DNA of 64,000 nucleotides from Tissierellia bacterium (GTDB lineage: Bacteria > Bacillota_A > Clostridia > Tissierellales > Peptoniphilaceae): assembly GCA_030537695.1 (NCBI GenBank), contig JAUNVJ010000005.1, positions 24,676-88,675 on the forward strand, given 5' to 3'. Under the pieces are notes generated by a model. It was not told the DNA's origin, searched no databases, and saw only the letters and a program-made list of their open reading frames with translations. Below are positions 1 to 64,000 of the stretch, in pieces. Position numbers and translations under genes: made by a program. Positions within the stretch are counted from its first letter, which is position 1; every line of letters begins with the position of its first letter.

Positions 1-426
1 GGCCATGCCGGGATCCATGGAGATAATTTTTCGATTCTCCAAATTTTCATATTTTTCCCAAGTGGGTACGATGGCCAATTTTTCTCCAATTTCCAATGGT
101 TTATAATAGGCCTTCCAATTATTGGCCCAATCCTGGTCATCTTTTTCCAAAATGGTACAATGTCCCAATTTTTCCGTTTCCACTGCTTTTTTAATCTCTT
201 TCGCCCGTATAAGATTTTCAGGATAGGCCTTTATTCTTAACTCCTCATCTTTTATGATTAAAAGTTCTTCATCGACAAAATCCCAATTGTCACGATCTTG
301 ATCCAATTCATCAATCACATCTTGAGACCATTCTTCAATAGTAAATTGTCCATAGTCGTATAATAGACCCAATAGTAAATCTCTCTTATCTCGAGAGCTT
401 ACAATATCCAATTCTATATATTTCAT
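1..426 (-). CDS. prmA: Ribosomal protein L11 methyltransferase, N-terminal part (truncated by window edge)
   Basis: PrmA trimethylates ribosomal protein L11 using S-adenosylmethionine. The visible 142 codons start with MKYIEL and contain the family's substrate-recognition domain, the conserved stretch DWANNWKAYYKP (about residues 97-108) and the beginning of the SAM-binding region ending in SMDPGMA. The rest of the methyltransferase domain lies beyond position 1. The ATG at 426 is preceded by an AGAGGGG-type ribosome binding site. The gene follows dnaJ, the usual hrcA-grpE-dnaK-dnaJ-prmA order, but a terminator and its own promoter-like sequence separate it from dnaJ. The identity is secure from the motif and the context; only the C-terminus is unseen. 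Confidence 0.9.
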   Translation of the reverse strand, partial: MKYIELDIVSSRDKRDLLLGLLYDYGQFTIEEWSQDVIDELDQDRDNWDFVDEELLIIKDEELRIKAYPENLIRAKEIKKAVETEKLGHCTILEKDDQDWANNWKAYYKPLEIGEKLAIVPTWEKYENLENRKIISMDPGMA

Positions 427-450
427 TTAAATCCCCTCTTTATTACAGAG

Positions 451-480
451 ATCATACTATATTTTCCTAAATTTTGACAA
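451..480 (-). promoter_or_regulatory. Predicted sigma-A promoter of prmA
   Basis: Read on the minus strand: a -35 TTGTCA (475-480), 18-base spacer, and -10 TATGAT (451-456). It sits between the dnaJ terminator and the prmA start, so prmA can be transcribed independently of the heat-shock operon. This is a pattern match only. Confidence 0.45.
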
Positions 481-499
481 TAGTTTTTCTTTTGCATAT

Positions 500-524
500 T
501 GAAAAAAGGCATCTCCGATGCCTT
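500..524 (-). terminator. Rho-independent terminator of the hrcA-dnaJ operon
   Basis: An 8-bp stem AAGGCATC/GATGCCTT with a 3-base loop (506-524), followed on the minus strand by a run of T. The dnaJ stop codon (523-525) is partly inside the stem. Confidence 0.75.
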
Positions 525-1641
525 AATCAAATAAATTTTTCACTTTCTCAAAAAAACCCTTTTGTGTTTGATGTGCTTCCGGCTGTTGGTCTCGAAGTTG
601 TTCCAATAGATCTCTTTGTTTTTCATCTACTTTTCTGGGAATAATAATATTTACCGTAAAGTACAGATCCCCTTTTCCTTCTTTTCGAAGATAAGAAATA
701 CCTTCTCCCTTTAATCGGAATGTTGTTCCCCCTTGAGTGCCTTTCGGTATTTCATAGTCCGTCAGCTTTTCCAAAGTAGGTACTTTTATGGTTCCCCCTA
801 AAACTGCATCCGGATATGTGATGGGGATATCCAAGTATAGGTCATAGCCGTTTCTCTTAAAGACGGAATCGGGACGAACTTTAATGTAGACATATAGATC
901 CCCTTTTCCACCTCCATTGACACCGGCATGGCCTTCGTTTTTTAAAGAAATTACCGTCCCATTGTCTACTCCTGCCGGGAATTTTACATGGATTTTTTTA
1001 TTTTGTAATAGACGGCCCCGTCCTCGACATTTTTTGCAAGGCTCTTCGATGATCTCTCCCGACCCTTGACATTGATCGCAAGTTGATGTTCGAACAAAAC
1101 GACCGAATGGAGAATTTTGCTCAACATGGATTTGTCCCGAGCCGTGACATTTTCCACAAGTGTGTTTACCCGTTCCAGGCTCTGCTCCCTTGCCATGACA
1201 ATGTTCACATTCTTCTTCTACTCGTATATTAATATCTTTTTCTACTCCGAAAACGGCTTCAAAGAAATCCAAAGTGATATCATATCGAATACTTTCTCCT
1301 TTTTGAGGCATATCTTTGCGATTTTGTTGAGAAGTTCGAAATCCTCCTCCTCCGAAAATATCAAAGATATCATCGAAAATATCGGAAAATCCACCGAAGC
1401 CCCCTCCACCGGAAAAATTTCCATTGAGACCTTCTTCTCCGAAGGTATCATATTTTCTTCGTTTTTCTTCATCAGACAGAACTTCATAAGCATAGTTGAT
1501 TTCTTTAAATTTGGCCTCTGCTTCTTCATCTCCAGGACGAAGGTCCGGATGGTATTTTTTTGCCAATCGTTTATAGGATTTTTTTAATTCAGCAGTAGTA
1601 CAGTCTCTTTCTACTTCTAATATTTCATAAAAATCTCTCAT
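523..1641 (-). CDS. dnaJ: Chaperone protein DnaJ (Hsp40)
   Basis: This is the cytoplasmic co-chaperone that stimulates DnaK ATPase and delivers unfolded substrates. All domains of a type I DnaJ are visible in 372 residues. The J domain has the HPD motif at residues 31-33. A Gly/Phe-rich linker spans about 73-105. The zinc domain has four CxxCxGxG repeats with cysteines near 145/148, 162/165, 188/191 and 202/205. A C-terminal substrate-binding domain follows. The length is normal for the family. The start is supported by a GAGGTG ribosome binding site. It is the last gene of the hrcA operon, separated from dnaK by 90 bases that contain a hairpin which may attenuate dnaJ expression. Confidence 0.97.
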   Translation of the reverse strand: MRDFYEILEVERDCTTAELKKSYKRLAKKYHPDLRPGDEEAEAKFKEINYAYEVLSDEEKRRKYDTFGEEGLNGNFSGGGGFGGFSDIFDDIFDIFGGGGFRTSQQNRKDMPQKGESIRYDITLDFFEAVFGVEKDINIRVEEECEHCHGKGAEPGTGKHTCGKCHGSGQIHVEQNSPFGRFVRTSTCDQCQGSGEIIEEPCKKCRGRGRLLQNKKIHVKFPAGVDNGTVISLKNEGHAGVNGGGKGDLYVYIKVRPDSVFKRNGYDLYLDIPITYPDAVLGGTIKVPTLEKLTDYEIPKGTQGGTTFRLKGEGISYLRKEGKGDLYFTVNIIIPRKVDEKQRDLLEQLRDQQPEAHQTQKGFFEKVKNLFD

Positions 1642-1702
1642 TGTTCACCTCAGCTGATTATTCATTCTAATACAAATTCAAAGAAAAGGAAAGAAGAAAA
1701 TA

Positions 1703-1728
1703 AAAAAGGGCTCACAAGAGCCCCTTTG
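1703..1728 (-). terminator. Hairpin with T-run between dnaK and dnaJ
   Basis: GAGCCC/GGGCTC stem (about 1709-1724) with a 4-base loop, followed on the minus strand by TTTTTT. It lies directly after the dnaK stop and upstream of dnaJ, so it probably attenuates read-through and lowers DnaJ relative to DnaK. Confidence 0.6.
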
Positions 1729-1731
1729 TAA

Positions 1732-3561
1732 TTATTCTTCGTCTTCATCTACTACTTCATAATCAGCATCTACAACATCATCTTCCGGATTGGCACCTTG
1801 TTGTGCTCCTTCTGCTCCGGCTTCTTGATTTTGTTTGTAAAGTTGTTCTGAAATGGCATAGAATGCTTGTGTCAACTCTTCGGTTTTTGCTTTGATCGCA
1901 TCTAAATCATCGGAATCTTTTACAGCTTTTAGATTTTCAATCCCTTCTTCCACTTTCTTTTTATCATCGTCGGAAATCTTTCCTTCCACATCTTTTAAAG
2001 TGTTTTCCGATTGATAAATCATGGAATCGGCATTGTTTCTAGCTTCAATAAGCTCTTTTTTCTTGGAGTCCTCTTGTGCATGCATTTCCGCTTCTTTAAC
2101 CTTTTGTTCGATTTCTTCATCAGTTAAGTTGGAAGAAGAGGTAATGGTGATCTTTTGTTCTTTACCAGTGCCTAAATCTTTCGCACTGACATTGACAATT
2201 CCGTTGGCATCAATATCAAAGGTTACTTCAATTTGAGGAACACCTCTTCGTGCCGGTGCGATACCGTCTAGTTGGAAACGACCTAGAGTGACATTGTCTT
2301 CCGCCATTTGGCGTTCTCCCTGGAGGACATGAATGTCTACAGACGTTTGATTGTCAGATGCTGTAGTAAAAATTTGTGATTTCTTTGTGGGGATGGTTGT
2401 ATTTCTTTCAATTAATCTTGTGGTGACACCACCCATGGTTTCAATACCTAAGGATAGAGGTGTTACGTCAAGAAGTAATAAGTCTTTAACATCTCCTGAT
2501 AGTACACCGCCTTGAATCGCAGCACCTAATGCCACACATTCATCAGGATTGATATCCTTTTGGGGATTTTTACCGGTTAGTTTTTTAATACATTCTTGAA
2601 CGGAAGGAATTCTTGTAGAACCACCTACCAATAGGACTTTGTCAATTTCATTGGCGGAAAGTCCAGCGTCTTTCATGGCATCTTTAACCGGTTGTTCTGT
2701 CATTTTTACCAAATCTTCTGTCAATTCATCAAATTTAGCACGGGTAATATCCATATTTAAATGGAGAGGGCCAGATGCTGTTGCAGTGATAAAGGGAAGG
2801 TTGATATTTGTACTCATAGTAGAAGACAATTCTTTTTTCGCCTTTTCTGCAGCTTCTTTTAACCGTTGAAGACTCATTTTGTCCGCTTTCAAGTCCACGC
2901 CATTTTCTTTTTTAAATTCTTCGGCAATATAGTCCATCAAGCGTTCATCAAAGTCATCTCCACCTAATTTATTATTACCTCTAGTGGCATGAACTTCAAA
3001 AACACCGTCGGAAAGTTCAAGGATGGACACATCAAAGGTACCTCCACCTAAGTCATAGACCATTACTGTTGTGGACTCATCATCTTTGTCCTCACCATAT
3101 GCAAGGGCAGCAGCTGTCGGTTCGTTGACAATTCTTTTAACTTCCAGTCCTGCAATACGTCCTGCATCTTTTGTAGCCTGTCTTTGAGCATCGGTAAAAT
3201 ATGCCGGTACCGTAATTACGACATCGGTAATTTTTTCTCCCAAATAAGATTCTGCATCGGATTTTAATTTTTGTAAAATCATCGCAGAAATGTCTTGAGG
3301 AGTATAATCTTTGCCGTCTATCGTAATTTTATGGTCGCTACCCATATGTCTTTTAATGGACTGAATGGTACGCTCCGGATTCGTAATGGCTTGTCTTTTT
3401 GCCGTCTCTCCTACTAATCTCTCACCGTCTTTGGTAAATGCCACAACGGAAGGTGTGGTTCGATTCCCTTCAATATTTGGGATAATAATGGAGTCTCCAC
3501 CTTCCATTACTGCTACAGCAGAGTTTGTAGTACCTAAGTCAATTCCTATAATTTTACTCAT
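1732..3561 (-). CDS. dnaK: Chaperone protein DnaK (Hsp70)
   Basis: This is the ATP-dependent cytoplasmic chaperone. The 609 residues carry the N-terminal nucleotide-binding domain, starting [19 protein letters not shown] with the phosphate-1 loop. The Hsp70 signatures [12 protein letters not shown] and [11 protein letters not shown] are present. The interdomain linker [16 protein letters not shown], the beta-sandwich substrate domain, a helical lid and an acidic tail ending DEDEE follow. The length fits Firmicutes DnaK. The ATG is preceded by AGGAGG. It sits 17 bases downstream of grpE in the CIRCE-controlled operon, so it should be repressed by HrcA and induced by heat. Confidence 0.98.
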
Positions 3562-3578
3562 TTTCTTTTTCCTCCTAT

Positions 3579-4154
3579 TTATTCAGAAACTTTAACCATT
3601 GCAGGTCGTAGTGTTTTTTCATTTAGTAGATAACCTTTTTGTAAAACTTCAATCACATGACCAGAATCATATTCTTCAGACGGTTCTACCAATACGGCAT
3701 GATGAAAGTTCGGATCGAATTCCTCTCCCAAAGCTTCCATTGCCACTATATTATTTTTCTTCAACACGTCGATTAATTGATCCATAATCATCTTTACACC
3801 GTCATAAAATGAATCCTTTTCAGGAGCATTTTCAAGGGCTCGCTCGAAGTTGTCCAATACCGGCAGTAAATCCATACCGATCTTTTTGACCCCCAACTCG
3901 ATATATTCTGTCTTTTCATTGGCTGTCCGCCGTTTGAAATTCATAAAATCTGCTTGGAGTCGTATAAATTTATCTTCCAAAATCTGATATTTTTCATCTT
4001 GTGCCCTATTGGGCTCTTCATCTATATCATCTTTATTGGAACTTTCTTCCTCTAAAGTTGTTTTCGTCATTTCTTCTCGCTCATCCAAATCATCTTCGTC
4101 ATGTTCTTCGACGTCGATATTAATTTTTTTTGGATCCATATTTTCATTACTCAT
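3579..4154 (-). CDS. grpE: Nucleotide exchange factor GrpE
   Basis: GrpE releases ADP from DnaK. The protein (191 residues) has a strongly acidic N-terminus, a long central coiled coil and the C-terminal beta-domain with the GrpE signature [21 protein letters not shown] chose the ATG at 4154 (MSNEN) because it is 13 bases after the hrcA stop and has a GGGGTGAT ribosome binding site. A longer reading from 4199 would overlap hrcA and add 15 uncharacteristic residues. It is the second gene of the CIRCE operon. Confidence 0.95.
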
Positions 4155-4167
4155 ACCATCACCCCAA

Positions 4168-5193
4168 CTACAATTCTTCCATAATTTGTGCCATCGCATT
4201 ACTATAGAGATGTACCGTTCGAATCAAATTTCTGTAATCCATTCGTACAGGACCGATAATACCAAGGCTGCCTACCAGATTGTTTTTGGAGCGATAAGTG
4301 GAGCGTATAATGGAATTTCCCTTCATAAGGTCATAGTCATTTTCATCTCCAATAATAACTTCCAAATCTTTTGTCGGTTGCTTTTGCCTTAAAATATCCA
4401 AGAGTAAATCCTTGTCTTCGATAAAAGTCATAAATTCACGAGCTTTTTCCAAATCCTTGTACTCTTCAAAATTTAAAATATTTGTAAGACCATCATAATA
4501 GACTTCAATGGCACTTACTTTGTTGTTAAATTTACTTGCCTTTTTTATAATCGAAGAAATAAAATTGCCAAATTCCACCATTCTTCCGGTTAAGGTAATT
4601 TTCAACTCCTCAATTTTTCCAAAGTCCATTCCTGAAATTTCGTCATTGAGACGTTTCTCAATCACTGCTAAATCCGGTTCTGAAATATGGGTGCGAATAT
4701 TTAAAATATGCTTTTCCACAATTCCCTTATTGCCGATAATTAAAAGTAGTATACTGGAATCATCCAGGGCAATTAATTTTAACAATTTAATCGTCGTATC
4801 AGGCTTTTTAGGTGCTATCAAATAGGAAGTGCAATTTGTCTGTTCTGCCAATCTGTGAACGACCCGTTGAAAGAGATCGGTGTAATTTCCAATATCTTCA
4901 CTGATGGTTTCTTTCAAATTGGAGACTTTTTCTCCATTGTCTTCCCCTTCATACTTCGAATATAATTCATCTACATAAAATCGATAAGCCTTATCCGATG
5001 GAATGCGACCGGCCGATTGATGGGGTTTGTTTAAATACCCTAAATCTTCCAAGTCCGCCATTTCATTACGTATGGTCGCCGAGCTGACACCGAAGTCAAA
5101 TTCTTTAGACAGTGTTCGGGATCCTACGGGAATGGGTAAATCAATATAGGAGTTGATAATCGCATTTAATATTTGAATTTTTCTCGTATCCAT
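4168..5193 (-). CDS. hrcA: Heat-inducible transcription repressor HrcA
   Basis: HrcA binds CIRCE operators and represses class I heat-shock genes; GroEL is known to modulate it in other Firmicutes. The N-terminal winged helix-turn-helix (about residues 1-75, with VSSATIRNEMADLEDLGYL and the HQSAGRIPSD stretch) and the GAF-like ligand/dimer domain are present. The ATG at 5193 (MDTRK) has an AGGGGTGA ribosome binding site. A possible start at 5217 lies inside the CIRCE element and is unlikely. It is the first gene of the operon and is autoregulated through the adjacent CIRCE. Confidence 0.95.
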   Translation of the reverse strand: MDTRKIQILNAIINSYIDLPIPVGSRTLSKEFDFGVSSATIRNEMADLEDLGYLNKPHQSAGRIPSDKAYRFYVDELYSKYEGEDNGEKVSNLKETISEDIGNYTDLFQRVVHRLAEQTNCTSYLIAPKKPDTTIKLLKLIALDDSSILLLIIGNKGIVEKHILNIRTHISEPDLAVIEKRLNDEISGMDFGKIEELKITLTGRMVEFGNFISSIIKKASKFNNKVSAIEVYYDGLTNILNFEEYKDLEKAREFMTFIEDKDLLLDILRQKQPTKDLEVIIGDENDYDLMKGNSIIRSTYRSKNNLVGSLGIIGPVRMDYRNLIRTVHLYSNAMAQIMEEL

Positions 5194-5210
5194 ATTGTCA
5201 CCCCTCTTTA

Positions 5211-5237
5211 TTAGCACTCACTTTTAACGAGTGCTAA
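5211..5237. promoter_or_regulatory. CIRCE operator (HrcA binding site)
   Basis: A perfect inverted repeat TTAGCACTC-N9-GAGTGCTAA with 9-base arms and a 9-base spacer. It lies between the promoter and the start codon of hrcA, the classical repressor position. Confidence 0.97.
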
Positions 5238-5251
5238 AAGCTTATGGTTTT

Positions 5252-5280
5252 ATAATACGCTTCTTTTCAATAAATGTCAA
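5252..5280 (-). promoter_or_regulatory. Sigma-A promoter of the hrcA operon
   Basis: On the minus strand: consensus -35 TTGACA (5275-5280), 17-base spacer, -10 TATTAT (5252-5257). The CIRCE follows directly downstream, so HrcA would block early transcription. Confidence 0.85.
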
Positions 5281-5348
5281 GTCCTTTCATAAAGTTTTTT
5301 CTTTCCTTTGAACTTGTCATCTTTTTTATTTATAATTATTTTTATATA

Positions 5349-5357
5349 TGTTAGAAT
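5349..5357 (+). promoter_or_regulatory. Possible extended -10 promoter of the lepB-lepB-lepA-hemW operon
   Basis: TG-T-TAGAAT (5349-5357) lies 28 bases upstream of the first lepB start. No convincing -35 is visible. Weak call. Confidence 0.3.
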
Positions 5358-5384
5358 TATAGTGGTTGAAAGGAAGATGATCAC

Positions 5385-5897
5385 TTGAAGGAGAATAAAA
5401 TCATATCATTTTTAAAAGAATTACTCATTGTACTATTAATTGCACTTTTCATTCGCAATTTTATTTTTAATATTGCCCAAGTTAAAGGGATTTCCATGGA
5501 ACCGACACTACACGAAAACGACAAGTTAATATGTCTTGCCTATCAACGATTCTTCCCCATCTCTTCGGGAAAGATTGTCGTGATTAAAGCACCGGGAGAA
5601 AAAAAGAAATTTGTAAAAAGAGTCGTTGCCACTCCGGGAGACATATTTGAAATACAGGAGGGAAAAGTTTATATCAACGGAAAAGAACAGGATGAATCCT
5701 ATACCTCCACTGATACTACCCTACCCTTATATCTCTCTCCGATCCAATTAAAAGACAACGAATATTTTGTGTTGGGGGACAATCGTCTGCCAGGAGCGTC
5801 GGAAGATTCCAGATACTTCGGCCCTTTGGAGAAAAGTGATATTAAAGCTGTGGTCTATTGTCGCTTTCTTCCCTTTCAAAATTTTAGGAGATTTTAA
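5385..5897 (+). CDS. lepB: Signal peptidase I (first of two tandem copies)
   Basis: This membrane-anchored type I signal peptidase cleaves signal peptides at the outer face of the membrane. The 170 residues have one N-terminal membrane segment (about 8-30), the catalytic serine in GISMEPT (Ser37), the general-base lysine in FVKRVV (Lys78) and the conserved GDNR...DSRYFGPL box. The start is a TTG at 5385 with an upstream GAAAGGAAG; no in-frame ATG occurs before the catalytic serine. It is followed after 2 bases by a second, divergent lepB, and both precede lepA. Confidence 0.93.
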   Translation: MKENKIISFLKELLIVLLIALFIRNFIFNIAQVKGISMEPTLHENDKLICLAYQRFFPISSGKIVVIKAPGEKKKFVKRVVATPGDIFEIQEGKVYINGKEQDESYTSTDTTLPLYLSPIQLKDNEYFVLGDNRLPGASEDSRYFGPLEKSDIKAVVYCRFLPFQNFRRF

Positions 5898-5899
5898 TC

Positions 5900-6436
5900 A
5901 TGAAGAATAAAAAACAAAAAGATTCCATCCTTTCATGGATGGGAGTTTTACTGGCTGCAATTATCATTGCCGCTTTAATTCGAACTTTTGTATTTTCCGC
6001 TACGATTGTATTAGGTGAATCCATGAATCCTACATTATTGGAAAATGATCGATTGATCGCCTTAAAAGTTCCACTTTACTATCGAGGGCCTCATCGGGGA
6101 GACATTGTCATTCTTCAAGCTCCTGATGAAGAAAAAACCGAATACGTCAAACGAGTCGTAGGATTGCCAGGAGAAACCGTCTCAATTTCCAACGGAACTC
6201 TTTACATTGACGGAAAAAAATTTGAAGAAGACTATATTAGTACGGAATATACGGAAATTTATGTAGAAGATACCTGGGTATTGGAAGAAGATGAATACTT
6301 TGTCCTGGGAGACAATCGGCTCCCGGGAAAATCTTTAGATTCCAGATTTTTTGGCCCCATCAAAAAAAATACGATTGATGGAATTATCACTTTGCGATAT
6401 TGGCCTGTCAGCCGATTAAATGGAGGTAAACTTTGA
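5900..6436 (+). CDS. lepB: Signal peptidase I (second tandem copy)
   Basis: A paralogue of the preceding gene (178 residues) with the same architecture. It has one N-terminal membrane segment (about 13-33), the serine in GESMNPT (Ser41), the lysine in [11 protein letters not shown] (Lys84), and the [18 protein letters not shown] box. The two copies differ clearly outside the active-site boxes, so this is an old duplication rather than a recent repeat, and substrate division is possible. Its TGA stop overlaps the TTG start of lepA (TTGA), indicating translational coupling. Confidence 0.93.
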
Positions 6437-8241
6437 ATCGACAAAAATTTATACGAAACTTTTGCATCATAGCTCATATCGACCATGGAAAATCCACTTT
6501 AGCCGATCGTTTAATTGAATCCACCGGTATGTTGACTGAAAGAGAGATGGATGAACAAGTCCTGGACTCCATGGATTTGGAACGGGAACGAGGAATTACT
6601 ATAAAGCTCAAAGCCATCCGATTGATCTATAAAGACGATCGAGACGGGCAAGAATATATTTTTAATTTAATTGATACTCCCGGTCATGTAGACTTTAATT
6701 ACGAAGTGTCTCGATCTCTTGCCGCTTGTGAAGGAGCTATCGTGGTAGTAGATGCTTCCCAGGGCGTGGAAGCGCAAACCTTGGCCAATGTCTACTTGGC
6801 TTCGGATCAAGACTTGGAGTTGGTACCGGTCATCAACAAAATTGATCTGCCTTCCGCTCGTCCGGAAGAAATTAAACAGGAAATTGAAGATATTATCGGA
6901 ATTGAATGTGAAGGAGCTCCTTTAATTTCGGCTAAAAATGGGATCGGTATTGATAAGGTACTCCATCGGATAGTCGATATGGTACCCCCACCAAAGGGAG
7001 ATGGAAAAGCTCCTTTAAAAGCATTGATTTTTGACTCCTTCTATGATTCCTATCGAGGCGTCATTTGTTATATTCGAGTAGTTGACGGAAAGATAAAGCC
7101 TGGAGATCGAATTAAAATGATGGCTACCGGCAAAGAATTTGAAGTGGTGGAAGTGGGCATGTCTGCCAACGGAATGATCTCCTTGGACAATCTTTCCGCG
7201 GGAGACGTAGGCTTTATCACTGCCAGCATTAAAAATGTCAAAGATGCCAGGGTGGGAGATACGATTACTTCCGTAGAAAAACCTACGAAAGAAGCATTGC
7301 CCGGTTACAAAAAAGTCGTTCCTATGGTCTATTGTGGAATTTATCCCGGAGAAGGAGAAGAATACAATGGCGTTCGGGAAGCTTTGGAAAAACTTCAAGT
7401 CAATGACGCCGCTTTGGTTTTTGAGGCGGAAACTTCCGTTGCTCTAGGTTTCGGTTTTCGATGCGGCTTTTTAGGACTGCTCCATATGGAAATTATACAA
7501 GAGCGTCTTGAGCGAGAATTTGATTTAAATATTGTCACCACTTCTCCATCAGTTATCTACAAAATTGAAAAAAATGACGGAGAGATATTGGAAATACAAA
7601 ACCCTACCAATATGCCTGAACCCAATGAGATTTCTCGTATGGAAGAACCCATTGTACAAGCTGAAATTATGACGCCAACCGACTATGTAGGTGCTGTTAT
7701 GGAACTGTGTCAAAATCGTCGGGGAGAATTTTTGGATATGAATTATATCGAGGAAACTCGAGCCTTAATCAAATACCATCTCCCTTTAAACGAAGTCATT
7801 TATGATTTTTTTGACGCTTTAAAATCCAAAACCAGAGGTTATGCTTCTTATGACTATGAATTAATCGGCTATCAAGAATCGGAATTGGTAAAATTGGATA
7901 TTTTGATCAATGGAGAATTGGTCGATGCCTTTTCAATTATTGTCCATGAATCCACCGCCTATCAACGGGCTCGAAAAACCTGTGAAAAATTAAAAGATGT
8001 AATTCCCAGACAGCAATTTGCCATTCCCATACAAGCGGCTATCGGCAACAAAATTATTGCCAGAGAAACGATTCGAGCATTGCGAAAAGACGTCTTAGCC
8101 AAATGTTATGGAGGAGATATTTCCAGAAAGAGAAAATTATTGGAAAAACAAAAGGAAGGAAAGAAGAGAATGCGTACTGTGGGCTCTGTGGAGATCCCAC
8201 AAGATGCCTTCCTCGCGGTGTTGAAATATGATGAAGAATAA
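6433..8241 (+). CDS. lepA: Elongation factor 4 (LepA), back-translocating GTPase
   Basis: A ribosome-associated GTPase that acts on stalled or mistranslocated ribosomes. The 602 residues show G1 AHIDHGKST (about 14-22), G3 DTPGHVDF, G4 NKIDLP and G5 SAKNG. EF-G-like domains follow, then the LepA-specific C-terminus ending [20 protein letters not shown]. The start is TTG with a GGAGG ribosome binding site four bases upstream, overlapping the lepB stop. The 3' end overlaps hemW by 14 bases. Confidence 0.97.
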
Positions 8242-9367
8242 ATTATCTGTTTACCTTCATATCCCTTTTTGCGAGAGCAGATGTTACTATTGTGACTTCT
8301 GCTCTTCCATTATTCAAAAAGAGACTGTTTCAAAATATTTTGCAGGATTATCTCGAGAAATTGAACTGTATCGTGATTTTTTCAAACAACGGGAAATAGA
8401 AACCATTTTTATCGGAGGAGGGACTCCTTCCGCCGTAGACAGTAAATATATCGGCAAGATTTTAGATCAGCTTTTACAAGATAACTCCTCCTTACCAAAA
8501 GAAATTTCTCTAGAGGCCAATCCCAATTCATTAACAAAGGCTAAATTAAAGGATTATCGTCAATGCAACATCAATCGTCTTTCCCTAGGTGTGCAATCTT
8601 TTAATGATCGTCTTTTGGAAATAATCGGTCGTGTCCATAGGAAAGAAGATATCTACCGAAGTATCGATCTCATTCACGCTGCAGATTTTTCCAATTTTAA
8701 TATCGATCTTATGTCTGGCCTACCCACTCAAAGCATCGAAGATATTGAAGAGTCTTTACAAGAAGCAAAAAGATTGGAGCCCACTCATCTTTCCTATTAC
8801 TCTTTGATTTTAGAAGATCATACTCCAATGAAAAAAATATATGAAAATAAGAAGATAAATTTTCCCTCAGAAGAATTGGATCGGGAGATGGTCCATCGAT
8901 TGACGGAAGGTCTAAGACAATTAGGCTATGAGCAATACGAAATTTCAAATTATGCTCGTCCTGGATACCACTGTCGCCACAATTTAGCCTATTGGAAATT
9001 GAAAGACTATATCGGTTTAGGGCTCAGTGCCCACAGCAATGTAGGTAATCTTCGATTTGCCAACAGCTCCCAAATGGATCACTACCTTCTATCCCTGTCA
9101 AAAGAACAGTTTCCCATTGCCTTTCAAGAAGAGTTGTCTCCAATGGATCGAATGAATGAATTTAATATGATGGGACTTCGATTAAATGAAGGAATTTCTA
9201 TGGTAGAGTTTCAAACTCGATTTTCAAAGAATTTTAGGGAAATTTATCAGCAGGCCATTGTAAAAAATTTAAACTTAAAGCGAATTGCAATAAAAAAAGA
9301 CCGACTCTCTTTGACAGATCACGGTCGTGATTTTTGCAATCAAGTAGAGTTGGACTTCTTTTTTTAA
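8228..9367 (+). CDS. hemW: HemW-type radical SAM protein (heme chaperone / coproporphyrinogen oxidase-like)
   Basis: HemW is a radical-SAM-family heme-binding protein found next to lepA in most Firmicutes; it is not a true coproporphyrinogen oxidase. The 379 residues contain the [4Fe-4S] motif CESRCYYC (Cys15, Cys19, Cys22), a GGGTPS glycine motif and a C-terminal HemW domain. An ATGATG at 8228/8231 leaves the exact start uncertain by one codon. The gene overlaps lepA and ends just before a strong hairpin. No heme biosynthesis genes are seen nearby. Confidence 0.9.
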
Positions 9368-9370
9368 AAA

Positions 9371-9410
9371 AGGTTAATAAAAACTCCCCCGGGGAAGCTT
9401 TTATTAACCT
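9371..9410. terminator. Bidirectional terminator between hemW and rpsT
   Basis: A 12-bp stem AGGTTAATAAAA (9371-9382) / TTTTATTAACCT (9399-9410) enclosing a CCCC-GGGG core. T-rich tails exist in both directions. The rpsT stop codon (9404-9406) is inside the right arm. Confidence 0.85.
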
Positions 9411-9673
9411 GAAATTTTTTTATTAAGCTCTCTAGTCAGTCGACTTATTCTTCTAGAAGCTTCTTTTTTATGAATTACATTTTTATGAGCAGCTTTTTTA
9501 AGCTTTTTATCAACTTCTTTTAGTAATTCTTTTGCCGTATCAATTTCTCCAGCTTGTAAGGCTTCTTCAAACTTTCGAATGGCATTTTTAACTTGAGTTC
9601 TACGAACTTTATTCGTTGCCGTATTACGTTTTGCTATATCAATTCTTTTAATTGCTGATTTAATATTTGCCAT
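9404..9673 (-). CDS. rpsT: 30S ribosomal protein S20
   Basis: A small basic primary 16S rRNA-binding protein of the 30S subunit, 89 residues, the usual length. It starts MANIKSAIKRI, typical of S20, and is very lysine-rich with a C-terminal helix ending RLTRELNKKISG. I chose the ATG at 9673 because of the GGGAGGTG site upstream and the conserved MANIKSA start; a reading from 9706 adds 11 non-conserved residues. A short inverted repeat GAGAC-T-GTCTC lies in the leader, where S20 autoregulation could act (inference). Confidence 0.96.
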   Translation of the reverse strand: MANIKSAIKRIDIAKRNTATNKVRRTQVKNAIRKFEEALQAGEIDTAKELLKEVDKKLKKAAHKNVIHKKEASRRISRLTRELNKKISG

Positions 9674-9756
9674 AAATTTCACCTCCCGATTCTGAGACAG
9701 TCTCATTTATAATCGCTCTTAAGATTTTAACACTATTATCGGCGGTTTGCAAGAAA

Positions 9757-10788
9757 TTATTTCGATCTTGTGTTATTTTCTCGTCGACAGTATATGAGGA
9801 TCAGCTTTTCCATTTCATACAATGGATTACTATTGGAGCTTTTAAAGCTTTTGTCTGCTTCCAATAATCGATCATAAAATTGAATTAAAAAGTCCTTATC
9901 GAATTGGGGAGCGTATTTTTGAATTTTACTAAATTCAAATTTTTTTATTTTTAATCGCTCCATCATTTCATAACTTTGATAATTGGCTTCCTCTAACACC
10001 TTATAGCCCAAGAGGAGTCGCACTTGACGGTGAATCATCACAAAAATTTTAGGAATCGGCTCATTGAGCTTATATAAATTGTGAAATTCCCGTAAAGCCA
10101 AGTCGGGATTTCCCTCAAAGAGAGCGTCTAAAAACTGAAAGATATTCGTATCGATATTTTCTGATAAGGATCCAATAATATCTTTTCTATTGATCCATTC
10201 TTCAGTCGTTACGGAAGAAATTTTGTCGATTTCATTTTTAATATCATAAAGCGTCACTTCCGAATTTCGAGACAGATAGTTGCTTTGAGAAATAAAATAA
10301 CTCATATCCACCGGCTTGATCTTCTTATTCTTTCGAGCAAAAGAACTTTGCACAAATTTTTGAAGTTCCCGATGGGTCAATGGAGCAAATTCCATATTGA
10401 TTTTATTTTTTGAAAAGTAACGATAGAATTTCGTGTTTTTGTTTAAATTTTCCGTCTCTTCAAAAATCAACAGAATAAACTCCGGTAAGTGGTCTAAAAA
10501 ATCAAAAAAATTGGAATTTAAATTTTGCTGATCGACAAAAGCAGCCACATTTTTTAACCAGACTATTTTTTTATCCCCCATAATCGGTACCGTTTCACAA
10601 GCTGACATAAGATCTGCTACACTTGCTTCTTTCCCTTGAAGTATGTTTACATTAAAACTTTCCGTTCCCTTATTGATTAAGAGATGAATCAAATAATCCA
10701 AGGTGTTTTCAATCAAAAGTTTTTCCGCTCCATAAAATAGATAGGTTTTTTTAAAATTTTTTGTTTTATAAATCTCCCGATAATTCAT
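9757..10788 (-). CDS. holA: DNA polymerase III delta subunit
   Basis: Delta opens the beta clamp within the clamp-loader complex. The protein (343 residues) has the HolA N-terminal domain with YLFYGAEKLLIENTLDYL and the VPIMGDKKIVWLKNV region. The central AAA-like region lacks a functional Walker A, as usual for delta. The C-terminal alpha-helical collar domain includes the LREFHNLYKLNEPIPKIFVMI region. Its start overlaps the end of comEC by 23 bases. The comEC-holA-rpsT order is standard in Firmicutes. Confidence 0.92.
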   Translation of the reverse strand: MNYREIYKTKNFKKTYLFYGAEKLLIENTLDYLIHLLINKGTESFNVNILQGKEASVADLMSACETVPIMGDKKIVWLKNVAAFVDQQNLNSNFFDFLDHLPEFILLIFEETENLNKNTKFYRYFSKNKINMEFAPLTHRELQKFVQSSFARKNKKIKPVDMSYFISQSNYLSRNSEVTLYDIKNEIDKISSVTTEEWINRKDIIGSLSENIDTNIFQFLDALFEGNPDLALREFHNLYKLNEPIPKIFVMIHRQVRLLLGYKVLEEANYQSYEMMERLKIKKFEFSKIQKYAPQFDKDFLIQFYDRLLEADKSFKSSNSNPLYEMEKLILIYCRRENNTRSK

Positions 10789-13048
10789 AATGCTTCCTTA
10801 TATACAATAGACATAGACAGATCATTCCCCCTTCCCATAGGAAGAATAGTATTTTCGTCTTTCGTTTTCCCTTTATGGTATTTATCTTAAGCTGATTTTT
10901 ATCAATTGTCAATTGGATCTGACCGTCTCGGGAAGTAATAAAAGTGGGAATTTTCTGATGGGCCAGATGGTCCAATACCTCTTGATGAGGATGGCCGTAT
11001 TGGTTGTTGACGCCGGCAGAAATCAAGGCAACTTCAGGATGTATCTTCACCAAAAAAGCTTCTTCCGTAGACGTCTTCGATCCGTGATGGGCCACTTTTA
11101 ACACATCATAATGCCCGGTAATTTTTTCTTCTATTTTCGTCGTAGCATCTCCGGTGCAAAGGATATTTTTTTCTCCATGGTAAATTTCTAAGATCATGGA
11201 TTTATCATTGTCTTCCTCATAGTCATCTACGTCTAATAAAACACGAATGCCGGTTTTTTCTCCCAGTTTCCAATGGTCGTGTTGCTTAACTTGAAATACC
11301 TTGGAATGTTCTATCATTTCTGCCAATAATTTCTGATCCTCGGGGATATAGGAAATATATACGATGGGGATGTCTATTTCTTGATACAATTCCCTAATAT
11401 TTCCGATATGGTCCATATCAAAATGAGAAACAAATAGACCGTCAAGCCGTCGAATGCCTCGATGATGTAGATAGGGTAATAAATAGTTCTTCGCCAAATT
11501 ATTATTCGTAAAAGCGGATCCACCAGTATCCACCATATAGTATTGTCCTCGGTAAGAGATCAGTCCACAGTCTCCTTGACCGATGTAGAGTTGCGTGTAT
11601 TGAAAGCTATGGTATTGACGATAGGTGAGTATCCCCATAAATAAAAAGAGATACAGACTATAGCCATAGATCCATCGACGAATGGGATAGATCCAACTGC
11701 TCCATCGATCTCCATAAAGGAAGAGAATCAGTAGTGTATAATAGGCTACTACCGTCCATAGGGTAAAGGATCTTCCGTAGATTTTAAGGGGAATCATCAT
11801 TTGGAGAAGAGATTGAACTTTGAGCAAATGATTCATGAAAAAGTTTATGGTGGTACCGATAATCTGTGGAAAGATTCCAAAAAACACGAGTAATCCCCCA
11901 TGTAATAAAATCGTATAGAAGGGAACAATCAATAGATTCGTCAAAAAAGTCACCGGATATACTTCATGGAAAAAATACAAAGTGATTGGGGCAATTCCCA
12001 GTTGAATAGAAAAGGTCAAAGAAATCATTGAGGATATGGATCCTTCTCCAGGTATGATATGGGATATTTTAGGATAAATCCACAAAATACTCCATACGCC
12101 GCCAAAGGACAATAAAAAGGATGGAGAAAATAAACGATGGGGAGATACCAGTAAAATCCCTGTTGCCACTAAAGCAATTTTTTCTTCCAAAGTCCATAAA
12201 TTATTCCCATAAAATTGAGTCAGTGAAAGGATAAATAAAGCTGTTCCTCGAATTCCCCCTATGGGAAAGCCGATCATCCACAGATAGAGTAAAAGAAAAG
12301 AAAGACAGACAATATCTGAAACCTTCCGTCGACCTGTCCAATGGATCAAAAGTTTTCGAAAAGAATAGGCAATGATGGTTATATGTAGGCCAGATACTGC
12401 CAAAAGATGAGCCATACCTAAATGTCTGAACTGATCATAGTACTTCCCCTCCATATAGGAGGTGTCCGACAAAATCATTCCCTTTAGTATTTGATTAGCC
12501 GGCGATTGAATCTTTTGGTCCAGCATAGCTTCTCCACGTTTCTTCCAATATCTCTGCCATCGATATCCTCTGGCCGGTTCTTTTAGAATTTGATAGGATT
12601 TGACGGTTCCGATTCCATAGATTCCTCGAGAGTACAATCGGTTTTTTTCACTGATATTGCCTTCATTCATTTGAGGAAGTGGCGAGCGAACGGGGCCTTC
12701 AATAAATACTTGACTGCCTAAAGGCAATGGTCTTTCATCATAATAGATAAAATAACTGGGGAATTTTTGACCATTGACTTGATCCGTCTTGAGGACAAAA
12801 TAATTATTTTTTTCTCGAATGATCTTCCCCTGACAATCCACAATGTCTTTCGGTATATCGTGATGCTGCAATTGAATGGATAGACAAGCAAGAGCCAATA
12901 CCCATACCAATCGTGAATACTTATGATATTGGGAATGTTGGGATCCCAATAGGAATAAAGATCCCACTATAAACAAGCCATATCCTACGAAGATCGATGT
13001 CTCATATCCCACCAAAACTCCAATTATCGTGAATAAAAGATAGACCAT
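10766..13048 (-). CDS. comEC: ComEC/Rec2 DNA-uptake channel protein
   Basis: ComEC forms the inner-membrane channel for single-stranded DNA during natural transformation. The 760 residues show N-terminal membrane segments with an extracellular OB-like DUF4131 domain. A 'competence' multi-membrane region follows (HLLAVSGLHITII is typical). The C-terminal metallo-beta-lactamase-like nuclease domain has SHFDMDHIGN and LKVAHHGSKTS. Length and domain order are complete, so the gene appears functional, although no other competence genes are in view. The start ATG at 13048 has a GAGGGGGG site. Confidence 0.94.
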   Translation of the reverse strand: MVYLLFTIIGVLVGYETSIFVGYGLFIVGSLFLLGSQHSQYHKYSRLVWVLALACLSIQLQHHDIPKDIVDCQGKIIREKNNYFVLKTDQVNGQKFPSYFIYYDERPLPLGSQVFIEGPVRSPLPQMNEGNISEKNRLYSRGIYGIGTVKSYQILKEPARGYRWQRYWKKRGEAMLDQKIQSPANQILKGMILSDTSYMEGKYYDQFRHLGMAHLLAVSGLHITIIAYSFRKLLIHWTGRRKVSDIVCLSFLLLYLWMIGFPIGGIRGTALFILSLTQFYGNNLWTLEEKIALVATGILLVSPHRLFSPSFLLSFGGVWSILWIYPKISHIIPGEGSISSMISLTFSIQLGIAPITLYFFHEVYPVTFLTNLLIVPFYTILLHGGLLVFFGIFPQIIGTTINFFMNHLLKVQSLLQMMIPLKIYGRSFTLWTVVAYYTLLILFLYGDRWSSWIYPIRRWIYGYSLYLFLFMGILTYRQYHSFQYTQLYIGQGDCGLISYRGQYYMVDTGGSAFTNNNLAKNYLLPYLHHRGIRRLDGLFVSHFDMDHIGNIRELYQEIDIPIVYISYIPEDQKLLAEMIEHSKVFQVKQHDHWKLGEKTGIRVLLDVDDYEEDNDKSMILEIYHGEKNILCTGDATTKIEEKITGHYDVLKVAHHGSKTSTEEAFLVKIHPEVALISAGVNNQYGHPHQEVLDHLAHQKIPTFITSRDGQIQLTIDKNQLKINTIKGKRKTKILFFLWEGGMICLCLLYIRKHYELSGDL

Positions 13049-13131
13049 TTCATCCCCCCTCTTTATGATAACCTTTATTTCCCTTTAAAGCTATAAATAT
13101 GGTAAAATATCACTAAAGCGAGGGATCAATA

Positions 13132-14265
13132 ATGAATAAATATATAAATTCGCCATACGAAAAAAAATATTCCATTGAAGTAAAAGATCACAGGAATGAA
13201 GACGGAGACCGATGGATTTCACTACAGGAAGCTCCGGCTTATTTAGGTGATGATCAAGTGACGGGAGATACATTTACCATCGATGGTCAATTACCTACCA
13301 CTAAAACCTTTGGAGACGAAATTTATTACTCGGTACCCAAATCCAGCTCTTCCCATGTGGAAGTGAAAATCCATTGGGAGCATCGCCTAGATATAATGCA
13401 ACAAAACCTCGGACTGGCTCTTTTTCGATACTATCTGATTACCAATACGGATCTTACCGTCACAGACTATCGGATTGAAGAGGAGGCTTCCTATGTGGAT
13501 ATCGAAGCTCATGATATTGCTTTTCGAACGGTGGAAGATTTAGAAAATTTAGTAAATTATGCTATTACCGCCAATTTATCCATAGACCATAAAAAAGATC
13601 AAATTCAAATCGAAGGACTGTCCTCTATCGATTATAAGGGCCCTTGCTTAGCTCGCACAGGGGAGGTTGGGCTTTTTGTCATTGCATCTATTCAGCGAAT
13701 CGATGGAAAGATCCGCCTCTATACCCTATCCGGCGGAAGAGCCTTTTTAGATTATCGGGAAAAAACCAATATATTAAATCATATGATGAGTTATTTAAAC
13801 TCCAAAGATCCGGAACAATTGTTTAAGGATTTAAAACAGTTAAAAAGTCGACAGGAAAGTTTGCAAAAAGAAAATAAAAAAATGGAAAAGGACTTAGGAT
13901 TGGAAGAAGTTCGCGAATATAAAAAATTAGCTACTTCCGTAGACGGCGTCCACTATATCTTTAAGGTCTTGCGAAATGTGAATTTTAAAGATTTAAAATT
14001 TATTTCTTCTCATATCATGGAAGACTATAATTATGTACAGATCTATGGAATCCCCAATGGTTCCCGATCCCAAGTTTTAGTGGTTCGTTCCAAAAATTTG
14101 AGTTTTAATCTTAAGGATATCTATGATGAAATCGCCAAGGTCTTTTCTCTGGAAGGATCGGGAAATATCTATATTATTCAAGGCAATTGTAATACTTCAG
14201 ATCTTTCCGGTATTATGGAGCGTTTCCTTTTAGAAATTAAAAAGAAAATCGGTGAAAAAAAATAG
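13132..14265 (+). CDS. Degenerate alanyl-tRNA editing (AlaX/AlaRS-like) protein with DHHA1-like C-terminus
   Basis: The 377 residues can be matched along their whole length to AlaX-L-type editing proteins. They have an N-terminal beta-barrel and then the stretch IHWEHRLDIMQQNLGLALF, equivalent to the usual W-E-R-R-F-D-H-M-Q-Q-H-[ST]-G-Q-H-[LI]-L. Next comes YKGPCLARTGEVGLF, equivalent to C-C-G-T-H-x-x-x-T-G-E-[IV]-G, then a coiled coil (about 235-265) and a DHHA1-like end. The zinc ligands are lost: the H-x3-H pair is N and A here, and the C-x3-H motif is reduced to a single Cys. The GGGQP-like loop is also absent. It probably binds rather than hydrolyses aminoacyl-tRNA, or has another role. 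The stand-alone gene is intact and not frameshifted. Confidence 0.7.
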   Translation: MNKYINSPYEKKYSIEVKDHRNEDGDRWISLQEAPAYLGDDQVTGDTFTIDGQLPTTKTFGDEIYYSVPKSSSSHVEVKIHWEHRLDIMQQNLGLALFRYYLITNTDLTVTDYRIEEEASYVDIEAHDIAFRTVEDLENLVNYAITANLSIDHKKDQIQIEGLSSIDYKGPCLARTGEVGLFVIASIQRIDGKIRLYTLSGGRAFLDYREKTNILNHMMSYLNSKDPEQLFKDLKQLKSRQESLQKENKKMEKDLGLEEVREYKKLATSVDGVHYIFKVLRNVNFKDLKFISSHIMEDYNYVQIYGIPNGSRSQVLVVRSKNLSFNLKDIYDEIAKVFSLEGSGNIYIIQGNCNTSDLSGIMERFLLEIKKKIGEKK

Positions 14266-14291
14266 GACTTCTCATTATAATGAGGAGTCCT
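14264..14291. terminator. Bidirectional terminator between convergent genes
   Basis: Stem AGGACTtCTCAT/ATGAGgAGTCCT with a TATA loop. T-runs follow on both strands. It terminates the AlaX-like gene and the pro/thr operon. Confidence 0.8.
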
Positions 14292-15216
14292 CTCTTTTTT
14301 CCATAAGATTAGAATTTAAAAATAAAGTGGCAAAACTGGTTAAGAGTAAAGCAATAAAAAGGGTCATGTTATAGCTTTCTCCCAGAAATAAAATCGAAAG
14401 GATGGAACCGAAGATGGGAATGAAAAGTTTAAAAATCCCAATATTTCCCGCCTTTTGGTACTTTAAGAGCAAATACCACAGCAAAAAGGCGGTAGACGAT
14501 ATAAAGGATCCATACAGTAAAAGCAATATCCCTTTCCAATGGAAGACCAATTCTGTTTGAGAAGTGAATTTTCCAATAATAATTAATATTGAAGACCCAA
14601 AGATAAATTGGAAGATGGATACGATGTAGGAATTTTGATCCTGTCCATATTTTCGCATCATAATCGTTCCCAGTGCATTAAAAAAGGTGGAACATAATAT
14701 AAAGCCTTCTCCCGAGAATGTAAATTGAAAACCGGTGAGCCCCGATAAATTGGAAATATTGGAAATTAAAACTCCAATTAAACCGATACAAAGGGCGATG
14801 GCCTTTTTTAATGTGATTCGATCATCCACAAATACAAAATGTGCTAGTACCACAATTATCAATGGATTTAGACCTTGCACAATGGCGGCTTTTACACCGT
14901 CTGTATTGGATAGGCCAATATAGTAAAAACCATATTGTAAAGATATTTGAACCAAAGAAATCGCAAAGAGCAATTTTATATTTATTTTTCGATAATCTAT
15001 TTTTTCTCGATCGAAAAGCCATTTATATACCAATACAATAAGACCAGCCCCGAAAAAACGATAGCCCGCCAATAAAATTTTAGCACCAATATCGTCTCCG
15101 GGAATATGAAAAATCTGATAAGATGTCTTTATTAAAGGAATAGCAGATCCCCATAAAAACATGGCAAATAAAGCAATGAAAGCTGACGTTATTTTGTTTT
15201 CAAAGTATTTTTTCAA
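14275..15216 (-). CDS. EamA/DMT-family membrane transporter
   Basis: The 313 residues contain about ten hydrophobic membrane segments arranged as two EamA repeats. The first includes MFLWGSAIPLIK and the second ends with the GSILSILFLGE-type motif typical of drug/metabolite transporters. Substrates of this family include amino acids and nucleotides. The TTG start overlaps the thrB stop as TTGA, with AAAGGAG upstream. As the last gene of the proBA-thrCB operon it could export or import threonine, proline or a related metabolite; that is inferred from context only. Confidence 0.85.
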   Translation of the reverse strand: MKKYFENKITSAFIALFAMFLWGSAIPLIKTSYQIFHIPGDDIGAKILLAGYRFFGAGLIVLVYKWLFDREKIDYRKINIKLLFAISLVQISLQYGFYYIGLSNTDGVKAAIVQGLNPLIIVVLAHFVFVDDRITLKKAIALCIGLIGVLISNISNLSGLTGFQFTFSGEGFILCSTFFNALGTIMMRKYGQDQNSYIVSIFQFIFGSSILIIIGKFTSQTELVFHWKGILLLLYGSFISSTAFLLWYLLLKYQKAGNIGIFKLFIPIFGSILSILFLGESYNMTLFIALLLTSFATLFLNSNLMEKREDSSL

Positions 15217-16061
15217 AGATAGAATGCTCCTTTACCTGGTAGAACTGTTAAAATATCGTATTGGTGCCGGGTAATTTTGTGATTTTGCAATGCTTCATAG
15301 AGGCTTTGATTATGTTGTTCGCCAATAATTAAGATTGTAGGACCTGCACCACTGATAAAACAAACACCTCGATGTTTAGAAGCAATGTTTTCAAAAATTT
15401 CAAACCCGGAAATTAAGGGTTTTCGATAGGGCTCATGGAGCCGATCCGACGCAACTCCTCGCAAAAGGTCCATATCTCCTCGTTCCAAAGCTCTAGAAAC
15501 TAAATTAGAACGGCTGATATTGTAGACGGCATCGGCAAGAGGAATTTCTTTTGGAACGACGGAACGAGCCAGTGATGTCTTTAATTCAAAATCCGGAACG
15601 ATCACATAATAGGACAATTGAGAAGAAACCTCTGTTTGATAATAATAAATTCTTTGTTCTTCTTCCGCAGAAATTACTAGTCCACCTAATAGGGCTGGAG
15701 CTACATTGTCAGGATGACCTTCCAGTTCACTGGCCCATGCCAATAGTTGATCTTTAGAATATCTTTTATCTAAGAAATAATTAGCCCCCATTAAACCACC
15801 GATAATACAGCTTGCAGAAGAACCCAATCCTCGAGCGATGGGAATTTCTCCCTCCACATGGATGTCAATCTCAGGTACCGGTGTACGATCTTCTTCAAAG
15901 ACTTTCGAAAAAGCTTGATAGATCATATTATTTTGATAATTATTTTTACTTTTTCTTTTGGAAAAAGTAAAGTCATTATATAAATTAAAACTAAGACCCA
16001 TGGCATCATAGCCCGGGCCTAAATTTGCCGTCGTGGCAGGTACTCTAACAGAAATTTCCAT
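15213..16061 (-). CDS. thrB: Homoserine kinase
   Basis: ThrB phosphorylates L-homoserine with ATP, the penultimate threonine step. It is a GHMP kinase of 282 residues with the N-terminal VPATTANLGPGYDAMG motif and the ATP-binding IARGLGSSASCIIGG motif (about 75-89). The C-terminal GHMP motif is VCFISGAGPTILII. It lies one base after thrC with a TAGGAG ribosome binding site, and its end overlaps the transporter gene. No homoserine dehydrogenase is encoded in the window. Confidence 0.94.
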   Translation of the reverse strand: MEISVRVPATTANLGPGYDAMGLSFNLYNDFTFSKRKSKNNYQNNMIYQAFSKVFEEDRTPVPEIDIHVEGEIPIARGLGSSASCIIGGLMGANYFLDKRYSKDQLLAWASELEGHPDNVAPALLGGLVISAEEEQRIYYYQTEVSSQLSYYVIVPDFELKTSLARSVVPKEIPLADAVYNISRSNLVSRALERGDMDLLRGVASDRLHEPYRKPLISGFEIFENIASKHRGVCFISGAGPTILIIGEQHNQSLYEALQNHKITRHQYDILTVLPGKGAFYL

Positions 16062-16062
16062 T

Positions 16063-17514
16063 TTAAACTCCTAATATTTTATTAATACATTTTTTTATTT
16101 CCGTTTTTTCTATTCTTAAATTTTGAGTGATTGTTTTGTCTTGAAGCCCCTGAAGAGGTGTTGGTATCGGTACTTTTGTCTTACGATATATTTGATCTAG
16201 TAATTGGAAATCGTCTCCTGTAAGGTCTAAAGCAGAACCGACGGCTTTGGGAAATTTATAAGGAGATGCAGTAGAGGCTATGATGGTCGGCCATTTACCT
16301 TCGTCTTTTTCATATTTTTCAACGGCACCCAGACAAACGGCTGTGTGGGTATCACATAAATAACCTCTTTCATCATAGTATTTTTGAATGATTTCAATCG
16401 TTTCTTCGTCATTGAGAGTATACCCTTTGAAATCCTTCATATTCTCCCGAGTCCTATTGTCAATTTGATAATGACCTTTTTCCTGTAATTCTTCCATCCA
16501 CTGCTTCACCAAATTTCCATTATTATTCGTTTTTATATAGAGAAACCGTTCCAAATTGGAAGAGATTAAAATATCCATGGAGGGGGAATTGGTCTTATAA
16601 AAATCCCGTCTACGATCATAAATTCCTGTTTTAAAAAAATCCGTTAATACATTATTACGATTGGAAACACAAATGAAATCCTTTACTGGAAGACCCATTA
16701 ATTTGGCAAGAAAAGCTGCCAAAATATTGCCAAAATTTCCTGTGGGAACCGCAATATTTACCCGATCTCCCAATTGAATAATCCCTTGTTTTACCATTTC
16801 CGAATAGCCGTAGTAATAATATATCATTTGAGGAATCAAACGACCGATATTGATGGAATTGGCGGAAGAAAGACCTATATTTTTCTGTTGTAAAGACTGT
16901 AGTAATTCTTTATCATTAAAGACCTGTTTTAAAGCGGATTGAGCTTCATCAAAATTTCCATGGATGCCAATTGCATAGGTGTTACTACCCTCTTGAGTCA
17001 TCATTTGATACTTTTGAATTTCTGAAACTCCTTCTGTAGGATAAAAGACGATAATTTTCGTTTGATCGATATCTTTAAATCCTTCCAGTGCTGCTTTACC
17101 CGTATCTCCGGAAGTGGCGGTTAAAATAGCAATTTCTTCTTTTTTATCTTGTGTCGCCAATTCCATAAAATAAGGAAGAATCGAAAGAGCAAAATCTTTA
17201 AAAGCCGACGTCTTTCCATGGAATAGTTCTAAGATCAAGTTCTGATCCATCGGTATTCCTTGGACGATATCTTTTACACTAAATTTGTCATCATAGGCAT
17301 TGTCAATGCAATATTGCAATTCTTCCCGGGAAAAATCGTCAAAAATTTTTTCTAAAATCTCAATAGCAAGCTCCCGATAATTTTTAAAAATTCTAGGGGA
17401 AAGAGATGGAATTTCAATTGGCAGATACAGACCTCCATCCCTTGCAATCCCTTGTAAGATGGCCTCTTTTGAAGAGAAGGCTTCATCTCCTCCTCTGGTA
17501 CTAATATATTTCAT
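16063..17514 (-). CDS. thrC: Threonine synthase
   Basis: This is a PLP enzyme converting O-phosphohomoserine to threonine. The 483 residues begin MKYISTRGG, the standard N-terminus of the ThrC subfamily. The PLP-lysine motif TSAFKDFAL has Lys106, and the glycine-rich phosphate cradle is TATSGDTGKAAL. The length matches the longer bacterial/yeast-type threonine synthases. The ATG immediately follows the proA stop (TAAATG), with an AGGAAG site inside the proA end. Confidence 0.95.
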   Translation of the reverse strand: MKYISTRGGDEAFSSKEAILQGIARDGGLYLPIEIPSLSPRIFKNYRELAIEILEKIFDDFSREELQYCIDNAYDDKFSVKDIVQGIPMDQNLILELFHGKTSAFKDFALSILPYFMELATQDKKEEIAILTATSGDTGKAALEGFKDIDQTKIIVFYPTEGVSEIQKYQMMTQEGSNTYAIGIHGNFDEAQSALKQVFNDKELLQSLQQKNIGLSSANSINIGRLIPQMIYYYYGYSEMVKQGIIQLGDRVNIAVPTGNFGNILAAFLAKLMGLPVKDFICVSNRNNVLTDFFKTGIYDRRRDFYKTNSPSMDILISSNLERFLYIKTNNNGNLVKQWMEELQEKGHYQIDNRTRENMKDFKGYTLNDEETIEIIQKYYDERGYLCDTHTAVCLGAVEKYEKDEGKWPTIIASTASPYKFPKAVGSALDLTGDDFQLLDQIYRKTKVPIPTPLQGLQDKTITQNLRIEKTEIKKCINKILGV

Positions 17515-18777
17515 TTACTTCCTCACTTGTCCATGTCCCAGGATAATATACTTTGTACTAACCAATTCACTAAGTCCCACCGGTCCCCTTGCGTGAAGTT
17601 TTTGAGTGGAGATCCCAAGTTCCGCACCAAATCCAAAGACAAAACCGTCGGTAAATCGACTGGAGGCATTGACATAAACACAGGCAGAGTCCACTTCATC
17701 TAAAAAACGCATGGCATTTTCATAATTTTCCGTAACAATAACTTCCGAATGTGCAGAAGAATAGCGATAGATATGATCTATGGCCTCATCAAAATCTTCG
17801 ACAATTTTCATAGCAAAGGCATAGTCCAAAAATTCTTTTTCATATTCTTCTTTTCCTGCAGCTTGGATACCGGGAAGTTTTTCTTTGGTTTTTTCGCAAC
17901 CATAAACTCTGATATCATAATAGTCAATTATTGCATTTAATTTCTTGTAAAATTCATCCCCTACATTTTTATGGACCAATAATGTCTCCATGGCATTGCA
18001 AACGCCTACTCTTTGAGTTTTGGCATTTTCAATAATCGGTAAAGCCATCTCTATTTTAGCCGATTCATCAATATAGATATGACAGTTCCCAACACCGGTT
18101 TCCAAGACCGGAACTTTGGCTTGATCTACCACAGTTTGAATTAGACTTGCCGACCCTCGCGGTACCAATAGATCCACATAGCCTTTTAATTGCATCAACT
18201 CTTTGGCAGATTCTCGACTGGTATCTTCAATAATTTGGATCGTATCCGGATCCTGATTACATTGGACCAGAGCTTCTCTCATGGCTTTTGTAATAGCGAT
18301 ATTGGAGTGAATAGCTTCTTTTCCTCCTCGAAGGATAATAGCGGAAGAAGCTTTTAAGGAAAGGATTGCTGCATCCAAGGTGACATTGGGTCTAGCTTCA
18401 TAGATAATGGCGATAACCCCAATGGGAACGGTCTTTTTACCAATTTGCAATCCGTCGTCGTTAATGTTCATCTCCGTGATCTTTCCCACAGGATCTTTTA
18501 AATGAATCACCTCATCGATGGAATGAGCCATGGCCTCTACTCGTTTATCGTCTAACATCAATCGATCCATCAATCCTTCGGAAAGACCAATTTCTCGACC
18601 ATGGGCCAAATCCTTTTCATTGGCTTTTATAATTTCTTCTCGATGTTTTAATAGAGAAGCCTTAATTTCTTTTAATATTTCATTTTTTTCATGGGAGGTA
18701 AGGCGAGCCAATGATCTGGCACTGCTTTTTGCTCTCTTTCCCATTTCACTTAGTTTTATTCTTAAAGATTGTTCCAA
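17515..18777 (-). CDS. proA: Glutamate-5-semialdehyde dehydrogenase (gamma-glutamyl phosphate reductase)
   Basis: ProA reduces gamma-glutamyl phosphate with NADPH in proline biosynthesis. The 420 residues show the aldehyde-dehydrogenase-like fold with the catalytic cysteine in RVGVCNAMETLLVH (Cys260) and the ProA-typical NRFTDGFVFGFGAELGIS-like region (SSRFTDGFVFGFGAELGIS here). The TTG start at 18777 lies 32 bases inside proB with a GGGGGAAG site; a later ATG (MGKRAK) is possible but has a weaker site. Coupling with proB is expected because the two enzymes channel a labile intermediate. Confidence 0.95.
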   Translation of the reverse strand: MEQSLRIKLSEMGKRAKSSARSLARLTSHEKNEILKEIKASLLKHREEIIKANEKDLAHGREIGLSEGLMDRLMLDDKRVEAMAHSIDEVIHLKDPVGKITEMNINDDGLQIGKKTVPIGVIAIIYEARPNVTLDAAILSLKASSAIILRGGKEAIHSNIAITKAMREALVQCNQDPDTIQIIEDTSRESAKELMQLKGYVDLLVPRGSASLIQTVVDQAKVPVLETGVGNCHIYIDESAKIEMALPIIENAKTQRVGVCNAMETLLVHKNVGDEFYKKLNAIIDYYDIRVYGCEKTKEKLPGIQAAGKEEYEKEFLDYAFAMKIVEDFDEAIDHIYRYSSAHSEVIVTENYENAMRFLDEVDSACVYVNASSRFTDGFVFGFGAELGISTQKLHARGPVGLSELVSTKYIILGHGQVRK

Positions 18778-19537
18778 TGTCTTCCCCCTTTATAATATTT
18801 CGCAAAATTTTCATCTCTTCTCCATTGGCAATAATCACATCAATGTTTTTTTCCATGCAAAGGCGTGCTGCACGAATTTTTGTAATCATTCCACCGACTC
18901 CCACATTGGAATCCGTCTCTTTGGCCATATGTTCCACTTTCGATAGATCATTGACTTCGCTGAGAAGTTCCGCATTGGGATTATTTCTTGGATCGTCGGT
19001 ATAAAGACCATCGATATCGGAGAGCAAAATTAAAAGATCTGCTTCCACCAGACGGGAAACCACTGCAGAAAGAGTATCATTGTCTCCGTATTTTATCTCA
19101 TATGTGGAAATGGTGTCATTTTCATTGACAATGGGAATTACATTGAACAGTCCTAATTTTTTAAATGTGTTTTTAGCATTTCCTCGCATTGCTTCATCGC
19201 GTTCAATTTGTTTTGTCAATAAAATTTGCGCTGCATTGTACCCATATTGATTTAATGTTCTATTATAAGTGTTCATTAAAGCCACCTGACCTACGGAAGA
19301 AGCTGCCTGTTTTGAAGCTGTATCTCGAGGCCTTTCTTTTAAGTCCAATCTCTTGGCTCCGGCTGCAATGGAGCCGGAAGAAACCAAAATTACATCATAG
19401 CCATGATTTTTTAAATTGGCCAATTCATAACATAAATCATCAATTTTTTGTAAATTGATAATTCCATTTTTGTGAGTAATGGACGATGATCCCACTTTTA
19501 TAACAATTGTTTTTAAGTCTTTACTGAATTTTCGCAT
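18746..19537 (-). CDS. proB: Glutamate 5-kinase (short form without PUA domain)
   Basis: ProB phosphorylates glutamate, the first and feedback-regulated step of proline synthesis. The 263 residues contain the amino-acid-kinase fold with VIKVGSSSIT at the N-terminus and PIVNENDT plus LLSDIDGLYTDDPR further on. The C-terminal PUA domain found in E. coli ProB is missing, as in several clostridia. I chose the ATG at 19537 (MRKFSKD) because AGGTGGGAT precedes it; the reading from 19561 would place that site inside the gene. It is the first gene of the five-gene operon. Confidence 0.94.
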   Translation of the reverse strand: MRKFSKDLKTIVIKVGSSSITHKNGIINLQKIDDLCYELANLKNHGYDVILVSSGSIAAGAKRLDLKERPRDTASKQAASSVGQVALMNTYNRTLNQYGYNAAQILLTKQIERDEAMRGNAKNTFKKLGLFNVIPIVNENDTISTYEIKYGDNDTLSAVVSRLVEADLLILLSDIDGLYTDDPRNNPNAELLSEVNDLSKVEHMAKETDSNVGVGGMITKIRAARLCMEKNIDVIIANGEEMKILRNIIKGEDIGTIFKNKTK

Positions 19538-19559
19538 AGTATCCCACCTTTTGTTTTTC

Positions 19560-19589
19560 ATTATCCTACAAAAAGAAGACTTTGGTCAA
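19560..19589 (-). promoter_or_regulatory. Predicted promoter of the proB-proA-thrC-thrB operon
   Basis: On the minus strand: -35 TTGACC (19584-19589), 18-base spacer, -10 GATAAT (19560-19565). Transcription would start about 16 bases before the proB ATG, leaving no room for a T-box or leader attenuator. Confidence 0.55.
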
Positions 19590-19775
19590 GTTATTTAGTG
19601 AAATAAAGAAAGAAGCTTTTAAAAATTTTTATTTTTTTCTTTGACAATGGATATTTCGGTTTTCAATCAAAAGGAAGACTGTATCTATTGATCACAAGTT
19701 CCCCATTATGAAATATTGAAACTTTCAAAGTAGAATATGGAGGTGGAAAATTATGAATCGAAGAAATTTATAATA

Positions 19776-19784
19776 TGCTATAAT
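19776..19784 (+). promoter_or_regulatory. Predicted extended -10 promoter of the Nfn-type gene
   Basis: TG-C-TATAAT (19776-19784) lies 24 bases upstream of the start codon. No strong -35 is visible at the correct distance. Confidence 0.45.
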
Positions 19785-19807
19785 AATATTATTATGGGAG
19801 GAGAACA

Positions 19808-22147
19808 ATGTATAAAATTATTAAAAAAGTGGAGTTAGCTCCAAATATCTTTCAATTTCATGTCTATGCACCAAGAGTGGCTGCATCGGCTCTTCCGGGT
19901 CAATTTATCATTGTCATTGGAGATCAGTATTCTGAGCGGATTCCATTGACTATTTCAGATTATGATGTGGATGAAGGTACCGTTCAAATTGTATTGCAAG
20001 CAGCCGGTTCCTCAACTCAAAAACTGGCCTCTTTTGAAGAAGGAGATTCCTTTAAAGATTTTGTCGGACCTTTGGGAAGACCTTCCGATTTTGTTGAAAA
20101 AGATCTTGAGCAATTAAAAGATAAAAAGTACTTATTTGTGGCAGGCGGTGTGGGAACAGCTCCTGTCTATCCTCAAGCAAAATGGTTTTCTGACCATGGT
20201 ATTGGTGTCGATATCATCGTCGGTGCAAAATCCAAGGATTTTGTCATTTTAGAAGAAGAATTAGCTTCCGTATCAGACAATCTCTATATCGCTACAGACG
20301 ATGGATCATACGGCTTCCATGGTTTGGTCACGGATAAAATTGTGGACCTATATGAAAATGAAAAGAAAGAATACGACCACTGTATCAGCATTGGTCCTAT
20401 GATTATGATGAAATTCGTCAGTCAGACGACCAAAAAATACCAGTTGCCCACTACGGTTTCACTAAATCCAATTATGGTAGACGGTACAGGAATGTGCGGA
20501 GCATGTCGCGTCAAAGTGGGAAATGAAACAAAATTTGCCTGTGTGGACGGTCCGGAATTTGACGGCCATCTAGTGGATTTCGATTCCGCCATGAAACGAC
20601 AAAAACAATATATCAATGTGGAACGAGAGAAAAAAACGGCAGCTCATCACTGCACTTTTGATTTGGCCATAGAGGAAAACCGCATCGGAAATCAAAAAGC
20701 CCAAGACCAAAACTTGGAAGGAGATAAAATCGGTAATATTGAAATCTTAAAATTTAAAGATCGCTTTACGGTAACTCCTATTTCAGAACAGGATCCTCAA
20801 GTGAGAAACCAAAACTTTGATGAAGTTTGCCTCGGTTATACTCCCCAGGAAGCCGTTATTGAAGCCAGCCGTTGTCTTAATTGTAAAGTCCCCCACTGTC
20901 GAGAAGGTTGTCCCGTTTCCATCGATATTCCCGGTTTTATCAAAGAAATCGCCAATGGAAATTTTGATCAAGCTTCCAGAGTTTTAGCTCTGTATACGGC
21001 CTTACCTGCCGTTTGCGGACGAGTTTGTCCTCAGGAAAGTCAATGTGAAGCTCGATGTGTCCTTACCAATCGAGGGGATTCTGTAGCCATCGGTAAATTG
21101 GAACGTTTTGCCGCCGACTATTCCAGGCGTCACCATACGAAACTTTTCGATTTGCCCAAGAGTAACGGTAAAAAAGTAGCCATTGTCGGTGCCGGGCCTG
21201 CTGGTCTTACTTGTGCCGGTGAATTGGCAAAAATGGGTTACCAAGTGACTATTTTTGAAGCCCTTCAACAAGCCGGTGGTGTTCTGGTATATGGAATTCC
21301 TGAATTCCGTCTGCCTGACGAAATAGTGGAATATGAAGTGGAAAATATTAAAAAACTGGGCGTCCAAATTGAAAACAATGTAATCATCGGCCGAACTCTG
21401 ACCGTGGATCAACTGTTGGACCAGGGATTTCAAGCGGTGTTTATCGGTTCCGGTGCCGGACTTCCCACCTTCATGGGAATCCCCGGAGAAAATTTAAACG
21501 GAGTTTATTCCGCCAATGAGTTTTTAACCCGTAATAATCTAATGCATTCCTTCGATGACCAATATGATACTCCTGTCAATGTAGGTCACAAAGTTGCCGT
21601 TATTGGAGGAGGAAATGTGGCCATGGATGCCGCTCGAGTTGCAAAACGACTTGGAGCCGATGTCTCCATTCTCTATCGCCGGACGGAAAAAGAACTTCCT
21701 GCTCGAGTGGAAGAAGTCCATCATGCCAAAGAAGAAGGCATTACTTTTGAAATGCTTACCGCACCGATCGAAATCAAGGGTACAAAAGACGGTTGGGTAC
21801 AGTCTCTGACCTGTGTTCGGAATGAGTTAGGAGAGCCGGATGAAAGTGGCCGTCGCCGACCCATTCCAATCGAAGGATCGGAGTTTGAAGAAGAATTTGA
21901 AACGGTTATTATGGCTCTGGGAACGACACCCAATCCCTTGATTTCTCAAACGACGAAAAATTTACAAACCAATCGTCGTGGTGGGATTGTCATTACCGAA
22001 GACGGTATTACTTCACGGGAAAATATCTTTGCCGGTGGAGATGCCGTTACCGGTTCCGCCACAGTAATCTTAGCCATGGGTGCAGGAAAAATTGCCGCCA
22101 ATTCCATTGATAAATATTTAAGAAAAGAACAAAGATCCCAAGATTAA
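19808..22147 (+). CDS. Single-chain NfnAB: fused ferredoxin:NADP+ transhydrogenase / glutamate synthase-like flavoprotein
   Basis: The 779 residues join two enzymes that are usually separate. Residues 1-275 are a PyrK/NfnA-type FAD and NAD(P) domain with a [2Fe-2S] site: Cys230, Cys233 and Cys245, with Asp225 at the position of the first PyrK cysteine, which is the known NfnA signature. Residues 325-779 are an NfnB/GltD-type subunit. It has two [4Fe-4S] motifs (CLNCKVPHCREGCP; CGRVCPQESQCEARC), then FAD (VGAGPAGL) and NADPH (VIGGGNVAMDAAR) domains. Separate NfnA and NfnB bifurcate electrons between NADPH, NAD+ and ferredoxin; the same is likely here. Databases often label such fusions as dihydroorotate dehydrogenase B subunit/glutamate synthase. 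GGAGGAG precedes the ATG. Confidence 0.85.
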   Translation: MYKIIKKVELAPNIFQFHVYAPRVAASALPGQFIIVIGDQYSERIPLTISDYDVDEGTVQIVLQAAGSSTQKLASFEEGDSFKDFVGPLGRPSDFVEKDLEQLKDKKYLFVAGGVGTAPVYPQAKWFSDHGIGVDIIVGAKSKDFVILEEELASVSDNLYIATDDGSYGFHGLVTDKIVDLYENEKKEYDHCISIGPMIMMKFVSQTTKKYQLPTTVSLNPIMVDGTGMCGACRVKVGNETKFACVDGPEFDGHLVDFDSAMKRQKQYINVEREKKTAAHHCTFDLAIEENRIGNQKAQDQNLEGDKIGNIEILKFKDRFTVTPISEQDPQVRNQNFDEVCLGYTPQEAVIEASRCLNCKVPHCREGCPVSIDIPGFIKEIANGNFDQASRVLALYTALPAVCGRVCPQESQCEARCVLTNRGDSVAIGKLERFAADYSRRHHTKLFDLPKSNGKKVAIVGAGPAGLTCAGELAKMGYQVTIFEALQQAGGVLVYGIPEFRLPDEIVEYEVENIKKLGVQIENNVIIGRTLTVDQLLDQGFQAVFIGSGAGLPTFMGIPGENLNGVYSANEFLTRNNLMHSFDDQYDTPVNVGHKVAVIGGGNVAMDAARVAKRLGADVSILYRRTEKELPARVEEVHHAKEEGITFEMLTAPIEIKGTKDGWVQSLTCVRNELGEPDESGRRRPIPIEGSEFEEEFETVIMALGTTPNPLISQTTKNLQTNRRGGIVITEDGITSRENIFAGGDAVTGSATVILAMGAGKIAANSIDKYLRKEQRSQD

Positions 22148-22207
22148 AAGGGATTTTACATCTCTTCTCATTGTCAAGTAAATAGTGGATTCCAAATAAA
22201 AGAAAAC

Positions 22208-22240
22208 AAGACAAATGTTTCAATCCCAACATTTGTCTTG
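22208..22240. terminator. Bidirectional terminator
   Basis: A 13-bp stem CAAGACAAATGTT/AACATTTGTCTTG with a 7-base loop and a TTTTT tail on the plus strand. It also serves the convergent DsbA-like gene. Confidence 0.85.
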
Positions 22241-22247
22241 TTTTTAT

Positions 22248-23081
22248 TTACTTAATTTCAGTCGATGAAAAATTTTTTAATCGAAAGATTCTACCTCCGG
22301 TTACCTCCTCCATCGTCAAGACATCTTTTTTCTTCAACTCTTCCAAAGCTGTCAGATCTGGAAAGAGGATTCGTAATTCTTCTTCCAAAACCCCATCGAA
22401 ACGACTAATAAAATCCAGAATCGTTTCTTCCCTTGCTTCCACCTTCCGTCTTTTCAGTTTTAAATCATCTTCCACGAAATGACTTAAGGTTTTCAAATCC
22501 TGATATCCTTTTAGAATTTTTCGTCCCCTATTGGAATCCACCAAAAATGCAGGGAATTTTTTAATCCGATCATCAAAACATTTCATCCGATCCTGTAAAA
22601 AATCTTCATTGGCAAATTCCAATTCTATTCGATACTCATCTTCATCGATGCCTATTTTTTCCAATAGTAATGATTGAACTTTCTCATCATATAAATTCAA
22701 ATCTCTATAGATCATAGCTTCCCGCATCAAACGCAAATAGGTATTTGCCTTTTTTTCATCAATATTTCTAACGGCAATAAACGAGATGTTTAAAGGAAAG
22801 GATGATTTATGATCCTGTGAAAACAAATGTGGAATGTCAGAAAAATAGGGAAATCGGGTAATGGTTGCAGCCGCCCGGTACATATCGTAGAGAATTTTAT
22901 TTCCCAGTTCCACCGAGTTTAATTTGGCAAAATTTTTGGGAAGAAAATTTTCGTAATTATCCACTAGATCTCCCATTATATATTCTATTTTTAAATCCGG
23001 ATAGAGATATTTTAAAACACGTAGGATTCCTTCCTCACCCCATGACCAGGGACATAAAATATCTGTATACACTCGTAACAT
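22248..23081 (-). CDS. DsbA-family (FrnE/SpxH-like) thioredoxin-fold protein
   Basis: The 277 residues start with a beta strand and the motif TDILCPWSWGEE, the position of the CxxC active site in DsbA/FrnE proteins. Here only the first cysteine (Cys-Pro-Trp-Ser) is kept. A helical insertion and a KFPAFLVDS cis-proline region (FPAFLV) follow, as in the family. No signal peptide is seen, so it acts in the cytoplasm. Related Firmicutes proteins include the ClpXP adaptor SpxH and glutathione-transferase-kappa-like enzymes; which role applies is unclear. I prefer the ATG at 23081 with GGTGAAG upstream over a TTG four codons earlier. Confidence 0.65.
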   Translation of the reverse strand: MLRVYTDILCPWSWGEEGILRVLKYLYPDLKIEYIMGDLVDNYENFLPKNFAKLNSVELGNKILYDMYRAAATITRFPYFSDIPHLFSQDHKSSFPLNISFIAVRNIDEKKANTYLRLMREAMIYRDLNLYDEKVQSLLLEKIGIDEDEYRIELEFANEDFLQDRMKCFDDRIKKFPAFLVDSNRGRKILKGYQDLKTLSHFVEDDLKLKRRKVEAREETILDFISRFDGVLEEELRILFPDLTALEELKKKDVLTMEEVTGGRIFRLKNFSSTEIK

Positions 23082-23247
23082 AATCTTCACCAATTCCCTT
23101 TCACTTAAAATTTCTGTCTATGCATTTATTGTACCGTAAAAGAAGAAAAGAAGCACATCTTTTCAAAAAAATATATTATAAGAACAATTTTTATTTTGTA
23201 TTATGGAAAGCTTTCGATTCTCCTTCTGTTTCGAAAAGTCAATATTC

Positions 23248-23290
23248 CACTATATATAGAATTATCCTTTCATTAAAACACTATATATAG
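23248..23290 (+). promoter_or_regulatory. Tandem NrdR boxes upstream of nrdDG
   Basis: Two identical 12-base boxes CACTATATATAG at 23248-23259 and 23279-23290, exactly 31 bases apart (about three helical turns). That spacing is known for NrdR repressor sites of ribonucleotide reductase genes. The second box abuts the -10 hexamer. Confidence 0.85.
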
Positions 23291-23296
23291 TATAAT
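23268..23296 (+). promoter_or_regulatory. Promoter of nrdDG
   Basis: A -35-like TTTCAT (23268-23273), 17-base spacer and -10 TATAAT (23291-23296). The downstream NrdR box lies inside the spacer, so bound NrdR would occlude RNA polymerase. Confidence 0.6.
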
Positions 23297-23326
23297 CTTA
23301 TTAAATAAAAAGCAAAGGAGCCTCAT

Positions 23327-25450
23327 ATGTTACAAGTTATAAAAAGGAATGGAGATAAAGTCTCCTTCGATAAAAACAAAATTATTGTAGCCATCGAAAA
23401 GGCGATGAATTCATCCAGTGGTGTCTACATAGAAGACCAGGCAAAGAAAATTGCAACGGAAATTGAAAACCTGGCGCATGAGGCGGATCACGCCTTAACC
23501 ATTTATGAAATTGAAGAACAGGTCTATTATAAATTAATAGACTCTCAAAATCCGGCTACTGCAAGAGCCTATGAAAGCTATAAGTCGGTTCAACAATTTA
23601 AGCGAGAGCAAAATACGACAGATGAAGAAATTTTAGGCTTATTAAATCAAACCAATATAGATGTCATGGACGAAAACTCCAATAAAAACCCTATTATTGC
23701 CTCGACACAGCGAGATCTGATTGCAGGCGAAGTATCCAAGGATATTGCTAAACGAAAAATGATTCCTGCCGATCTTGTAGAAGCCCATGACTCAGGAGCG
23801 ATTCATATTCATGATATGGACTACATTATTCAACCGATCTTCAATTGTTGCTTGGTCAATATGAAAGATATGTTGGACAATGGAACCGTCGTCAATGGAA
23901 AGATGATTGAAACTCCTAAATCTTTCCAAGTAGCCTGTAATGTTATGACTCAAATTATCGCTCAAATTGCCTCCAACCAATATGGGGGCCAAAGTATCAA
24001 TATTTCCTGTTTAGGTAAATATTTAAGACGTTCCTATGAGAAAAATCTAAATTTAGCCATTGAAACATTAGGTGACATTACCATGGCGGAGAAAATGGCT
24101 AAAAAAATGACCCAGAAGGATTTGGAATCGGGGATTCAAACGATTCAGTACCAGATCAACACCCTTATGACATCTAACGGACAAGCTCCCTTCGTCACAT
24201 TATTTATGTATTTGGAAGATCATGATCCCTATTTAGACGAAGTGGCACAAATCACTGAAGAAATTTTAAAACAGAGAATTCAAGGTATCAAAAATGACGC
24301 CGGTGTCTATGTGACTCCCGCCTTTCCAAAATTGATCTATGTTCTGGATGAAAATAATATTCATAAAGATTCCAAATTTTACTATCTGACATCTCTGGCA
24401 ATTCGATGTACGGCAAAGAGAATGTATCCCGATTATATTTCAGCAAAGAAGATGGGAAAAAACTATGAAGGAAATATTTTTAGTCCCATGGGTTGTCGTG
24501 CCTTCCTGCCTCCGTGGAAAGATGAAAATGGAGAGTATAAATTTGAAGGTCGCTTTAATATGGGAGCTTGTACCATTAATTTACCTCAGATTGCCATCCT
24601 TTCTGCCGGTGATGAGGCGAAATTTTTTGATCTTTTAGAAAAGAGATTGGATTTGGTAAAACGTGTCGGTCTATTACGCTATGACCATTTGAAAAAAGTA
24701 ACTTCCGACTCCTCTCCTATTCACTGGCAACATGGAGCCATTGCAAGATTGGGAAAACATGAAAATATAGCTCCCTTACTCAAATCCGGATATTCCACGG
24801 TATCCTTAGGTTATATCGGAATCTATGAGGCCACTCAATTGATTAAAGGAGTTCCCCATACTGATTCCAAGGGATATCCTTTTGCCATGAGAATCATGGA
24901 TGTTTTAAATGAGACGGTAAAAAAATGGACGGATGAATACGGTATTAAATTTACCCTCTATGCAACTCCTGCAGAATCATTGACTCACCGTTTCAACTCC
25001 ATTGACAGAGAACGCTTCGGCGTCATCGAAAATGTGACGGACAAAGGTTATTATACCAATTCCTTCCATGTAGATGTACGCGAGGATATTTCCGCTTTCG
25101 AAAAATTCGCCTTTGAATCTAAATTTCAGGATAAATCCACCGGTGGTTGCATTTCCTATGTGGAAATTCCCAATATGGCACATAATCTGGAAGCCTTGGA
25201 AACGATCGTTCGTTATATCTACGATAATATCCAATATGCCGAATTTAATACGAAAAGTGATTATTGCTCTCAATGTGGTTTTGATGGAGAAATTATATTA
25301 AATGACGAAGATGAATGGGAATGTCCTCAATGTCACAATCGGGACCGTTCCACACTTACGGTAGTAAGACGTACCTGTGGTTATTTAGGAGAAAACTTTT
25401 GGAACGAAGGACGAACCAAAGAAATTCACAATCGAGTGCTCCATATTTAA
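23327..25450 (+). CDS. nrdD: Anaerobic (class III) ribonucleoside-triphosphate reductase
   Basis: NrdD makes dNTPs from NTPs under anoxia using a glycyl radical. The 707 residues have an N-terminal ATP cone (VIKRNGDKVSFDKNKI), a ten-stranded barrel and a zinc-binding site (CSQCGFDG and WECPQCHN). Near the C-terminus is the glycyl-radical motif RTCGYLG. The length is typical of the family. AAAGGAG precedes the ATG. The nrdG start overlaps its stop by one base (TAATG). Regulation by NrdR is supported by the two boxes upstream. Confidence 0.97.
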   Translation: MLQVIKRNGDKVSFDKNKIIVAIEKAMNSSSGVYIEDQAKKIATEIENLAHEADHALTIYEIEEQVYYKLIDSQNPATARAYESYKSVQQFKREQNTTDEEILGLLNQTNIDVMDENSNKNPIIASTQRDLIAGEVSKDIAKRKMIPADLVEAHDSGAIHIHDMDYIIQPIFNCCLVNMKDMLDNGTVVNGKMIETPKSFQVACNVMTQIIAQIASNQYGGQSINISCLGKYLRRSYEKNLNLAIETLGDITMAEKMAKKMTQKDLESGIQTIQYQINTLMTSNGQAPFVTLFMYLEDHDPYLDEVAQITEEILKQRIQGIKNDAGVYVTPAFPKLIYVLDENNIHKDSKFYYLTSLAIRCTAKRMYPDYISAKKMGKNYEGNIFSPMGCRAFLPPWKDENGEYKFEGRFNMGACTINLPQIAILSAGDEAKFFDLLEKRLDLVKRVGLLRYDHLKKVTSDSSPIHWQHGAIARLGKHENIAPLLKSGYSTVSLGYIGIYEATQLIKGVPHTDSKGYPFAMRIMDVLNETVKKWTDEYGIKFTLYATPAESLTHRFNSIDRERFGVIENVTDKGYYTNSFHVDVREDISAFEKFAFESKFQDKSTGGCISYVEIPNMAHNLEALETIVRYIYDNIQYAEFNTKSDYCSQCGFDGEIILNDEDEWECPQCHNRDRSTLTVVRRTCGYLGENFWNEGRTKEIHNRVLHI

Positions 25451-25968
25451 TGCGTTACGGTCAAATACGAAAATATGATGTAGCCAATGGCCCGGGAATT
25501 CGGACTTCCATCTTTGTCACCGGATGCACCCACCATTGTCCCCAATGCTTTAATCAAGAGTATCAGGATTTTCAAGCAGGAAGTCCATGGACCGAGTCGG
25601 AGACAAAAAGAGTAATAGAATATCTTAGTCATCCCGAGATTGAAGGTCTAACCCTCCTAGGTGGAGAGCCCTTTCAAAATACTGAGGATTTGATCGAGTT
25701 GCTCCACCGAATTAAAAAAAATACGGATAAGAGCATATGGATTTACTCCGGTTATACTTTCGATCAGTTGATCCAAGAGGAGAAAAAACATGAACTTCTC
25801 TCTCTTTGCGATATTCTTGTTGACGGATTGTTTGTCGAAGAGTTGAAAAATTTGAAGTTGAAATTTCGAGGATCTTCCAATCAACGGATCATCGACATAC
25901 AAAAATCCTTTCAAGCAAAACATGTGGTATTAGCAAAACAATATTATGAAGAAAAGGCTCATCAATGA
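25450..25968 (+). CDS. nrdG: Anaerobic ribonucleotide reductase activating protein (radical SAM)
   Basis: NrdG uses SAM and a [4Fe-4S] cluster to generate the glycyl radical on NrdD. The protein has 172 residues starting MRYGQIRKYDVANGPGIRTSIF and the cluster motif CTHHCPQC. The glycine motif LLGGEPF follows. The ATG at 25450 overlaps the nrdD stop (TAATG). An upstream in-frame extension that lies inside nrdD is rejected because homologues begin at this methionine. The stop codon lies in the loop of the terminator hairpin. Confidence 0.96.
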   Translation: MRYGQIRKYDVANGPGIRTSIFVTGCTHHCPQCFNQEYQDFQAGSPWTESETKRVIEYLSHPEIEGLTLLGGEPFQNTEDLIELLHRIKKNTDKSIWIYSGYTFDQLIQEEKKHELLSLCDILVDGLFVEELKNLKLKFRGSSNQRIIDIQKSFQAKHVVLAKQYYEEKAHQ

Positions 25969-25987
25969 AGATTCGATGAGCCTTTTC
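25951..25987 (+). terminator. Terminator of nrdDG
   Basis: A 13-bp perfect stem GAAAAGGCTCATC/GATGAGCCTTTTC with an 11-base loop and a T-rich tail. The nrdG stop is in the loop. Confidence 0.8.
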
Positions 25988-25990
25988 TTT

Positions 25991-26015
25991 GTTTAAAGCC
26001 GATTTTGAAGGGTAT
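25991..26015 (+). promoter_or_regulatory. Sigma-B-like promoter of csbD
   Basis: GTTTAA (25991-25996), 13-base spacer, GGGTAT (26010-26015): an exact match to the B. subtilis general-stress sigma-B consensus. It lies 45 bases upstream of a csbD homologue, a gene that in B. subtilis is named for sigma-B control. No sigma-A-like promoter is obvious in this interval. Confidence 0.65.
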
Positions 26016-26059
26016 TTATCTAAATAAGAAATAATTAGGTATATCCAAGGAGGATTTCT

Positions 26060-26257
26060 ATGAATAAAGATATCTTAGAAGGCAAATGGGAGCAATTAAA
26101 AGGAAAAGTTCAAAGTAAATGGGGTAAATTGACCAATGATGATCTTGATCAGATCAAGGGAGACAGCAAAGTTCTCATTGGCAAACTTCAAGAGCGTTAT
26201 GGAATGACGAAAGACGAAGCGGAAAAAGAAGCAAAAGATATTTTTAAAATATTTTAA
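26060..26257 (+). CDS. CsbD-family general stress protein
   Basis: A 65-residue charged, helical, cytoplasmic protein of the CsbD family. It begins MNKDILEGKWEQLKGKV and has the characteristic WGKLTNDDLDQIKGD repeat unit. The molecular function of CsbD proteins is unknown; in Bacillus they belong to the sigma-B stress regulon. AAGGAGG precedes the ATG. The gene is monocistronic, between the nrdG terminator and a perfect palindromic terminator. Confidence 0.9.
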   Translation: MNKDILEGKWEQLKGKVQSKWGKLTNDDLDQIKGDSKVLIGKLQERYGMTKDEAEKEAKDIFKIF

Positions 26258-26266
26258 TAAAATAAA

Positions 26267-26290
26267 AACAGAGAGGATATCCTCTCTGTT
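26267..26290. terminator. Bidirectional palindromic terminator
   Basis: Perfect 24-base palindrome (AACAGAGAGGAT and its complement) flanked by T-runs on both strands. It separates csbD from the convergent minus-strand gene pair. Confidence 0.85.
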
Positions 26291-26307
26291 TTTTTATTGA
26301 ATGAATT

Positions 26308-26871
26308 TTAGTGCAGATCATTGGGATCCACTAAGCCCTCCAGGTTGTGAATCAGCTCTTCCATCTCCCCTTCTTCCAGGGAATGAAAATGATATTCTTC
26401 CGATTGGACATCTTCTTTTGTTAAATCTTCGTCGGTATAAATGGCAATATCTTTAATGCCGTAACGACTTTCCAATTCGTCACAAGCTAAAACTACCGAT
26501 TCCCGATCAAAGTCGAAAAGATAGCATTCCAAACCATAATGTTCACTGGAAAGGATCAGTTTTTCGTCTTTGTAGATCATTGCTGTAAAATATATGGGAT
26601 AGCCCTCCTCGTCAAGACAATTTTCTAAAAAGTCCCGACGAAAATCCGAATCAATCATTCCGGTGTGAACGGCCTCCATATGCTCTTCTTCATAATAGAT
26701 CCCATAGCGATCCATTAACTCCTTTACTTGTTGATTGGAATCATCTTTCCAATACCGTATTTCAAAATAATTTCCTTTTTCTAAATATCGCTTCAACAAA
26801 TCTTTCCACCAGAAAAAATCCACTTTTTTCTTCTCACGATCAATATTTGTGTTAAATCCTAAATAATACAT
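26308..26871 (-). CDS. Hypothetical protein
   Basis: 187 residues, cytoplasmic by appearance (no signal or membrane segment), acidic, with aromatic-rich N-terminal (MYYLGFNTN, DFFWWKD). I do not recognise a family. It starts immediately after the stop of the DUF4153 gene (adjacent, no gap), so the two are co-transcribed and may act together. Codon use and composition resemble the neighbours. Confidence 0.7.
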   Translation of the reverse strand: MYYLGFNTNIDREKKKVDFFWWKDLLKRYLEKGNYFEIRYWKDDSNQQVKELMDRYGIYYEEEHMEAVHTGMIDSDFRRDFLENCLDEEGYPIYFTAMIYKDEKLILSSEHYGLECYLFDFDRESVVLACDELESRYGIKDIAIYTDEDLTKEDVQSEEYHFHSLEEGEMEELIHNLEGLVDPNDLH

Positions 26872-28647
26872 CTAATCCTCCCGATCCGTCAATAAATAAA
26901 AGGCCGCATAAAAGGTATTGTCATTTTTCTGCGTTTCGCTATAGATATTGATCTCTGTGAAAATAATTTTATAGTTAATTCCACCACTCTCCCCTTTTAT
27001 GGCCAAATCTTCCGGATTAATAATAGATACGGTGTTTTTTAAGGTTCTTAATTTATCTTCTACTTCTTTTATATTTATATCCGCCAATTGTATTTCTTGA
27101 TCTTCTAAAACATAGTCAATTATAATATGACTGCCCTCTTGATATACCTGATAAGCGCCAAATTCAGTTTTTCCATCATGGCGACTCATCGAATCCACAC
27201 GAATCATTTTTTTATATCCGGAAATGTCAATGGAAAAATTTTGATCCGTATAGTAGATCAAGTGGTTATCATCCCTTCCGTAATAGGGATCAAAGCCAAA
27301 GACTTCTCTCATATTTTCATCGGACATTTCAAAATCTTTCGGTAAATAACTCAGCTCATGTTTTCGATGGTGTCGATTCATATATTCTATAATTCCTGTC
27401 AAATTTTTCTTATCCTCTTTTGAAATTTCCGATTTTGGAATGATTTGATTTCCATTGATCATGGAATTTTGCTGTAAAATTTTTATAAATTTCCGATTTT
27501 GGGACCGTGCGGACAGATGGTACGCAGATAGCGGTCCGGTACTACTGACCAAAATCAACAGACTCAATACAATGGGAATGACGATATTGGAATTTTTCCG
27601 ATAAAAAATATAATAAAGACAAGATAATAGGATCCAACAACCACCGATAATGACAAAATAACGATTTTCCGTCAGCCCGTATTCCTTTACTCGAAGGAAA
27701 ATGGCAAAAAACATCATGGCCAAAATCGGTAACATGACGATGGAAAAAATCCTTCGAAAGAGATCAATCATTTTATGTCCCTTGATATGAGACAAGAAAA
27801 AATTAAAGAAAGTGGCTACAAGACCGTACCACAATATTAAATTGACAATAATGCCTTCCGGTAACTCCTGCATAATAATTATTTTGGCAAAATATAAAAA
27901 TAAAATTACCAGATACACCAAATGAATGGGAAGCATTAAATAGACCAATAATACAGATACAGGTTTCCCATATCGATAATCCATCAAAGATTCATTTACT
28001 TTGGGAAAAGAAGATAAAAAGATCCCTACAAAAAAAGGAATGAAAGTAAATAATGCCATTTTACTATAAATCGTTATCGATAGATCCAGTCCGAATAGAT
28101 GAACCAAAGCGAATATAATTCCCGATATTCCGGCATATAAAATCAAAGAATACACCATGGCAGTAAGAAAAGATTGTATAATCTTCACCACAAAGGGTAC
28201 GAAATCCTTGTGATAAAAAATCTTTGAAATGTAGGTACAGCCAATTGCCAAGGAAAATAAAATACCAAAGAAGATATATTTATTCTGATAAGGGAGATAC
28301 CCTCCTGTCTCTTCGTAGATCAAATCATAGAGAATGTATACTAGAGGAATACTTAAAAGATATGCCAGGATGATAAACATTCGATAGTGTTTTACGTCTT
28401 CCCGATCTTTGGCATTGTGTATCAAACCTTCCGACAATAGGGCGACAAAACTGTAAATAAAGATGCCACTCAAAAAGACATAACCTAAAATAGCATTGAG
28501 ATCTCTATCATTGCCCATACCGTCATTATCTATAGCAAGGCTAAAGAAAAATGCGGATAATAGGGCTGATACCATCACAATCGGAAATCGATGAAAGGAA
28601 AATTTAGCATTGGTTAAAGTGCTCGTTATTTTTTTTAAAAATTTCAT
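26872..28647 (-). CDS. DUF4153-type multi-pass membrane protein
   Basis: The 591 residues have about a dozen hydrophobic segments over residues 20-375, starting after a short N-terminus with FSFHRFPIVMVSALLSAFFF, typical of DUF4153 proteins. A hydrophilic C-terminal region of about 210 residues is probably exposed on one side of the membrane. The function of the family is unknown. The ATG has an AGGAGG site. The next gene follows directly, forming a two-gene operon. Confidence 0.7.
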   Translation of the reverse strand: MKFLKKITSTLTNAKFSFHRFPIVMVSALLSAFFFSLAIDNDGMGNDRDLNAILGYVFLSGIFIYSFVALLSEGLIHNAKDREDVKHYRMFIILAYLLSIPLVYILYDLIYEETGGYLPYQNKYIFFGILFSLAIGCTYISKIFYHKDFVPFVVKIIQSFLTAMVYSLILYAGISGIIFALVHLFGLDLSITIYSKMALFTFIPFFVGIFLSSFPKVNESLMDYRYGKPVSVLLVYLMLPIHLVYLVILFLYFAKIIIMQELPEGIIVNLILWYGLVATFFNFFLSHIKGHKMIDLFRRIFSIVMLPILAMMFFAIFLRVKEYGLTENRYFVIIGGCWILLSCLYYIFYRKNSNIVIPIVLSLLILVSSTGPLSAYHLSARSQNRKFIKILQQNSMINGNQIIPKSEISKEDKKNLTGIIEYMNRHHRKHELSYLPKDFEMSDENMREVFGFDPYYGRDDNHLIYYTDQNFSIDISGYKKMIRVDSMSRHDGKTEFGAYQVYQEGSHIIIDYVLEDQEIQLADINIKEVEDKLRTLKNTVSIINPEDLAIKGESGGINYKIIFTEINIYSETQKNDNTFYAAFYLLTDRED

Positions 28648-28749
28648 AATTTCCTCCTAAATTTCTTCTATGAGATATCATAGAACACTTTCCATTCTAA
28701 AACAATCGATCCGTTCTAATTTTAGCGATTGTAACCAAATTGAAATGTC

Positions 28750-30012
28750 TTATCTCATAGAATGGACAATTTTGCCGGCGACAATCGTATATAATACCTG
28801 TCCTTGAAGTTCTTCATCCTTAAAGGGAGAATTGGAAGATTTTGATTGAAAAGTCTTTAAACGATATTTTTTCTCCGGATCAAAAATTGTAATGTCCGCC
28901 ACTTCCCCTTCCGCCAGGACTCCTGCCGGCAGTCGATATAAGGTAGCCGGATTTAATGTCATCATTTGAATCAAATGGGATAGTGATATTCTTCCCGTAG
29001 CCACCAATTCCCGATAACAAATTCCCAGAGCCGTCTCCAAACCGATAATTCCCGAAGGAGCTTTCGTCAACGGTCGATCCTTTTCTTCCTTGCTATGAGG
29101 TGCATGGTCCGTTGCAATAATTTCAATGCTACCTTCTTCAATTCCTCGAAGAATCCGTTGACGGTCTTCTTCTCGCCGTAAAGGAGGATTCATTTTTGCA
29201 AGACTCCCATGTTTTAATAGTGCTTTATCTGTAAGGGCAATATGGTGAGGGGTCACCTCTGCATAGACGGAAACTCCTTGTTCCTTTCCGTATTTCACCA
29301 AGTCCACTCCTTCTTTTGTGGAGATGTGTTGAATATCAATCGTGGCTCCTGTCCATCGGGCAAATTCAATGTCTCGAGCTATAAAGGAGGATTCCGCCAG
29401 TGAAGGGGATCCGTAGAGGCCAAAATATTGCGACACTTCACCATGATTAATCCCATTTTGTGCGATTAAAGAAGGATCTTCTTCATGAAAAGATATGGGA
29501 AGATTCAAAGCTTTTGCCCGTTCCATCCCCTCTAAAATCAATGGGGGATTTCGATTGGGAATTCCATCGTCAGAAAATCCGACGACCCCTAATGAAGCCA
29601 TCTTTTCCATATCCACCAACTCACGGTCTCCAAAATTTTTAGTTAAAGCCGATACAGTATAGAGATGGAGGGGCATTTCTTTTCCTCGACGCATAAAGTC
29701 ACGGATCGTCTCTTCATTGTCCATTTTGGGACTGGTATTCCCCATACAGACAACGGAGGTAAATCCACCGGCAATTGCCGCTTGAGATCCGGTTGTTAAA
29801 TCTTCTTTGTGGGTAAACCCGGGATCTCTGAAATGGACATGGACATCGACAAATCCCGGGGCAACCACCAATCCCTTGGCATCGATTACTTTTTCTTTTC
29901 CCAAGGGAATCTCTTTCCCGATTTTTTCAATCTTTCCCTTTGAAATTTTAATATCAAATATACCGTCTCGTTTCGATTTAGGATCGATAACTCGACCATT
30001 TTTTATAATCAT
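28750..30012 (-). CDS. pyrC: Dihydroorotase
   Basis: This is a zinc amidohydrolase that cyclises carbamoyl aspartate to dihydroorotate. The 420 residues are of the class I (B. subtilis-type) dihydroorotase. They show the metal motif VDVHVHFRDPGFTHKED (about 56-72) and the DHAPHS motif in the second half. The N-terminal IIKNGRVIDPKSKRDG strand and the length are typical. A GGGAGG site precedes the ATG. It is not in an operon with pyrFE, which lie about 5 kb away. Confidence 0.95.
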   Translation of the reverse strand: MIIKNGRVIDPKSKRDGIFDIKISKGKIEKIGKEIPLGKEKVIDAKGLVVAPGFVDVHVHFRDPGFTHKEDLTTGSQAAIAGGFTSVVCMGNTSPKMDNEETIRDFMRRGKEMPLHLYTVSALTKNFGDRELVDMEKMASLGVVGFSDDGIPNRNPPLILEGMERAKALNLPISFHEEDPSLIAQNGINHGEVSQYFGLYGSPSLAESSFIARDIEFARWTGATIDIQHISTKEGVDLVKYGKEQGVSVYAEVTPHHIALTDKALLKHGSLAKMNPPLRREEDRQRILRGIEEGSIEIIATDHAPHSKEEKDRPLTKAPSGIIGLETALGICYRELVATGRISLSHLIQMMTLNPATLYRLPAGVLAEGEVADITIFDPEKKYRLKTFQSKSSNSPFKDEELQGQVLYTIVAGKIVHSMR

Positions 30013-30158
30013 AATTTCCTCCCGGCTTGGATTTTTATTTATTATACCACTTTCTTTTCCTGGAATATGAAGTTTCTAATTATTTACCCTACTTTTCTCT
30101 ATCATCCCATCTAGAATTGTCCAAAAATTATAAAATTTCTCAGTTTTTCTATAAAAAA

Positions 30159-30180
30159 AGAGAAAGAATATTCTTTCTCT
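30159..30180 (-). terminator. Terminator of the ecfA1-ecfA2-ecfT-truA operon
   Basis: Perfect 22-base palindrome AGAGAAAGAAT and complement, followed on the minus strand by a run of seven T. The truA stop codon begins inside it. Confidence 0.8.
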
Positions 30181-30910
30181 AATAATGGATCTTCATCAAA
30201 TATAAACCAGATGCTGGGGCTGTCGGGCCCACATATTTTCGATGCCTTCCCTCCAATCCCTCTTTCATATGAGATATCTCCCAATGACCTCTTCCAATTT
30301 CTACGGCAGTCCCTACCATAATTCGAATCATATTTTTTAAAAAACTCCGTCCATTGAAATCAAAAATAATAAAGGAGCCTTGACGATAGACTTCAATGGA
30401 ATAAATTCGTCGTATCGTATCCTTGACGATGGCATGGCGTCCCATAAAACTTTTAAAATCATGTTCCCCAATGAGTAGATTCAACGCTTTCTCCATCGCT
30501 TTTACATCCAAAGGATGGGGAAAGTGATAAGCCCTGTGACGGTACAGAGCATTGGGATATTTTTCATTATAAATATAGTAACGATAATCCTTGGATTGGG
30601 CTGAAAACCGTGCATGGAAATCCTTCGCGACATATTTTGCACCTGTCACGGAAATATCTTCCGGTAAATGGTAATTGATCACCTTGGGTAAATTACCGAT
30701 ATCGATGGAATTTTTCGTCTGAAAATTGACTACTTGTCCTTCGGCATGAACTCCTCGATCTGTTCGACCGGCGGAATACAATTTAATATCCTGTAAAAAA
30801 GTCCGATCCACCGCTTCTTTCAATTCGCCTTCCACGGTACGAAGCCCCGGTTGAATTTGGTATCCGTGAAAATTCGTACCTTGATAGGACAGTCGAAGAG
30901 CGATATTCAT
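30179..30910 (-). CDS. truA: tRNA pseudouridine(38-40) synthase
   Basis: TruA modifies U38-40 in the tRNA anticodon arm. The protein has 243 residues starting MNIALRLSYQGTNFHGYQ. The catalytic-aspartate motif SAGRTDRGVHAEGQVVNF and the conserved FLKNMIRIMVGT stretch are present. The start at 30910 overlaps the ecfT stop as ATGA; an upstream extension to 31030 inside ecfT is rejected because homologues start here. It is the last gene of the ECF operon, a common arrangement in Firmicutes. Confidence 0.95.
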   Translation of the reverse strand: MNIALRLSYQGTNFHGYQIQPGLRTVEGELKEAVDRTFLQDIKLYSAGRTDRGVHAEGQVVNFQTKNSIDIGNLPKVINYHLPEDISVTGAKYVAKDFHARFSAQSKDYRYYIYNEKYPNALYRHRAYHFPHPLDVKAMEKALNLLIGEHDFKSFMGRHAIVKDTIRRIYSIEVYRQGSFIIFDFNGRSFLKNMIRIMVGTAVEIGRGHWEISHMKEGLEGRHRKYVGPTAPASGLYLMKIHY

Positions 30911-31704
30911 AATCTGCTCCACAAGATGATCCCACCGAAAAATATAAGATGTCCTACCAAGATGATGTAGTCCATATGTGTCAGGGTTAATATTTTCATT
31001 TTGGTCCTTCCTTCTCCTCCACGGTAACAACGGGCTTCCATTGCTGTGGCCAATTCATCGGCACGACGGAAGGAATTAATAAATAAGGGAACGAGAAGGG
31101 GAACTAAATTTTTGGCTCGATTTAAAATATTTCCCGATTCAAAATCTGCTCCTCTGGCCATTTGCGCTTTCATAATCTTATCCGTTTCCTCAATTAAAGT
31201 GGGAATAAAACGAAGTGCAATGGTCATCATCATTGCAATTTCATGAGCTGGAACCCCCACCCGTCGCAAAGGGGACAATAGCTCTTCAATGCCGTCCGTC
31301 AACTCAATGGGAGAAGTTGTATAGGTGAGTAAACTGGTTCCCAATACTAAAAAGATCAAACGTATGGCCATCATGCCGGCCATATTCAAACCTTCTTTCG
31401 TCACAGTAATAAATTTCCACTGAAAGAGAGTATCTCCGGGAATAAACAACAAGTTAATGACAAAAGTGATAAGGATGATCCAGCGCAAAGGTCGCAAACC
31501 TTTCAATACCATTTTTAACGGTAATTTTGCCGTATAGACGACGGTTAGAATATAAAGGGCGACAAAGAGGTATGGAGGATACGTTCGTATAAAAAAAAGT
31601 GAAACAATAAATATCACCATGGTCAAAATCTTCAAACGAGGATCAAACCGATGGGCCGGGGATTCTCCCGGAAAATACTGTCCTAATGTAATATCTTTAA
31701 GCAT
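30907..31704 (-). CDS. ecfT: ECF transporter transmembrane component EcfT
   Basis: EcfT is the scaffold of energy-coupling-factor vitamin and metal importers. It links the ATPases to exchangeable substrate-binding S components. The 265 residues have about five membrane segments. The coupling-helix motif region contains MARGADFESG (second A-R-G motif) and AMEARCYRGGEGRT (Ala-Arg-Gly-like second motif). It overlaps ecfA2 by 8 bases and truA by 4. No S component is encoded in the window, so this is a shared (group II) module. Confidence 0.94.
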   Translation of the reverse strand: MLKDITLGQYFPGESPAHRFDPRLKILTMVIFIVSLFFIRTYPPYLFVALYILTVVYTAKLPLKMVLKGLRPLRWIILITFVINLLFIPGDTLFQWKFITVTKEGLNMAGMMAIRLIFLVLGTSLLTYTTSPIELTDGIEELLSPLRRVGVPAHEIAMMMTIALRFIPTLIEETDKIMKAQMARGADFESGNILNRAKNLVPLLVPLFINSFRRADELATAMEARCYRGGEGRTKMKILTLTHMDYIILVGHLIFFGGIILWSRL

Positions 31705-32563
31705 TCCTCTGTCTCCTTAAATACTCTTCTAGGGATGTTTTAGCTTCTTCTACGGTGATGCAATCTGTTTCAACGGGAATCCCCGAACGTTGCAAAGATC
31801 GCATAAAAGAAGTAATTTGAGGAATACCCAAACCCACCTGTTTCAGTTGATCTTCCCGTTTGAAAATTTCTCGAGGGGTATCGTCCATAATAATTTTCCC
31901 CTTGTCCATAACGATCAGACGATTGGCAATTTTTGCCACATCCTCCATACTGTGAGATACTAAAATAATAGATATCTTCCATCGATCATAGATGGCTTTA
32001 ATCTCATCTAAAATTTCATCTCTACCTTGGGGATCTAAGCCTGCCGTCGGTTCATCCAAAATTAAAACTTGAGGTTCCATCGCCAAAACACCGGCAATCG
32101 CCACCCGTCTTTTTTGTCCACCGGACAATTCAAAAGGTGATTGATGTCGGTAGGTCTCAAAGTCCAGCCCCACTGATTCCATGGCATCTTTAACTCGCCT
32201 TTGTACTTCTTCTTCCGAAAGATTTAAATTTTGCGGTCCAAAGGCAATATCTTTTTCAATCGTTTCTTCAAACAATTGGTACTCCGGATATTGAAAAACC
32301 AATCCCACATTTCTTCGTACATCTGTTAAATTTTGTCCTTTTTCCGAAATATTGATTCCATTGACGATAACTCGGCCTTCTGTCGGTTTCATCAAACCGT
32401 TTAAATGTTGCACCAAAGTAGATTTACCGGAGCCAGTATGACCGATTAAACCGATAAATTCTCCCTGATCAATGGAAAAGTTAATCTCTTGAAGAGCCAC
32501 TTTTTCAAAGGGAGTATTGGGGGAATAGACATATTTTACCTCTTCCATTTTTAAAATTGACAT
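31697..32563 (-). CDS. ecfA2: ECF transporter ATP-binding component EcfA2
   Basis: This is one of the paired ATPases of the ECF module (288 residues). The Walker A is GHTGSGKST, the Q loop lies in [12 protein letters not shown], the ABC signature is [10 protein letters not shown], and the Walker B is [13 protein letters not shown]; the switch histidine is in VSHSMED. Length and signature fit the EcfA2 type. GGTGGAAG precedes the ATG, which lies within the end of ecfA1. Confidence 0.93.
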
Positions 32564-33378
32564 ATTTCTTCCACCAATTCCTCAATCGTCAACACTTCCG
32601 AAGAAATGTCATAACCGTCTTTATTCAGCGAATAGGCAAGTTCCGTCACCTGTGGAACATCAAGGCCGATCTCTTTAATCTTTTCCACCTGGGAAAACAC
32701 TTCCCGAGGACTCCCTTCCAATACCGTTTTACCATCTTCCATGACGATGATGCGATCCGATAAAGCTGCCTCATCCATATAATGGGTGATTAAAATAATG
32801 GTCTTTCCCTCTTCTTGATTGAGTCGAAGAATCGTATCCATCACTTCCTTTCTCCCACTGGGATCCAACATGGCAGTCGGTTCATCCAAGATAATGTAGG
32901 AAGGGCTCATGGCCAAGATGCCGGCAATGGCAACTCGTTGTTTTTGTCCTCCACTTAAAAGATGAGGTGCATTATTCTTGTAATCCAACATCTGAACCGA
33001 TTTCAATGCCTCCTCCACCCTTTTTCGTATTTCCATAGGCTCTATGCCTAAATTTTCCGGACCGAAGGCCACATCATCTTCTACAATAGTGGCCACCAAC
33101 TGGTTATCCGGATTTTGGAAAACCATGCCTGCCCGAGAACGAATCGTCCAAATATTTTCTTCATCTTTGGTATTCATTCCATCTACTAGAACTTCTCCTT
33201 CCACGGGATGAATCAATCCGTTGATTAATTTTGCCATAGTGGACTTTCCGGATCCATTATGTCCCAGTAAAGCGACAAATTCTCCTTCTTCTATATTTAA
33301 ATTGACCTGATCAATGACATTTTGAACCGAATCACTGCCATTTTCATAGTGAAAAGTCACATTTTTAATTTCTATCAT
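32551..33378 (-). CDS. ecfA1: ECF transporter ATP-binding component EcfA1
   Basis: This is the partner ATPase (275 residues). The Walker A is GHNGSGKST, the Q-loop region [12 protein letters not shown], the signature [10 protein letters not shown], and the Walker [14 protein letters not shown]; the switch histidine is in ITHYMDE. It is the first gene of the ecfA1-ecfA2-ecfT-truA operon, with AAAGGAG before the ATG. Confidence 0.93.
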
Positions 33379-33502
33379 AATTGCTCCTTTATCGGGAAAT
33401 ATTCTCGTTCAACTTAAGATTATAAAACAAATAAATGAAATATTCTATAGCTTTTTCCACAATCTCTTTGTACTAAATCCTCAATCCTTCATTTGGAATA
33501 AA

Positions 33503-33535
33503 GAAAAAAACTGCAATTGAATTACAGTTTTTTTA
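33503..33535. terminator. Terminator of the ybjQ-pyrFE-DUF1232-glycosylase operon
   Basis: AAAACTG-type stem with ACTGcAATT/AATTaCAGT (one mismatch), flanked by a run of A on one side and T on the other. The glycosylase stop codon (33522-33524) is inside it. Orientation fits the minus-strand genes. Confidence 0.65.
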
Positions 33536-34139
33536 AAATCCCCTTAGAGACATAGGGATTATCTTTTATGAAAAACCGGTAGGGATAGGTAATCGCCTCT
33601 TGAGCATAGTCTATGCCCACTCTTCGATCGGTTACAATATGAAAATCCTTCTCTCCTTTTTCCAGATAAAAGTCTTCTCGAAAAAGATTCGATCCATTAT
33701 CATTTAAATCAATTCCCAAGGCTTGCGTCAACTTTGCCGGCCCATTGGTAAGATTTTTTCGTTGATAGGTATTCAGATGAACGAAGTCTTTTCCAAATCG
33801 TCGCTGACTGATAAAATCCCATTCATTGAGAGGTTGCACTCCTCGAATTAAAACTCCCCGAGGATTATCCTCTTCTTCCGTTACAAAATTCATCAAATAA
33901 TGCATCCCGTAGGTAAAATAGACATACATGGTTCCACCTTGAGAATACATTACTTCATTTCGTGGTGTTCGCACCCCTTCAAAGGTATGGGCTGCTCGAT
34001 CCTCTACTCCTAGATATCCTTCCGTCTCTACGATACGGACACGAAGAGTTTTTGAGTCGATTCGCCGATGAATCACAGTGCCTAAAAGATCTTTTGCCAC
34101 TTCCAATGTATTCCTTAAAAAGAACTCTCTTTTAATCAA
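33522..34139 (-). CDS. mpg: 3-methyladenine DNA glycosylase (AAG/MPG family)
   Basis: It removes alkylated purines in base excision repair. The family features are visible in about 205 residues: FFLRNTLEVAKDLLG at the N-terminus, VRIVETEGYLG with the catalytic glutamate, the DRAAHTFEG motif, MYVYFTYGMHYLMN and the NGPAKL motif. The start is uncertain. The TTG at 34139 has GGAGAG at good distance. An ATG at 34148 lies immediately next to that site, and an ATG at 34163 has none. All options overlap the DUF1232 gene end. Confidence 0.9.
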   Translation of the reverse strand: MIKREFFLRNTLEVAKDLLGTVIHRRIDSKTLRVRIVETEGYLGVEDRAAHTFEGVRTPRNEVMYSQGGTMYVYFTYGMHYLMNFVTEEEDNPRGVLIRGVQPLNEWDFISQRRFGKDFVHLNTYQRKNLTNGPAKLTQALGIDLNDNGSNLFREDFYLEKGEKDFHIVTDRRVGIDYAQEAITYPYRFFIKDNPYVSKGILKKL

Positions 34140-34521
34140 TAAAATCATCTCTCCAAGATTCATAATTGTCTAATTCTGTCTTCAATTGAGTCAAAATATA
34201 GGAGAAAACAGCCAAATCATCCATTAATCCGATTCCAAAAATAAAGTCGGGTATTAAATCCATCGGGTTTAAAAGATAGAGTAAACCTACGATAATCATT
34301 AAGATATGTTTTTTACTGATTTGGCGATATCGTCCTCTGATAAAATCCAGACAGAGAAAAAAAGCTAAGGTCAATTCTCGGTGGATCGATGAAAAAATCT
34401 CATGTCGATTGGTTTTTTTCATGGACTGTCGTATGACATATTCAAACCGTTCTCGATCGACATAGATTTTTTTTGCCTCCGGCCAAAATCTTTTAAAAAT
34501 TTTTAAATAATTCAGTCTCAT
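34132..34521 (-). CDS. DUF1232 (YkvA-like) membrane protein
   Basis: A 129-residue protein with the DUF1232 core LYLLNPMDLIPDFIFGIGLMDDLAVF, a hydrophobic hairpin found in YkvA proteins. The preceding part is basic and soluble. Function unknown; the family is small and membrane-associated. It follows pyrE by 58 bases and overlaps the glycosylase gene, so it is probably co-transcribed. A GAGGTGAG site precedes the ATG. Confidence 0.85.
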   Translation of the reverse strand: MRLNYLKIFKRFWPEAKKIYVDRERFEYVIRQSMKKTNRHEIFSSIHRELTLAFFLCLDFIRGRYRQISKKHILMIIVGLLYLLNPMDLIPDFIFGIGLMDDLAVFSYILTQLKTELDNYESWRDDFID

Positions 34522-34579
34522 AACTCACCTCGGTGAAAGGATACCCTTTTTCCACAAGTTATATATGATCTTCGTTCTT

Positions 34580-35218
34580 TTATTGCTCAATATCTACCAT
34601 CCAATTTTCATCTTGGGGATTTCTTTTCCATTTTGAAAGTTTTTTCATTTGATTCTCATTGATATAATTACAATTGAGAGCTAATTCCGTCAATTCATCA
34701 TAATTGGAAAGAGAAACATATCGCAAATCAGCCTTTTTAAAATTCTCTTTGGCCTGCGGCAACTGATAGGTAAAGATGGAAGCAATCCCCAACACTTGAA
34801 AACCCGCTTTTCGAAGTGCTAGAGCGGAATCAATAGCAGAGCCTCCCGTAGAGATTAAATCTTCTAAAACTACTACTTTAGCGTCTTTTATAATCTTTCC
34901 TTCAATTTGATTTTGTTTGCCATGATCTTTACTGGAAGAACGGACAAATCCCATGGGCAGGTTCATCTTATGAGCTACGATGGCACCATGGGGAATTCCC
35001 GCCGTCGCCGTTCCCATAATATACTCCACTTCTTCAAATTCATTTTTTATTAATTGAACCAGAGAATTTTCTACTTCTTCTCGTTGTTTTGGATGGGATA
35101 GGATGAGGCGATTGTCGCAATAAATTGGTGATTTAATCCCCGAAGCCCATATAAAAGGCTCATCAGGCGACAGAGATACGGCTTCAATATCCAAGAGTAT
35201 CTTTGCTATATTTTTCAT
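34580..35218 (-). CDS. pyrE: Orotate phosphoribosyltransferase
   Basis: It attaches ribose phosphate (from PRPP) to orotate. The 212 residues have the conserved FIWASGIKSPIYCDNR near the N-terminus and the PRPP loop VVVLEDLISTGGSAIDSA. The length is typical. I chose ATG at 35218 with a GGGGG site seven bases upstream; a TTG at 35224 overlaps the pyrF stop and is less likely. It pairs with pyrF directly upstream. Confidence 0.94.
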   Translation of the reverse strand: MKNIAKILLDIEAVSLSPDEPFIWASGIKSPIYCDNRLILSHPKQREEVENSLVQLIKNEFEEVEYIMGTATAGIPHGAIVAHKMNLPMGFVRSSSKDHGKQNQIEGKIIKDAKVVVLEDLISTGGSAIDSALALRKAGFQVLGIASIFTYQLPQAKENFKKADLRYVSLSNYDELTELALNCNYINENQMKKLSKWKRNPQDENWMVDIEQ

Positions 35219-35220
35219 AA

Positions 35221-35919
35221 TCAAACCCCCAAAAATTCATTTTTTATGTCATGATACGAACCATAGGGATTTTCCGATTGAGTGATGGGACGTCCTACCA
35301 CAATATAATCAGATCCAAGTTCTCCAGCTTGTCTCGGTGTCACCACGCGTTTTTGATCATCATGACTCGTAATTTCCCTTCGTATCCCGGGAGTGACTGT
35401 GAGGAAATTTTCTCCCAATTCTTTTTTGATTCGAGGCACTTCTAAAGCGGAGCATACCACACCAGAAAGACCTGCTTTTTGTCCCAATTTTGCATAGGAC
35501 AATACTGCATCTTCCACCGTTTGGCATCGAAGAAGAATCTCATTTTTCATCATTTCTTCATCTGTAGAAGTCAGCATCGTAATCCCTAAAGTGATCATCT
35601 TTGGATTTCTCTTTTTCACCACTTGTGTCGCTTCTTCCAGCATTTTTCTTCCTCCAGGAATATGGTAATTAATCATATCCACTTTTAAATCCAACATGGA
35701 AATAGTGGCTTTTTTTACGGTATTGGGAATATCGTGAAGTTTTAAATCCAAAAAAATCTTATGTCCTCTTTTTTTCAGTTGACGGACAATTTCTGGTCCT
35801 TCTTTATAATACAGCTCCATACCCACTTTTAAAAAGAGAGCTTCTTCAAATGGAGATAAAAAATCTAATGCTTCTGTCATGCTATTAAAATCCAAAGCGA
35901 TAATTACATCCTTGCCCAT
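35221..35919 (-). CDS. pyrF: Orotidine 5'-phosphate decarboxylase
   Basis: This is the last step of UMP synthesis. The 232 residues contain the catalytic DLKLHDIPNTVKKA signature (Asp-Lys-x-x-Asp type) and the phosphate loop VVGRPITQSENP. The short length matches the bacterial type I decarboxylase. It lies 2 bases upstream of pyrE and 11 bases after ybjQ. Confidence 0.95.
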   Translation of the reverse strand: MGKDVIIALDFNSMTEALDFLSPFEEALFLKVGMELYYKEGPEIVRQLKKRGHKIFLDLKLHDIPNTVKKATISMLDLKVDMINYHIPGGRKMLEEATQVVKKRNPKMITLGITMLTSTDEEMMKNEILLRCQTVEDAVLSYAKLGQKAGLSGVVCSALEVPRIKKELGENFLTVTPGIRREITSHDDQKRVVTPRQAGELGSDYIVVGRPITQSENPYGSYHDIKNEFLGV

Positions 35920-35930
35920 AGCTCCTCCTC

Positions 35931-36248
35931 TTAATCCAATTTGACGGCAGTGCCGGATATGTTTAGGAAAATCATATTTCCCGCTCCTAACGCTTCAAAT
36001 TCCACTTTAATTCCCACGATGGCATCAGCGCCTAATTTACTGGCCCTTTCTTCCATTTCTCGAAGGCATTCCTGTCTTGTGAGGATCACCTCATCCTCAT
36101 AGCCTTTGCTCCGTCCGCCGACAAAGTTTCGAAAACCGGCACCGATATCCTTGACAAAGTCAATTCCATTGACCTGTTCGCCAAACACAAGACCGATATA
36201 TTCTTTAATTTTTCGTCCTTCAATATGATCGGTGGTAGTAAGTATCAA
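35931..36248 (-). CDS. YbjQ/UPF0145 family protein
   Basis: A 105-residue protein starting MILTTTDHIEGRKI, the standard N-terminus of the YbjQ ('heavy-metal-binding') family. It has the conserved KLGADAIVGIKVEFEALG stretch. Function is not established; a pentameric fold is known for the family. The TTG at 36248 is chosen because AAAGGAG sits eight bases upstream; a GTG three codons earlier overlaps that site. It is the first gene of the pyrFE operon. Confidence 0.85.
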   Translation of the reverse strand: MILTTTDHIEGRKIKEYIGLVFGEQVNGIDFVKDIGAGFRNFVGGRSKGYEDEVILTRQECLREMEERASKLGADAIVGIKVEFEALGAGNMIFLNISGTAVKLD

Positions 36249-36268
36249 TATAATCACTCCTTTTGATA

Positions 36269-36277
36269 ATTATAACA
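36269..36277 (-). promoter_or_regulatory. Extended -10 promoter of the ybjQ-pyrFE operon
   Basis: On the minus strand TG-T-TATAAT, 21 bases upstream of the TTG start. No clear -35. Confidence 0.45.
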
Positions 36278-36371
36278 TATATCAAGATGGAGATAGGATC
36301 TTTTTCCATGGGATGATCAAAGTGTATTGGTACTTTCTTTTATTCTCTCCCTTAATCAAGTTCTTAAAAAA

Positions 36372-36401
36372 AGAAAAGGTAAGGATCTACTTACCTTTTC
36401 T
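36372..36401 (-). terminator. Terminator of prfB
   Basis: A 12-bp stem AGAAAAGGTAAG/CTTACCTTTTCT with a 6-base loop, followed on the minus strand by a run of T. Confidence 0.8.
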
Positions 36402-36411
36402 CTTCTATTCT

Positions 36412-37519
36412 TTAACCGGCATTATCTTGTAAAAATGCATTGATAAAAGGATCTAAATCTCCATCCATCACCCGATTGACATCTCCCACTTCTTCATTGG
36501 TTCGATGGTCCTTAACCATTGTGTAAGGTTGAAAGACATAGGATCGAATTTGTGATCCCCAGGCAATTTGTGAATAATTCCCTTGAAGATCCTCAATTTT
36601 TTCTTTTTTTTCTTCTTCTGCCAAGGCAATTAATTTTGCCTTTAACATCTTCATGGCCTGTTCTCTGTTTTTTATTTGAGACCGTTCATTTTGACACTGT
36701 ACCACAATTCCCGTAGGAATATGGGTAATACGGACTGCAGAGTCAGTGGTGTTAACATGTTGTCCTCCGGCACCGGAAGAACGATAGGTATCGATTTTTA
36801 AATCTTCATCTAAAATTTCAACATCGGTATCTTCATCCAATTCCGGAAACACATCCACGGAAGAAAAAGAAGTATGACGTCTTTTATTGGAATCAAAAGG
36901 AGAAATTCGAACCAGTCGATGGACTCCTTTTTCACCTTTTAAATAACCGTAGGCATTTTCACCGACGATTCGAAGGGTGGCGGATTTGATCCCTGCCTCA
37001 TCTTCTTTTTGAAAATCCATCATCTCCACTTTAAATCCTCTTTGCTCTGCATACCGGGTATACATGCGCATTAACATTCCCGCCCAATCCTGAGCTTCCG
37101 TACCGCCGGCTCCTGCATGAATGGCCAATATGGCATTGTGAGAATCATATTCTCCATTTAAGAGGGTTTCCAATTTAAAGGCATTGGCTTTTTTCTCGAT
37201 TTCATTGACCAATGATTTAAACTCATCATAAGAGGAATAATCTTCTTCCAATTCCATCAGTTCTAAAAAGTCCGAAGCGTCGGTACTTAATTCCTGCAAT
37301 TCTTCATATTGATCTACCTTAGTTTGATAGGAGTTTTGCTCTCGAATTACTTTTTGAGCTTTCTCATTATCATCCCAAAAGTCCGGTTCCATTTGAACCT
37401 GATTTAATTCTTTGATCTTACTACGCATGGTAGTGAGGTCAAAGTGATTCACCGAGACTTTCCACTAAGGATTTGGCTTCGTCTAAGCGTTCTTTATCTA
37501 AATAAATATTTTGCTCCAT
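36412..37519 (-). CDS. prfB: Peptide chain release factor 2, with programmed +1 frameshift
   Basis: RF2 reads UAA and UGA stops. The zero frame begins at the ATG at 37519 (AAGGAGGG upstream), runs 26 codons and meets an in-frame TGA at 37441-37439 in the context CTT-TGA-C, the classical autoregulatory slippery site. Skipping the T at 37441 continues as GAC (Asp) into the main frame, giving 368 residues, the normal RF2 length. The main frame carries GGQ in [18 protein letters not shown] and an SPF tripeptide (VRISPFDS). The usual AGGGGG stimulator is replaced by GGTGA. A GTG at 37452 could be mistaken for the start. Confidence 0.95.
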
Positions 37520-37548
37520 GACTGCCCTCCTTGTCTATTAGTAATATT

Positions 37549-37577
37549 AGTATATAGAAAAAGAGCGTCTTTGACAA
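37549..37577 (-). promoter_or_regulatory. Promoter of prfB embedded in the fprA terminator
   Basis: On the minus strand: -35 TTGTCA (37572-37577), 17-base spacer, -10 TATACT (37549-37554). The -35 and spacer lie inside the terminator hairpin of the upstream flavodiiron gene. Confidence 0.6.
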
Positions 37578-37599
37578 GATTTTTCAAAGACGCTCTTTT
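37559..37599 (-). terminator. Terminator of the acyl-CoA dehydrogenase/flavodiiron operon
   Basis: A 15-bp perfect stem AAAAGAGCGTCTTTG/CAAAGACGCTCTTTT with an 11-base loop. Confidence 0.85.
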
Positions 37600-37615
37600 A
37601 TAATTTGAATTAAAA

Positions 37616-38857
37616 TCAGCTATTTGCCTTTTCTTTTATTTCTCGATTCTTTTCCATGGATTCAATAATAGCATCTGCCATAGAATTCATGTCATTTTTG
37701 TTTGCTACGTTTAGAGAAGTGTTGATGGTAACTCTTTCATTGAGAACGTCCATAAGTTTTAGATGTTCATCTAAGAAATCCTCCATCTTATCTCCAACGG
37801 TACAAGCCCAAGTTCCATTTTCGATAATTCCTACTGTTCTATTTTGTACATTGAGAGCTTCCATATCCATTATAAAGTTTTTCATAATCGGATAGATTCC
37901 CAGGTTATAGGTCACGGAAGCCAGAACAATATGAGAATATCTAAAGGTGTCGGAAATCAATTGGGAGAAATGTGTATTGGATACATCATGGACCACTACA
38001 TTGGTCATGCCGCGATCACAAAGGGCAGCAGCTAGAGTTTGGGCTGCAAACTCCGTGTTTCCATACATGGAAGCATAGGCAATCATAACCCCTTCTTCTT
38101 CCGGTTCATAGCTGGACCATTTGTCGTATTTGTCAATAAACCATCCTAGATCGCTTCTCCAAACCGGTCCGTGTAGGGGACAGATCATTTTAATATCAAT
38201 AGTTCCCGCTTTTTTCAATACGTCTTGAACGAAGGGTCCGTACTTGCCAACGATATTGGTATAATATCTTCTGGCAGAATCCAACCAATCTCTTTCAAAG
38301 TTCACTTCATCATTAAATAGTTTTCCGTCTAGAGCACCAAAGCTTCCAAAAGCATCTGCTGAGAATAAAACACCATTGGTCGTGTCAAAACTCATAATAA
38401 CTTCCGGCCAGTGTACCATCGGTGCTTCTATAAACATAATCTCGTGTTTTCCAAAGGAAATCGTATCTCCTTCTTCTACGATAATACAATTTTCATCTTT
38501 GATATGGTAGTATCCAATTTGACGCATGATTTCAAAACCTTGCTCGGAACTGATGATTTTAAGATCCGGATAGCGGATTACCATTTCATCAATAGCTCCG
38601 CAGTGATCAGGTTCCATATGGTGTACAACGAGATAGTCAAGATCTCTTCCGTCCAATACGCCTTCTACTTTTCGAATATAGTCTCTGGCAATGGACCAGT
38701 CCACTGAATCAAATAATACCGTCTTCTCATCTAGTAATAAATAAGAGTTATAAGATACTCCTTCCGGAATCGGAAAGATGTTTTCAAATAGTTCTAAGCG
38801 ATGATCGTTTCCTCCAACCCAATAGAGGTCCTCCGTAACTTTTCTTACACCGTACAT
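37616..38857 (-). CDS. fprA: Flavodiiron protein (FprA-type O2/NO reductase)
   Basis: FprA proteins reduce O2 to water (or NO to N2O) in anaerobes, taking electrons from rubredoxin. The 413 residues have a metallo-beta-lactamase-like diiron domain. Ligand motif HHMEPDHCG (His80, Glu82, Asp84) is followed by MVHWPEVI, SADAFGSFG and CPLHGPVWR. A C-terminal flavodoxin domain (about 255-400) starts GVMIAYASMYGNTEFAAQTLA. It has no rubredoxin domain of its own. It lies 16 bases downstream of a gene that encodes a rubredoxin fused to an acyl-CoA dehydrogenase, so the electron donor is probably that protein. AAAGGAGG precedes the ATG. Confidence 0.95.
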   Translation of the reverse strand: MYGVRKVTEDLYWVGGNDHRLELFENIFPIPEGVSYNSYLLLDEKTVLFDSVDWSIARDYIRKVEGVLDGRDLDYLVVHHMEPDHCGAIDEMVIRYPDLKIISSEQGFEIMRQIGYYHIKDENCIIVEEGDTISFGKHEIMFIEAPMVHWPEVIMSFDTTNGVLFSADAFGSFGALDGKLFNDEVNFERDWLDSARRYYTNIVGKYGPFVQDVLKKAGTIDIKMICPLHGPVWRSDLGWFIDKYDKWSSYEPEEEGVMIAYASMYGNTEFAAQTLAAALCDRGMTNVVVHDVSNTHFSQLISDTFRYSHIVLASVTYNLGIYPIMKNFIMDMEALNVQNRTVGIIENGTWACTVGDKMEDFLDEHLKLMDVLNERVTINTSLNVANKNDMNSMADAIIESMEKNREIKEKANS

Positions 38858-38873
38858 ACTAATCCTCCTTTAA

Positions 38874-40802
38874 TTATTGTCTGTCAGCTGGAAATTCTTC
38901 TTCAATGAAGTTTTGCTTTTCTTCTTGACATTCGGGGCATACCCAATCTTCCGGTAAGTTTTCAAATGTTGTACCAGGATCGATTTCCCCTTCCGAATCT
39001 CCAACATTTGGATCGTATTCATAACCGCAACCGGGACATACCATAACATCATAGGTTGGAGCTAATTTACGAGGTTTGGATCTTCTTACCTTTTTCATTG
39101 GTGGCGCTGGATCTTTTTCGCCGGTTCCTAATTTTTCAGCAAGAACAGGCATAATCTCCATCATATCTCCGACGATTCCATAATCACAGTTTTTAAAGAT
39201 TGCTGCACCAGGATTTTTATTGATTGCAACGATGGTCGCTGCATTTTTGATACCTTTTAAGTGTTGAGAAGCACCTGAAATTCCACAGGCAATATATAAG
39301 TTTCCATTAAATTTCTGTCCGGACATACCTACATATCTCTCAAGGGGTACCAATTTCATAGTTTCTGCAACAGGTCTGGATCCACCAAGAGCTGCACCGG
39401 CAGCATGGGCAAGTTCTTTTGCTATGTCCATATTTTCTTCTCCGCCGATTCCTTTACCAACGGAAACGACTCTTTCTGCTTCGTAAACCGGTGTATCAAT
39501 ATCAATTCCTACTGAAAAGTCATATCCATCTTTTTCCAAGTTTTTAACCAGGATATCTACCGCTTCTTCTACTGTATCTGCATCTATAATTTCTCTTTTT
39601 CTATTGCCAGTAATAGGACCTTCTTTTTTTGCCCCTACTCCTGCACCTTTTTTTCTTTTTGGTAATTTACCAATAATACTGGATGCAATAACGACTCTTT
39701 GAATTTCGTTAGTACCTTCGTAAATGGTAGTAATCTTAGCATCACGATAGAATCTCTCAACGTCCATACCTTTTAGGTATCCATTACCTCCGTGAATTTG
39801 AAGTGCATCATTGACTACTTCCAAACAAATATCCGAAGCAAAGTTTTTAGACATGGCAGCTTCCATGGAATATCTTTCGTGACGATCTTTCATTGCCGCT
39901 GTTGAATAAATCATCAATCTAGCTGCATGGAGTTTTGTTGCCATATCGGCAATTTTAAAAGATACAGCTTGTTGTTGAGCAATGGGGCGTCCAAATTGTA
40001 CCCTTTCTTTCGCATACTTAACAGCCGCCTCATAAGCACCTTGCGCAATTCCTAAAGCTTGAGCTGCAATACCGATTCGTCCACCGTCCAAGGTCTGCAT
40101 AGCAATTCTAAAACCTTGTCCCTCTTGACCCAGTAGATTTTCCTTTGGTACTTTAACATTGTTAAAGATTAATTCTGCTGTTGAAGAAGAACGAATACCT
40201 AATTTGTCATAATGGTCTCCAAAGGTAAAGCCTTCCCAACCTTTTTCCACGATAAATGCAGAAATTCCATGGGTTCCGATTCCCGGAGTAGTTACTGCAA
40301 AAATAATATAAATATCAGCTTTTGGAGCATTTGTAATAAAGATTTTTCCACCGTTTAAGATGTAATGATCTCCATCCAGTTCCGCTGTGGTTTCCGTACC
40401 ACCGGCATCAGATCCTGCCTCTGGTTCCGTCAAACCGAAGGCTCCGATTTTTTCACCCTTACAAAGGGGAACCAAGTATTTTTGTTTTTGCTCTTCTGTA
40501 CCAAAAGCTTCAATCGGATATGCGCCAAGGGAAGTATGTGCCGATAGGATAACTCCGGTACCTCCATCTACTCTGGACAATTCCTCAACAGCAATGGCAT
40601 AAGAAATTACGTCCAATCCTGCTCCACCATACTCTTTAGGTGTCGGAATCCCCATCCAACCGTTTTCACCCATTTTCGCTACTGCTTCATCGGGAAATTC
40701 ATTTTCTTGGTCAAGTCCAAAAGCGATAGGCTTTACTTCAGCTTCCGCAAATTCTCTAATAGCTTTACGAAGAGCTTCATGCTGTTCAGTAGTCTTATAC
40801 AT
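38874..40802 (-). CDS. Three-domain fusion: acyl-CoA dehydrogenase, ETF-alpha FAD domain, rubredoxin
   Basis: The 642 residues hold three redox modules in order. Residues 1-378 are a complete FAD acyl-CoA dehydrogenase, with [15 protein letters not shown], the HGGNGY loop and the catalytic glutamate in YEGTNEIQR (Glu362). Residues 440-558 match the C-terminal FAD-binding domain of ETF-alpha ([52 protein letters not shown]). Residues 588-632 are a rubredoxin with cysteines 589, 592, 622 and 625. ETF-alpha domain I and ETF-beta are absent. I chose ATG at 40802 with AAGGAGG upstream; the longer frame to 40901 runs into the promoter. Predicted flow: acyl-CoA to FAD to FAD to Fe(Cys)4, then to the adjacent flavodiiron protein. 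Confidence 0.92.
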
Positions 40803-40841
40803 ATTTGCCTCCTTAAATAAATTAAAAATAACAAGAAAAGT

Positions 40842-41061
40842 TTGACAATGTTTTCCATCCTCTAAAAAATAAAAAGCAAAACAAAAGTCAAATACTTTCA
40901 ATCTGTACTAATAAAGTATAATATGAATATAGTTTAGCACATAGATATGATCAAGTCAAAATTGACAATGTTTTCCTTTCTTTTAAAAATAAAATTCACA
41001 CAAAATCCCTTGAATTTTAATCTATACCAATAAAGTATATTATGAATATAGTCTAACATAA
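40842..41061. repeat. Imperfect tandem duplication, about 120-base unit, in the promoter region
   Basis: Two units start with the identical 15 bases TTGACAATGTTTTCC at 40842 and 40962. They share further blocks, such as AATAAAGTATA and TATGAATATAGT, near their right ends (about 40909-40933 and 41029-41052), offset by 119-120 bases. Each unit carries a promoter for the acyl-CoA dehydrogenase gene at its right edge. The duplication has diverged by substitutions in the middle. Confidence 0.75.
40931..40959 (-). promoter_or_regulatory. Proximal promoter P1 of the acyl-CoA dehydrogenase/flavodiiron operon
   Basis: On the minus strand: -35 TTGACT (40954-40959), 17-base spacer ending TGTGC, -10 TAAACT (40931-40936) with an extended TG. 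It leaves a 5' leader of about 120 bases containing the conserved unit. Confidence 0.55.
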
Positions 41062-41078
41062 CCCGATAATGAAGTCAA
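41050..41078 (-). promoter_or_regulatory. Distal promoter P2 of the same operon
   Basis: On the minus strand: -35 TTGACT (41073-41078), 17-base spacer, -10 TAGACT (41050-41055). It is in the same relative position in the second repeat unit as P1 in the first, so both were duplicated together. Confidence 0.5.
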
Positions 41079-41339
41079 AGCGATTTTGAGAAAAGTAATT
41101 GTGAAATCCAATATTGCATTTATCGCGTTGAAAATTTGTTTTTATTAGGTTTCGAGTAATTTTTAAAAGATAAAGATAATTGCCAAAATATAATAATTAA
41201 CGTTTCTATCTTAAACATACCCATTAAAAATTGATTTAATTACCATGATTTTATATAAATTTTACTATACTGTGTGAAAAATGATAAAATTTTATCTATA
41301 GCATTATTTATATACAAATTTACTTTTAAACTGATATTA

Positions 41340-41368
41340 TTGTACTGCTATAAAGTTTAGTGTATAAT
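41340..41368 (+). promoter_or_regulatory. Promoter of the lipoprotein gene at 41426
   Basis: -35 TTGTAC (41340-41345), 17-base spacer, -10 TATAAT (41363-41368). It supports the start at 41426 rather than an upstream in-frame ATG at 41360, which would precede transcription start. The rest of 41080-41339 is very AT-rich with no gene. Confidence 0.6.
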
Positions 41369-41425
41369 AAAAAATATGAAATGTCATCTCTATTTGATAA
41401 AATTTTAATTATTAAGGAGGATATA

Positions 41426-42754
41426 ATGAAAAAGGTTATTACGACTCTACTATTTTTATTTTTGACGATTTCCACTGCTTGCACTCGATTTCCTACGGCT
41501 CTGGTTCAGGATCTTCCTTTGGACGGATATCAGTTGGAGGCACATGGTTCCCTATCCATTGAAGATTCTCGTAACGAGAATGGAAAAGCTGCTGTTTTTA
41601 AATACAATTTAATGGGAGAAGCTTCCCAAGGAAAAGTGCATTATGAATTGGAATCTGTAGATAAAGATATCCCTTCCGAAAAAGAAAACCCATTTTTTAC
41701 ACCGGTCAAAAATTTAAGCTATTATTATTCAGATGGGAAAAATTATTATAATCTTTCCTCTTTAAGAGAATTAGCGGATGACAGAGCCTCTCAATCCCTC
41801 CGAAAGATTCACGAGGACTATGTGTCGGTGCCGAAGGAGGTAGCCTATGGCTTTGAACTTCGTCATCCCTTAGATCTCTATTGGGTCGATCTTCCGAAAC
41901 TTTTCCAAGACGAAACATTTCTACAAGCTTTGGATAAGTTGTCAACAGCTTCATTAGTTACCGCCAGTACAATCAAAGTGACGGAAGAGGAAATCAGTAT
42001 TGAAACCGATGGAGAGCAGTTTTTTGAAGATCTAGCCACCTATTTATCCTCCTTGGAGAAAGATCGGGAGACCTATAAAAAAGAAATTGCCTATATAGGC
42101 AAAGAAGTCTTCCACTTGAAGGAAGAAGAAATTCAAGACTTCTTTGCCATGGTATCTCAAGAGGAATTTCCCGCCATGATGAAAGATTTTGGCGATATGG
42201 TAAAGAACAGTACCTTGAAATTTCATGGAATCAAAAAGGATTCAGCCTTTCACTTTGATGTGGACTTATTCCTATCCAGTCAGTGGGAGGGGGAAAAAGA
42301 TTTATCCACCCCAAAATACCACTTAAAAGCCACAGGCATCCTGAAACCTTCTCAAAAAAATATCTTGATTCCAACCCATGTGAAGGAACTTACGGATCTT
42401 CAGTACAGTGAGCTTTTCTTACCTACCATTGCAGATAATCTAATGATTCAAAAAGGGGATAAGAATCTTCATTTTGAAACCTTCCCTATTCTTTTCGAAG
42501 ATCATTATTATGTGGATTCTACGATTATCGATCAAATTGCCAACAGAAATGAGGACGGTTCCTATCGTAATAACGGTAAGACGGTTCAATTGGGCGAAGA
42601 CCATTTTTATCTGGGAGAAGAAAAGTTTGACACCCTTCCCAATGCAAAAAATGACAGTAAATATCCTTTGCGACAAATTGCCCAATATTTGGGATATAAA
42701 GTGAATTTTATCATGGATCGTGAATTTGACAGTTATTATATTGAATTAGAATAA
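41426..42754 (+). CDS. Predicted lipoprotein of unknown function
   Basis: 442 residues with a lipoprotein signal peptide MKKVITTLLFLFLTISTAC, the cysteine at position 19 being the likely lipidation site. The central part (about 60-340) is soluble, extracytoplasmic and unrecognised. The last 60 residues (KYPLRQIAQYLGYKVNFIMD) resemble the copper-amine-oxidase N-terminal-like domain, a cell-wall-associated beta-alpha unit found in many anaerobes. AAGGAGG precedes the ATG. It is monocistronic, divergent from the acyl-CoA dehydrogenase operon. Confidence 0.75.
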   Translation: MKKVITTLLFLFLTISTACTRFPTALVQDLPLDGYQLEAHGSLSIEDSRNENGKAAVFKYNLMGEASQGKVHYELESVDKDIPSEKENPFFTPVKNLSYYYSDGKNYYNLSSLRELADDRASQSLRKIHEDYVSVPKEVAYGFELRHPLDLYWVDLPKLFQDETFLQALDKLSTASLVTASTIKVTEEEISIETDGEQFFEDLATYLSSLEKDRETYKKEIAYIGKEVFHLKEEEIQDFFAMVSQEEFPAMMKDFGDMVKNSTLKFHGIKKDSAFHFDVDLFLSSQWEGEKDLSTPKYHLKATGILKPSQKNILIPTHVKELTDLQYSELFLPTIADNLMIQKGDKNLHFETFPILFEDHYYVDSTIIDQIANRNEDGSYRNNGKTVQLGEDHFYLGEEKFDTLPNAKNDSKYPLRQIAQYLGYKVNFIMDREFDSYYIELE

Positions 42755-42755
42755 A

Positions 42756-42778
42756 AGAAGGGTTCCAATGACCCTTCT
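42756..42778 (+). terminator. Terminator of the lipoprotein gene
   Basis: Stem AGAAGGGT/ACCCTTCT with a 7-base loop and a run of seven T. Confidence 0.8.
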
Positions 42779-42831
42779 TTTTTTAAACGGATTTTTGATA
42801 TAATAGATCTATGACTAAGAAAGGAGTAACT

Positions 42832-43413
42832 ATGAATTTAAAAGAATTATTGATCCAACGACGAAGTTATCGCAAATTTGATGCTTCAAAAAAATTATCT
42901 CAAGAGGATATTGAAGCTATTTTACAGTCCATATCCTATGCTTCTTCTGCCAATAACCGTCAATACTTAAGGTTTTTATCCATTGAAGATGACAAAAAAG
43001 TTCAAGAGGTATTTAACATTACCAAATGGGGAGCATCTCTTCCGAATAATATGGGCCAACCGAAAGAAGGAGAAGAGCCGGTCTACTTTGTCGCACCTCT
43101 ATATGATCCGAAACAAGTGATGAAATTTAACGGCATTGATCAAGGTTTGGTGATTTCCAATATGACTTTGACTGCCTATGAACGAGGAATCGGATCTTGT
43201 ATTATTGGAAATTTCAACCATAAAAAACTTCGTGAAATTTTACCCATCGATCCCTCGATGGAATGTGATGTGTTGATCGCCTTCGGCTATCCGGCTATTG
43301 AGTCCACTTTGAAGGATATCTCTTTAGATCAAGACCAGTCCTATTACTTGGATGAAAAGGGAGAGTATATCGTTCCCAAATATAAGTTCCAAGAAATTGT
43401 CACGAAAATATAA
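42832..43413 (+). CDS. Nitroreductase-family FMN oxidoreductase
   Basis: 193 residues starting MNLKELLIQRRSYRKFDASK, the N-terminal motif of the nitroreductase family, with SSANNRQYLRF for FMN binding. The C-terminal IGSCIIGNF segment and a PAIEST-type end follow. The natural substrate cannot be read from the sequence. The ATG at 42832 has GAAAGGAG seven bases upstream; an ATG at 42811 lies before that site and is rejected. A TATAAT (42799-42804) lies just upstream. Confidence 0.88.
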   Translation: MNLKELLIQRRSYRKFDASKKLSQEDIEAILQSISYASSANNRQYLRFLSIEDDKKVQEVFNITKWGASLPNNMGQPKEGEEPVYFVAPLYDPKQVMKFNGIDQGLVISNMTLTAYERGIGSCIIGNFNHKKLREILPIDPSMECDVLIAFGYPAIESTLKDISLDQDQSYYLDEKGEYIVPKYKFQEIVTKI

Positions 43414-43417
43414 AAAA

Positions 43418-43440
43418 AGTTCCGATTAAAAATCGGAACT
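43418..43440. terminator. Bidirectional terminator between the nitroreductase gene and telA
   Basis: A 10-bp perfect stem AGTTCCGATT/AATCGGAACT with a 3-base loop. T-rich tails occur on both sides. Confidence 0.85.
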
Positions 43441-43443
43441 CTT

Positions 43444-44565
43444 TTATTTATTGGCAATATTTCGCAAGGATGATTTTAAATGATCTTCTATTTTTTTCAA
43501 TTCGCCTTCTGCTTCTTGCCGTTGGCGATGACCTTGTATTTGTATATCACGAACTTCGTTTAAGGCGCTGATTAACTGTTCATTGGTGTAGCGGATACTT
43601 TCTATGTCTACGATGCCTCGCTCCGCCAATTTTGCCGTTTCCACCGTCGTATCTTTCAATACTTTAGCATTTTTCTTTAACAGTTCATTGGTCAAATCCG
43701 TCACTTCACGAGTTGCTTTTGCCGCCAAACCGGAATGGGTCGCTCCCAGTGCAATAACCATTTGAGATTTCCATAGTGGAATTGTGTTGACGATGGTAGA
43801 TTGTATTTTTTCCACCATAACCGTATTGGAGGATTGGACCATCCGAATTTGAGGTGCCATTTGTATCGAAACTAAACGGGTCAGATCCAAATCATGAATT
43901 TTCTTTTCAAATCGATTGATCATATTTACATAGTCATTGGCCTTTTGAGCATCTACCGGAAGATTGGTGTCTTGGGCCTTCTTTTGAAGTTTGGGAAGTT
44001 CTTCCTCCCGAGCTTGTCGAATCTTTTCTCGACCAGCCATTATATACATGGACAGTTCCTTATAGTAGGATTCATTTAGCTCATACATTTGATCCAAGGT
44101 GGCTATGTCTTTCATCAATTGGATTTGATGTCCTTCTAAAACTTTTGTGATAGTATCTACATTGGTTTCCGCCTTATTGTATTTAGCCTTTAATGCGGTG
44201 GCCTTATTCCCTTGTTTCTTAAAAAAGCCCACAATTTTATTTTCATTTTCATCAATGTCAAAACTTTTTAATTCTGTGACGACATCAGTCAATAAATCAC
44301 CAATTTCTCCTAAATCTTTTGTCTTAACCGAATCCAGTGTTCGTTCTGAAAAATTGGCAATCTTCTTTTGTGCACCGGCTCCATATTGCAAGACGATATT
44401 GGCATTGGTAATATCAATTTTTTTGGAAAATTCTTCCACCTGTCTTTTTTCATCAGCCGTCAACTGAAGGTCTTCCTTTTCTAGAGGTCTTTCATCTACA
44501 GTCAACTCCGGTGCTTCCGGTACCGTCTGATCGTCTTCTAAGGATAATTTAATTTCTCGATCCAT
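43444..44565 (-). CDS. telA: TelA-family (toxic anion resistance) protein
   Basis: 373 residues, soluble and almost entirely alpha-helical with long coiled coils. The N-terminal region DITNANIVLQYGAGAQKKIANFSE is the TelA/KlaA core. The family was named from plasmid tellurite resistance, but chromosomal copies have been linked to envelope stress and antimicrobial tolerance, so the anion role should not be assumed. It follows xpaC by 2 bases; telA-xpaC pairs are common in Firmicutes and probably act together. Confidence 0.92.
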   Translation of the reverse strand: MDREIKLSLEDDQTVPEAPELTVDERPLEKEDLQLTADEKRQVEEFSKKIDITNANIVLQYGAGAQKKIANFSERTLDSVKTKDLGEIGDLLTDVVTELKSFDIDENENKIVGFFKKQGNKATALKAKYNKAETNVDTITKVLEGHQIQLMKDIATLDQMYELNESYYKELSMYIMAGREKIRQAREEELPKLQKKAQDTNLPVDAQKANDYVNMINRFEKKIHDLDLTRLVSIQMAPQIRMVQSSNTVMVEKIQSTIVNTIPLWKSQMVIALGATHSGLAAKATREVTDLTNELLKKNAKVLKDTTVETAKLAERGIVDIESIRYTNEQLISALNEVRDIQIQGHRQRQEAEGELKKIEDHLKSSLRNIANK

Positions 44566-44567
44566 TG

Positions 44568-45707
44568 CTACCTCCTAATTGTAAAATCATCTTCCAATAG
44601 ACCTTCCTGTCGAAGCATGGTCTTTAACACGGATATATCCGAGGAAAGATCAATTAATTGTTCTTCATACAAGTTGTCTAGTAATCGCCCGAAAGCCTCA
44701 TTGATCGTATCCAGAGTCTGTTCAATTTCCCTCATGGACTCTTTGACATGATCTCCGATATTTACGTCTTCCATGCTTTCATAACTATGACATAATTTCA
44801 ATGTAGTGGGAAGATAGTATTCAATAAATTTATTTAATTGATCGGCATCTCCCGGGTATTGTTTGACATGGGCAAAAATCTTTTGAATCGTCGTCAACAG
44901 CCTGGTTAATTTGTTTTGCATCGACGGTTCCATATCTTCAGCAATCTTGGTCAATTCTGTCACATAATACTTGGCCTTGGTAGCCACTTCAGAATCCAAA
45001 TTTGAATGTACAGAAAATGTTTCCCCCATTTGTGTCCCTACATTTTGTGCTTCTTCCAATTTATGCTCTTTGTATAATTTGTAGGTTTTTCCGTCTAAAA
45101 TAAAAATTTCTTCATTTTCCACAAGACGACCTTGTCGGAAAAAATCCTTACTGATGAATTCCCTTAATTCTTCTACTACAAATTCCTTACTTTTCCCTAC
45201 AACCACTGCCAGATCATGAACAGGAATCACAGTAGAATTTCCGATTTCTCGTCGATATTTTCGAAACCGAATTTCCTGTTCCTTTAATTTTTTACTCTTT
45301 CGCAACCCTAAAAAGGAAAGAATCAAAGCGGGAATAATCCAAAAGACTAACAGGACGAAATTTCCTGAATTATCGTTTAATCCATCAATCAATAATCCCA
45401 TGGTCATTAATAGATGAAATCCAATGGAAAGTTTAGATAGTCGGTTCAAATTCTTCATACGACGAAAGGCTTTTGGACTTTGATTGATAATCGTATCATC
45501 TTCTTGTATGGAATAGGGCTTTTTCTCGATACTTCCTGTAAATAATCTACTGATGGAAGATCTTGTAAAGTCAATGGCCTGATCAATGCTATCGGCAATC
45601 AATCGATTTACATCTTTAAAATTATCGCTTTTAATCGCCTGGTCTACAATATCTTCCAGTTTTTTCTTTTCCTTTTCTTCTTCCGGCCGTAAAGAATTTT
45701 TTTTCAT
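44568..45707 (-). CDS. XpaC-family membrane protein (TelA partner)
   Basis: 379 residues. A charged N-terminus is followed by two adjacent membrane segments at about 100-145 (LSIGFHLLMTMGLLI and FVLLVFWIIPALILSFLGL). A cytoplasmic region then carries a winged-helix-like part (VIPVHDLAVVVGKSKEFVVEELREF) and a helical tail. The family is named for 5-bromo-4-chloroindolyl phosphate hydrolysis in Bacillus, but its biochemical role is unknown. AGGTGATTGT precedes the ATG. It sits between degV and telA. Confidence 0.8.
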   Translation of the reverse strand: MKKNSLRPEEEKEKKKLEDIVDQAIKSDNFKDVNRLIADSIDQAIDFTRSSISRLFTGSIEKKPYSIQEDDTIINQSPKAFRRMKNLNRLSKLSIGFHLLMTMGLLIDGLNDNSGNFVLLVFWIIPALILSFLGLRKSKKLKEQEIRFRKYRREIGNSTVIPVHDLAVVVGKSKEFVVEELREFISKDFFRQGRLVENEEIFILDGKTYKLYKEHKLEEAQNVGTQMGETFSVHSNLDSEVATKAKYYVTELTKIAEDMEPSMQNKLTRLLTTIQKIFAHVKQYPGDADQLNKFIEYYLPTTLKLCHSYESMEDVNIGDHVKESMREIEQTLDTINEAFGRLLDNLYEEQLIDLSSDISVLKTMLRQEGLLEDDFTIRR

Positions 45708-45719
45708 ACAATCACCTGA

Positions 45720-46556
45720 CTAAAAAGCTAAAACGATACCGCCAATATCGGCGTATCCGGAAGAAAGACCGTTGGATTGGGTAATGACGATTCGTTTCGG
45801 GTGGTACAATTTTTGAATTTTTTCTGCAAATTTTTCTGCTCGTTCCAAGGCATTGACATGGGAGATACAAACCAATCGATCTTCCAAATTATCACATACC
45901 TCACCCATGGTCTTAGCCAAGCTGTTTAAAGCCCGTTTTGTACCTCGATTCATCTCATAGAGTTGAATTTCACCATTAAGACCTCTCATAATAGGACGAA
46001 TATGCAATACGTCGGCAATCAGTCCTGTGGTTTTTTTTATGCGACCATTTTTGATTAAATTTTGCATATTGTCCAATACAAAAAAAGTATTCATACGTTC
46101 TACGGCTTGATCCAAGGCATCACAAGAATCTTCAAAAGAAAGGTTTTTTTCCAAAATTTCCAAGGCTTCTAATGCAATCTTAGTCTGTCCTGATGCTGCA
46201 CTTTTCGAATCGATGATTTTTATCCTGGCTTTTGGATATTTTTCCAAAGCTTGCATTTTTGCCGTATTGGCCGAGTTATAAGAACCGGAGAGTTTTGAAG
46301 ATATGGTAATGATATAAATTTCTTTTTCTATATGTTCTTCAATAACGGACAAATAGTCATAGGGAGAAGGACAAGCGGTTTTTATCGGATGGGGCGTCTT
46401 TTCCATAGCTGTTAAAAATTCATCCAAATCCAATTGGTCATCATCAATAAATTCATGCCCTTCAATGGTGATTTTAAATGGGACATAATCGATTTTTAAT
46501 TCTTTTGCTCGATCTTTTGCAATATCACAGCTGGAATCACTAATTAATTTATACAT
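45720..46556 (-). CDS. DegV-family fatty-acid-binding protein
   Basis: DegV proteins bind fatty acids and present them to fatty acid kinase in the FakAB system. The 278 residues start MYKLISDSSCDIAKDRAKEL and have the ITISSKLSGSYNSA motif and the RIVITQSNGLSSGYADIGGI-type C-terminal part. No FakA kinase is in the window. It lies 9 bases after glmM, within a five-gene operon. Confidence 0.9.
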   Translation of the reverse strand: MYKLISDSSCDIAKDRAKELKIDYVPFKITIEGHEFIDDDQLDLDEFLTAMEKTPHPIKTACPSPYDYLSVIEEHIEKEIYIITISSKLSGSYNSANTAKMQALEKYPKARIKIIDSKSAASGQTKIALEALEILEKNLSFEDSCDALDQAVERMNTFFVLDNMQNLIKNGRIKKTTGLIADVLHIRPIMRGLNGEIQLYEMNRGTKRALNSLAKTMGEVCDNLEDRLVCISHVNALERAEKFAEKIQKLYHPKRIVITQSNGLSSGYADIGGIVLAF

Positions 46557-46565
46557 AATAATCTC

Positions 46566-47909
46566 CTAATTTAATGTCTTTTCAATAATTTTAGCTAATT
46601 CTATAGCATCTTCTTTAAGGACCTTCGTATCAGAGCCCTCAAGCATTACCCGAACCAAAGGTTCCGTACCTGAAGATCGTATGACGATACGTCCTTCATC
46701 TTTATATTTTCTTTCTAATTTTTCAATCCCTTGAACAATTTCCGGAAACTCCAAATATCGATTTTTTAAATCATTTCTCACTTTGGCATTGACCAATACC
46801 TGGGGATAGGAAATCATCAGATCGTTTAATTGAGATAGTTTTTGACCCTTTTTTACCATAATCTCCAAAAGATGGATTCCTGTAGCTAATCCGTCTCCTG
46901 TCGTATTAAAATCTAAAAAAATGACATGGCCGGATTGCTCTGCACCTAAAACATAATCTGAATTTTTCATTTCTTCTAAGATATAGCGGTCTCCTACCTT
47001 CGTTTGGATCAGTTCCACATCAATAGATGCAAGATATTTTTCCAGTCCGATATTGGACATAATTGTACCGACACAAGCATTGTTTTTCAATTGATTGTTC
47101 TCTTTCAAATAAGTAGCACAAATTGCTAGAATATGGTCTCCGTCAACGATTCGTCCTTTTTCATCTACAGCTATAATTCGATCGGCATCGCCGTCAAAAC
47201 TCATTCCCATATCCGCTTGTTTTTCCAGCACAAAATCGGCAATCAATGTGGGATTGGTGGATCCACATTGATCATTGATATTTTCCCCATTCGGTTTATC
47301 ATTGATAATATATACGGTAGCACCTAAATGTTCCAATACTTCTTTGGCAATCTTTGACAATGCTCCATTCCCCGTGTCCAAGCAAACGGTCAACCCGTCA
47401 AAACGTTGATCGGTTAAGGATAATAGATAGTCTTTATATTTTTCTACCAATCGGTCTTCTCGTTTTAATGTACCCACTTGATTGCCAGTGGCATCCCGAT
47501 ACAATTGCGTATCGGAATAAATTACTTCTTCAATTTGTTCTTCCACTTCGTCCGGTAATTTATATCCTTCGGAAGAGAAAAACTTAATGCCATTGTATTC
47601 AAAAGGATTATGTGAAGCTGAAATTTCCACTCCGCATAAATAATCTCCTGTTTTGGTTAAATAAGCAATTCCCGGCGTGGGAATCACTCCCGCCAACTCT
47701 ACATCCAAACCGATACTCATTAAACCGCAAGCGAGAGAAGTTTCAATTAAGTCGCCGGATTTTCGAGTGTCTTTTCCTACGATTACACGTCCATTTTTGT
47801 TTTTCGATAAAATATAAGCTGCCGCCCGTCCCACTTCAAAGGCAAGTTGTGGCGTCAAATCCAAATTGGCAATGCCCCGAATTCCATCGGTTCCAAATAA
47901 TTTTCCCAA
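46566..47909 (-). CDS. glmM: Phosphoglucosamine mutase
   Basis: GlmM converts glucosamine-6-phosphate to glucosamine-1-phosphate for peptidoglycan synthesis. The 447 residues start MGKLFGTDGIRGIAN. They carry the phosphoserine loop GVEISASHNPFEYNGIKFF, the metal motif DGDADR and the C-terminal phosphate loop VIRSSGTEPLVRVMLEG. The start is TTG at 47909 with AGGTGA upstream. It follows the cca gene by 13 bases. Confidence 0.96.
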   Translation of the reverse strand: MGKLFGTDGIRGIANLDLTPQLAFEVGRAAAYILSKNKNGRVIVGKDTRKSGDLIETSLACGLMSIGLDVELAGVIPTPGIAYLTKTGDYLCGVEISASHNPFEYNGIKFFSSEGYKLPDEVEEQIEEVIYSDTQLYRDATGNQVGTLKREDRLVEKYKDYLLSLTDQRFDGLTVCLDTGNGALSKIAKEVLEHLGATVYIINDKPNGENINDQCGSTNPTLIADFVLEKQADMGMSFDGDADRIIAVDEKGRIVDGDHILAICATYLKENNQLKNNACVGTIMSNIGLEKYLASIDVELIQTKVGDRYILEEMKNSDYVLGAEQSGHVIFLDFNTTGDGLATGIHLLEIMVKKGQKLSQLNDLMISYPQVLVNAKVRNDLKNRYLEFPEIVQGIEKLERKYKDEGRIVIRSSGTEPLVRVMLEGSDTKVLKEDAIELAKIIEKTLN

Positions 47910-47922
47910 AATATCACCTGAT

Positions 47923-49245
47923 TTATTTAAATTTATTTTTAATTAATTTTAAAAGGATTTCTCTTTGATTGACAGAAGGATCATTTAAGACCCATTCTTT
48001 TGCTTCCTGCAAAATTTGTCCCACGATTTTTCCCTGAGGAAAACCCAGTTTCATGATATCATGACCGTCAATGGCTAGATAGTGATCCTTTTTCATTTCC
48101 TTTTCCTGCAAGAGCTCTTCTACTCTTCGTTTTCGTTTTTCAATAAAAGAAGCGTCTCTGTCAATAGTCGTACAGAGACAATCGGCAATCATCAAATCAT
48201 AAAGATCCAAAACATTTTCTCGACCCACTCTTTTAATTTGACGTCGTAGTGCACGATCCGTCATTTCCGAATGGACTTTCATGTGATCTAAGATTAAAAT
48301 TCGAACCTTTTCCACTAATTCATTGGAGGCCTTCAATCGGCGTAAAATATCTTCTGCTACTTTCGCTCCTAACAGTTCATGACCGTAAAAATGTCCTCGT
48401 CCTTTGTCGTCAATCGTCAAGGTATCAACTTTCGAAATATCATGAAAGAGGGCCGCCAGTCGAATATTTAGTTTTTTAGGAGTATGATCCAAGACACAGA
48501 GAAGATGATCAAATAAAGTTTTGACATGGTAGGGCGTCTTTTGATCAAAGCCGATAGTTGGAGTCAATTCAGGAAAAAGCAATTGTAAAATGCCCGTTTC
48601 TGACATCATGCGTATGCCATAGGACGGTGTATCGGCCAATAGCAATTTTGTAAATTCCGTAAATATTCGCTCCTTGGAAATTTCCAAGAGATGGTGTCGA
48701 TAAAGAGTCATGCTTTCAAAAAGTTCTTCTTCGATAAAGAGATTAAAAGTCGTTGCAAAACGCAAACCTCGCAAAATTCTTAAGGCATCTTCTTGAAGTC
48801 TTTCTTTGGGATCACCGACACTTCGTAAGATTTTTTGATCTAGATCTCTTCTTCCCTCAAAGGGATCAAACCATTCTTGATTTCGGTTCATGGCCATAGC
48901 ATTCATCGTAAAATCCCGTCGTCTTAAATCTTCCAATAAATTGTCCGAAAAAGAGACCTCACCGGGATGACGTCGATCCTTATAGGGTCCATCGACACGA
49001 AAAGTCGTTATCTCATAAAAATGATTTTTCCATTGAATGGATAGAGTCCCGAATTTTTCACCATGTGTCAAGATTTTATGGTCGGCAAAAATTTCTTTTA
49101 TTTCTTCCGGTTTTCCGTCAGTGGCAATATCATAGTCCCAGGGATCCAGTCCCAAATATAAATCTCGAAGGCAACCTCCCACTAGATAAGCTTGATAACC
49201 TCCGTCTTCAATTTTTTTTAACAGTTCAAAGACTTCCCCTATCAT
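47923..49245 (-). CDS. cca: CCA tRNA nucleotidyltransferase
   Basis: It adds or repairs the 3' CCA of tRNAs. The 440 residues start with the class II nucleotidyltransferase head (VGGCLRDLYLGLDPWDYDIAT). Next come RRDFTMNAMA and the amino-acid-like NTP recognition region (LRILRGLRFA), then an HD domain (AALFHDISKVDT). The HD domain is found in part of the family and may give phosphohydrolase activity. It is the first gene of the cca-glmM-degV-xpaC-telA operon. Confidence 0.93.
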   Translation of the reverse strand: MIGEVFELLKKIEDGGYQAYLVGGCLRDLYLGLDPWDYDIATDGKPEEIKEIFADHKILTHGEKFGTLSIQWKNHFYEITTFRVDGPYKDRRHPGEVSFSDNLLEDLRRRDFTMNAMAMNRNQEWFDPFEGRRDLDQKILRSVGDPKERLQEDALRILRGLRFATTFNLFIEEELFESMTLYRHHLLEISKERIFTEFTKLLLADTPSYGIRMMSETGILQLLFPELTPTIGFDQKTPYHVKTLFDHLLCVLDHTPKKLNIRLAALFHDISKVDTLTIDDKGRGHFYGHELLGAKVAEDILRRLKASNELVEKVRILILDHMKVHSEMTDRALRRQIKRVGRENVLDLYDLMIADCLCTTIDRDASFIEKRKRRVEELLQEKEMKKDHYLAIDGHDIMKLGFPQGKIVGQILQEAKEWVLNDPSVNQREILLKLIKNKFK

Positions 49246-49262
49246 AGAATCACCTATATAGC

Positions 49263-49271
49263 ATTATATCA
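49263..49271 (-). promoter_or_regulatory. Extended -10 promoter of the cca-telA operon
   Basis: On the minus strand TG-A-TATAAT, 18 bases before the cca start. A -35-like TTTATT lies 17 bases further upstream. Confidence 0.5.
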
Positions 49272-49457
49272 CAGCTGGAAGTTGAAATAAATTTTAATCT
49301 ATTAATTCTTATAATAGCATATACATTTTTAAAAATCATATTATCTGTTTTTTGAAATGATATCCTTTCCTTCACCCTAAATAGGATATGTCCTTTTTAC
49401 GGTCTAATTCTTCCATTATTAGAATCTTTTAAAAAATATGTTCCATAGTGAGATCTA

Positions 49458-49466
49458 TGTTATAAT
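49458..49466 (+). promoter_or_regulatory. Extended -10 promoter of the lipoprotein gene at 49497
   Basis: TG-T-TATAAT, 31 bases before the ATG; no clear -35. Confidence 0.5.
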
Positions 49467-49496
49467 ACAAGCAACAAGAAGTATTGGAGGTTTCTT

Positions 49497-50135
49497 ATGA
49501 ATAAAAAATATCTTCTCACAACCTCTTTGGCAGTGGCTTTGATCCTTTCCGGTTGTGGTAAGGGAAAAAAATCAGCCACTCCTTTGGAGGTCGACAAAGA
49601 AAAACCCACTCAAAGTGAATCAGTAAGACAGACCACCACTTCCTTTGAGCAGGAAATTATTGACAATTTAATTGAAAATTCGGACTATATTTCCAAAGTG
49701 CGAATTCAAGCTGGTAGTAATTCAGGAATTAACTATAACTTTATCCATGATTATCGAGGAGATCTTTCCAATTTGGAAATGACTCTTCCAAAATCTCTCA
49801 ATCCCAATCGGGACTATATCGTCTTTTACCGTGACGGAGAAGACGGAACATTGACGCCAACACGAGGTGATGAGTCTTTTATTGAAATTCAGGATGATCG
49901 GGATCAATCATTACAATATATTGAAGATAAATTCCCTCTACCGGAAAGTATCAATCCTCAGATGCCTGCTGACAAAAAAGAAAATCTTCCTACCAAAAGT
50001 AAAAAAGATACTATTTACAAAGAGGATCAAAAGAAAAAAAGTGACAGTTCTTCTTCAAAGAAGAATTCAAATGTGAAAAAAACGGAAAAAACTTCAGATA
50101 ATAAAAAACCTACTACGGATTTAAAGAAAAAATAA
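49497..50135 (+). CDS. Predicted lipoprotein with Lys/Ser-rich tail
   Basis: 212 residues. The signal peptide MNKKYLLTTSLAVALILSGC has a clear lipobox LSGC with Cys20. A short folded part spans about 55-150 and is not recognised. The last 55 residues are a low-complexity, highly basic Lys/Ser/Thr/Asp tail, probably reaching into or binding the cell wall. TTGGAGG precedes the ATG. It lies 10 bases upstream of the next gene, forming a two-gene operon for surface proteins. Confidence 0.75.
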   Translation: MNKKYLLTTSLAVALILSGCGKGKKSATPLEVDKEKPTQSESVRQTTTSFEQEIIDNLIENSDYISKVRIQAGSNSGINYNFIHDYRGDLSNLEMTLPKSLNPNRDYIVFYRDGEDGTLTPTRGDESFIEIQDDRDQSLQYIEDKFPLPESINPQMPADKKENLPTKSKKDTIYKEDQKKKSDSSSSKKNSNVKKTEKTSDNKKPTTDLKKK

Positions 50136-50145
50136 GGAGGAATTT

Positions 50146-51078
50146 ATGAAAAAAAGATGGACTTTTTTAATCCTATTAGTTTTTCTAACGATTACTACAG
50201 TATACGGAAAAGCACCGACCATTGAATTAAATGGAGAAGAAATTAAAAGTGAGGTTCCTCCCTTCATTGAAGAGAGTCGCACCTATGTCCCTTTGCGTTT
50301 CGTCTCTGAAGCTTTACATTATACGGTAGGTTGGGACAATGATACTCGGCAAGTCACTGTAGATGGAAATGGTAAAACATTGCTCCTTACCATAGGTAGC
50401 AAGAAAATGACCGTCAATGGTGTGGAAAAAATCATTGACGTGGCACCTTTGATCCGACAGGAAAGAAGTTATGTACCCTTGCGTTTCATAGCTGAACATT
50501 TGGGAATCCATGTTGGGTGGGACGAAAAAAATGCAATTGTCCAGCTGTCCACTGATAAGACAGATGCAATTTCCGTAACGGGAGACGAAAACATTTATTT
50601 GGAAAGTTTCGATATGCATGAGCAGCGTATTGCTCAGTTGATGGAGGAATTTAAATCCATCTTCTTCAAAGAAACCAATCAACTTTCCAGAGAAAATATA
50701 GAAGCTCATTATGATCGTATCAAGAGAGAAATCGATACCCATATTGCAGGTTTACGGGATTTAAATGTACCAAAGAAATTTGAAACCGTCCATGCAATGA
50801 CGATGGAAGCCAATCAATATCTTCAAGAGATGCTTCCACAATTTAAAACAGCCATTTTGAACACCAATGAAGAGGCAGCCAAAAATATCATTCACTTGAT
50901 CACCCAGTATAATGTTAAAATGACCGAAGTACACAAAGCTTTGAAGGCGTCCTTAGAAGGAAAAAAATACCATCCCGACAAGGATATTGAAGTATATAAC
51001 GAAGTCAAGAAAGACCAAAATGATACCCATCATCTTTTAGAAGATCAAGGCATTCAAAAATTACTTCAACAATTGTAG
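50146..51078 (+). CDS. Secreted protein with two copper-amine-oxidase-N-like domains
   Basis: 310 residues with an N-terminal signal peptide (about 1-22, WTFLILLVFLTITTVYG). Two tandem units follow at about 23-82 and 83-140, each with the pattern R-x-Y-V-P-L-R-F-[VI]. They are RTYVPLRFVSEALHYTVGWD and RSYVPLRFIAEHLGIHVGWD. These domains occur on secreted and cell-wall proteins of anaerobes and have no copper or oxidase activity. A helical C-terminal part (about 165-310) is unrecognised. AAGGAGG precedes the ATG. Confidence 0.85.
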   Translation: MKKRWTFLILLVFLTITTVYGKAPTIELNGEEIKSEVPPFIEESRTYVPLRFVSEALHYTVGWDNDTRQVTVDGNGKTLLLTIGSKKMTVNGVEKIIDVAPLIRQERSYVPLRFIAEHLGIHVGWDEKNAIVQLSTDKTDAISVTGDENIYLESFDMHEQRIAQLMEEFKSIFFKETNQLSRENIEAHYDRIKREIDTHIAGLRDLNVPKKFETVHAMTMEANQYLQEMLPQFKTAILNTNEEAAKNIIHLITQYNVKMTEVHKALKASLEGKKYHPDKDIEVYNEVKKDQNDTHHLLEDQGIQKLLQQL

Positions 51079-51092
51079 ATGAAAAATAAAAA

Positions 51093-51114
51093 CCCTCGAT
51101 CTATAGATCGAGGG
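51093..51114. terminator. Bidirectional palindromic terminator
   Basis: Perfect 22-base palindrome CCCTCGATCTA and complement, flanked by A-run and T-run. It separates the plus-strand surface gene pair from the convergent activase gene. Confidence 0.85.
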
Positions 51115-51120
51115 GTTTTT

Positions 51121-54100
51121 TTATCTCTTGGCTGAAACCTTCTTTAAATAACCTTGGTAATAATGATGCTCTTCTTTTTCTTCCATATTTTTACGAGCTT
51201 GAGAGAGCATTAATTTTATTCGATTGAATTGATTGACACCTGATGCAGAGGCATCAAAATCAATAGGGATTATATTGGCCTTTTCATAGCTATTTCGAAG
51301 GGCCTTGATTACACCTTTACCTGTAATATGATTCGGTAGACAACCAAAGGGTTGAACACAGACAATATTTTCCGTACCAGTTTCGATCAATTCCACCATC
51401 TCTCCGGTGAGTAACCAGCCTTCCCCATATTGATTTCCAAGATCCACATAATCCTGGGCATATTTGACAATTTCTTCAATTCGCTCCGGTGGTGTAAAAC
51501 GGGTATTTTCCAAGGCTTCTCGAATATATTTTCGATAGGTTTCAATATAGAAAATCCCCATATTGCAAATCCACGCACTCCATTGAGATTTGGATAGCTT
51601 ATCTGCTTTCGTTTGTGCATTTTTAAAGGAATACATCATAAAATCCGTTAGATCCGGAATGACCACTTCAGCACCTTCTTCTTCCAAAAGGTCCACAATA
51701 TAATTATTGGCGGCCGGATGGTATTTAACCAAAATTTCTCCCACAATTCCAACTTTTGGTTTTTGTTCTCCCGTAATTTCCAAACGAGAAAACTCTTTGA
51801 CCATTTGTCGAACATTCTCTCGGAAAGCTTTTCGACTATAGCTTAAATCTTCAGCTGTTGTCAGATCTATCCATCGATCTCTTAAAATATTAGCCGAACC
51901 TTTAATCTTTTCATAAGGACGAGTCGCTTGAGTCAATCGCATAATCAGATCACCGTAGAGAAGACCTTGAATCAATTTTCGTCCAATTCGTGCCAATTGC
52001 GTCTTTGGAAACTGAAAACCCGGATGGGATTCAATTTGTTGAAAAGATAGTCCCATAACCGGCACATGGCCGTATCCTGCATCTTTCAAAGCTTTTCGTA
52101 TAAATCCCACATAATTGGAAGCTCGACAAGCTCCACCGGTCTGGCTCATCAATAAGGTCAGATGGTCCGTATCGTATCGTCCTGATTTTAGTGCATCAAT
52201 AAATTGTCCTACTACAAAGATCGAAGGATAACAAGCGTCATTATTCACATAGCGAAGACCTTCATTGACTACTTTGCTGCCCATGTCTTCCAGCACTTCA
52301 ATATTAATCCCCTCTTGGCGAAGGATTGGTTCAAAAATACTGAAATGCAAAGGTGCCATTTGAGGCATCAAAATAGTGTGGGTTTTTGCCATTTCTTTCG
52401 TATACATCAAGGGATCGTCGTTGATAATATTTAAGCCATCTGCATCCACTTGTACGAAATCCCGTTTATCCACGGCTTCAATTAAAGAACGAATTCGGAT
52501 CTTGACAGAACCGAGATTTGAAACTTCATCAACTTTTAAAACCGTGTAAATTTTATTATACGCTTCCATAATTTCCTGAACTTGATCTGTGGTTACTGCA
52601 TCAATCCCGCAGCCGAAGGAGTTCAGTTGAATCAATTCCAAATCCTGATGTTCTCCAACGAACTTTGCTGCTCGATACAGTCGGGAGTGATAATTCCACT
52701 GATCCAAGACACGAAGTCTTGAATCGATATCTACTTCTGTGGCAATGGCATCTTCCGAGATGACAGCAAGACCTAATTGATTGATCAATTCCGGTATTCC
52801 ATGATTGATTTCCGGATCAATATGATAGGGGCGCCCTGCCAAAACGATTCCCTTCTTATGATTCTTCTTTAAATAGTCCAGAACTCGATTTCCTTCCTGT
52901 AAAACATCCATGCGATATCGATCCTGCTCTTCATATCCAGCTCGAACTGCATTTTTAACCTCCGAAGAGGGGATGAAATGAAAGACATCGGCCATTCGTT
53001 TTTCCAATTTCTTCCGATCATCAAAGGAGAGGAAGGGGTTCATGAATTGAACGCTTCCGTCAATAATCTCGTCCACATTGTTTTTAATCACTTCTGAATA
53101 ACCGGCTACTACCGGACAGTTTAAGGTATTGTCTGCCCCTTTAAACTGTCGCTCCTCATAAAATACGGAAGGATAAAAAATAAAATCTATTCCCTGTTCA
53201 ATCAGATCTTCAATATGACCATGGGTTAATTTTGCGGGATAACAAGCAGTTTCTGATGTTATCGTTTCAATACCCTTTTCATAAACTTCGCGAGAGCTCA
53301 TGGTTGAGAGTTTTACTCGATATCCTAATTTTGTAAAAAATGTATGCCAGAAAGGATAATTTTCGTACATATTCAATACGCGAGGAATACCTACCACCCC
53401 TCGTTTTGCCTCTTGTTCTGGCAAAGAATCATAGTCAAAGACTCGCTTTAATTTATATTCATACATATTAGGCAAGCTTTGGTCTGAATTGCGTACAACA
53501 CCGGCTCCTCGTTCACAGCGATTTCCCGTAATGTATCGCTTTCCATTGGGGAAAATATTGATAGACAGAGCACATTGGTTGGAACATTGGCGACAATTAG
53601 TAGAAATTCTTCTATAATCAAAATCGCCCAGTTCTTTCAAAGACAATAGAGTTGAAGTACCGGTGGATTTTTCTTTACAAATTAAAGCCATTCCCAAAGC
53701 ACCCATTAAACCGGCAATCGATGGACGAGTGACCTTTACTTCCGTCAAGTTTTCAAAAGCACGTAAGACGGCATCGGAGAGAAAAGTCCCCCCCTGAACG
53801 ACGATATGTTGACCTAAATCCTTAGGATCTCGTACTTTAATCACCTTTTGAATAGCATTTCGAATGACGGAATATGCCAAACCGGCGGCAATGTCTTCCA
53901 CTTCTGCTCCTTCTTTTTGAGCTTGTTTCACATTGGAATTCATAAATACGGTACAACGACTGCCTAAATCAACCGGTGTTCGAGATCTCGTTGCTTTTTC
54001 CGCAAATTCTTCTGCCGTCAAATTAACAGAATGAGCAAAGGTCTCCAAAAAAGAACCGCATCCGGCAGAACAAGCTTCATTTAATAAAATGGACTCGATC

Positions 54101-55398
54101 ACACCGTCTCGAATTTTCATGGATTTCATATCCTGACCTCCAATATCCAGGATAAAATCCACTTGAGGGTCAAAAAATTCAGCCGCTCTAAAATGAGCAA
54201 TCGTCTCAACTTCACCAAAGTCCAAATTCAAAGCTGCTTTTAAGAAGTCTTCTCCATAGCCAGTACAACCGGTGGCAGCAATATACGCCTTTTTATTCAT
54301 ACGCTTGTAGATTTCCCGTAAATGCGTAATGACAATGTCCAATGGATTTCCTTTATTGGAACCATAAAATTGATAGAGTATTTCATCCTTCTCACTTAAT
54401 GCAATGATTTTTGACGTAGTTGAGCCGGAATCTATTCCAATATATATCGGTCCTTCATAATCTTCCATGGGCATTTCCTCTAGATTTTTTGTTTCATGGG
54501 ATTTCCGAAACTCCAGTAATTCTTTTTCATCGGTAAAAAGAGGATCAATAATATCATTTTCATGAAAAGACATTTCTCGAGTCGAATTCGCACGATTATA
54601 AAGTTTCATAAAGGCGATGGAAGGAGAATCCATGCTGGAAATGGCAGCACCTAGTGCCACAAAAAGTTGAGAATTTTCCGGTTGAATAATCTCTTCTTCT
54701 TTTAAATCCAAAGTTTTGACAAAGCGATCTTTTAGCATAGGAAGAAAATGCAAAGGTCCTCCTAAAAATGCCACATTCCCTCGAATAGGGCGTCCACAGG
54801 CCAAATTGGAAATAGTTTGATTGACCACTGACTGAAAAACAGAAACAGCAATATCCGATTTACTGGCTCCTTGATTGATAAGGGACTGAACATCTGTCTT
54901 TGCAAAAACGCCGCAACGAGAAGCAATGGGGTAGATTTTTTGATAGCCTTTGGCCATTTCATTAAGACCGGCTGCATCCGTTTGAAGCAAAGAAGCCATC
55001 TGATCAATAAAAGCACCTGTACCACCGGCACAGATACTATTCATTCGTTGTTCTACCGATCCCTTTAAATAAGTGATCTTCGAATCTTCTCCTCCTAATT
55101 CAATTGCCACATCCGTTTGAGGAATAAAATAATTGATCGCCTCACGACCTGCAACGACTTCCTGTATAAAATCAATTCCTAATAATTTGTGAACGGATAA
55201 ACCGCCTGATCCAGTAACAGCTACCGTAACGGAGTCATATTTATAATCCCCGTATACTTCATTAATAACATCCTTTACTGTCTGGGCTACATCTGAAAAA
55301 TGCCGCCGATATGTGGAATATAAAATATTGTATCTATCATCTAGGATGACAAGCTTTACAGTGGTAGAGCCTATATCCAAACCCATGTGGATTCTCAT
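51121..55398 (-). CDS. Large 2-hydroxyacyl-CoA dehydratase activase-related protein
   Basis: 1425 residues. Two ASKHA-type BcrAD/BadFG ATPase domains lie in tandem. The first (about 1-255) has MGLDIGSTTVKLV, and Cys123 (ICAGGTGAF) and Cys162 (SRCGVFAKTDV) for the shared [4Fe-4S] cluster. The second (about 315-575) has IGIDSGSTTSK, EACSAGCGSF and SRCTVFMNSN. A DUF2229 region (about 660-880) and a dehydratase-subunit-like C-terminal half follow. HgdC-type activators drive one electron into 2-hydroxyacyl-CoA dehydratases by ATP hydrolysis. No hgdA or hgdB is adjacent, so the target of this giant form is unknown. AAAGGAG precedes the ATG. Confidence 0.85.
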   Translation of the reverse strand: MRIHMGLDIGSTTVKLVILDDRYNILYSTYRRHFSDVAQTVKDVINEVYGDYKYDSVTVAVTGSGGLSVHKLLGIDFIQEVVAGREAINYFIPQTDVAIELGGEDSKITYLKGSVEQRMNSICAGGTGAFIDQMASLLQTDAAGLNEMAKGYQKIYPIASRCGVFAKTDVQSLINQGASKSDIAVSVFQSVVNQTISNLACGRPIRGNVAFLGGPLHFLPMLKDRFVKTLDLKEEEIIQPENSQLFVALGAAISSMDSPSIAFMKLYNRANSTREMSFHENDIIDPLFTDEKELLEFRKSHETKNLEEMPMEDYEGPIYIGIDSGSTTSKIIALSEKDEILYQFYGSNKGNPLDIVITHLREIYKRMNKKAYIAATGCTGYGEDFLKAALNLDFGEVETIAHFRAAEFFDPQVDFILDIGGQDMKSMKIRDGVIESILLNEACSAGCGSFLETFAHSVNLTAEEFAEKATRSRTPVDLGSRCTVFMNSNVKQAQKEGAEVEDIAAGLAYSVIRNAIQKVIKVRDPKDLGQHIVVQGGTFLSDAVLRAFENLTEVKVTRPSIAGLMGALGMALICKEKSTGTSTLLSLKELGDFDYRRISTNCRQCSNQCALSINIFPNGKRYITGNRCERGAGVVRNSDQSLPNMYEYKLKRVFDYDSLPEQEAKRGVVGIPRVLNMYENYPFWHTFFTKLGYRVKLSTMSSREVYEKGIETITSETACYPAKLTHGHIEDLIEQGIDFIFYPSVFYEERQFKGADNTLNCPVVAGYSEVIKNNVDEIIDGSVQFMNPFLSFDDRKKLEKRMADVFHFIPSSEVKNAVRAGYEEQDRYRMDVLQEGNRVLDYLKKNHKKGIVLAGRPYHIDPEINHGIPELINQLGLAVISEDAIATEVDIDSRLRVLDQWNYHSRLYRAAKFVGEHQDLELIQLNSFGCGIDAVTTDQVQEIMEAYNKIYTVLKVDEVSNLGSVKIRIRSLIEAVDKRDFVQVDADGLNIINDDPLMYTKEMAKTHTILMPQMAPLHFSIFEPILRQEGINIEVLEDMGSKVVNEGLRYVNNDACYPSIFVVGQFIDALKSGRYDTDHLTLLMSQTGGACRASNYVGFIRKALKDAGYGHVPVMGLSFQQIESHPGFQFPKTQLARIGRKLIQGLLYGDLIMRLTQATRPYEKIKGSANILRDRWIDLTTAEDLSYSRKAFRENVRQMVKEFSRLEITGEQKPKVGIVGEILVKYHPAANNYIVDLLEEEGAEVVIPDLTDFMMYSFKNAQTKADKLSKSQWSAWICNMGIFYIETYRKYIREALENTRFTPPERIEEIVKYAQDYVDLGNQYGEGWLLTGEMVELIETGTENIVCVQPFGCLPNHITGKGVIKALRNSYEKANIIPIDFDASASGVNQFNRIKLMLSQARKNMEEKEEHHYYQGYLKKVSAKR

Positions 55399-55674
55399 AG
55401 TATGCTCCTTTCAAATCCATATACTAACTACATTCATACATACTTGTGCATATTGCAAATTATATTATTGGAAAAATATTTAAAATTTTGTACCTATCTT
55501 ATATAAAAATCAAATATTTTTCAAGTCATAATAGTTTAATATGATTGTTAAATATAAATCTATTAATTTTAAAACAAGTAATCATATATATAAGAAGATT
55601 ATATTCGTACCATTAGATAAAAATAATATACCTTTTTAATAACACTATACTCTAATTCTACATTTTAAGCAATA
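55399..55674. other. AT-rich intergenic region upstream of the activase gene
   Basis: No gene seen. The region is extremely AT-rich. On the minus strand a -35-like TTGAAA followed after 17 bases by TAAGAT is a possible promoter for the activase gene. Nothing else is recognised. Confidence 0.4.
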
Positions 55675-55709
55675 AAAAAGCGTAAGAACTAAAACTTCTT
55701 ACGCTTTTT
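55675..55709 (-). terminator. Terminator of the ferredoxin gene
   Basis: A 14-bp perfect stem AAAAAGCGTAAGAA/TTCTTACGCTTTTT with a 7-base loop, downstream of the ferredoxin stop on the minus strand. Confidence 0.8.
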
Positions 55710-55766
55710 ATTCCTATAAAGAAGTGGAAGTACCCCTCCTCCACTTCTATCATGTACAAATTTAAA

Positions 55767-55937
55767 TTAATCTTCCGGTTGAGCCGCTCCTGTGGGACAA
55801 ACCGCTGCACAAGATCCGCAATCAATACATTGATCCTGATCAATTACATAAATATCCCCTTCGCTGATACAATCAACGGGACATTCCGGTTGACATGCTC
55901 CACATGCGATACAAGCATCGGTAATAATATATGCCAT
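55767..55937 (-). CDS. 2[4Fe-4S] clostridial-type ferredoxin
   Basis: A 56-residue low-potential electron carrier. It begins MAYIITDACIACGACQPECP and has the second cluster motif CIDCGSCAAVCP. That gives eight cysteines in two CxxCxxC...CP sets, and the protein ends QPED. The sequence closely resembles the classical ferredoxin of Peptoniphilus asaccharolyticus ('Peptococcus aerogenes'), which supports the taxonomic guess. GGAGGTG precedes the ATG. It is monocistronic. It could serve the Nfn-type enzyme or the dehydratase activase gene downstream. Confidence 0.96.
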   Translation of the reverse strand: MAYIITDACIACGACQPECPVDCISEGDIYVIDQDQCIDCGSCAAVCPTGAAQPED

Positions 55938-55967
55938 ACTTTAGCACCTCCATAAATTTTTATACCT

Positions 55968-56001
55968 AATCTTATGAAATCTCTCTCATAAATCTTATGA
56001 A
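55968..56001. repeat. Direct and inverted repeat upstream of the ferredoxin gene
   Basis: AATCTTATGAA occurs twice, at 55968-55978 and 55991-56001. The second copy forms the inverted repeat TCATAA-N3-TTATGA (55986-56000). It lies 30-65 bases upstream of the ferredoxin start, a plausible operator. The remaining intergenic sequence up to 56216 shows no gene. Confidence 0.4.
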
Positions 56002-56216
56002 TTAATAATAACATAAAATTTATATTTTTACAAATTATTATTGTATTCTTTTTAAAAATGATAGCTCCTATCATCTATGTCCTATTCGTTGCAATCAGGG
56101 GTTTTCATCCGTTTCATTATCAATGGTTTTATCAAACCTTTAAAAAAATTTTTAAAAAGATAAAAAAATATCTATTTACAATCACTAATAAAACAAAGTG
56201 TTTTACTCAGAATTAA

Positions 56217-56246
56217 AAAGGAAATACCATAATTGATATTTCCTTT
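56217..56246 (-). terminator. Terminator of the amino-acid permease gene
   Basis: A 10-bp stem AAAGGAAATA/TATTTCCTTT with a 10-base loop, followed on the minus strand by TTTTTAATT. Confidence 0.75.
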
Positions 56247-56252
56247 CAAAAA

Positions 56253-57758
56253 TCACATTGAATCCTTCCTGTTTTGAACAGGTCCAAATAATTTTTGTTT
56301 TCTTTCTTCTTCTGAAATCCCCCGATCCCCAAAGTTTGTAAAGTAATAAAAAATTCCACCTAGTATTAGCCAACCAATAAACATGTTAAAAGAAGTTTTT
56401 CCCATAAAAGCCGGCTGCCCCGGAATAAAGGTCAATAGAACAATTCCACTGGAAATGAGGACGGAAAGGGTTAAAGTGGTCAATCCACCGGGTACCTTGA
56501 AAGGACGTTTTAAATCCGGTTCTTTTTTTCGCAGGGCGATTGCGGAAAGACAAGTTAAAAACCAACCTAACACAAAAGCTACAGAGCCTAAGGAGGTCAG
56601 AGAGTCAATCAAGGGCAAACCCATAAATGGACCGGCCACTGCCGCCACGAAACAAAAAAGTGATCCACCTACCGGGGTTGCATATAGAGCATGTTCCGTT
56701 GCAAAAAAGGAAGGCAAAAATCCTGACCGACCCATGGATTGTAAAAGTCGTGCCGAAGCCATAAACATTCCATTCCATGTAGAAAACAGTCCTGCCAAGG
56801 TTCCCACCATTACAATCATGTAAAGTGTTCGCCCTAGTCCTCCGCCATACGTTTCCAGTAGGAGTCCACTCATAGCCGGAGCTTCTCGAAGTGCATAATC
56901 CCTCCAAGGGGTAACCGATGCTGTGGATAAAATAATCAAGGCATAAAAAATACCTGCCAATAAAATGGATAATACCAGTACTTTGGCAATATTTTTATAT
57001 TTTAATTTGGGATGGGCTTCTTCAATCGATTGAGGAATCGTATCAAATCCCGCCATGAAAAAAGGAACCAAAACCACCATAGACATAATTCCCGTACCCA
57101 TGTTTTGATGGACACCTACTCCGATATTTTGGTAAAGAGGATATAGGTTCGAAAAATGACCCTTTGCACTGGAAAAAATTATTACAAGAATCCCGACGAT
57201 AATAATTACCCAAGACAATAAAGATTGTAATTTAGCGGCAAATTTGGATCCACGATAATTAATCCAAAATAGTCCTACAGCAAATACAATCCCTAAAATT
57301 ACCGATGTCAAATAAATCGGCTCTCCATTAATATGGTATAAAATAAAACCTGAGGATAAAAAAGGTATTAGATTACTTAAAATTTCATTAATATAAATTG
57401 CTTCCCATGGCAAAATGGTCAAATAAGCCAAAGCTACAAACCATGAAGAAATAAAGGAAATTCCGGTGCCGAAAGCTCGGTAAGTGTAAACCATAACGCC
57501 GCCACCTACAGGAACAGAACTCATCAATTCACCATAACTCAATCCGATGGGAATTAAAAGTAAAGTTCCGATTAAAAATCCGATAAAAGCATTCCAGGGG
57601 CCTCCTGCTTGCCCTAGCCAATGATTGGAAGAAACCGCCCAACCGACCCCTACCATGGAACCAAAACCTAACATAAAAAAATCTCTTTTTGTCATAGATC
57701 CCCGCTTTCGTTTTCTAAGTCGAAAGCCGGTTTTTTTCGTAGCCTTATATTCTGTCAA
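56253..57758 (-). CDS. APC-superfamily amino-acid permease
   Basis: 501 residues with about 12 membrane segments. The basic N-terminus is followed by the APC hallmark FGSMVGVGWAVSSNHWLGQAGGP in segment 1. FFMAGFDTIPQSIEEAHPKLKYKNIAK is the typical loop after segment 6. The substrate (amino acid, or amino acid/polyamine) cannot be deduced. The start is TTG at 57758 with AAGGAG upstream. Monocistronic; a fermentative amino-acid user would be expected to carry such uptake systems. Confidence 0.9.
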   Translation of the reverse strand: MTEYKATKKTGFRLRKRKRGSMTKRDFFMLGFGSMVGVGWAVSSNHWLGQAGGPWNAFIGFLIGTLLLIPIGLSYGELMSSVPVGGGVMVYTYRAFGTGISFISSWFVALAYLTILPWEAIYINEILSNLIPFLSSGFILYHINGEPIYLTSVILGIVFAVGLFWINYRGSKFAAKLQSLLSWVIIIVGILVIIFSSAKGHFSNLYPLYQNIGVGVHQNMGTGIMSMVVLVPFFMAGFDTIPQSIEEAHPKLKYKNIAKVLVLSILLAGIFYALIILSTASVTPWRDYALREAPAMSGLLLETYGGGLGRTLYMIVMVGTLAGLFSTWNGMFMASARLLQSMGRSGFLPSFFATEHALYATPVGGSLFCFVAAVAGPFMGLPLIDSLTSLGSVAFVLGWFLTCLSAIALRKKEPDLKRPFKVPGGLTTLTLSVLISSGIVLLTFIPGQPAFMGKTSFNMFIGWLILGGIFYYFTNFGDRGISEEERKQKLFGPVQNRKDSM

Positions 57759-58018
57759 ATTAACTCCTTCTGTAACTTATATTACATCTTTATATCGAAT
57801 TGCAAGGGATTGCTCCCATGAAAGATCCATCAAAAATCAAAAGAATCCACTAGTTTAATTTTCATAGTCATATCTTTTATCATTCTGGCAATTGTTCTCT
57901 GTTCTTACACAATTACCAACCTATCAAAGTATAGGTATGAGCATTATAACAAATATCGATCCAATTATAAAGATTATGTGAAATTTACATCACAATTTAA
58001 AAAATATTAAAAAATCAT
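57759..58018. other. Intergenic region between the permease and tRNA-Thr
   Basis: About 300 bases without a gene. A possible minus-strand promoter for the permease (TTGCAA, 18 bases, TATAAG) is near 57780-57810. Nothing else recognised. Confidence 0.4.
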
Positions 58019-58047
58019 TTGATTTTTTACTCTTAATAGGTTATAAT
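58019..58047 (+). promoter_or_regulatory. Promoter of tRNA-Thr
   Basis: -35 TTGATT (58019-58024), 17-base spacer, -10 TATAAT (58042-58047). The tRNA 5' end lies 12 bases downstream. Confidence 0.75.
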
Positions 58048-58058
58048 TTTAAAAGATT

Positions 58059-58134
58059 GCTATCGTAGCTCAGTCGGTAGAGCACTACATTGGTAATGTA
58101 GAGGTCGCGGGTTCAATTCCCGCCGTTAGCTCCA
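58059..58134 (+). tRNA. tRNA-Thr (anticodon GGT)
   Basis: A 76-base cloverleaf with encoded CCA. Parts: acceptor GCTATCG/CGTTAGC (with a T-T mismatch at pair 5-68), D stem GCTC/GAGC, anticodon stem CTACA/TGTAG with loop TTGGTAA (anticodon GGT), T stem GCGGG/CCCGC with TTCAATT loop, discriminator T. It should read ACC and ACU codons. Confidence 0.93.
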
Positions 58135-58141
58135 TTTTTTT

Positions 58142-58161
58142 GCCCCTATTGGGCTTTTTTT
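58142..58161 (+). terminator. Short terminator after tRNA-Thr
   Basis: GCCC-CTATT-GGGC followed by a run of eight T. The stem is only 4 bp, so the terminator may be weak. Confidence 0.5.
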
Positions 58162-59423
58162 TATGCTTTTCTTTAAATTTTGTCATGGAAAATATTAACT
58201 TTTACAACCAATCCCTATTTGAAACCCTTTGTCCAAAATGGATTTTTTAAACCTTAAGATATTCATCTTTCTATATTTGGATCAAAAATATACCTTTGAA
58301 TTCATAGAAGATCTCCAATCCCTTGATTACACAAAGATCATAGGAGAGCTATGGATTAAAAGAATCTTGAGTTTACTCAGACATCCTGTTTTTGATTACC
58401 TTTTAAACATTTTTTTGGATCCACAAAAATTATTTATCGAAAACTATAAAATGTTTTTTATTTCAGATTTTTCAATATTTTATTTCCCGGTTTCTACTTC
58501 TTGATCCAATCAAGTTCTTTTTGGGATTGGAAAGCTCTACCAATCACATAAGCTCCTTCCAGAACTCTGACAAAACCAAATATTTTTCAAGCCATAAAAT
58601 CTATCATTCTTTTCGATGGAATTATTCCCTTTTTGCAGTAATTCATTTGTTTTAAGCTTCCAATAGAGATCTGATCCTTGATAGTGCCGATTAAAGTTTT
58701 TTGATTCCATCTTTATTCCCTGATGGTAATTTTCTAAATTTCAACCTTTTTAACTATAAGAATTCAGCAAAATTTTTTTGTAAATATGGATCAAACCATC
58801 TTTATACCTTTCGTTTTCAAAAATTCAGCTTCTTCATATTGTTTTACGATATTTTATTGTATTTAAAATTATCTCATTATTTACGATCCCAAAAGATCAT
58901 CATCTTTTGTCAAGTTTCAAGAAAGAGTTCTTTTCTAAAATTAATATGAAGATTTTTTCAAGTAACAATGAGAATCCCACAATAATTTGTAGATAATAGT
59001 CTTTTTTAATAGGTAGACCTTTTCGTCGGAAGCAGAAACGGCCACGATCCAGGGCTTGGGAAATGAAAAATATGTTATAATACTTCCTGATAGAATAAAA
59101 AATGGAAATTTTAGTTTTCCCAAAATTGCATCTTGATATGTTAAATTTTTCAATTGATCATTTGAAAGAAAAAAGCTTACTTTTCTTAAACTCCATTAAG
59201 TTAGGAAGAAGAAATATTAAAGAGAATCAAGGGATTTTTTGGTTCAAGATCATATACCAATTGATCCTATGATTTGAGCGATTGAAAGAACCGGTGGATA
59301 ACTTTCTCAAATACCTTCCAAATACGATTACCATCAAGTATCAAACATGAGATATCTTAAAATACATTCCTATGCTCTAACAATCACTATTTGAAATTAA
59401 ATGAAATGTAAAGGAGGGATTTT
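58162..59423. other. 1.26-kb region without an intact gene, probably decayed coding sequence
   Basis: Both strands show short open stretches only. On the minus strand a coding-like segment runs from about 58710 with MESKNFNRHYQGSDLYWKLK. It shifts frame near 58585 and continues GFVRVLEGAYVIGRAF... to a stop near 58503, as expected of a frameshifted gene. Another coding-like segment on the minus strand at about 58941-59153 (ending YLKKSSY) lacks a plausible start. Base composition is more AT-rich than its neighbours. No family is recognised, and no transposase motif is seen. Confidence 0.45.
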
Positions 59424-60551
59424 ATGAAAATAACTATTATGATGGATTCCTTTAAAGGCTGTTTTTCTTCCTTGGAAGTCGGAAATATCATTAAATCCAT
59501 CGTTGAAACCCATCATCATGAGGCTGTGGTCTTGCCGATTGCCGATGGAGGAGAAGGAACCGTTGAATCCTTGAAAGATCTAAATGGATCGAAAGAAGTG
59601 ACGGTGGAAGTCCATGATCCTTTTATGCGAAGTCATAGGGCCCATTATCTAGTCGTAGATGACAATATCGCCATATTAGAGATGAGTGCCTCCAGTGGAC
59701 TTCCCTTAGTGGGAAAAGAAAAGAATCCAATGGTTGCCACTACATACGGTGTCGGAGATATGATCGTCGATGCTTTGGACCGGGGAATTCGAAATTTTAT
59801 TGTAGGCATTGGTGGTTCTGCTACCAATGACGGTGGTATTGGTATGTTGGAAAGACTTGGAGTGCGATTTTTAGATGATAACGATCAGCCTATTGACAAA
59901 GGTCCAAGAGGGATCACACAATTGTCAAAAATTGATCTTTCAGGCTTGGATTCTAGAATAAAAGAAAGTAGGTTTCAAGTTGCTTGTGATGTAGACAATC
60001 CTCTATGCGGAAATAATGGAGCCAGCTATGTCTATGGTCCTCAAAAAGGAGCAAGTCCTACAGATGTTAAACGACTGGATCAATGGTTGGAAAAATACCA
60101 TCATAAAACTCTGGAAGTCATAAAAGAAGCCGATGCTTTGACTCCCGGAGTGGGAGCCGCCGGCGGATTAGGATATGCTTTTCGAAATTATTTACAAGCT
60201 GAATTAAGATCCGGTATTGAACTGGTATTGGAAATGCTAGATGCTGAAAGTCTTATTAAAAAGTCGGATTTGATTATTACCGGGGAAGGAAAAATGGATT
60301 TTCAAACGTCTATGGGAAAAACACCGGTAGGAATTGCCAAACTTGCCAAAAAACATCATAAAAAAGTAATTGCTTTTTGTGGCGTTTGTGACAATGATGC
60401 TCAAGGGGTCAATCAGGAGGGGATCGACGCTTTTTTTCCCATTATCAACACGACAATGTCCCTAGAAAAAGCCATCGATCGAAAAGTGAGTCGTGAGAAT
60501 TTAGAACGATGTACAAGACAGGTATTTAATTTAATAGACTTATGGAGATAA
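59424..60551 (+). CDS. glxK: Glycerate kinase (GlxK/GarK family)
   Basis: It phosphorylates D-glycerate. The 375 residues begin MKITIMMDSFKGCFSSLEVG and carry the family motifs LPIADGGEGTVESL (about 39-52), GIGGSATNDGGIGML and ITGEGKMDFQTSMGKTP. The length is normal and no lesions are seen, so the enzyme looks functional. A GGAGGG ribosome binding site precedes the ATG. Its downstream partner, a GntP-type permease that would import gluconate or glycerate, is a pseudogene. Confidence 0.94.
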   Translation: MKITIMMDSFKGCFSSLEVGNIIKSIVETHHHEAVVLPIADGGEGTVESLKDLNGSKEVTVEVHDPFMRSHRAHYLVVDDNIAILEMSASSGLPLVGKEKNPMVATTYGVGDMIVDALDRGIRNFIVGIGGSATNDGGIGMLERLGVRFLDDNDQPIDKGPRGITQLSKIDLSGLDSRIKESRFQVACDVDNPLCGNNGASYVYGPQKGASPTDVKRLDQWLEKYHHKTLEVIKEADALTPGVGAAGGLGYAFRNYLQAELRSGIELVLEMLDAESLIKKSDLIITGEGKMDFQTSMGKTPVGIAKLAKKHHKKVIAFCGVCDNDAQGVNQEGIDAFFPIINTTMSLEKAIDRKVSRENLERCTRQVFNLIDLWR

Positions 60552-60552
60552 T

Positions 60553-61794
60553 ATGGACTTAACATTTTCAACAATTTGAGCGATTGCCGGATTAGTAATT
60601 GTAATTTATTTAATTATTAAAAATATCCCTGCAATCGTTGCTCTATTTTTTGGTGCTTTAATAGAAGGTGTGATCGGCGGAGGTTTCGGTCATACGGTCA
60701 CTGCCATGGTCAAAGAATCGGAAGGAATGATGAATTCAGTCTTGGGAATTTTGACTTCAGGAATTCTTGCCGGCTATTTCATAAAGACCGATGCCGAAAA
60801 AATAGCCGATGGAATCATTGCCGAATTGGGAGAACAAAAGGCTCTGATTGCCATCGCCCTATCCACCATGATTATTTGTGCTGTCGATGTTTTATCGATA
60901 TCGCCATTATCACTTGTGCCCAATTGCTATTGCCATTGCTGCAAAATCTAAAATCAGTAAATCGACCATACTCCTGGCAATGGTCAGTGGAGCTAAGGTC
61001 GGTAATATCATTCGCCTTAACCCAAAGCGATTGGTGCAACGTAAAGTTTCAATGTGGACTTGACATCTTTAATCTATGTGAATATTATCCCTGCAATATT
61101 TGCCGTAATCATTACAATCTTCGTATCTAGCGATTTGGAAAAACCAAAAAGAGATTCTATTCTGGATCAGCATTTAAAAGTTCTCGCCAATGACGAATTG
61201 CCGAGCTTTTTACAGGCCATCATAGGATCTATCACTATTATCATATTGCTGGCATTGAGAACCTTGTGAGGAATTAATATCGATCCGTTAATCGCCTTGC
61301 CTTTCGGTGGATTCGCTTGCCTGATTGCTATTTCAAATAGTAAATATGCTAAAGAATATATGGCTTACGGATTTTCAAAAATCATTAGTGTTTATGCCCT
61401 GTTAATAGGTATCGAAACTCTTGCCGATATTATCAAAAGCTCCTATCTTCAAAGAGATATCATTCATTTGATCCCTTACTTTAACTTGCCGGCTTTTATA
61501 CTGGCACCTGTCGCTTGGATTTTAATGAGGGGTGTTACTGCCTCAACCACTGCCGGAGCAACAATTGCTTCCCAAACATTTGGCAAATCACTGATAGACA
61601 CTCCTGTTACAGCTTTAAATACCGAGGCAATGATTCATGCAGGAGCTAGGGTTATCGATTCCTTGCCGTACGGATCCTTTTTTCACGCTATCGAAGACAG
61701 TGTAAAAATAGAGATCACCGATCGACTTAAGTTAGTTCCCTATGAAATAATCGTAGGATTGACGATGACCCTTGTTTCCTCCCTTTTTATTTAA
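60553..61794 (+). pseudogene. GntP-family permease (gluconate/glycerate symporter), degraded
   Basis: The reading starts at ATG 60553, one base after glxK, and can be followed through a full-length GntP permease. Recognisable parts are AIAGLVIVIYLIIKNIPAIV, SVLGILTSGILAGYF, PIAIAIAAKSKISKSTILL, NVDLTSLIYVNIIPAIF, INIDPLIALPFGGF and AGARVIDSLPYGSFFH. It is broken by an in-frame TGA at codon 9 (60577-60579), frameshifts near 60894, 60920 and 61023, a TAA at 61042-61044 and a TGA at 61267-61269. Amino-acid similarity between lesions remains good, so decay looks recent. Confidence 0.85.
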
Positions 61795-61820
61795 TTTTCT
61801 GATATCTCAATAATAAAGAA

Positions 61821-61854
61821 AACCTTCCAAGTTATATAATAAACTTGGAAGGTT
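61821..61854. terminator. Terminator after the glxK-permease unit
   Basis: A 13-bp perfect stem AACCTTCCAAGTT/AACTTGGAAGGTT with an 8-base loop and T-rich tail. The following 200 bases up to 62053 show no gene. Confidence 0.8.
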
Positions 61855-62053
61855 TTTATCTTTTTATTAACCATGATAGATTTTTTAATGAATACCCATC
61901 TTGTGATTTTAAAATCCGTGCACCTACTATAAAGAAAGCAGTAAAATTCTCCACTTCTCTTATCTGAGAAATTTTGATTTCTATAATTTTTTATTGCACT
62001 TTGTTTAACATTTTAACCAAGTTGACCCGGCTTCATCCATAAAAAAGGATAAT

Positions 62054-63589
62054 TTATTTAAATCTCCATCGGTCACTCAAGCTTCCATCCCCCATAATTC
62101 GAATCAATTTGGACCCTTCTTGCGTATTTACCTTAAAAGGCACGATAACGGAAGGAAAATTATAGGTGGAACCTTTAATGCTTCTAAGGGTCCCTTCAAT
62201 ATCCCGTGAAATTAACTCCTTAGGCCAAACCATATATAGAATTCCTTCTTGTGCTTTATAAACTCCCTGGGATGAAATATCTACATAATTGGAGGCCCCT
62301 CCTAGGGTAGCTGTAATGGATATATTGTAAAATCCTCCTTCATTCCAAGTAAACACCAGACCATATTCGTCTTTACTATTATTTCCCATTCGATCAACCA
62401 CAGGATAGGTACAACTGGCCAATAGGATATCTATCGGTAGCTTTTGACCTGTTCCCATATCATCAATTAGTGAGAAAGTCTCTTTGTATTTATCATTGTC
62501 CTTTTCTTCTTCCTTGATCGCTTGTCTTCTGTCTTCCAATTCCTGCATCTTTTCCGCTCTTCTCTTCTTAAACTCCAAATCGTCTGCTTTCAAATCTTGT
62601 GCTAATTGACTGGCGGAATCAATCATCGGTTGAGTAAAATTATAAATGCCCTCCCCATAATATACTTTGTCAAAAGCATCTTTTAGACTGTTCCTAGCCC
62701 CTTCTAAAGGTGTTGGGTTCGTATCGGGAAGGTACGGCTTTTCATGCATAGTAGTGACGACTTCTTCCATTTTATCAGGAGTTAGGTATTTATTTGCCTC
62801 ATCTTCCGTTTCAAAATAATCTATGGATTCGTCCAAAATATCGGTAAAATATCTTTCCGAATTTGCCCAGCTATTCAAATTTGTTCCCGTTTCTTCAACT
62901 GCCACATATAGATCAGAAAGCTTTTCTTTACCGAATACACTCACATTCGCCGCCAAGGAAGACAAGACATGAGCTACTTGTTCCACATCTTCTCCTTCAA
63001 ACTCAATATCATCTAAATCGAGACAATTCTTGGCAAATTTAAGAATATAGTTTGAATCGATAAATGCATTCGTAACTTTCGAGGCTCCTTGAGCTGCTAA
63101 TTCATAGCATAAGCTTTTTTTGCATTCCTGTATGTATTCTCGATCAACCACTTGATCAGGATCTAGGATTAAAAAAGAAAATATATGATCAAAATTCCCT
63201 CTTTTTAAACCTCCTTTTAAAAAATACAAATAGAGATCTCCTTGCAAGTCATTTATCAATAATTCCGGATTCAAAGACGCAAAATTTTTCTTGAAAAAGT
63301 TATAAGCTTCCTGGTCCTTAGACAGATCATAATCCAATTGTCTAAAGGAATCTCCAATATAGAGTTTTTCAATATCATCAGGACTCTTTATTCTTTTATA
63401 TTTTTGAACAATTTTTTCATATTGTTCATTGGCATATGCCTTTTTAATATTAAATTGAAAAGGAAGTAGATTGAAAGATAATAATAGAATAATGATGGCC
63501 AGTATAAGGACCACAGGTATAATGAAATATTTGTTTTTTTCCCATGAATAAATCCTTTTTTTATTTTCATTTTCTTTTTGAACATTCAT
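62054..63589 (-). CDS. Unrecognised membrane-anchored protein
   Basis: 511 residues. A basic N-terminus and one membrane segment (about 23-47, YFIIPVVLILAIIILLLSF) anchor a large extracytoplasmic or cytoplasmic region. The middle (about 60-320) is helical and acidic. A charged coiled coil (about 335-370) is followed by a beta-rich C-terminus (about 380-511) that ends SDRWRFK. I do not recognise the family. AAAGGAG precedes the ATG. It stands alone beyond the degraded permease, with no sign of frame damage. Confidence 0.7.
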   Translation of the reverse strand: MNVQKENENKKRIYSWEKNKYFIIPVVLILAIIILLLSFNLLPFQFNIKKAYANEQYEKIVQKYKRIKSPDDIEKLYIGDSFRQLDYDLSKDQEAYNFFKKNFASLNPELLINDLQGDLYLYFLKGGLKRGNFDHIFSFLILDPDQVVDREYIQECKKSLCYELAAQGASKVTNAFIDSNYILKFAKNCLDLDDIEFEGEDVEQVAHVLSSLAANVSVFGKEKLSDLYVAVEETGTNLNSWANSERYFTDILDESIDYFETEDEANKYLTPDKMEEVVTTMHEKPYLPDTNPTPLEGARNSLKDAFDKVYYGEGIYNFTQPMIDSASQLAQDLKADDLEFKKRRAEKMQELEDRRQAIKEEEKDNDKYKETFSLIDDMGTGQKLPIDILLASCTYPVVDRMGNNSKDEYGLVFTWNEGGFYNISITATLGGASNYVDISSQGVYKAQEGILYMVWPKELISRDIEGTLRSIKGSTYNFPSVIVPFKVNTQEGSKLIRIMGDGSLSDRWRFK

Positions 63590-64000
63590 TTTAAAAAGCT
63601 CCTTTCGATTGATTTAATGATATTATATCAAACATCAGGAACCTTTAGATATGAAGTTTGAAAGAATTTTTTCTCAAAAAATCCTTTCAAATTAATTCCA
63701 ATACAATAGACAGAGATCCTTTTTATTTTTCCTTTAATCGCAATTGTTTTCGAATCATTATATGGTCGACCGATCGATATAATGATCAAGAGATCTTTTT
63801 GAAAGGCTTCCAAAATTTTGATTTTCATTTCTGTCATTTTTGCAAATAATACTCTCAATTCCAAAAAGCACTTTAATCTATATCCTTTCCAATGAAAGTA
63901 GGAAATGTTGGATTTGATAATAATCCATCATAGAGCTATAATGTTTTTTAGCCTATTAGAGGCTATTTTAACCGACTATTTTTATGAACCGAAGGGAGTG
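63590..64000. other. Region upstream of the 511-residue gene
   Basis: No confident gene. A minus-strand frame of 78 codons (63628-63864, TTG start) has no good ribosome binding site and no recognised motif. A GATATAAT near 63620-63630 on the minus strand may be the promoter of the 511-residue gene. A small hairpin TAGCC/GGCTA (63949-63965) followed by TTTT may be a terminator. Confidence 0.3.

Follow-up and report, generated by a model that had tools for sequence, protein, structure and literature searches.

A putative butyryl-CoA oxygen oxidoreductase operon from a Peptoniphilus relative, and rubredoxin-less sisters of its fusion protein

Results and Discussion

Two adjacent genes in a 64,000-nucleotide stretch of DNA from a Tissierellia bacterium (hereafter the window) very probably encode a butyryl-CoA oxygen oxidoreductase (BOOR), which would pass electrons from butyryl-CoA to O2 and yield water. 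On this reading a complete BOOR operon would be carried by a Peptoniphilus relative, the window sequences being nearest to that genus and its kin in trees of both the dehydrogenase and the flavodiiron protein. The original prediction implied that the underlying electron chain was new; it had already been published, in 2024, as the BOOR of Fusobacterium, and Bystrom and Wolthers 2024 (doi 10.1021/acs.biochem.4c00279) is reportedly the primary paper, as cited by later ones. To this concept our analysis adds confirmation, breadth, and a rubredoxin-less sister lineage. No paper on BOOR in Peptoniphilus stood among those listed by a literature search (10 of 15), though one may still exist, and the genus is not named in the accessible part of the preprint PMC13404960.

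Architecture of the gene pair

The pair consists of the following elements.

38874..40802, minus strand: fusion gene (putative BCR subunit of BOOR), 642 aa, assigned from the list of open reading frames, Pfam and kinship
37616..38857, minus strand: flavodiiron protein (FDP) gene of the two-domain type (putative FDP subunit of BOOR), 413 aa
38858..38873, minus strand: spacer between the fusion gene and the FDP gene, 16 bases, with the ribosome-binding site AAGGAGG for the FDP gene

An acyl-CoA dehydrogenase, the FAD domain of ETF-alpha and a rubredoxin had been claimed to share one polypeptide, and Pfam, applied to the 642 residues, agrees. The dehydrogenase occupies residues 1-376 (Acyl-CoA_dh_N 5-117, Acyl-CoA_dh_M 121-216, Acyl-CoA_dh_1 228-376) and is followed by a linker, the ETF-alpha FAD domain at about 400-560 (ETF_alpha 440-519), a further linker and the rubredoxin (Rubredoxin 587-632); all five matches score well over the curated cut-offs. 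In the Pfam scan the fusion matched neither EtfB nor the EtfA N-terminal domain, its ETF portion being the ETF_alpha C-terminal domain only. The list of open reading frames starts the gene at a TTG at 40901, while the ATG at 40802 is preceded by AAGGAGG. The FDP gene, said to follow 16 bases downstream, is separated by exactly that gap and lies on the same minus strand. Its product contains the ODP beta-lactamase domain together with weak flavodoxin matches (Flavodoxin_1, 25.6 bits, cut-off 25; Flavodoxin_5, 25.8 bits, cut-off 27), and its Pfam scan gave no rubredoxin match.

The best 60 of 206 solved chains matching the fusion all cover the dehydrogenase part only, and none among them spans the whole protein. 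In an AlphaFold model of the fusion alone (mean pLDDT 83.9, pTM 0.65), confidence is low at residues 121-140, which lie within the dehydrogenase, and again at 383-393 and around 561-580. The latter two stretches are, in the model, in keeping with flexible linkers between tethered domains.

Kinship with characterized systems

BOOR is described as the Fusobacterium nucleatum pair FN1423-FN1424 in PMC12630350. According to McGregor and Wolthers (PMC12288474), FN1423 is the FDP and is encoded in the same operon as a fusion that joins butyryl-CoA dehydrogenase to the EtfA C-terminus and rubredoxin; the proteins form an alpha4beta4 complex which oxidises butyryl-CoA, reduces O2 to H2O and has no NO reductase activity. 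The window pair shares with Fusobacterium BOOR the fused domains, their order and the adjacent FDP, and differs in its lineage and in its spacer (16 bases against 24 in F. vincentii). The fusion is 70% identical (443/635) to the 636-aa fusion of F. vincentii, which has the same Pfam domain set, and the FDP 64% identical (258/405) to its 405-aa counterpart, the comparison thus being with F. vincentii and the purified enzyme being that of F. nucleatum; Fusobacterium was left out of the trees discussed below. The F. vincentii record (NZ_CP084075.1, L170) is called a plasmid and is, at 2.1 Mb, chromosome-sized. Roseburia inulinivorans DSM 16841 shares the gene pair at 72% (458/633, fusion) and 63% (257/409, FDP) identity.

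On these comparisons the window pair looks like an ortholog of Fusobacterium BOOR, and this orthology supports the O2 branch of the predicted chain from acyl-CoA through flavins and rubredoxin to a diiron site. By orthology only, the proposed donor, a fatty acyl-CoA, also narrows to butyryl-CoA. The same chain might instead prefer another acyl-CoA (e.g. of the isovaleryl-, isobutyryl- or glutaryl-type, from amino acid fermentation), although we regard this as unlikely. Such dehydrogenases can switch substrate through few residue changes, and no model names a substrate for the fusion, its best NCBIfam match being acryloyl-CoA reductase at 488 bits against a cut-off of 640. However, the 70% identity to the F. 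vincentii fusion runs end to end, its F. nucleatum relative uses butyryl-CoA (PMC12288474), and the solved relatives ranked 4 to 9 are named butyryl-CoA or short-chain acyl-CoA dehydrogenase, those ranked 1 to 3 being named acyl-CoA dehydrogenase only.

Parts of the pair are also homologous to two other systems. The dehydrogenase and the EtfA FAD domain have counterparts in PDB 5ol2, which we take to be the electron-bifurcating Bcd-EtfAB complex, whereas the fusion is without EtfB and the EtfA N-terminal domain and carries a rubredoxin. The second ETF flavin serves bifurcation in Bcd-Etf; since the domains missing from the fusion are EtfB and the EtfA N-terminal domain, this second flavin should be absent from it. 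Bifurcating Bcd-EtfAB, which has EtfB and a full EtfA with an NADH-oxidising flavin, was rejected as an identity for the pair, given the ETF_alpha C-terminal domain only and an FDP as the neighbouring gene. The FDP shares its diiron/flavodoxin core, with all iron ligands, with the flavorubredoxin NorV of E. coli, where norV is adjoined by norW, the NADH-dependent reductase of NorV. NorV carries its rubredoxin as part of the FDP chain (PMC13133992), but in the window the rubredoxin is joined to the dehydrogenase. A flavorubredoxin of the NorV type was likewise rejected, as the window FDP has no fused rubredoxin by Pfam.

Conservation and spread of the pairing

When a C-terminal alignment of seven fusions was used as the query against 84,980 species genomes, at least 551 stretches were found to encode a relative of the fusion. 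The best 80 were kept, chosen by closeness to the C-terminal part of the window protein and thus not representative of distant relatives. Adjacency is kept among them: the FDP gene lies directly downstream on the same strand in 79 of the 80 loci, with an intervening distance estimated at about 10 to 261 bases (the FDP runs off the contig in L028, L060 and L076), and is unreadable in the 80th (L064), whose contig ends 159 bp past the fusion. The fusion architecture itself occurs in all 80, L072 being cut by its contig at the 5' end. Chance neighbours are ruled out by the 79 adjacent pairs, and an assembly artefact by the recurrence of the architecture.

Families represented in the best 80 loci include the Peptoniphilaceae, Lachnospiraceae, Clostridiaceae and Erysipelotrichaceae, among others, and BOOR is reported to be encoded by many obligate anaerobic Firmicutes (PMC12288474). 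The system is nevertheless scattered, not universal, as the full C-terminal part was found in 5 of 398 genomes sampled broadly from the phylum, two of the sampled genomes (G001 and G002) being carriers already known beforehand.

Some carriers have additional genes. Downstream of the BOOR fusion of Clostridium sartagoforme, at a distance of about 2.7 kb, lies the gene for a second, closely related FDP (L043:10431-11669). In Vescimonas fastidiosa (L171:2854-8761, on a 142-kb record called a plasmid), an Rrf2 regulator, the BOOR fusion and the FDP stand in a row, followed by a nitroreductase and a second FDP-like gene with 41% identity to the window FDP. Two database fusions, P0060 and P0117, contain two ETF_alpha stretches each, with a segment repeated in tandem in P0060; these doublings could be assembly errors.

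Conserved residues and trees

Residue Glu362, in an IYEGT motif and presumably the catalytic base of the dehydrogenase, is invariant in 80 of 80 fusions, as are cysteines 589, 592, 622 and 625, which we take to be the rubredoxin Cys motif. The iron ligands of the FDP (H80, E82, D84, H85, H149, D168 and H229, assigned after PMC13133992) are kept in 77 to 79 of the 79 FDPs, the exceptions all being gaps (one at D168, two at H229).

A dehydrogenase tree of 53 rows included 31 fusion domains (the window and 30 of the 80 loci, hand-picked) and 20 stand-alone dehydrogenases. The fusion domains form one group apart from the stand-alone enzymes with support of 91/93, which is below the starred level of the tool (95/80) and was counted against the BOOR reading; among the stand-alone rows, L106 sits on a very long branch. 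In an FDP tree of 48 rows, comprising the FDPs of the same 31 loci and 17 others, the 31 paired FDPs form one group at 100/99 together with a single other protein, the second FDP of Clostridium sartagoforme.

These patterns bear on whether the two products work together. They might be co-transcribed and act apart, the rubredoxin domain feeding a protein such as rubrerythrin and the FDP being served by free rubredoxin, and short open frames matching rubredoxin alone do occur in four of five carrier genomes. We consider this very unlikely, however: the genes are adjacent in 79 of the best 80 of at least 551 loci, the paired FDPs form their own group just as the fusions do, and the Fusobacterium proteins form a complex (PMC12288474).

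Oxygen or nitric oxide as the acceptor

The predicted chain ended in O2 or NO, and it is the NO branch that lacks support, the published BOOR complex having no NO activity. A pair that mainly guards against nitric oxide, with the FDP reducing NO to N2O, would nonetheless suit a protein class which reduces O2 and/or NO (PMC12288474). Among solved structures, the top five relatives of the FDP all bear the name anaerobic nitric oxide reductase flavorubredoxin, and the position of E. coli Asp52 is also Asp (Asp53 in the window) in 79 of 79 FDPs. Conversely, all 77 paired FDPs readable at the site of E. coli Ser262 carry Tyr there (Tyr265 in the window), as O2-selective FDPs do, the other two of the 79 being gapped. 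The same Tyr occurs in 12 of the 17 other FDPs, and exchanging the residues at the Asp52 and Ser262 positions changed little for the E. coli enzyme (PMC13133992). Residues 53 and 265 were consequently rejected as markers of O2 selectivity, since they do not discriminate, and sequence alone cannot decide between O2 and NO. We reject NO as the main substrate on the activity reported for the complex (PMC12288474), and a role chiefly in NO defence appears barely plausible.

Proposed electron path and metabolic setting

As a BOOR, the pair would begin with the dehydrogenase domain converting butyryl-CoA to crotonyl-CoA. In the order we infer for the fusion, electrons would pass from the dehydrogenase FAD to that of the tethered ETF-alpha domain and on to the tethered rubredoxin iron, from which they would reach the FMN and diiron site of the FDP partner, where O2 would be reduced to water. 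The crotonyl-CoA may then be handed back to ordinary Bcd-Etf, such that O2 would be removed without direct NADH cost. This follows the published argument that such anaerobes can remove O2 with butyryl-CoA, a weak reductant, and spare NADH (PMC12288474).

All 20 carrier genomes searched encode a stand-alone dehydrogenase that has an EtfA match no more than about 4 kb away (in L167 the dehydrogenase is followed by a gene resembling etfB), so that crotonyl-CoA could be re-reduced with energy conservation in carriers, as proposed in print. The published scheme calls for RnfC, yet one of 25 carriers gave no match to it, which was counted against the BOOR reading. The RnfC_N domain matched in the other 24 (5/5 and 19/20); these matches are weak evidence for Rnf, because the domain also matches 9 of 14 control genomes, 8 of them over the cut-off.

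Rubredoxin-less sister fusions

Dehydrogenase and ETF domains without a rubredoxin characterize 31 of the 120 rows among the matches listed (120 of 573), although these 31 include one 346-aa fragment and some others are possibly incomplete. One such ACAD-ETF fusion of 561 aa, in G096 (L091; L108:7386-9071), groups as the sister of the BOOR fusions at 100/99 in the 53-row dehydrogenase tree, and its relatives occur in Peptococcus simiae and a MAG named Anaerococcus sp., among others. No FDP match was found in 18 kb around it in L108; genes of an amino-acid-type ABC transporter, identified by eye, lie upstream.

Peptoniphilus sp. KCTC 25270 encodes both forms. A rubredoxin-less copy of 563 aa (L035:3821-5512), with the IYEGT motif kept, precedes the BOOR fusion (L035:5810-7747) by 297 bases on the same strand, the FDP follows, and the two fusions are 80% identical over 561 residues. 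This tandem arrangement was seen only in KCTC 25270 among the best 80 loci. It is possible, and we suggest it tentatively, that BOOR belongs, as a single branch, to a broader set of ETF-headed dehydrogenases, whose rubredoxin-less members may be subunits of heteromeric BOORs or may link acyl-CoA to a different acceptor by a path not yet described.

Anaerovorax odorimutans has a second ACAD-ETF fusion without a rubredoxin (L155:1480-3069), with no FDP match in its 4.6-kb flanks. It groups with ordinary stand-alone dehydrogenases, which suggests a separate origin, but on a long branch whose placement is unsure.

Flanking sequences and candidate regulatory elements

Two further features border the pair.

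37559..37599, minus strand: terminator-like hairpin directly after the FDP stop, with 15-bp perfect arms, an 11-base loop and a T-rich end
40846..41083, minus strand: two tandem, diverged leader copies of about 119 bp upstream of the fusion gene, identical in 86 of 120 aligned columns

The hairpin was spotted by eye and is absent from an inverted-repeat scan with a loop limit of 8, its own loop being 11. As it follows the FDP gene and the next gene encodes a peptide chain release factor (36412-37452), the fusion and FDP genes probably form a short transcription unit. Both leader copies hold a promoter-like site, TTGACT-17-TA(G/A)ACT, and the repeats are a possible promoter region of the pair; these sites are consensus matches only, of which the 4.2-kb stretch holds 24 against 14.6 +/- 3.3 expected.

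One leader copy also holds an imperfect 7-1-7 palindrome, TATATTCATAATATA, which we did not see among the three best palindromes of each of 79 relatives. By eye, and on the same three best palindromes for the window and 79 loci, no common 7-1-7 operator was seen upstream of the pair; palindromes resembling TAATAATTATTA occur there in L032, L043, L044, L045 and L063. In Roseburia inulinivorans, the BOOR pair lies near an Rrf2-family regulator gene (preprint PMC13404960). In contrast, no Rrf2 match was obtained among the flanking window genes scanned within 34580-45707, namely those at 41360-42754 (no Pfam match), 42811-43413 (nitroreductase) and 43444-45707 (two genes) on one side, and at 36412-37452 (the release factor), 35931-36257, 35221-35919 and 34580-35224 on the other.

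The release factor gene itself opens, at 37439-37519, with a 26-codon start that ends in CTT TGA and precedes the main frame, seemingly the classic programmed frameshift of release factor 2.
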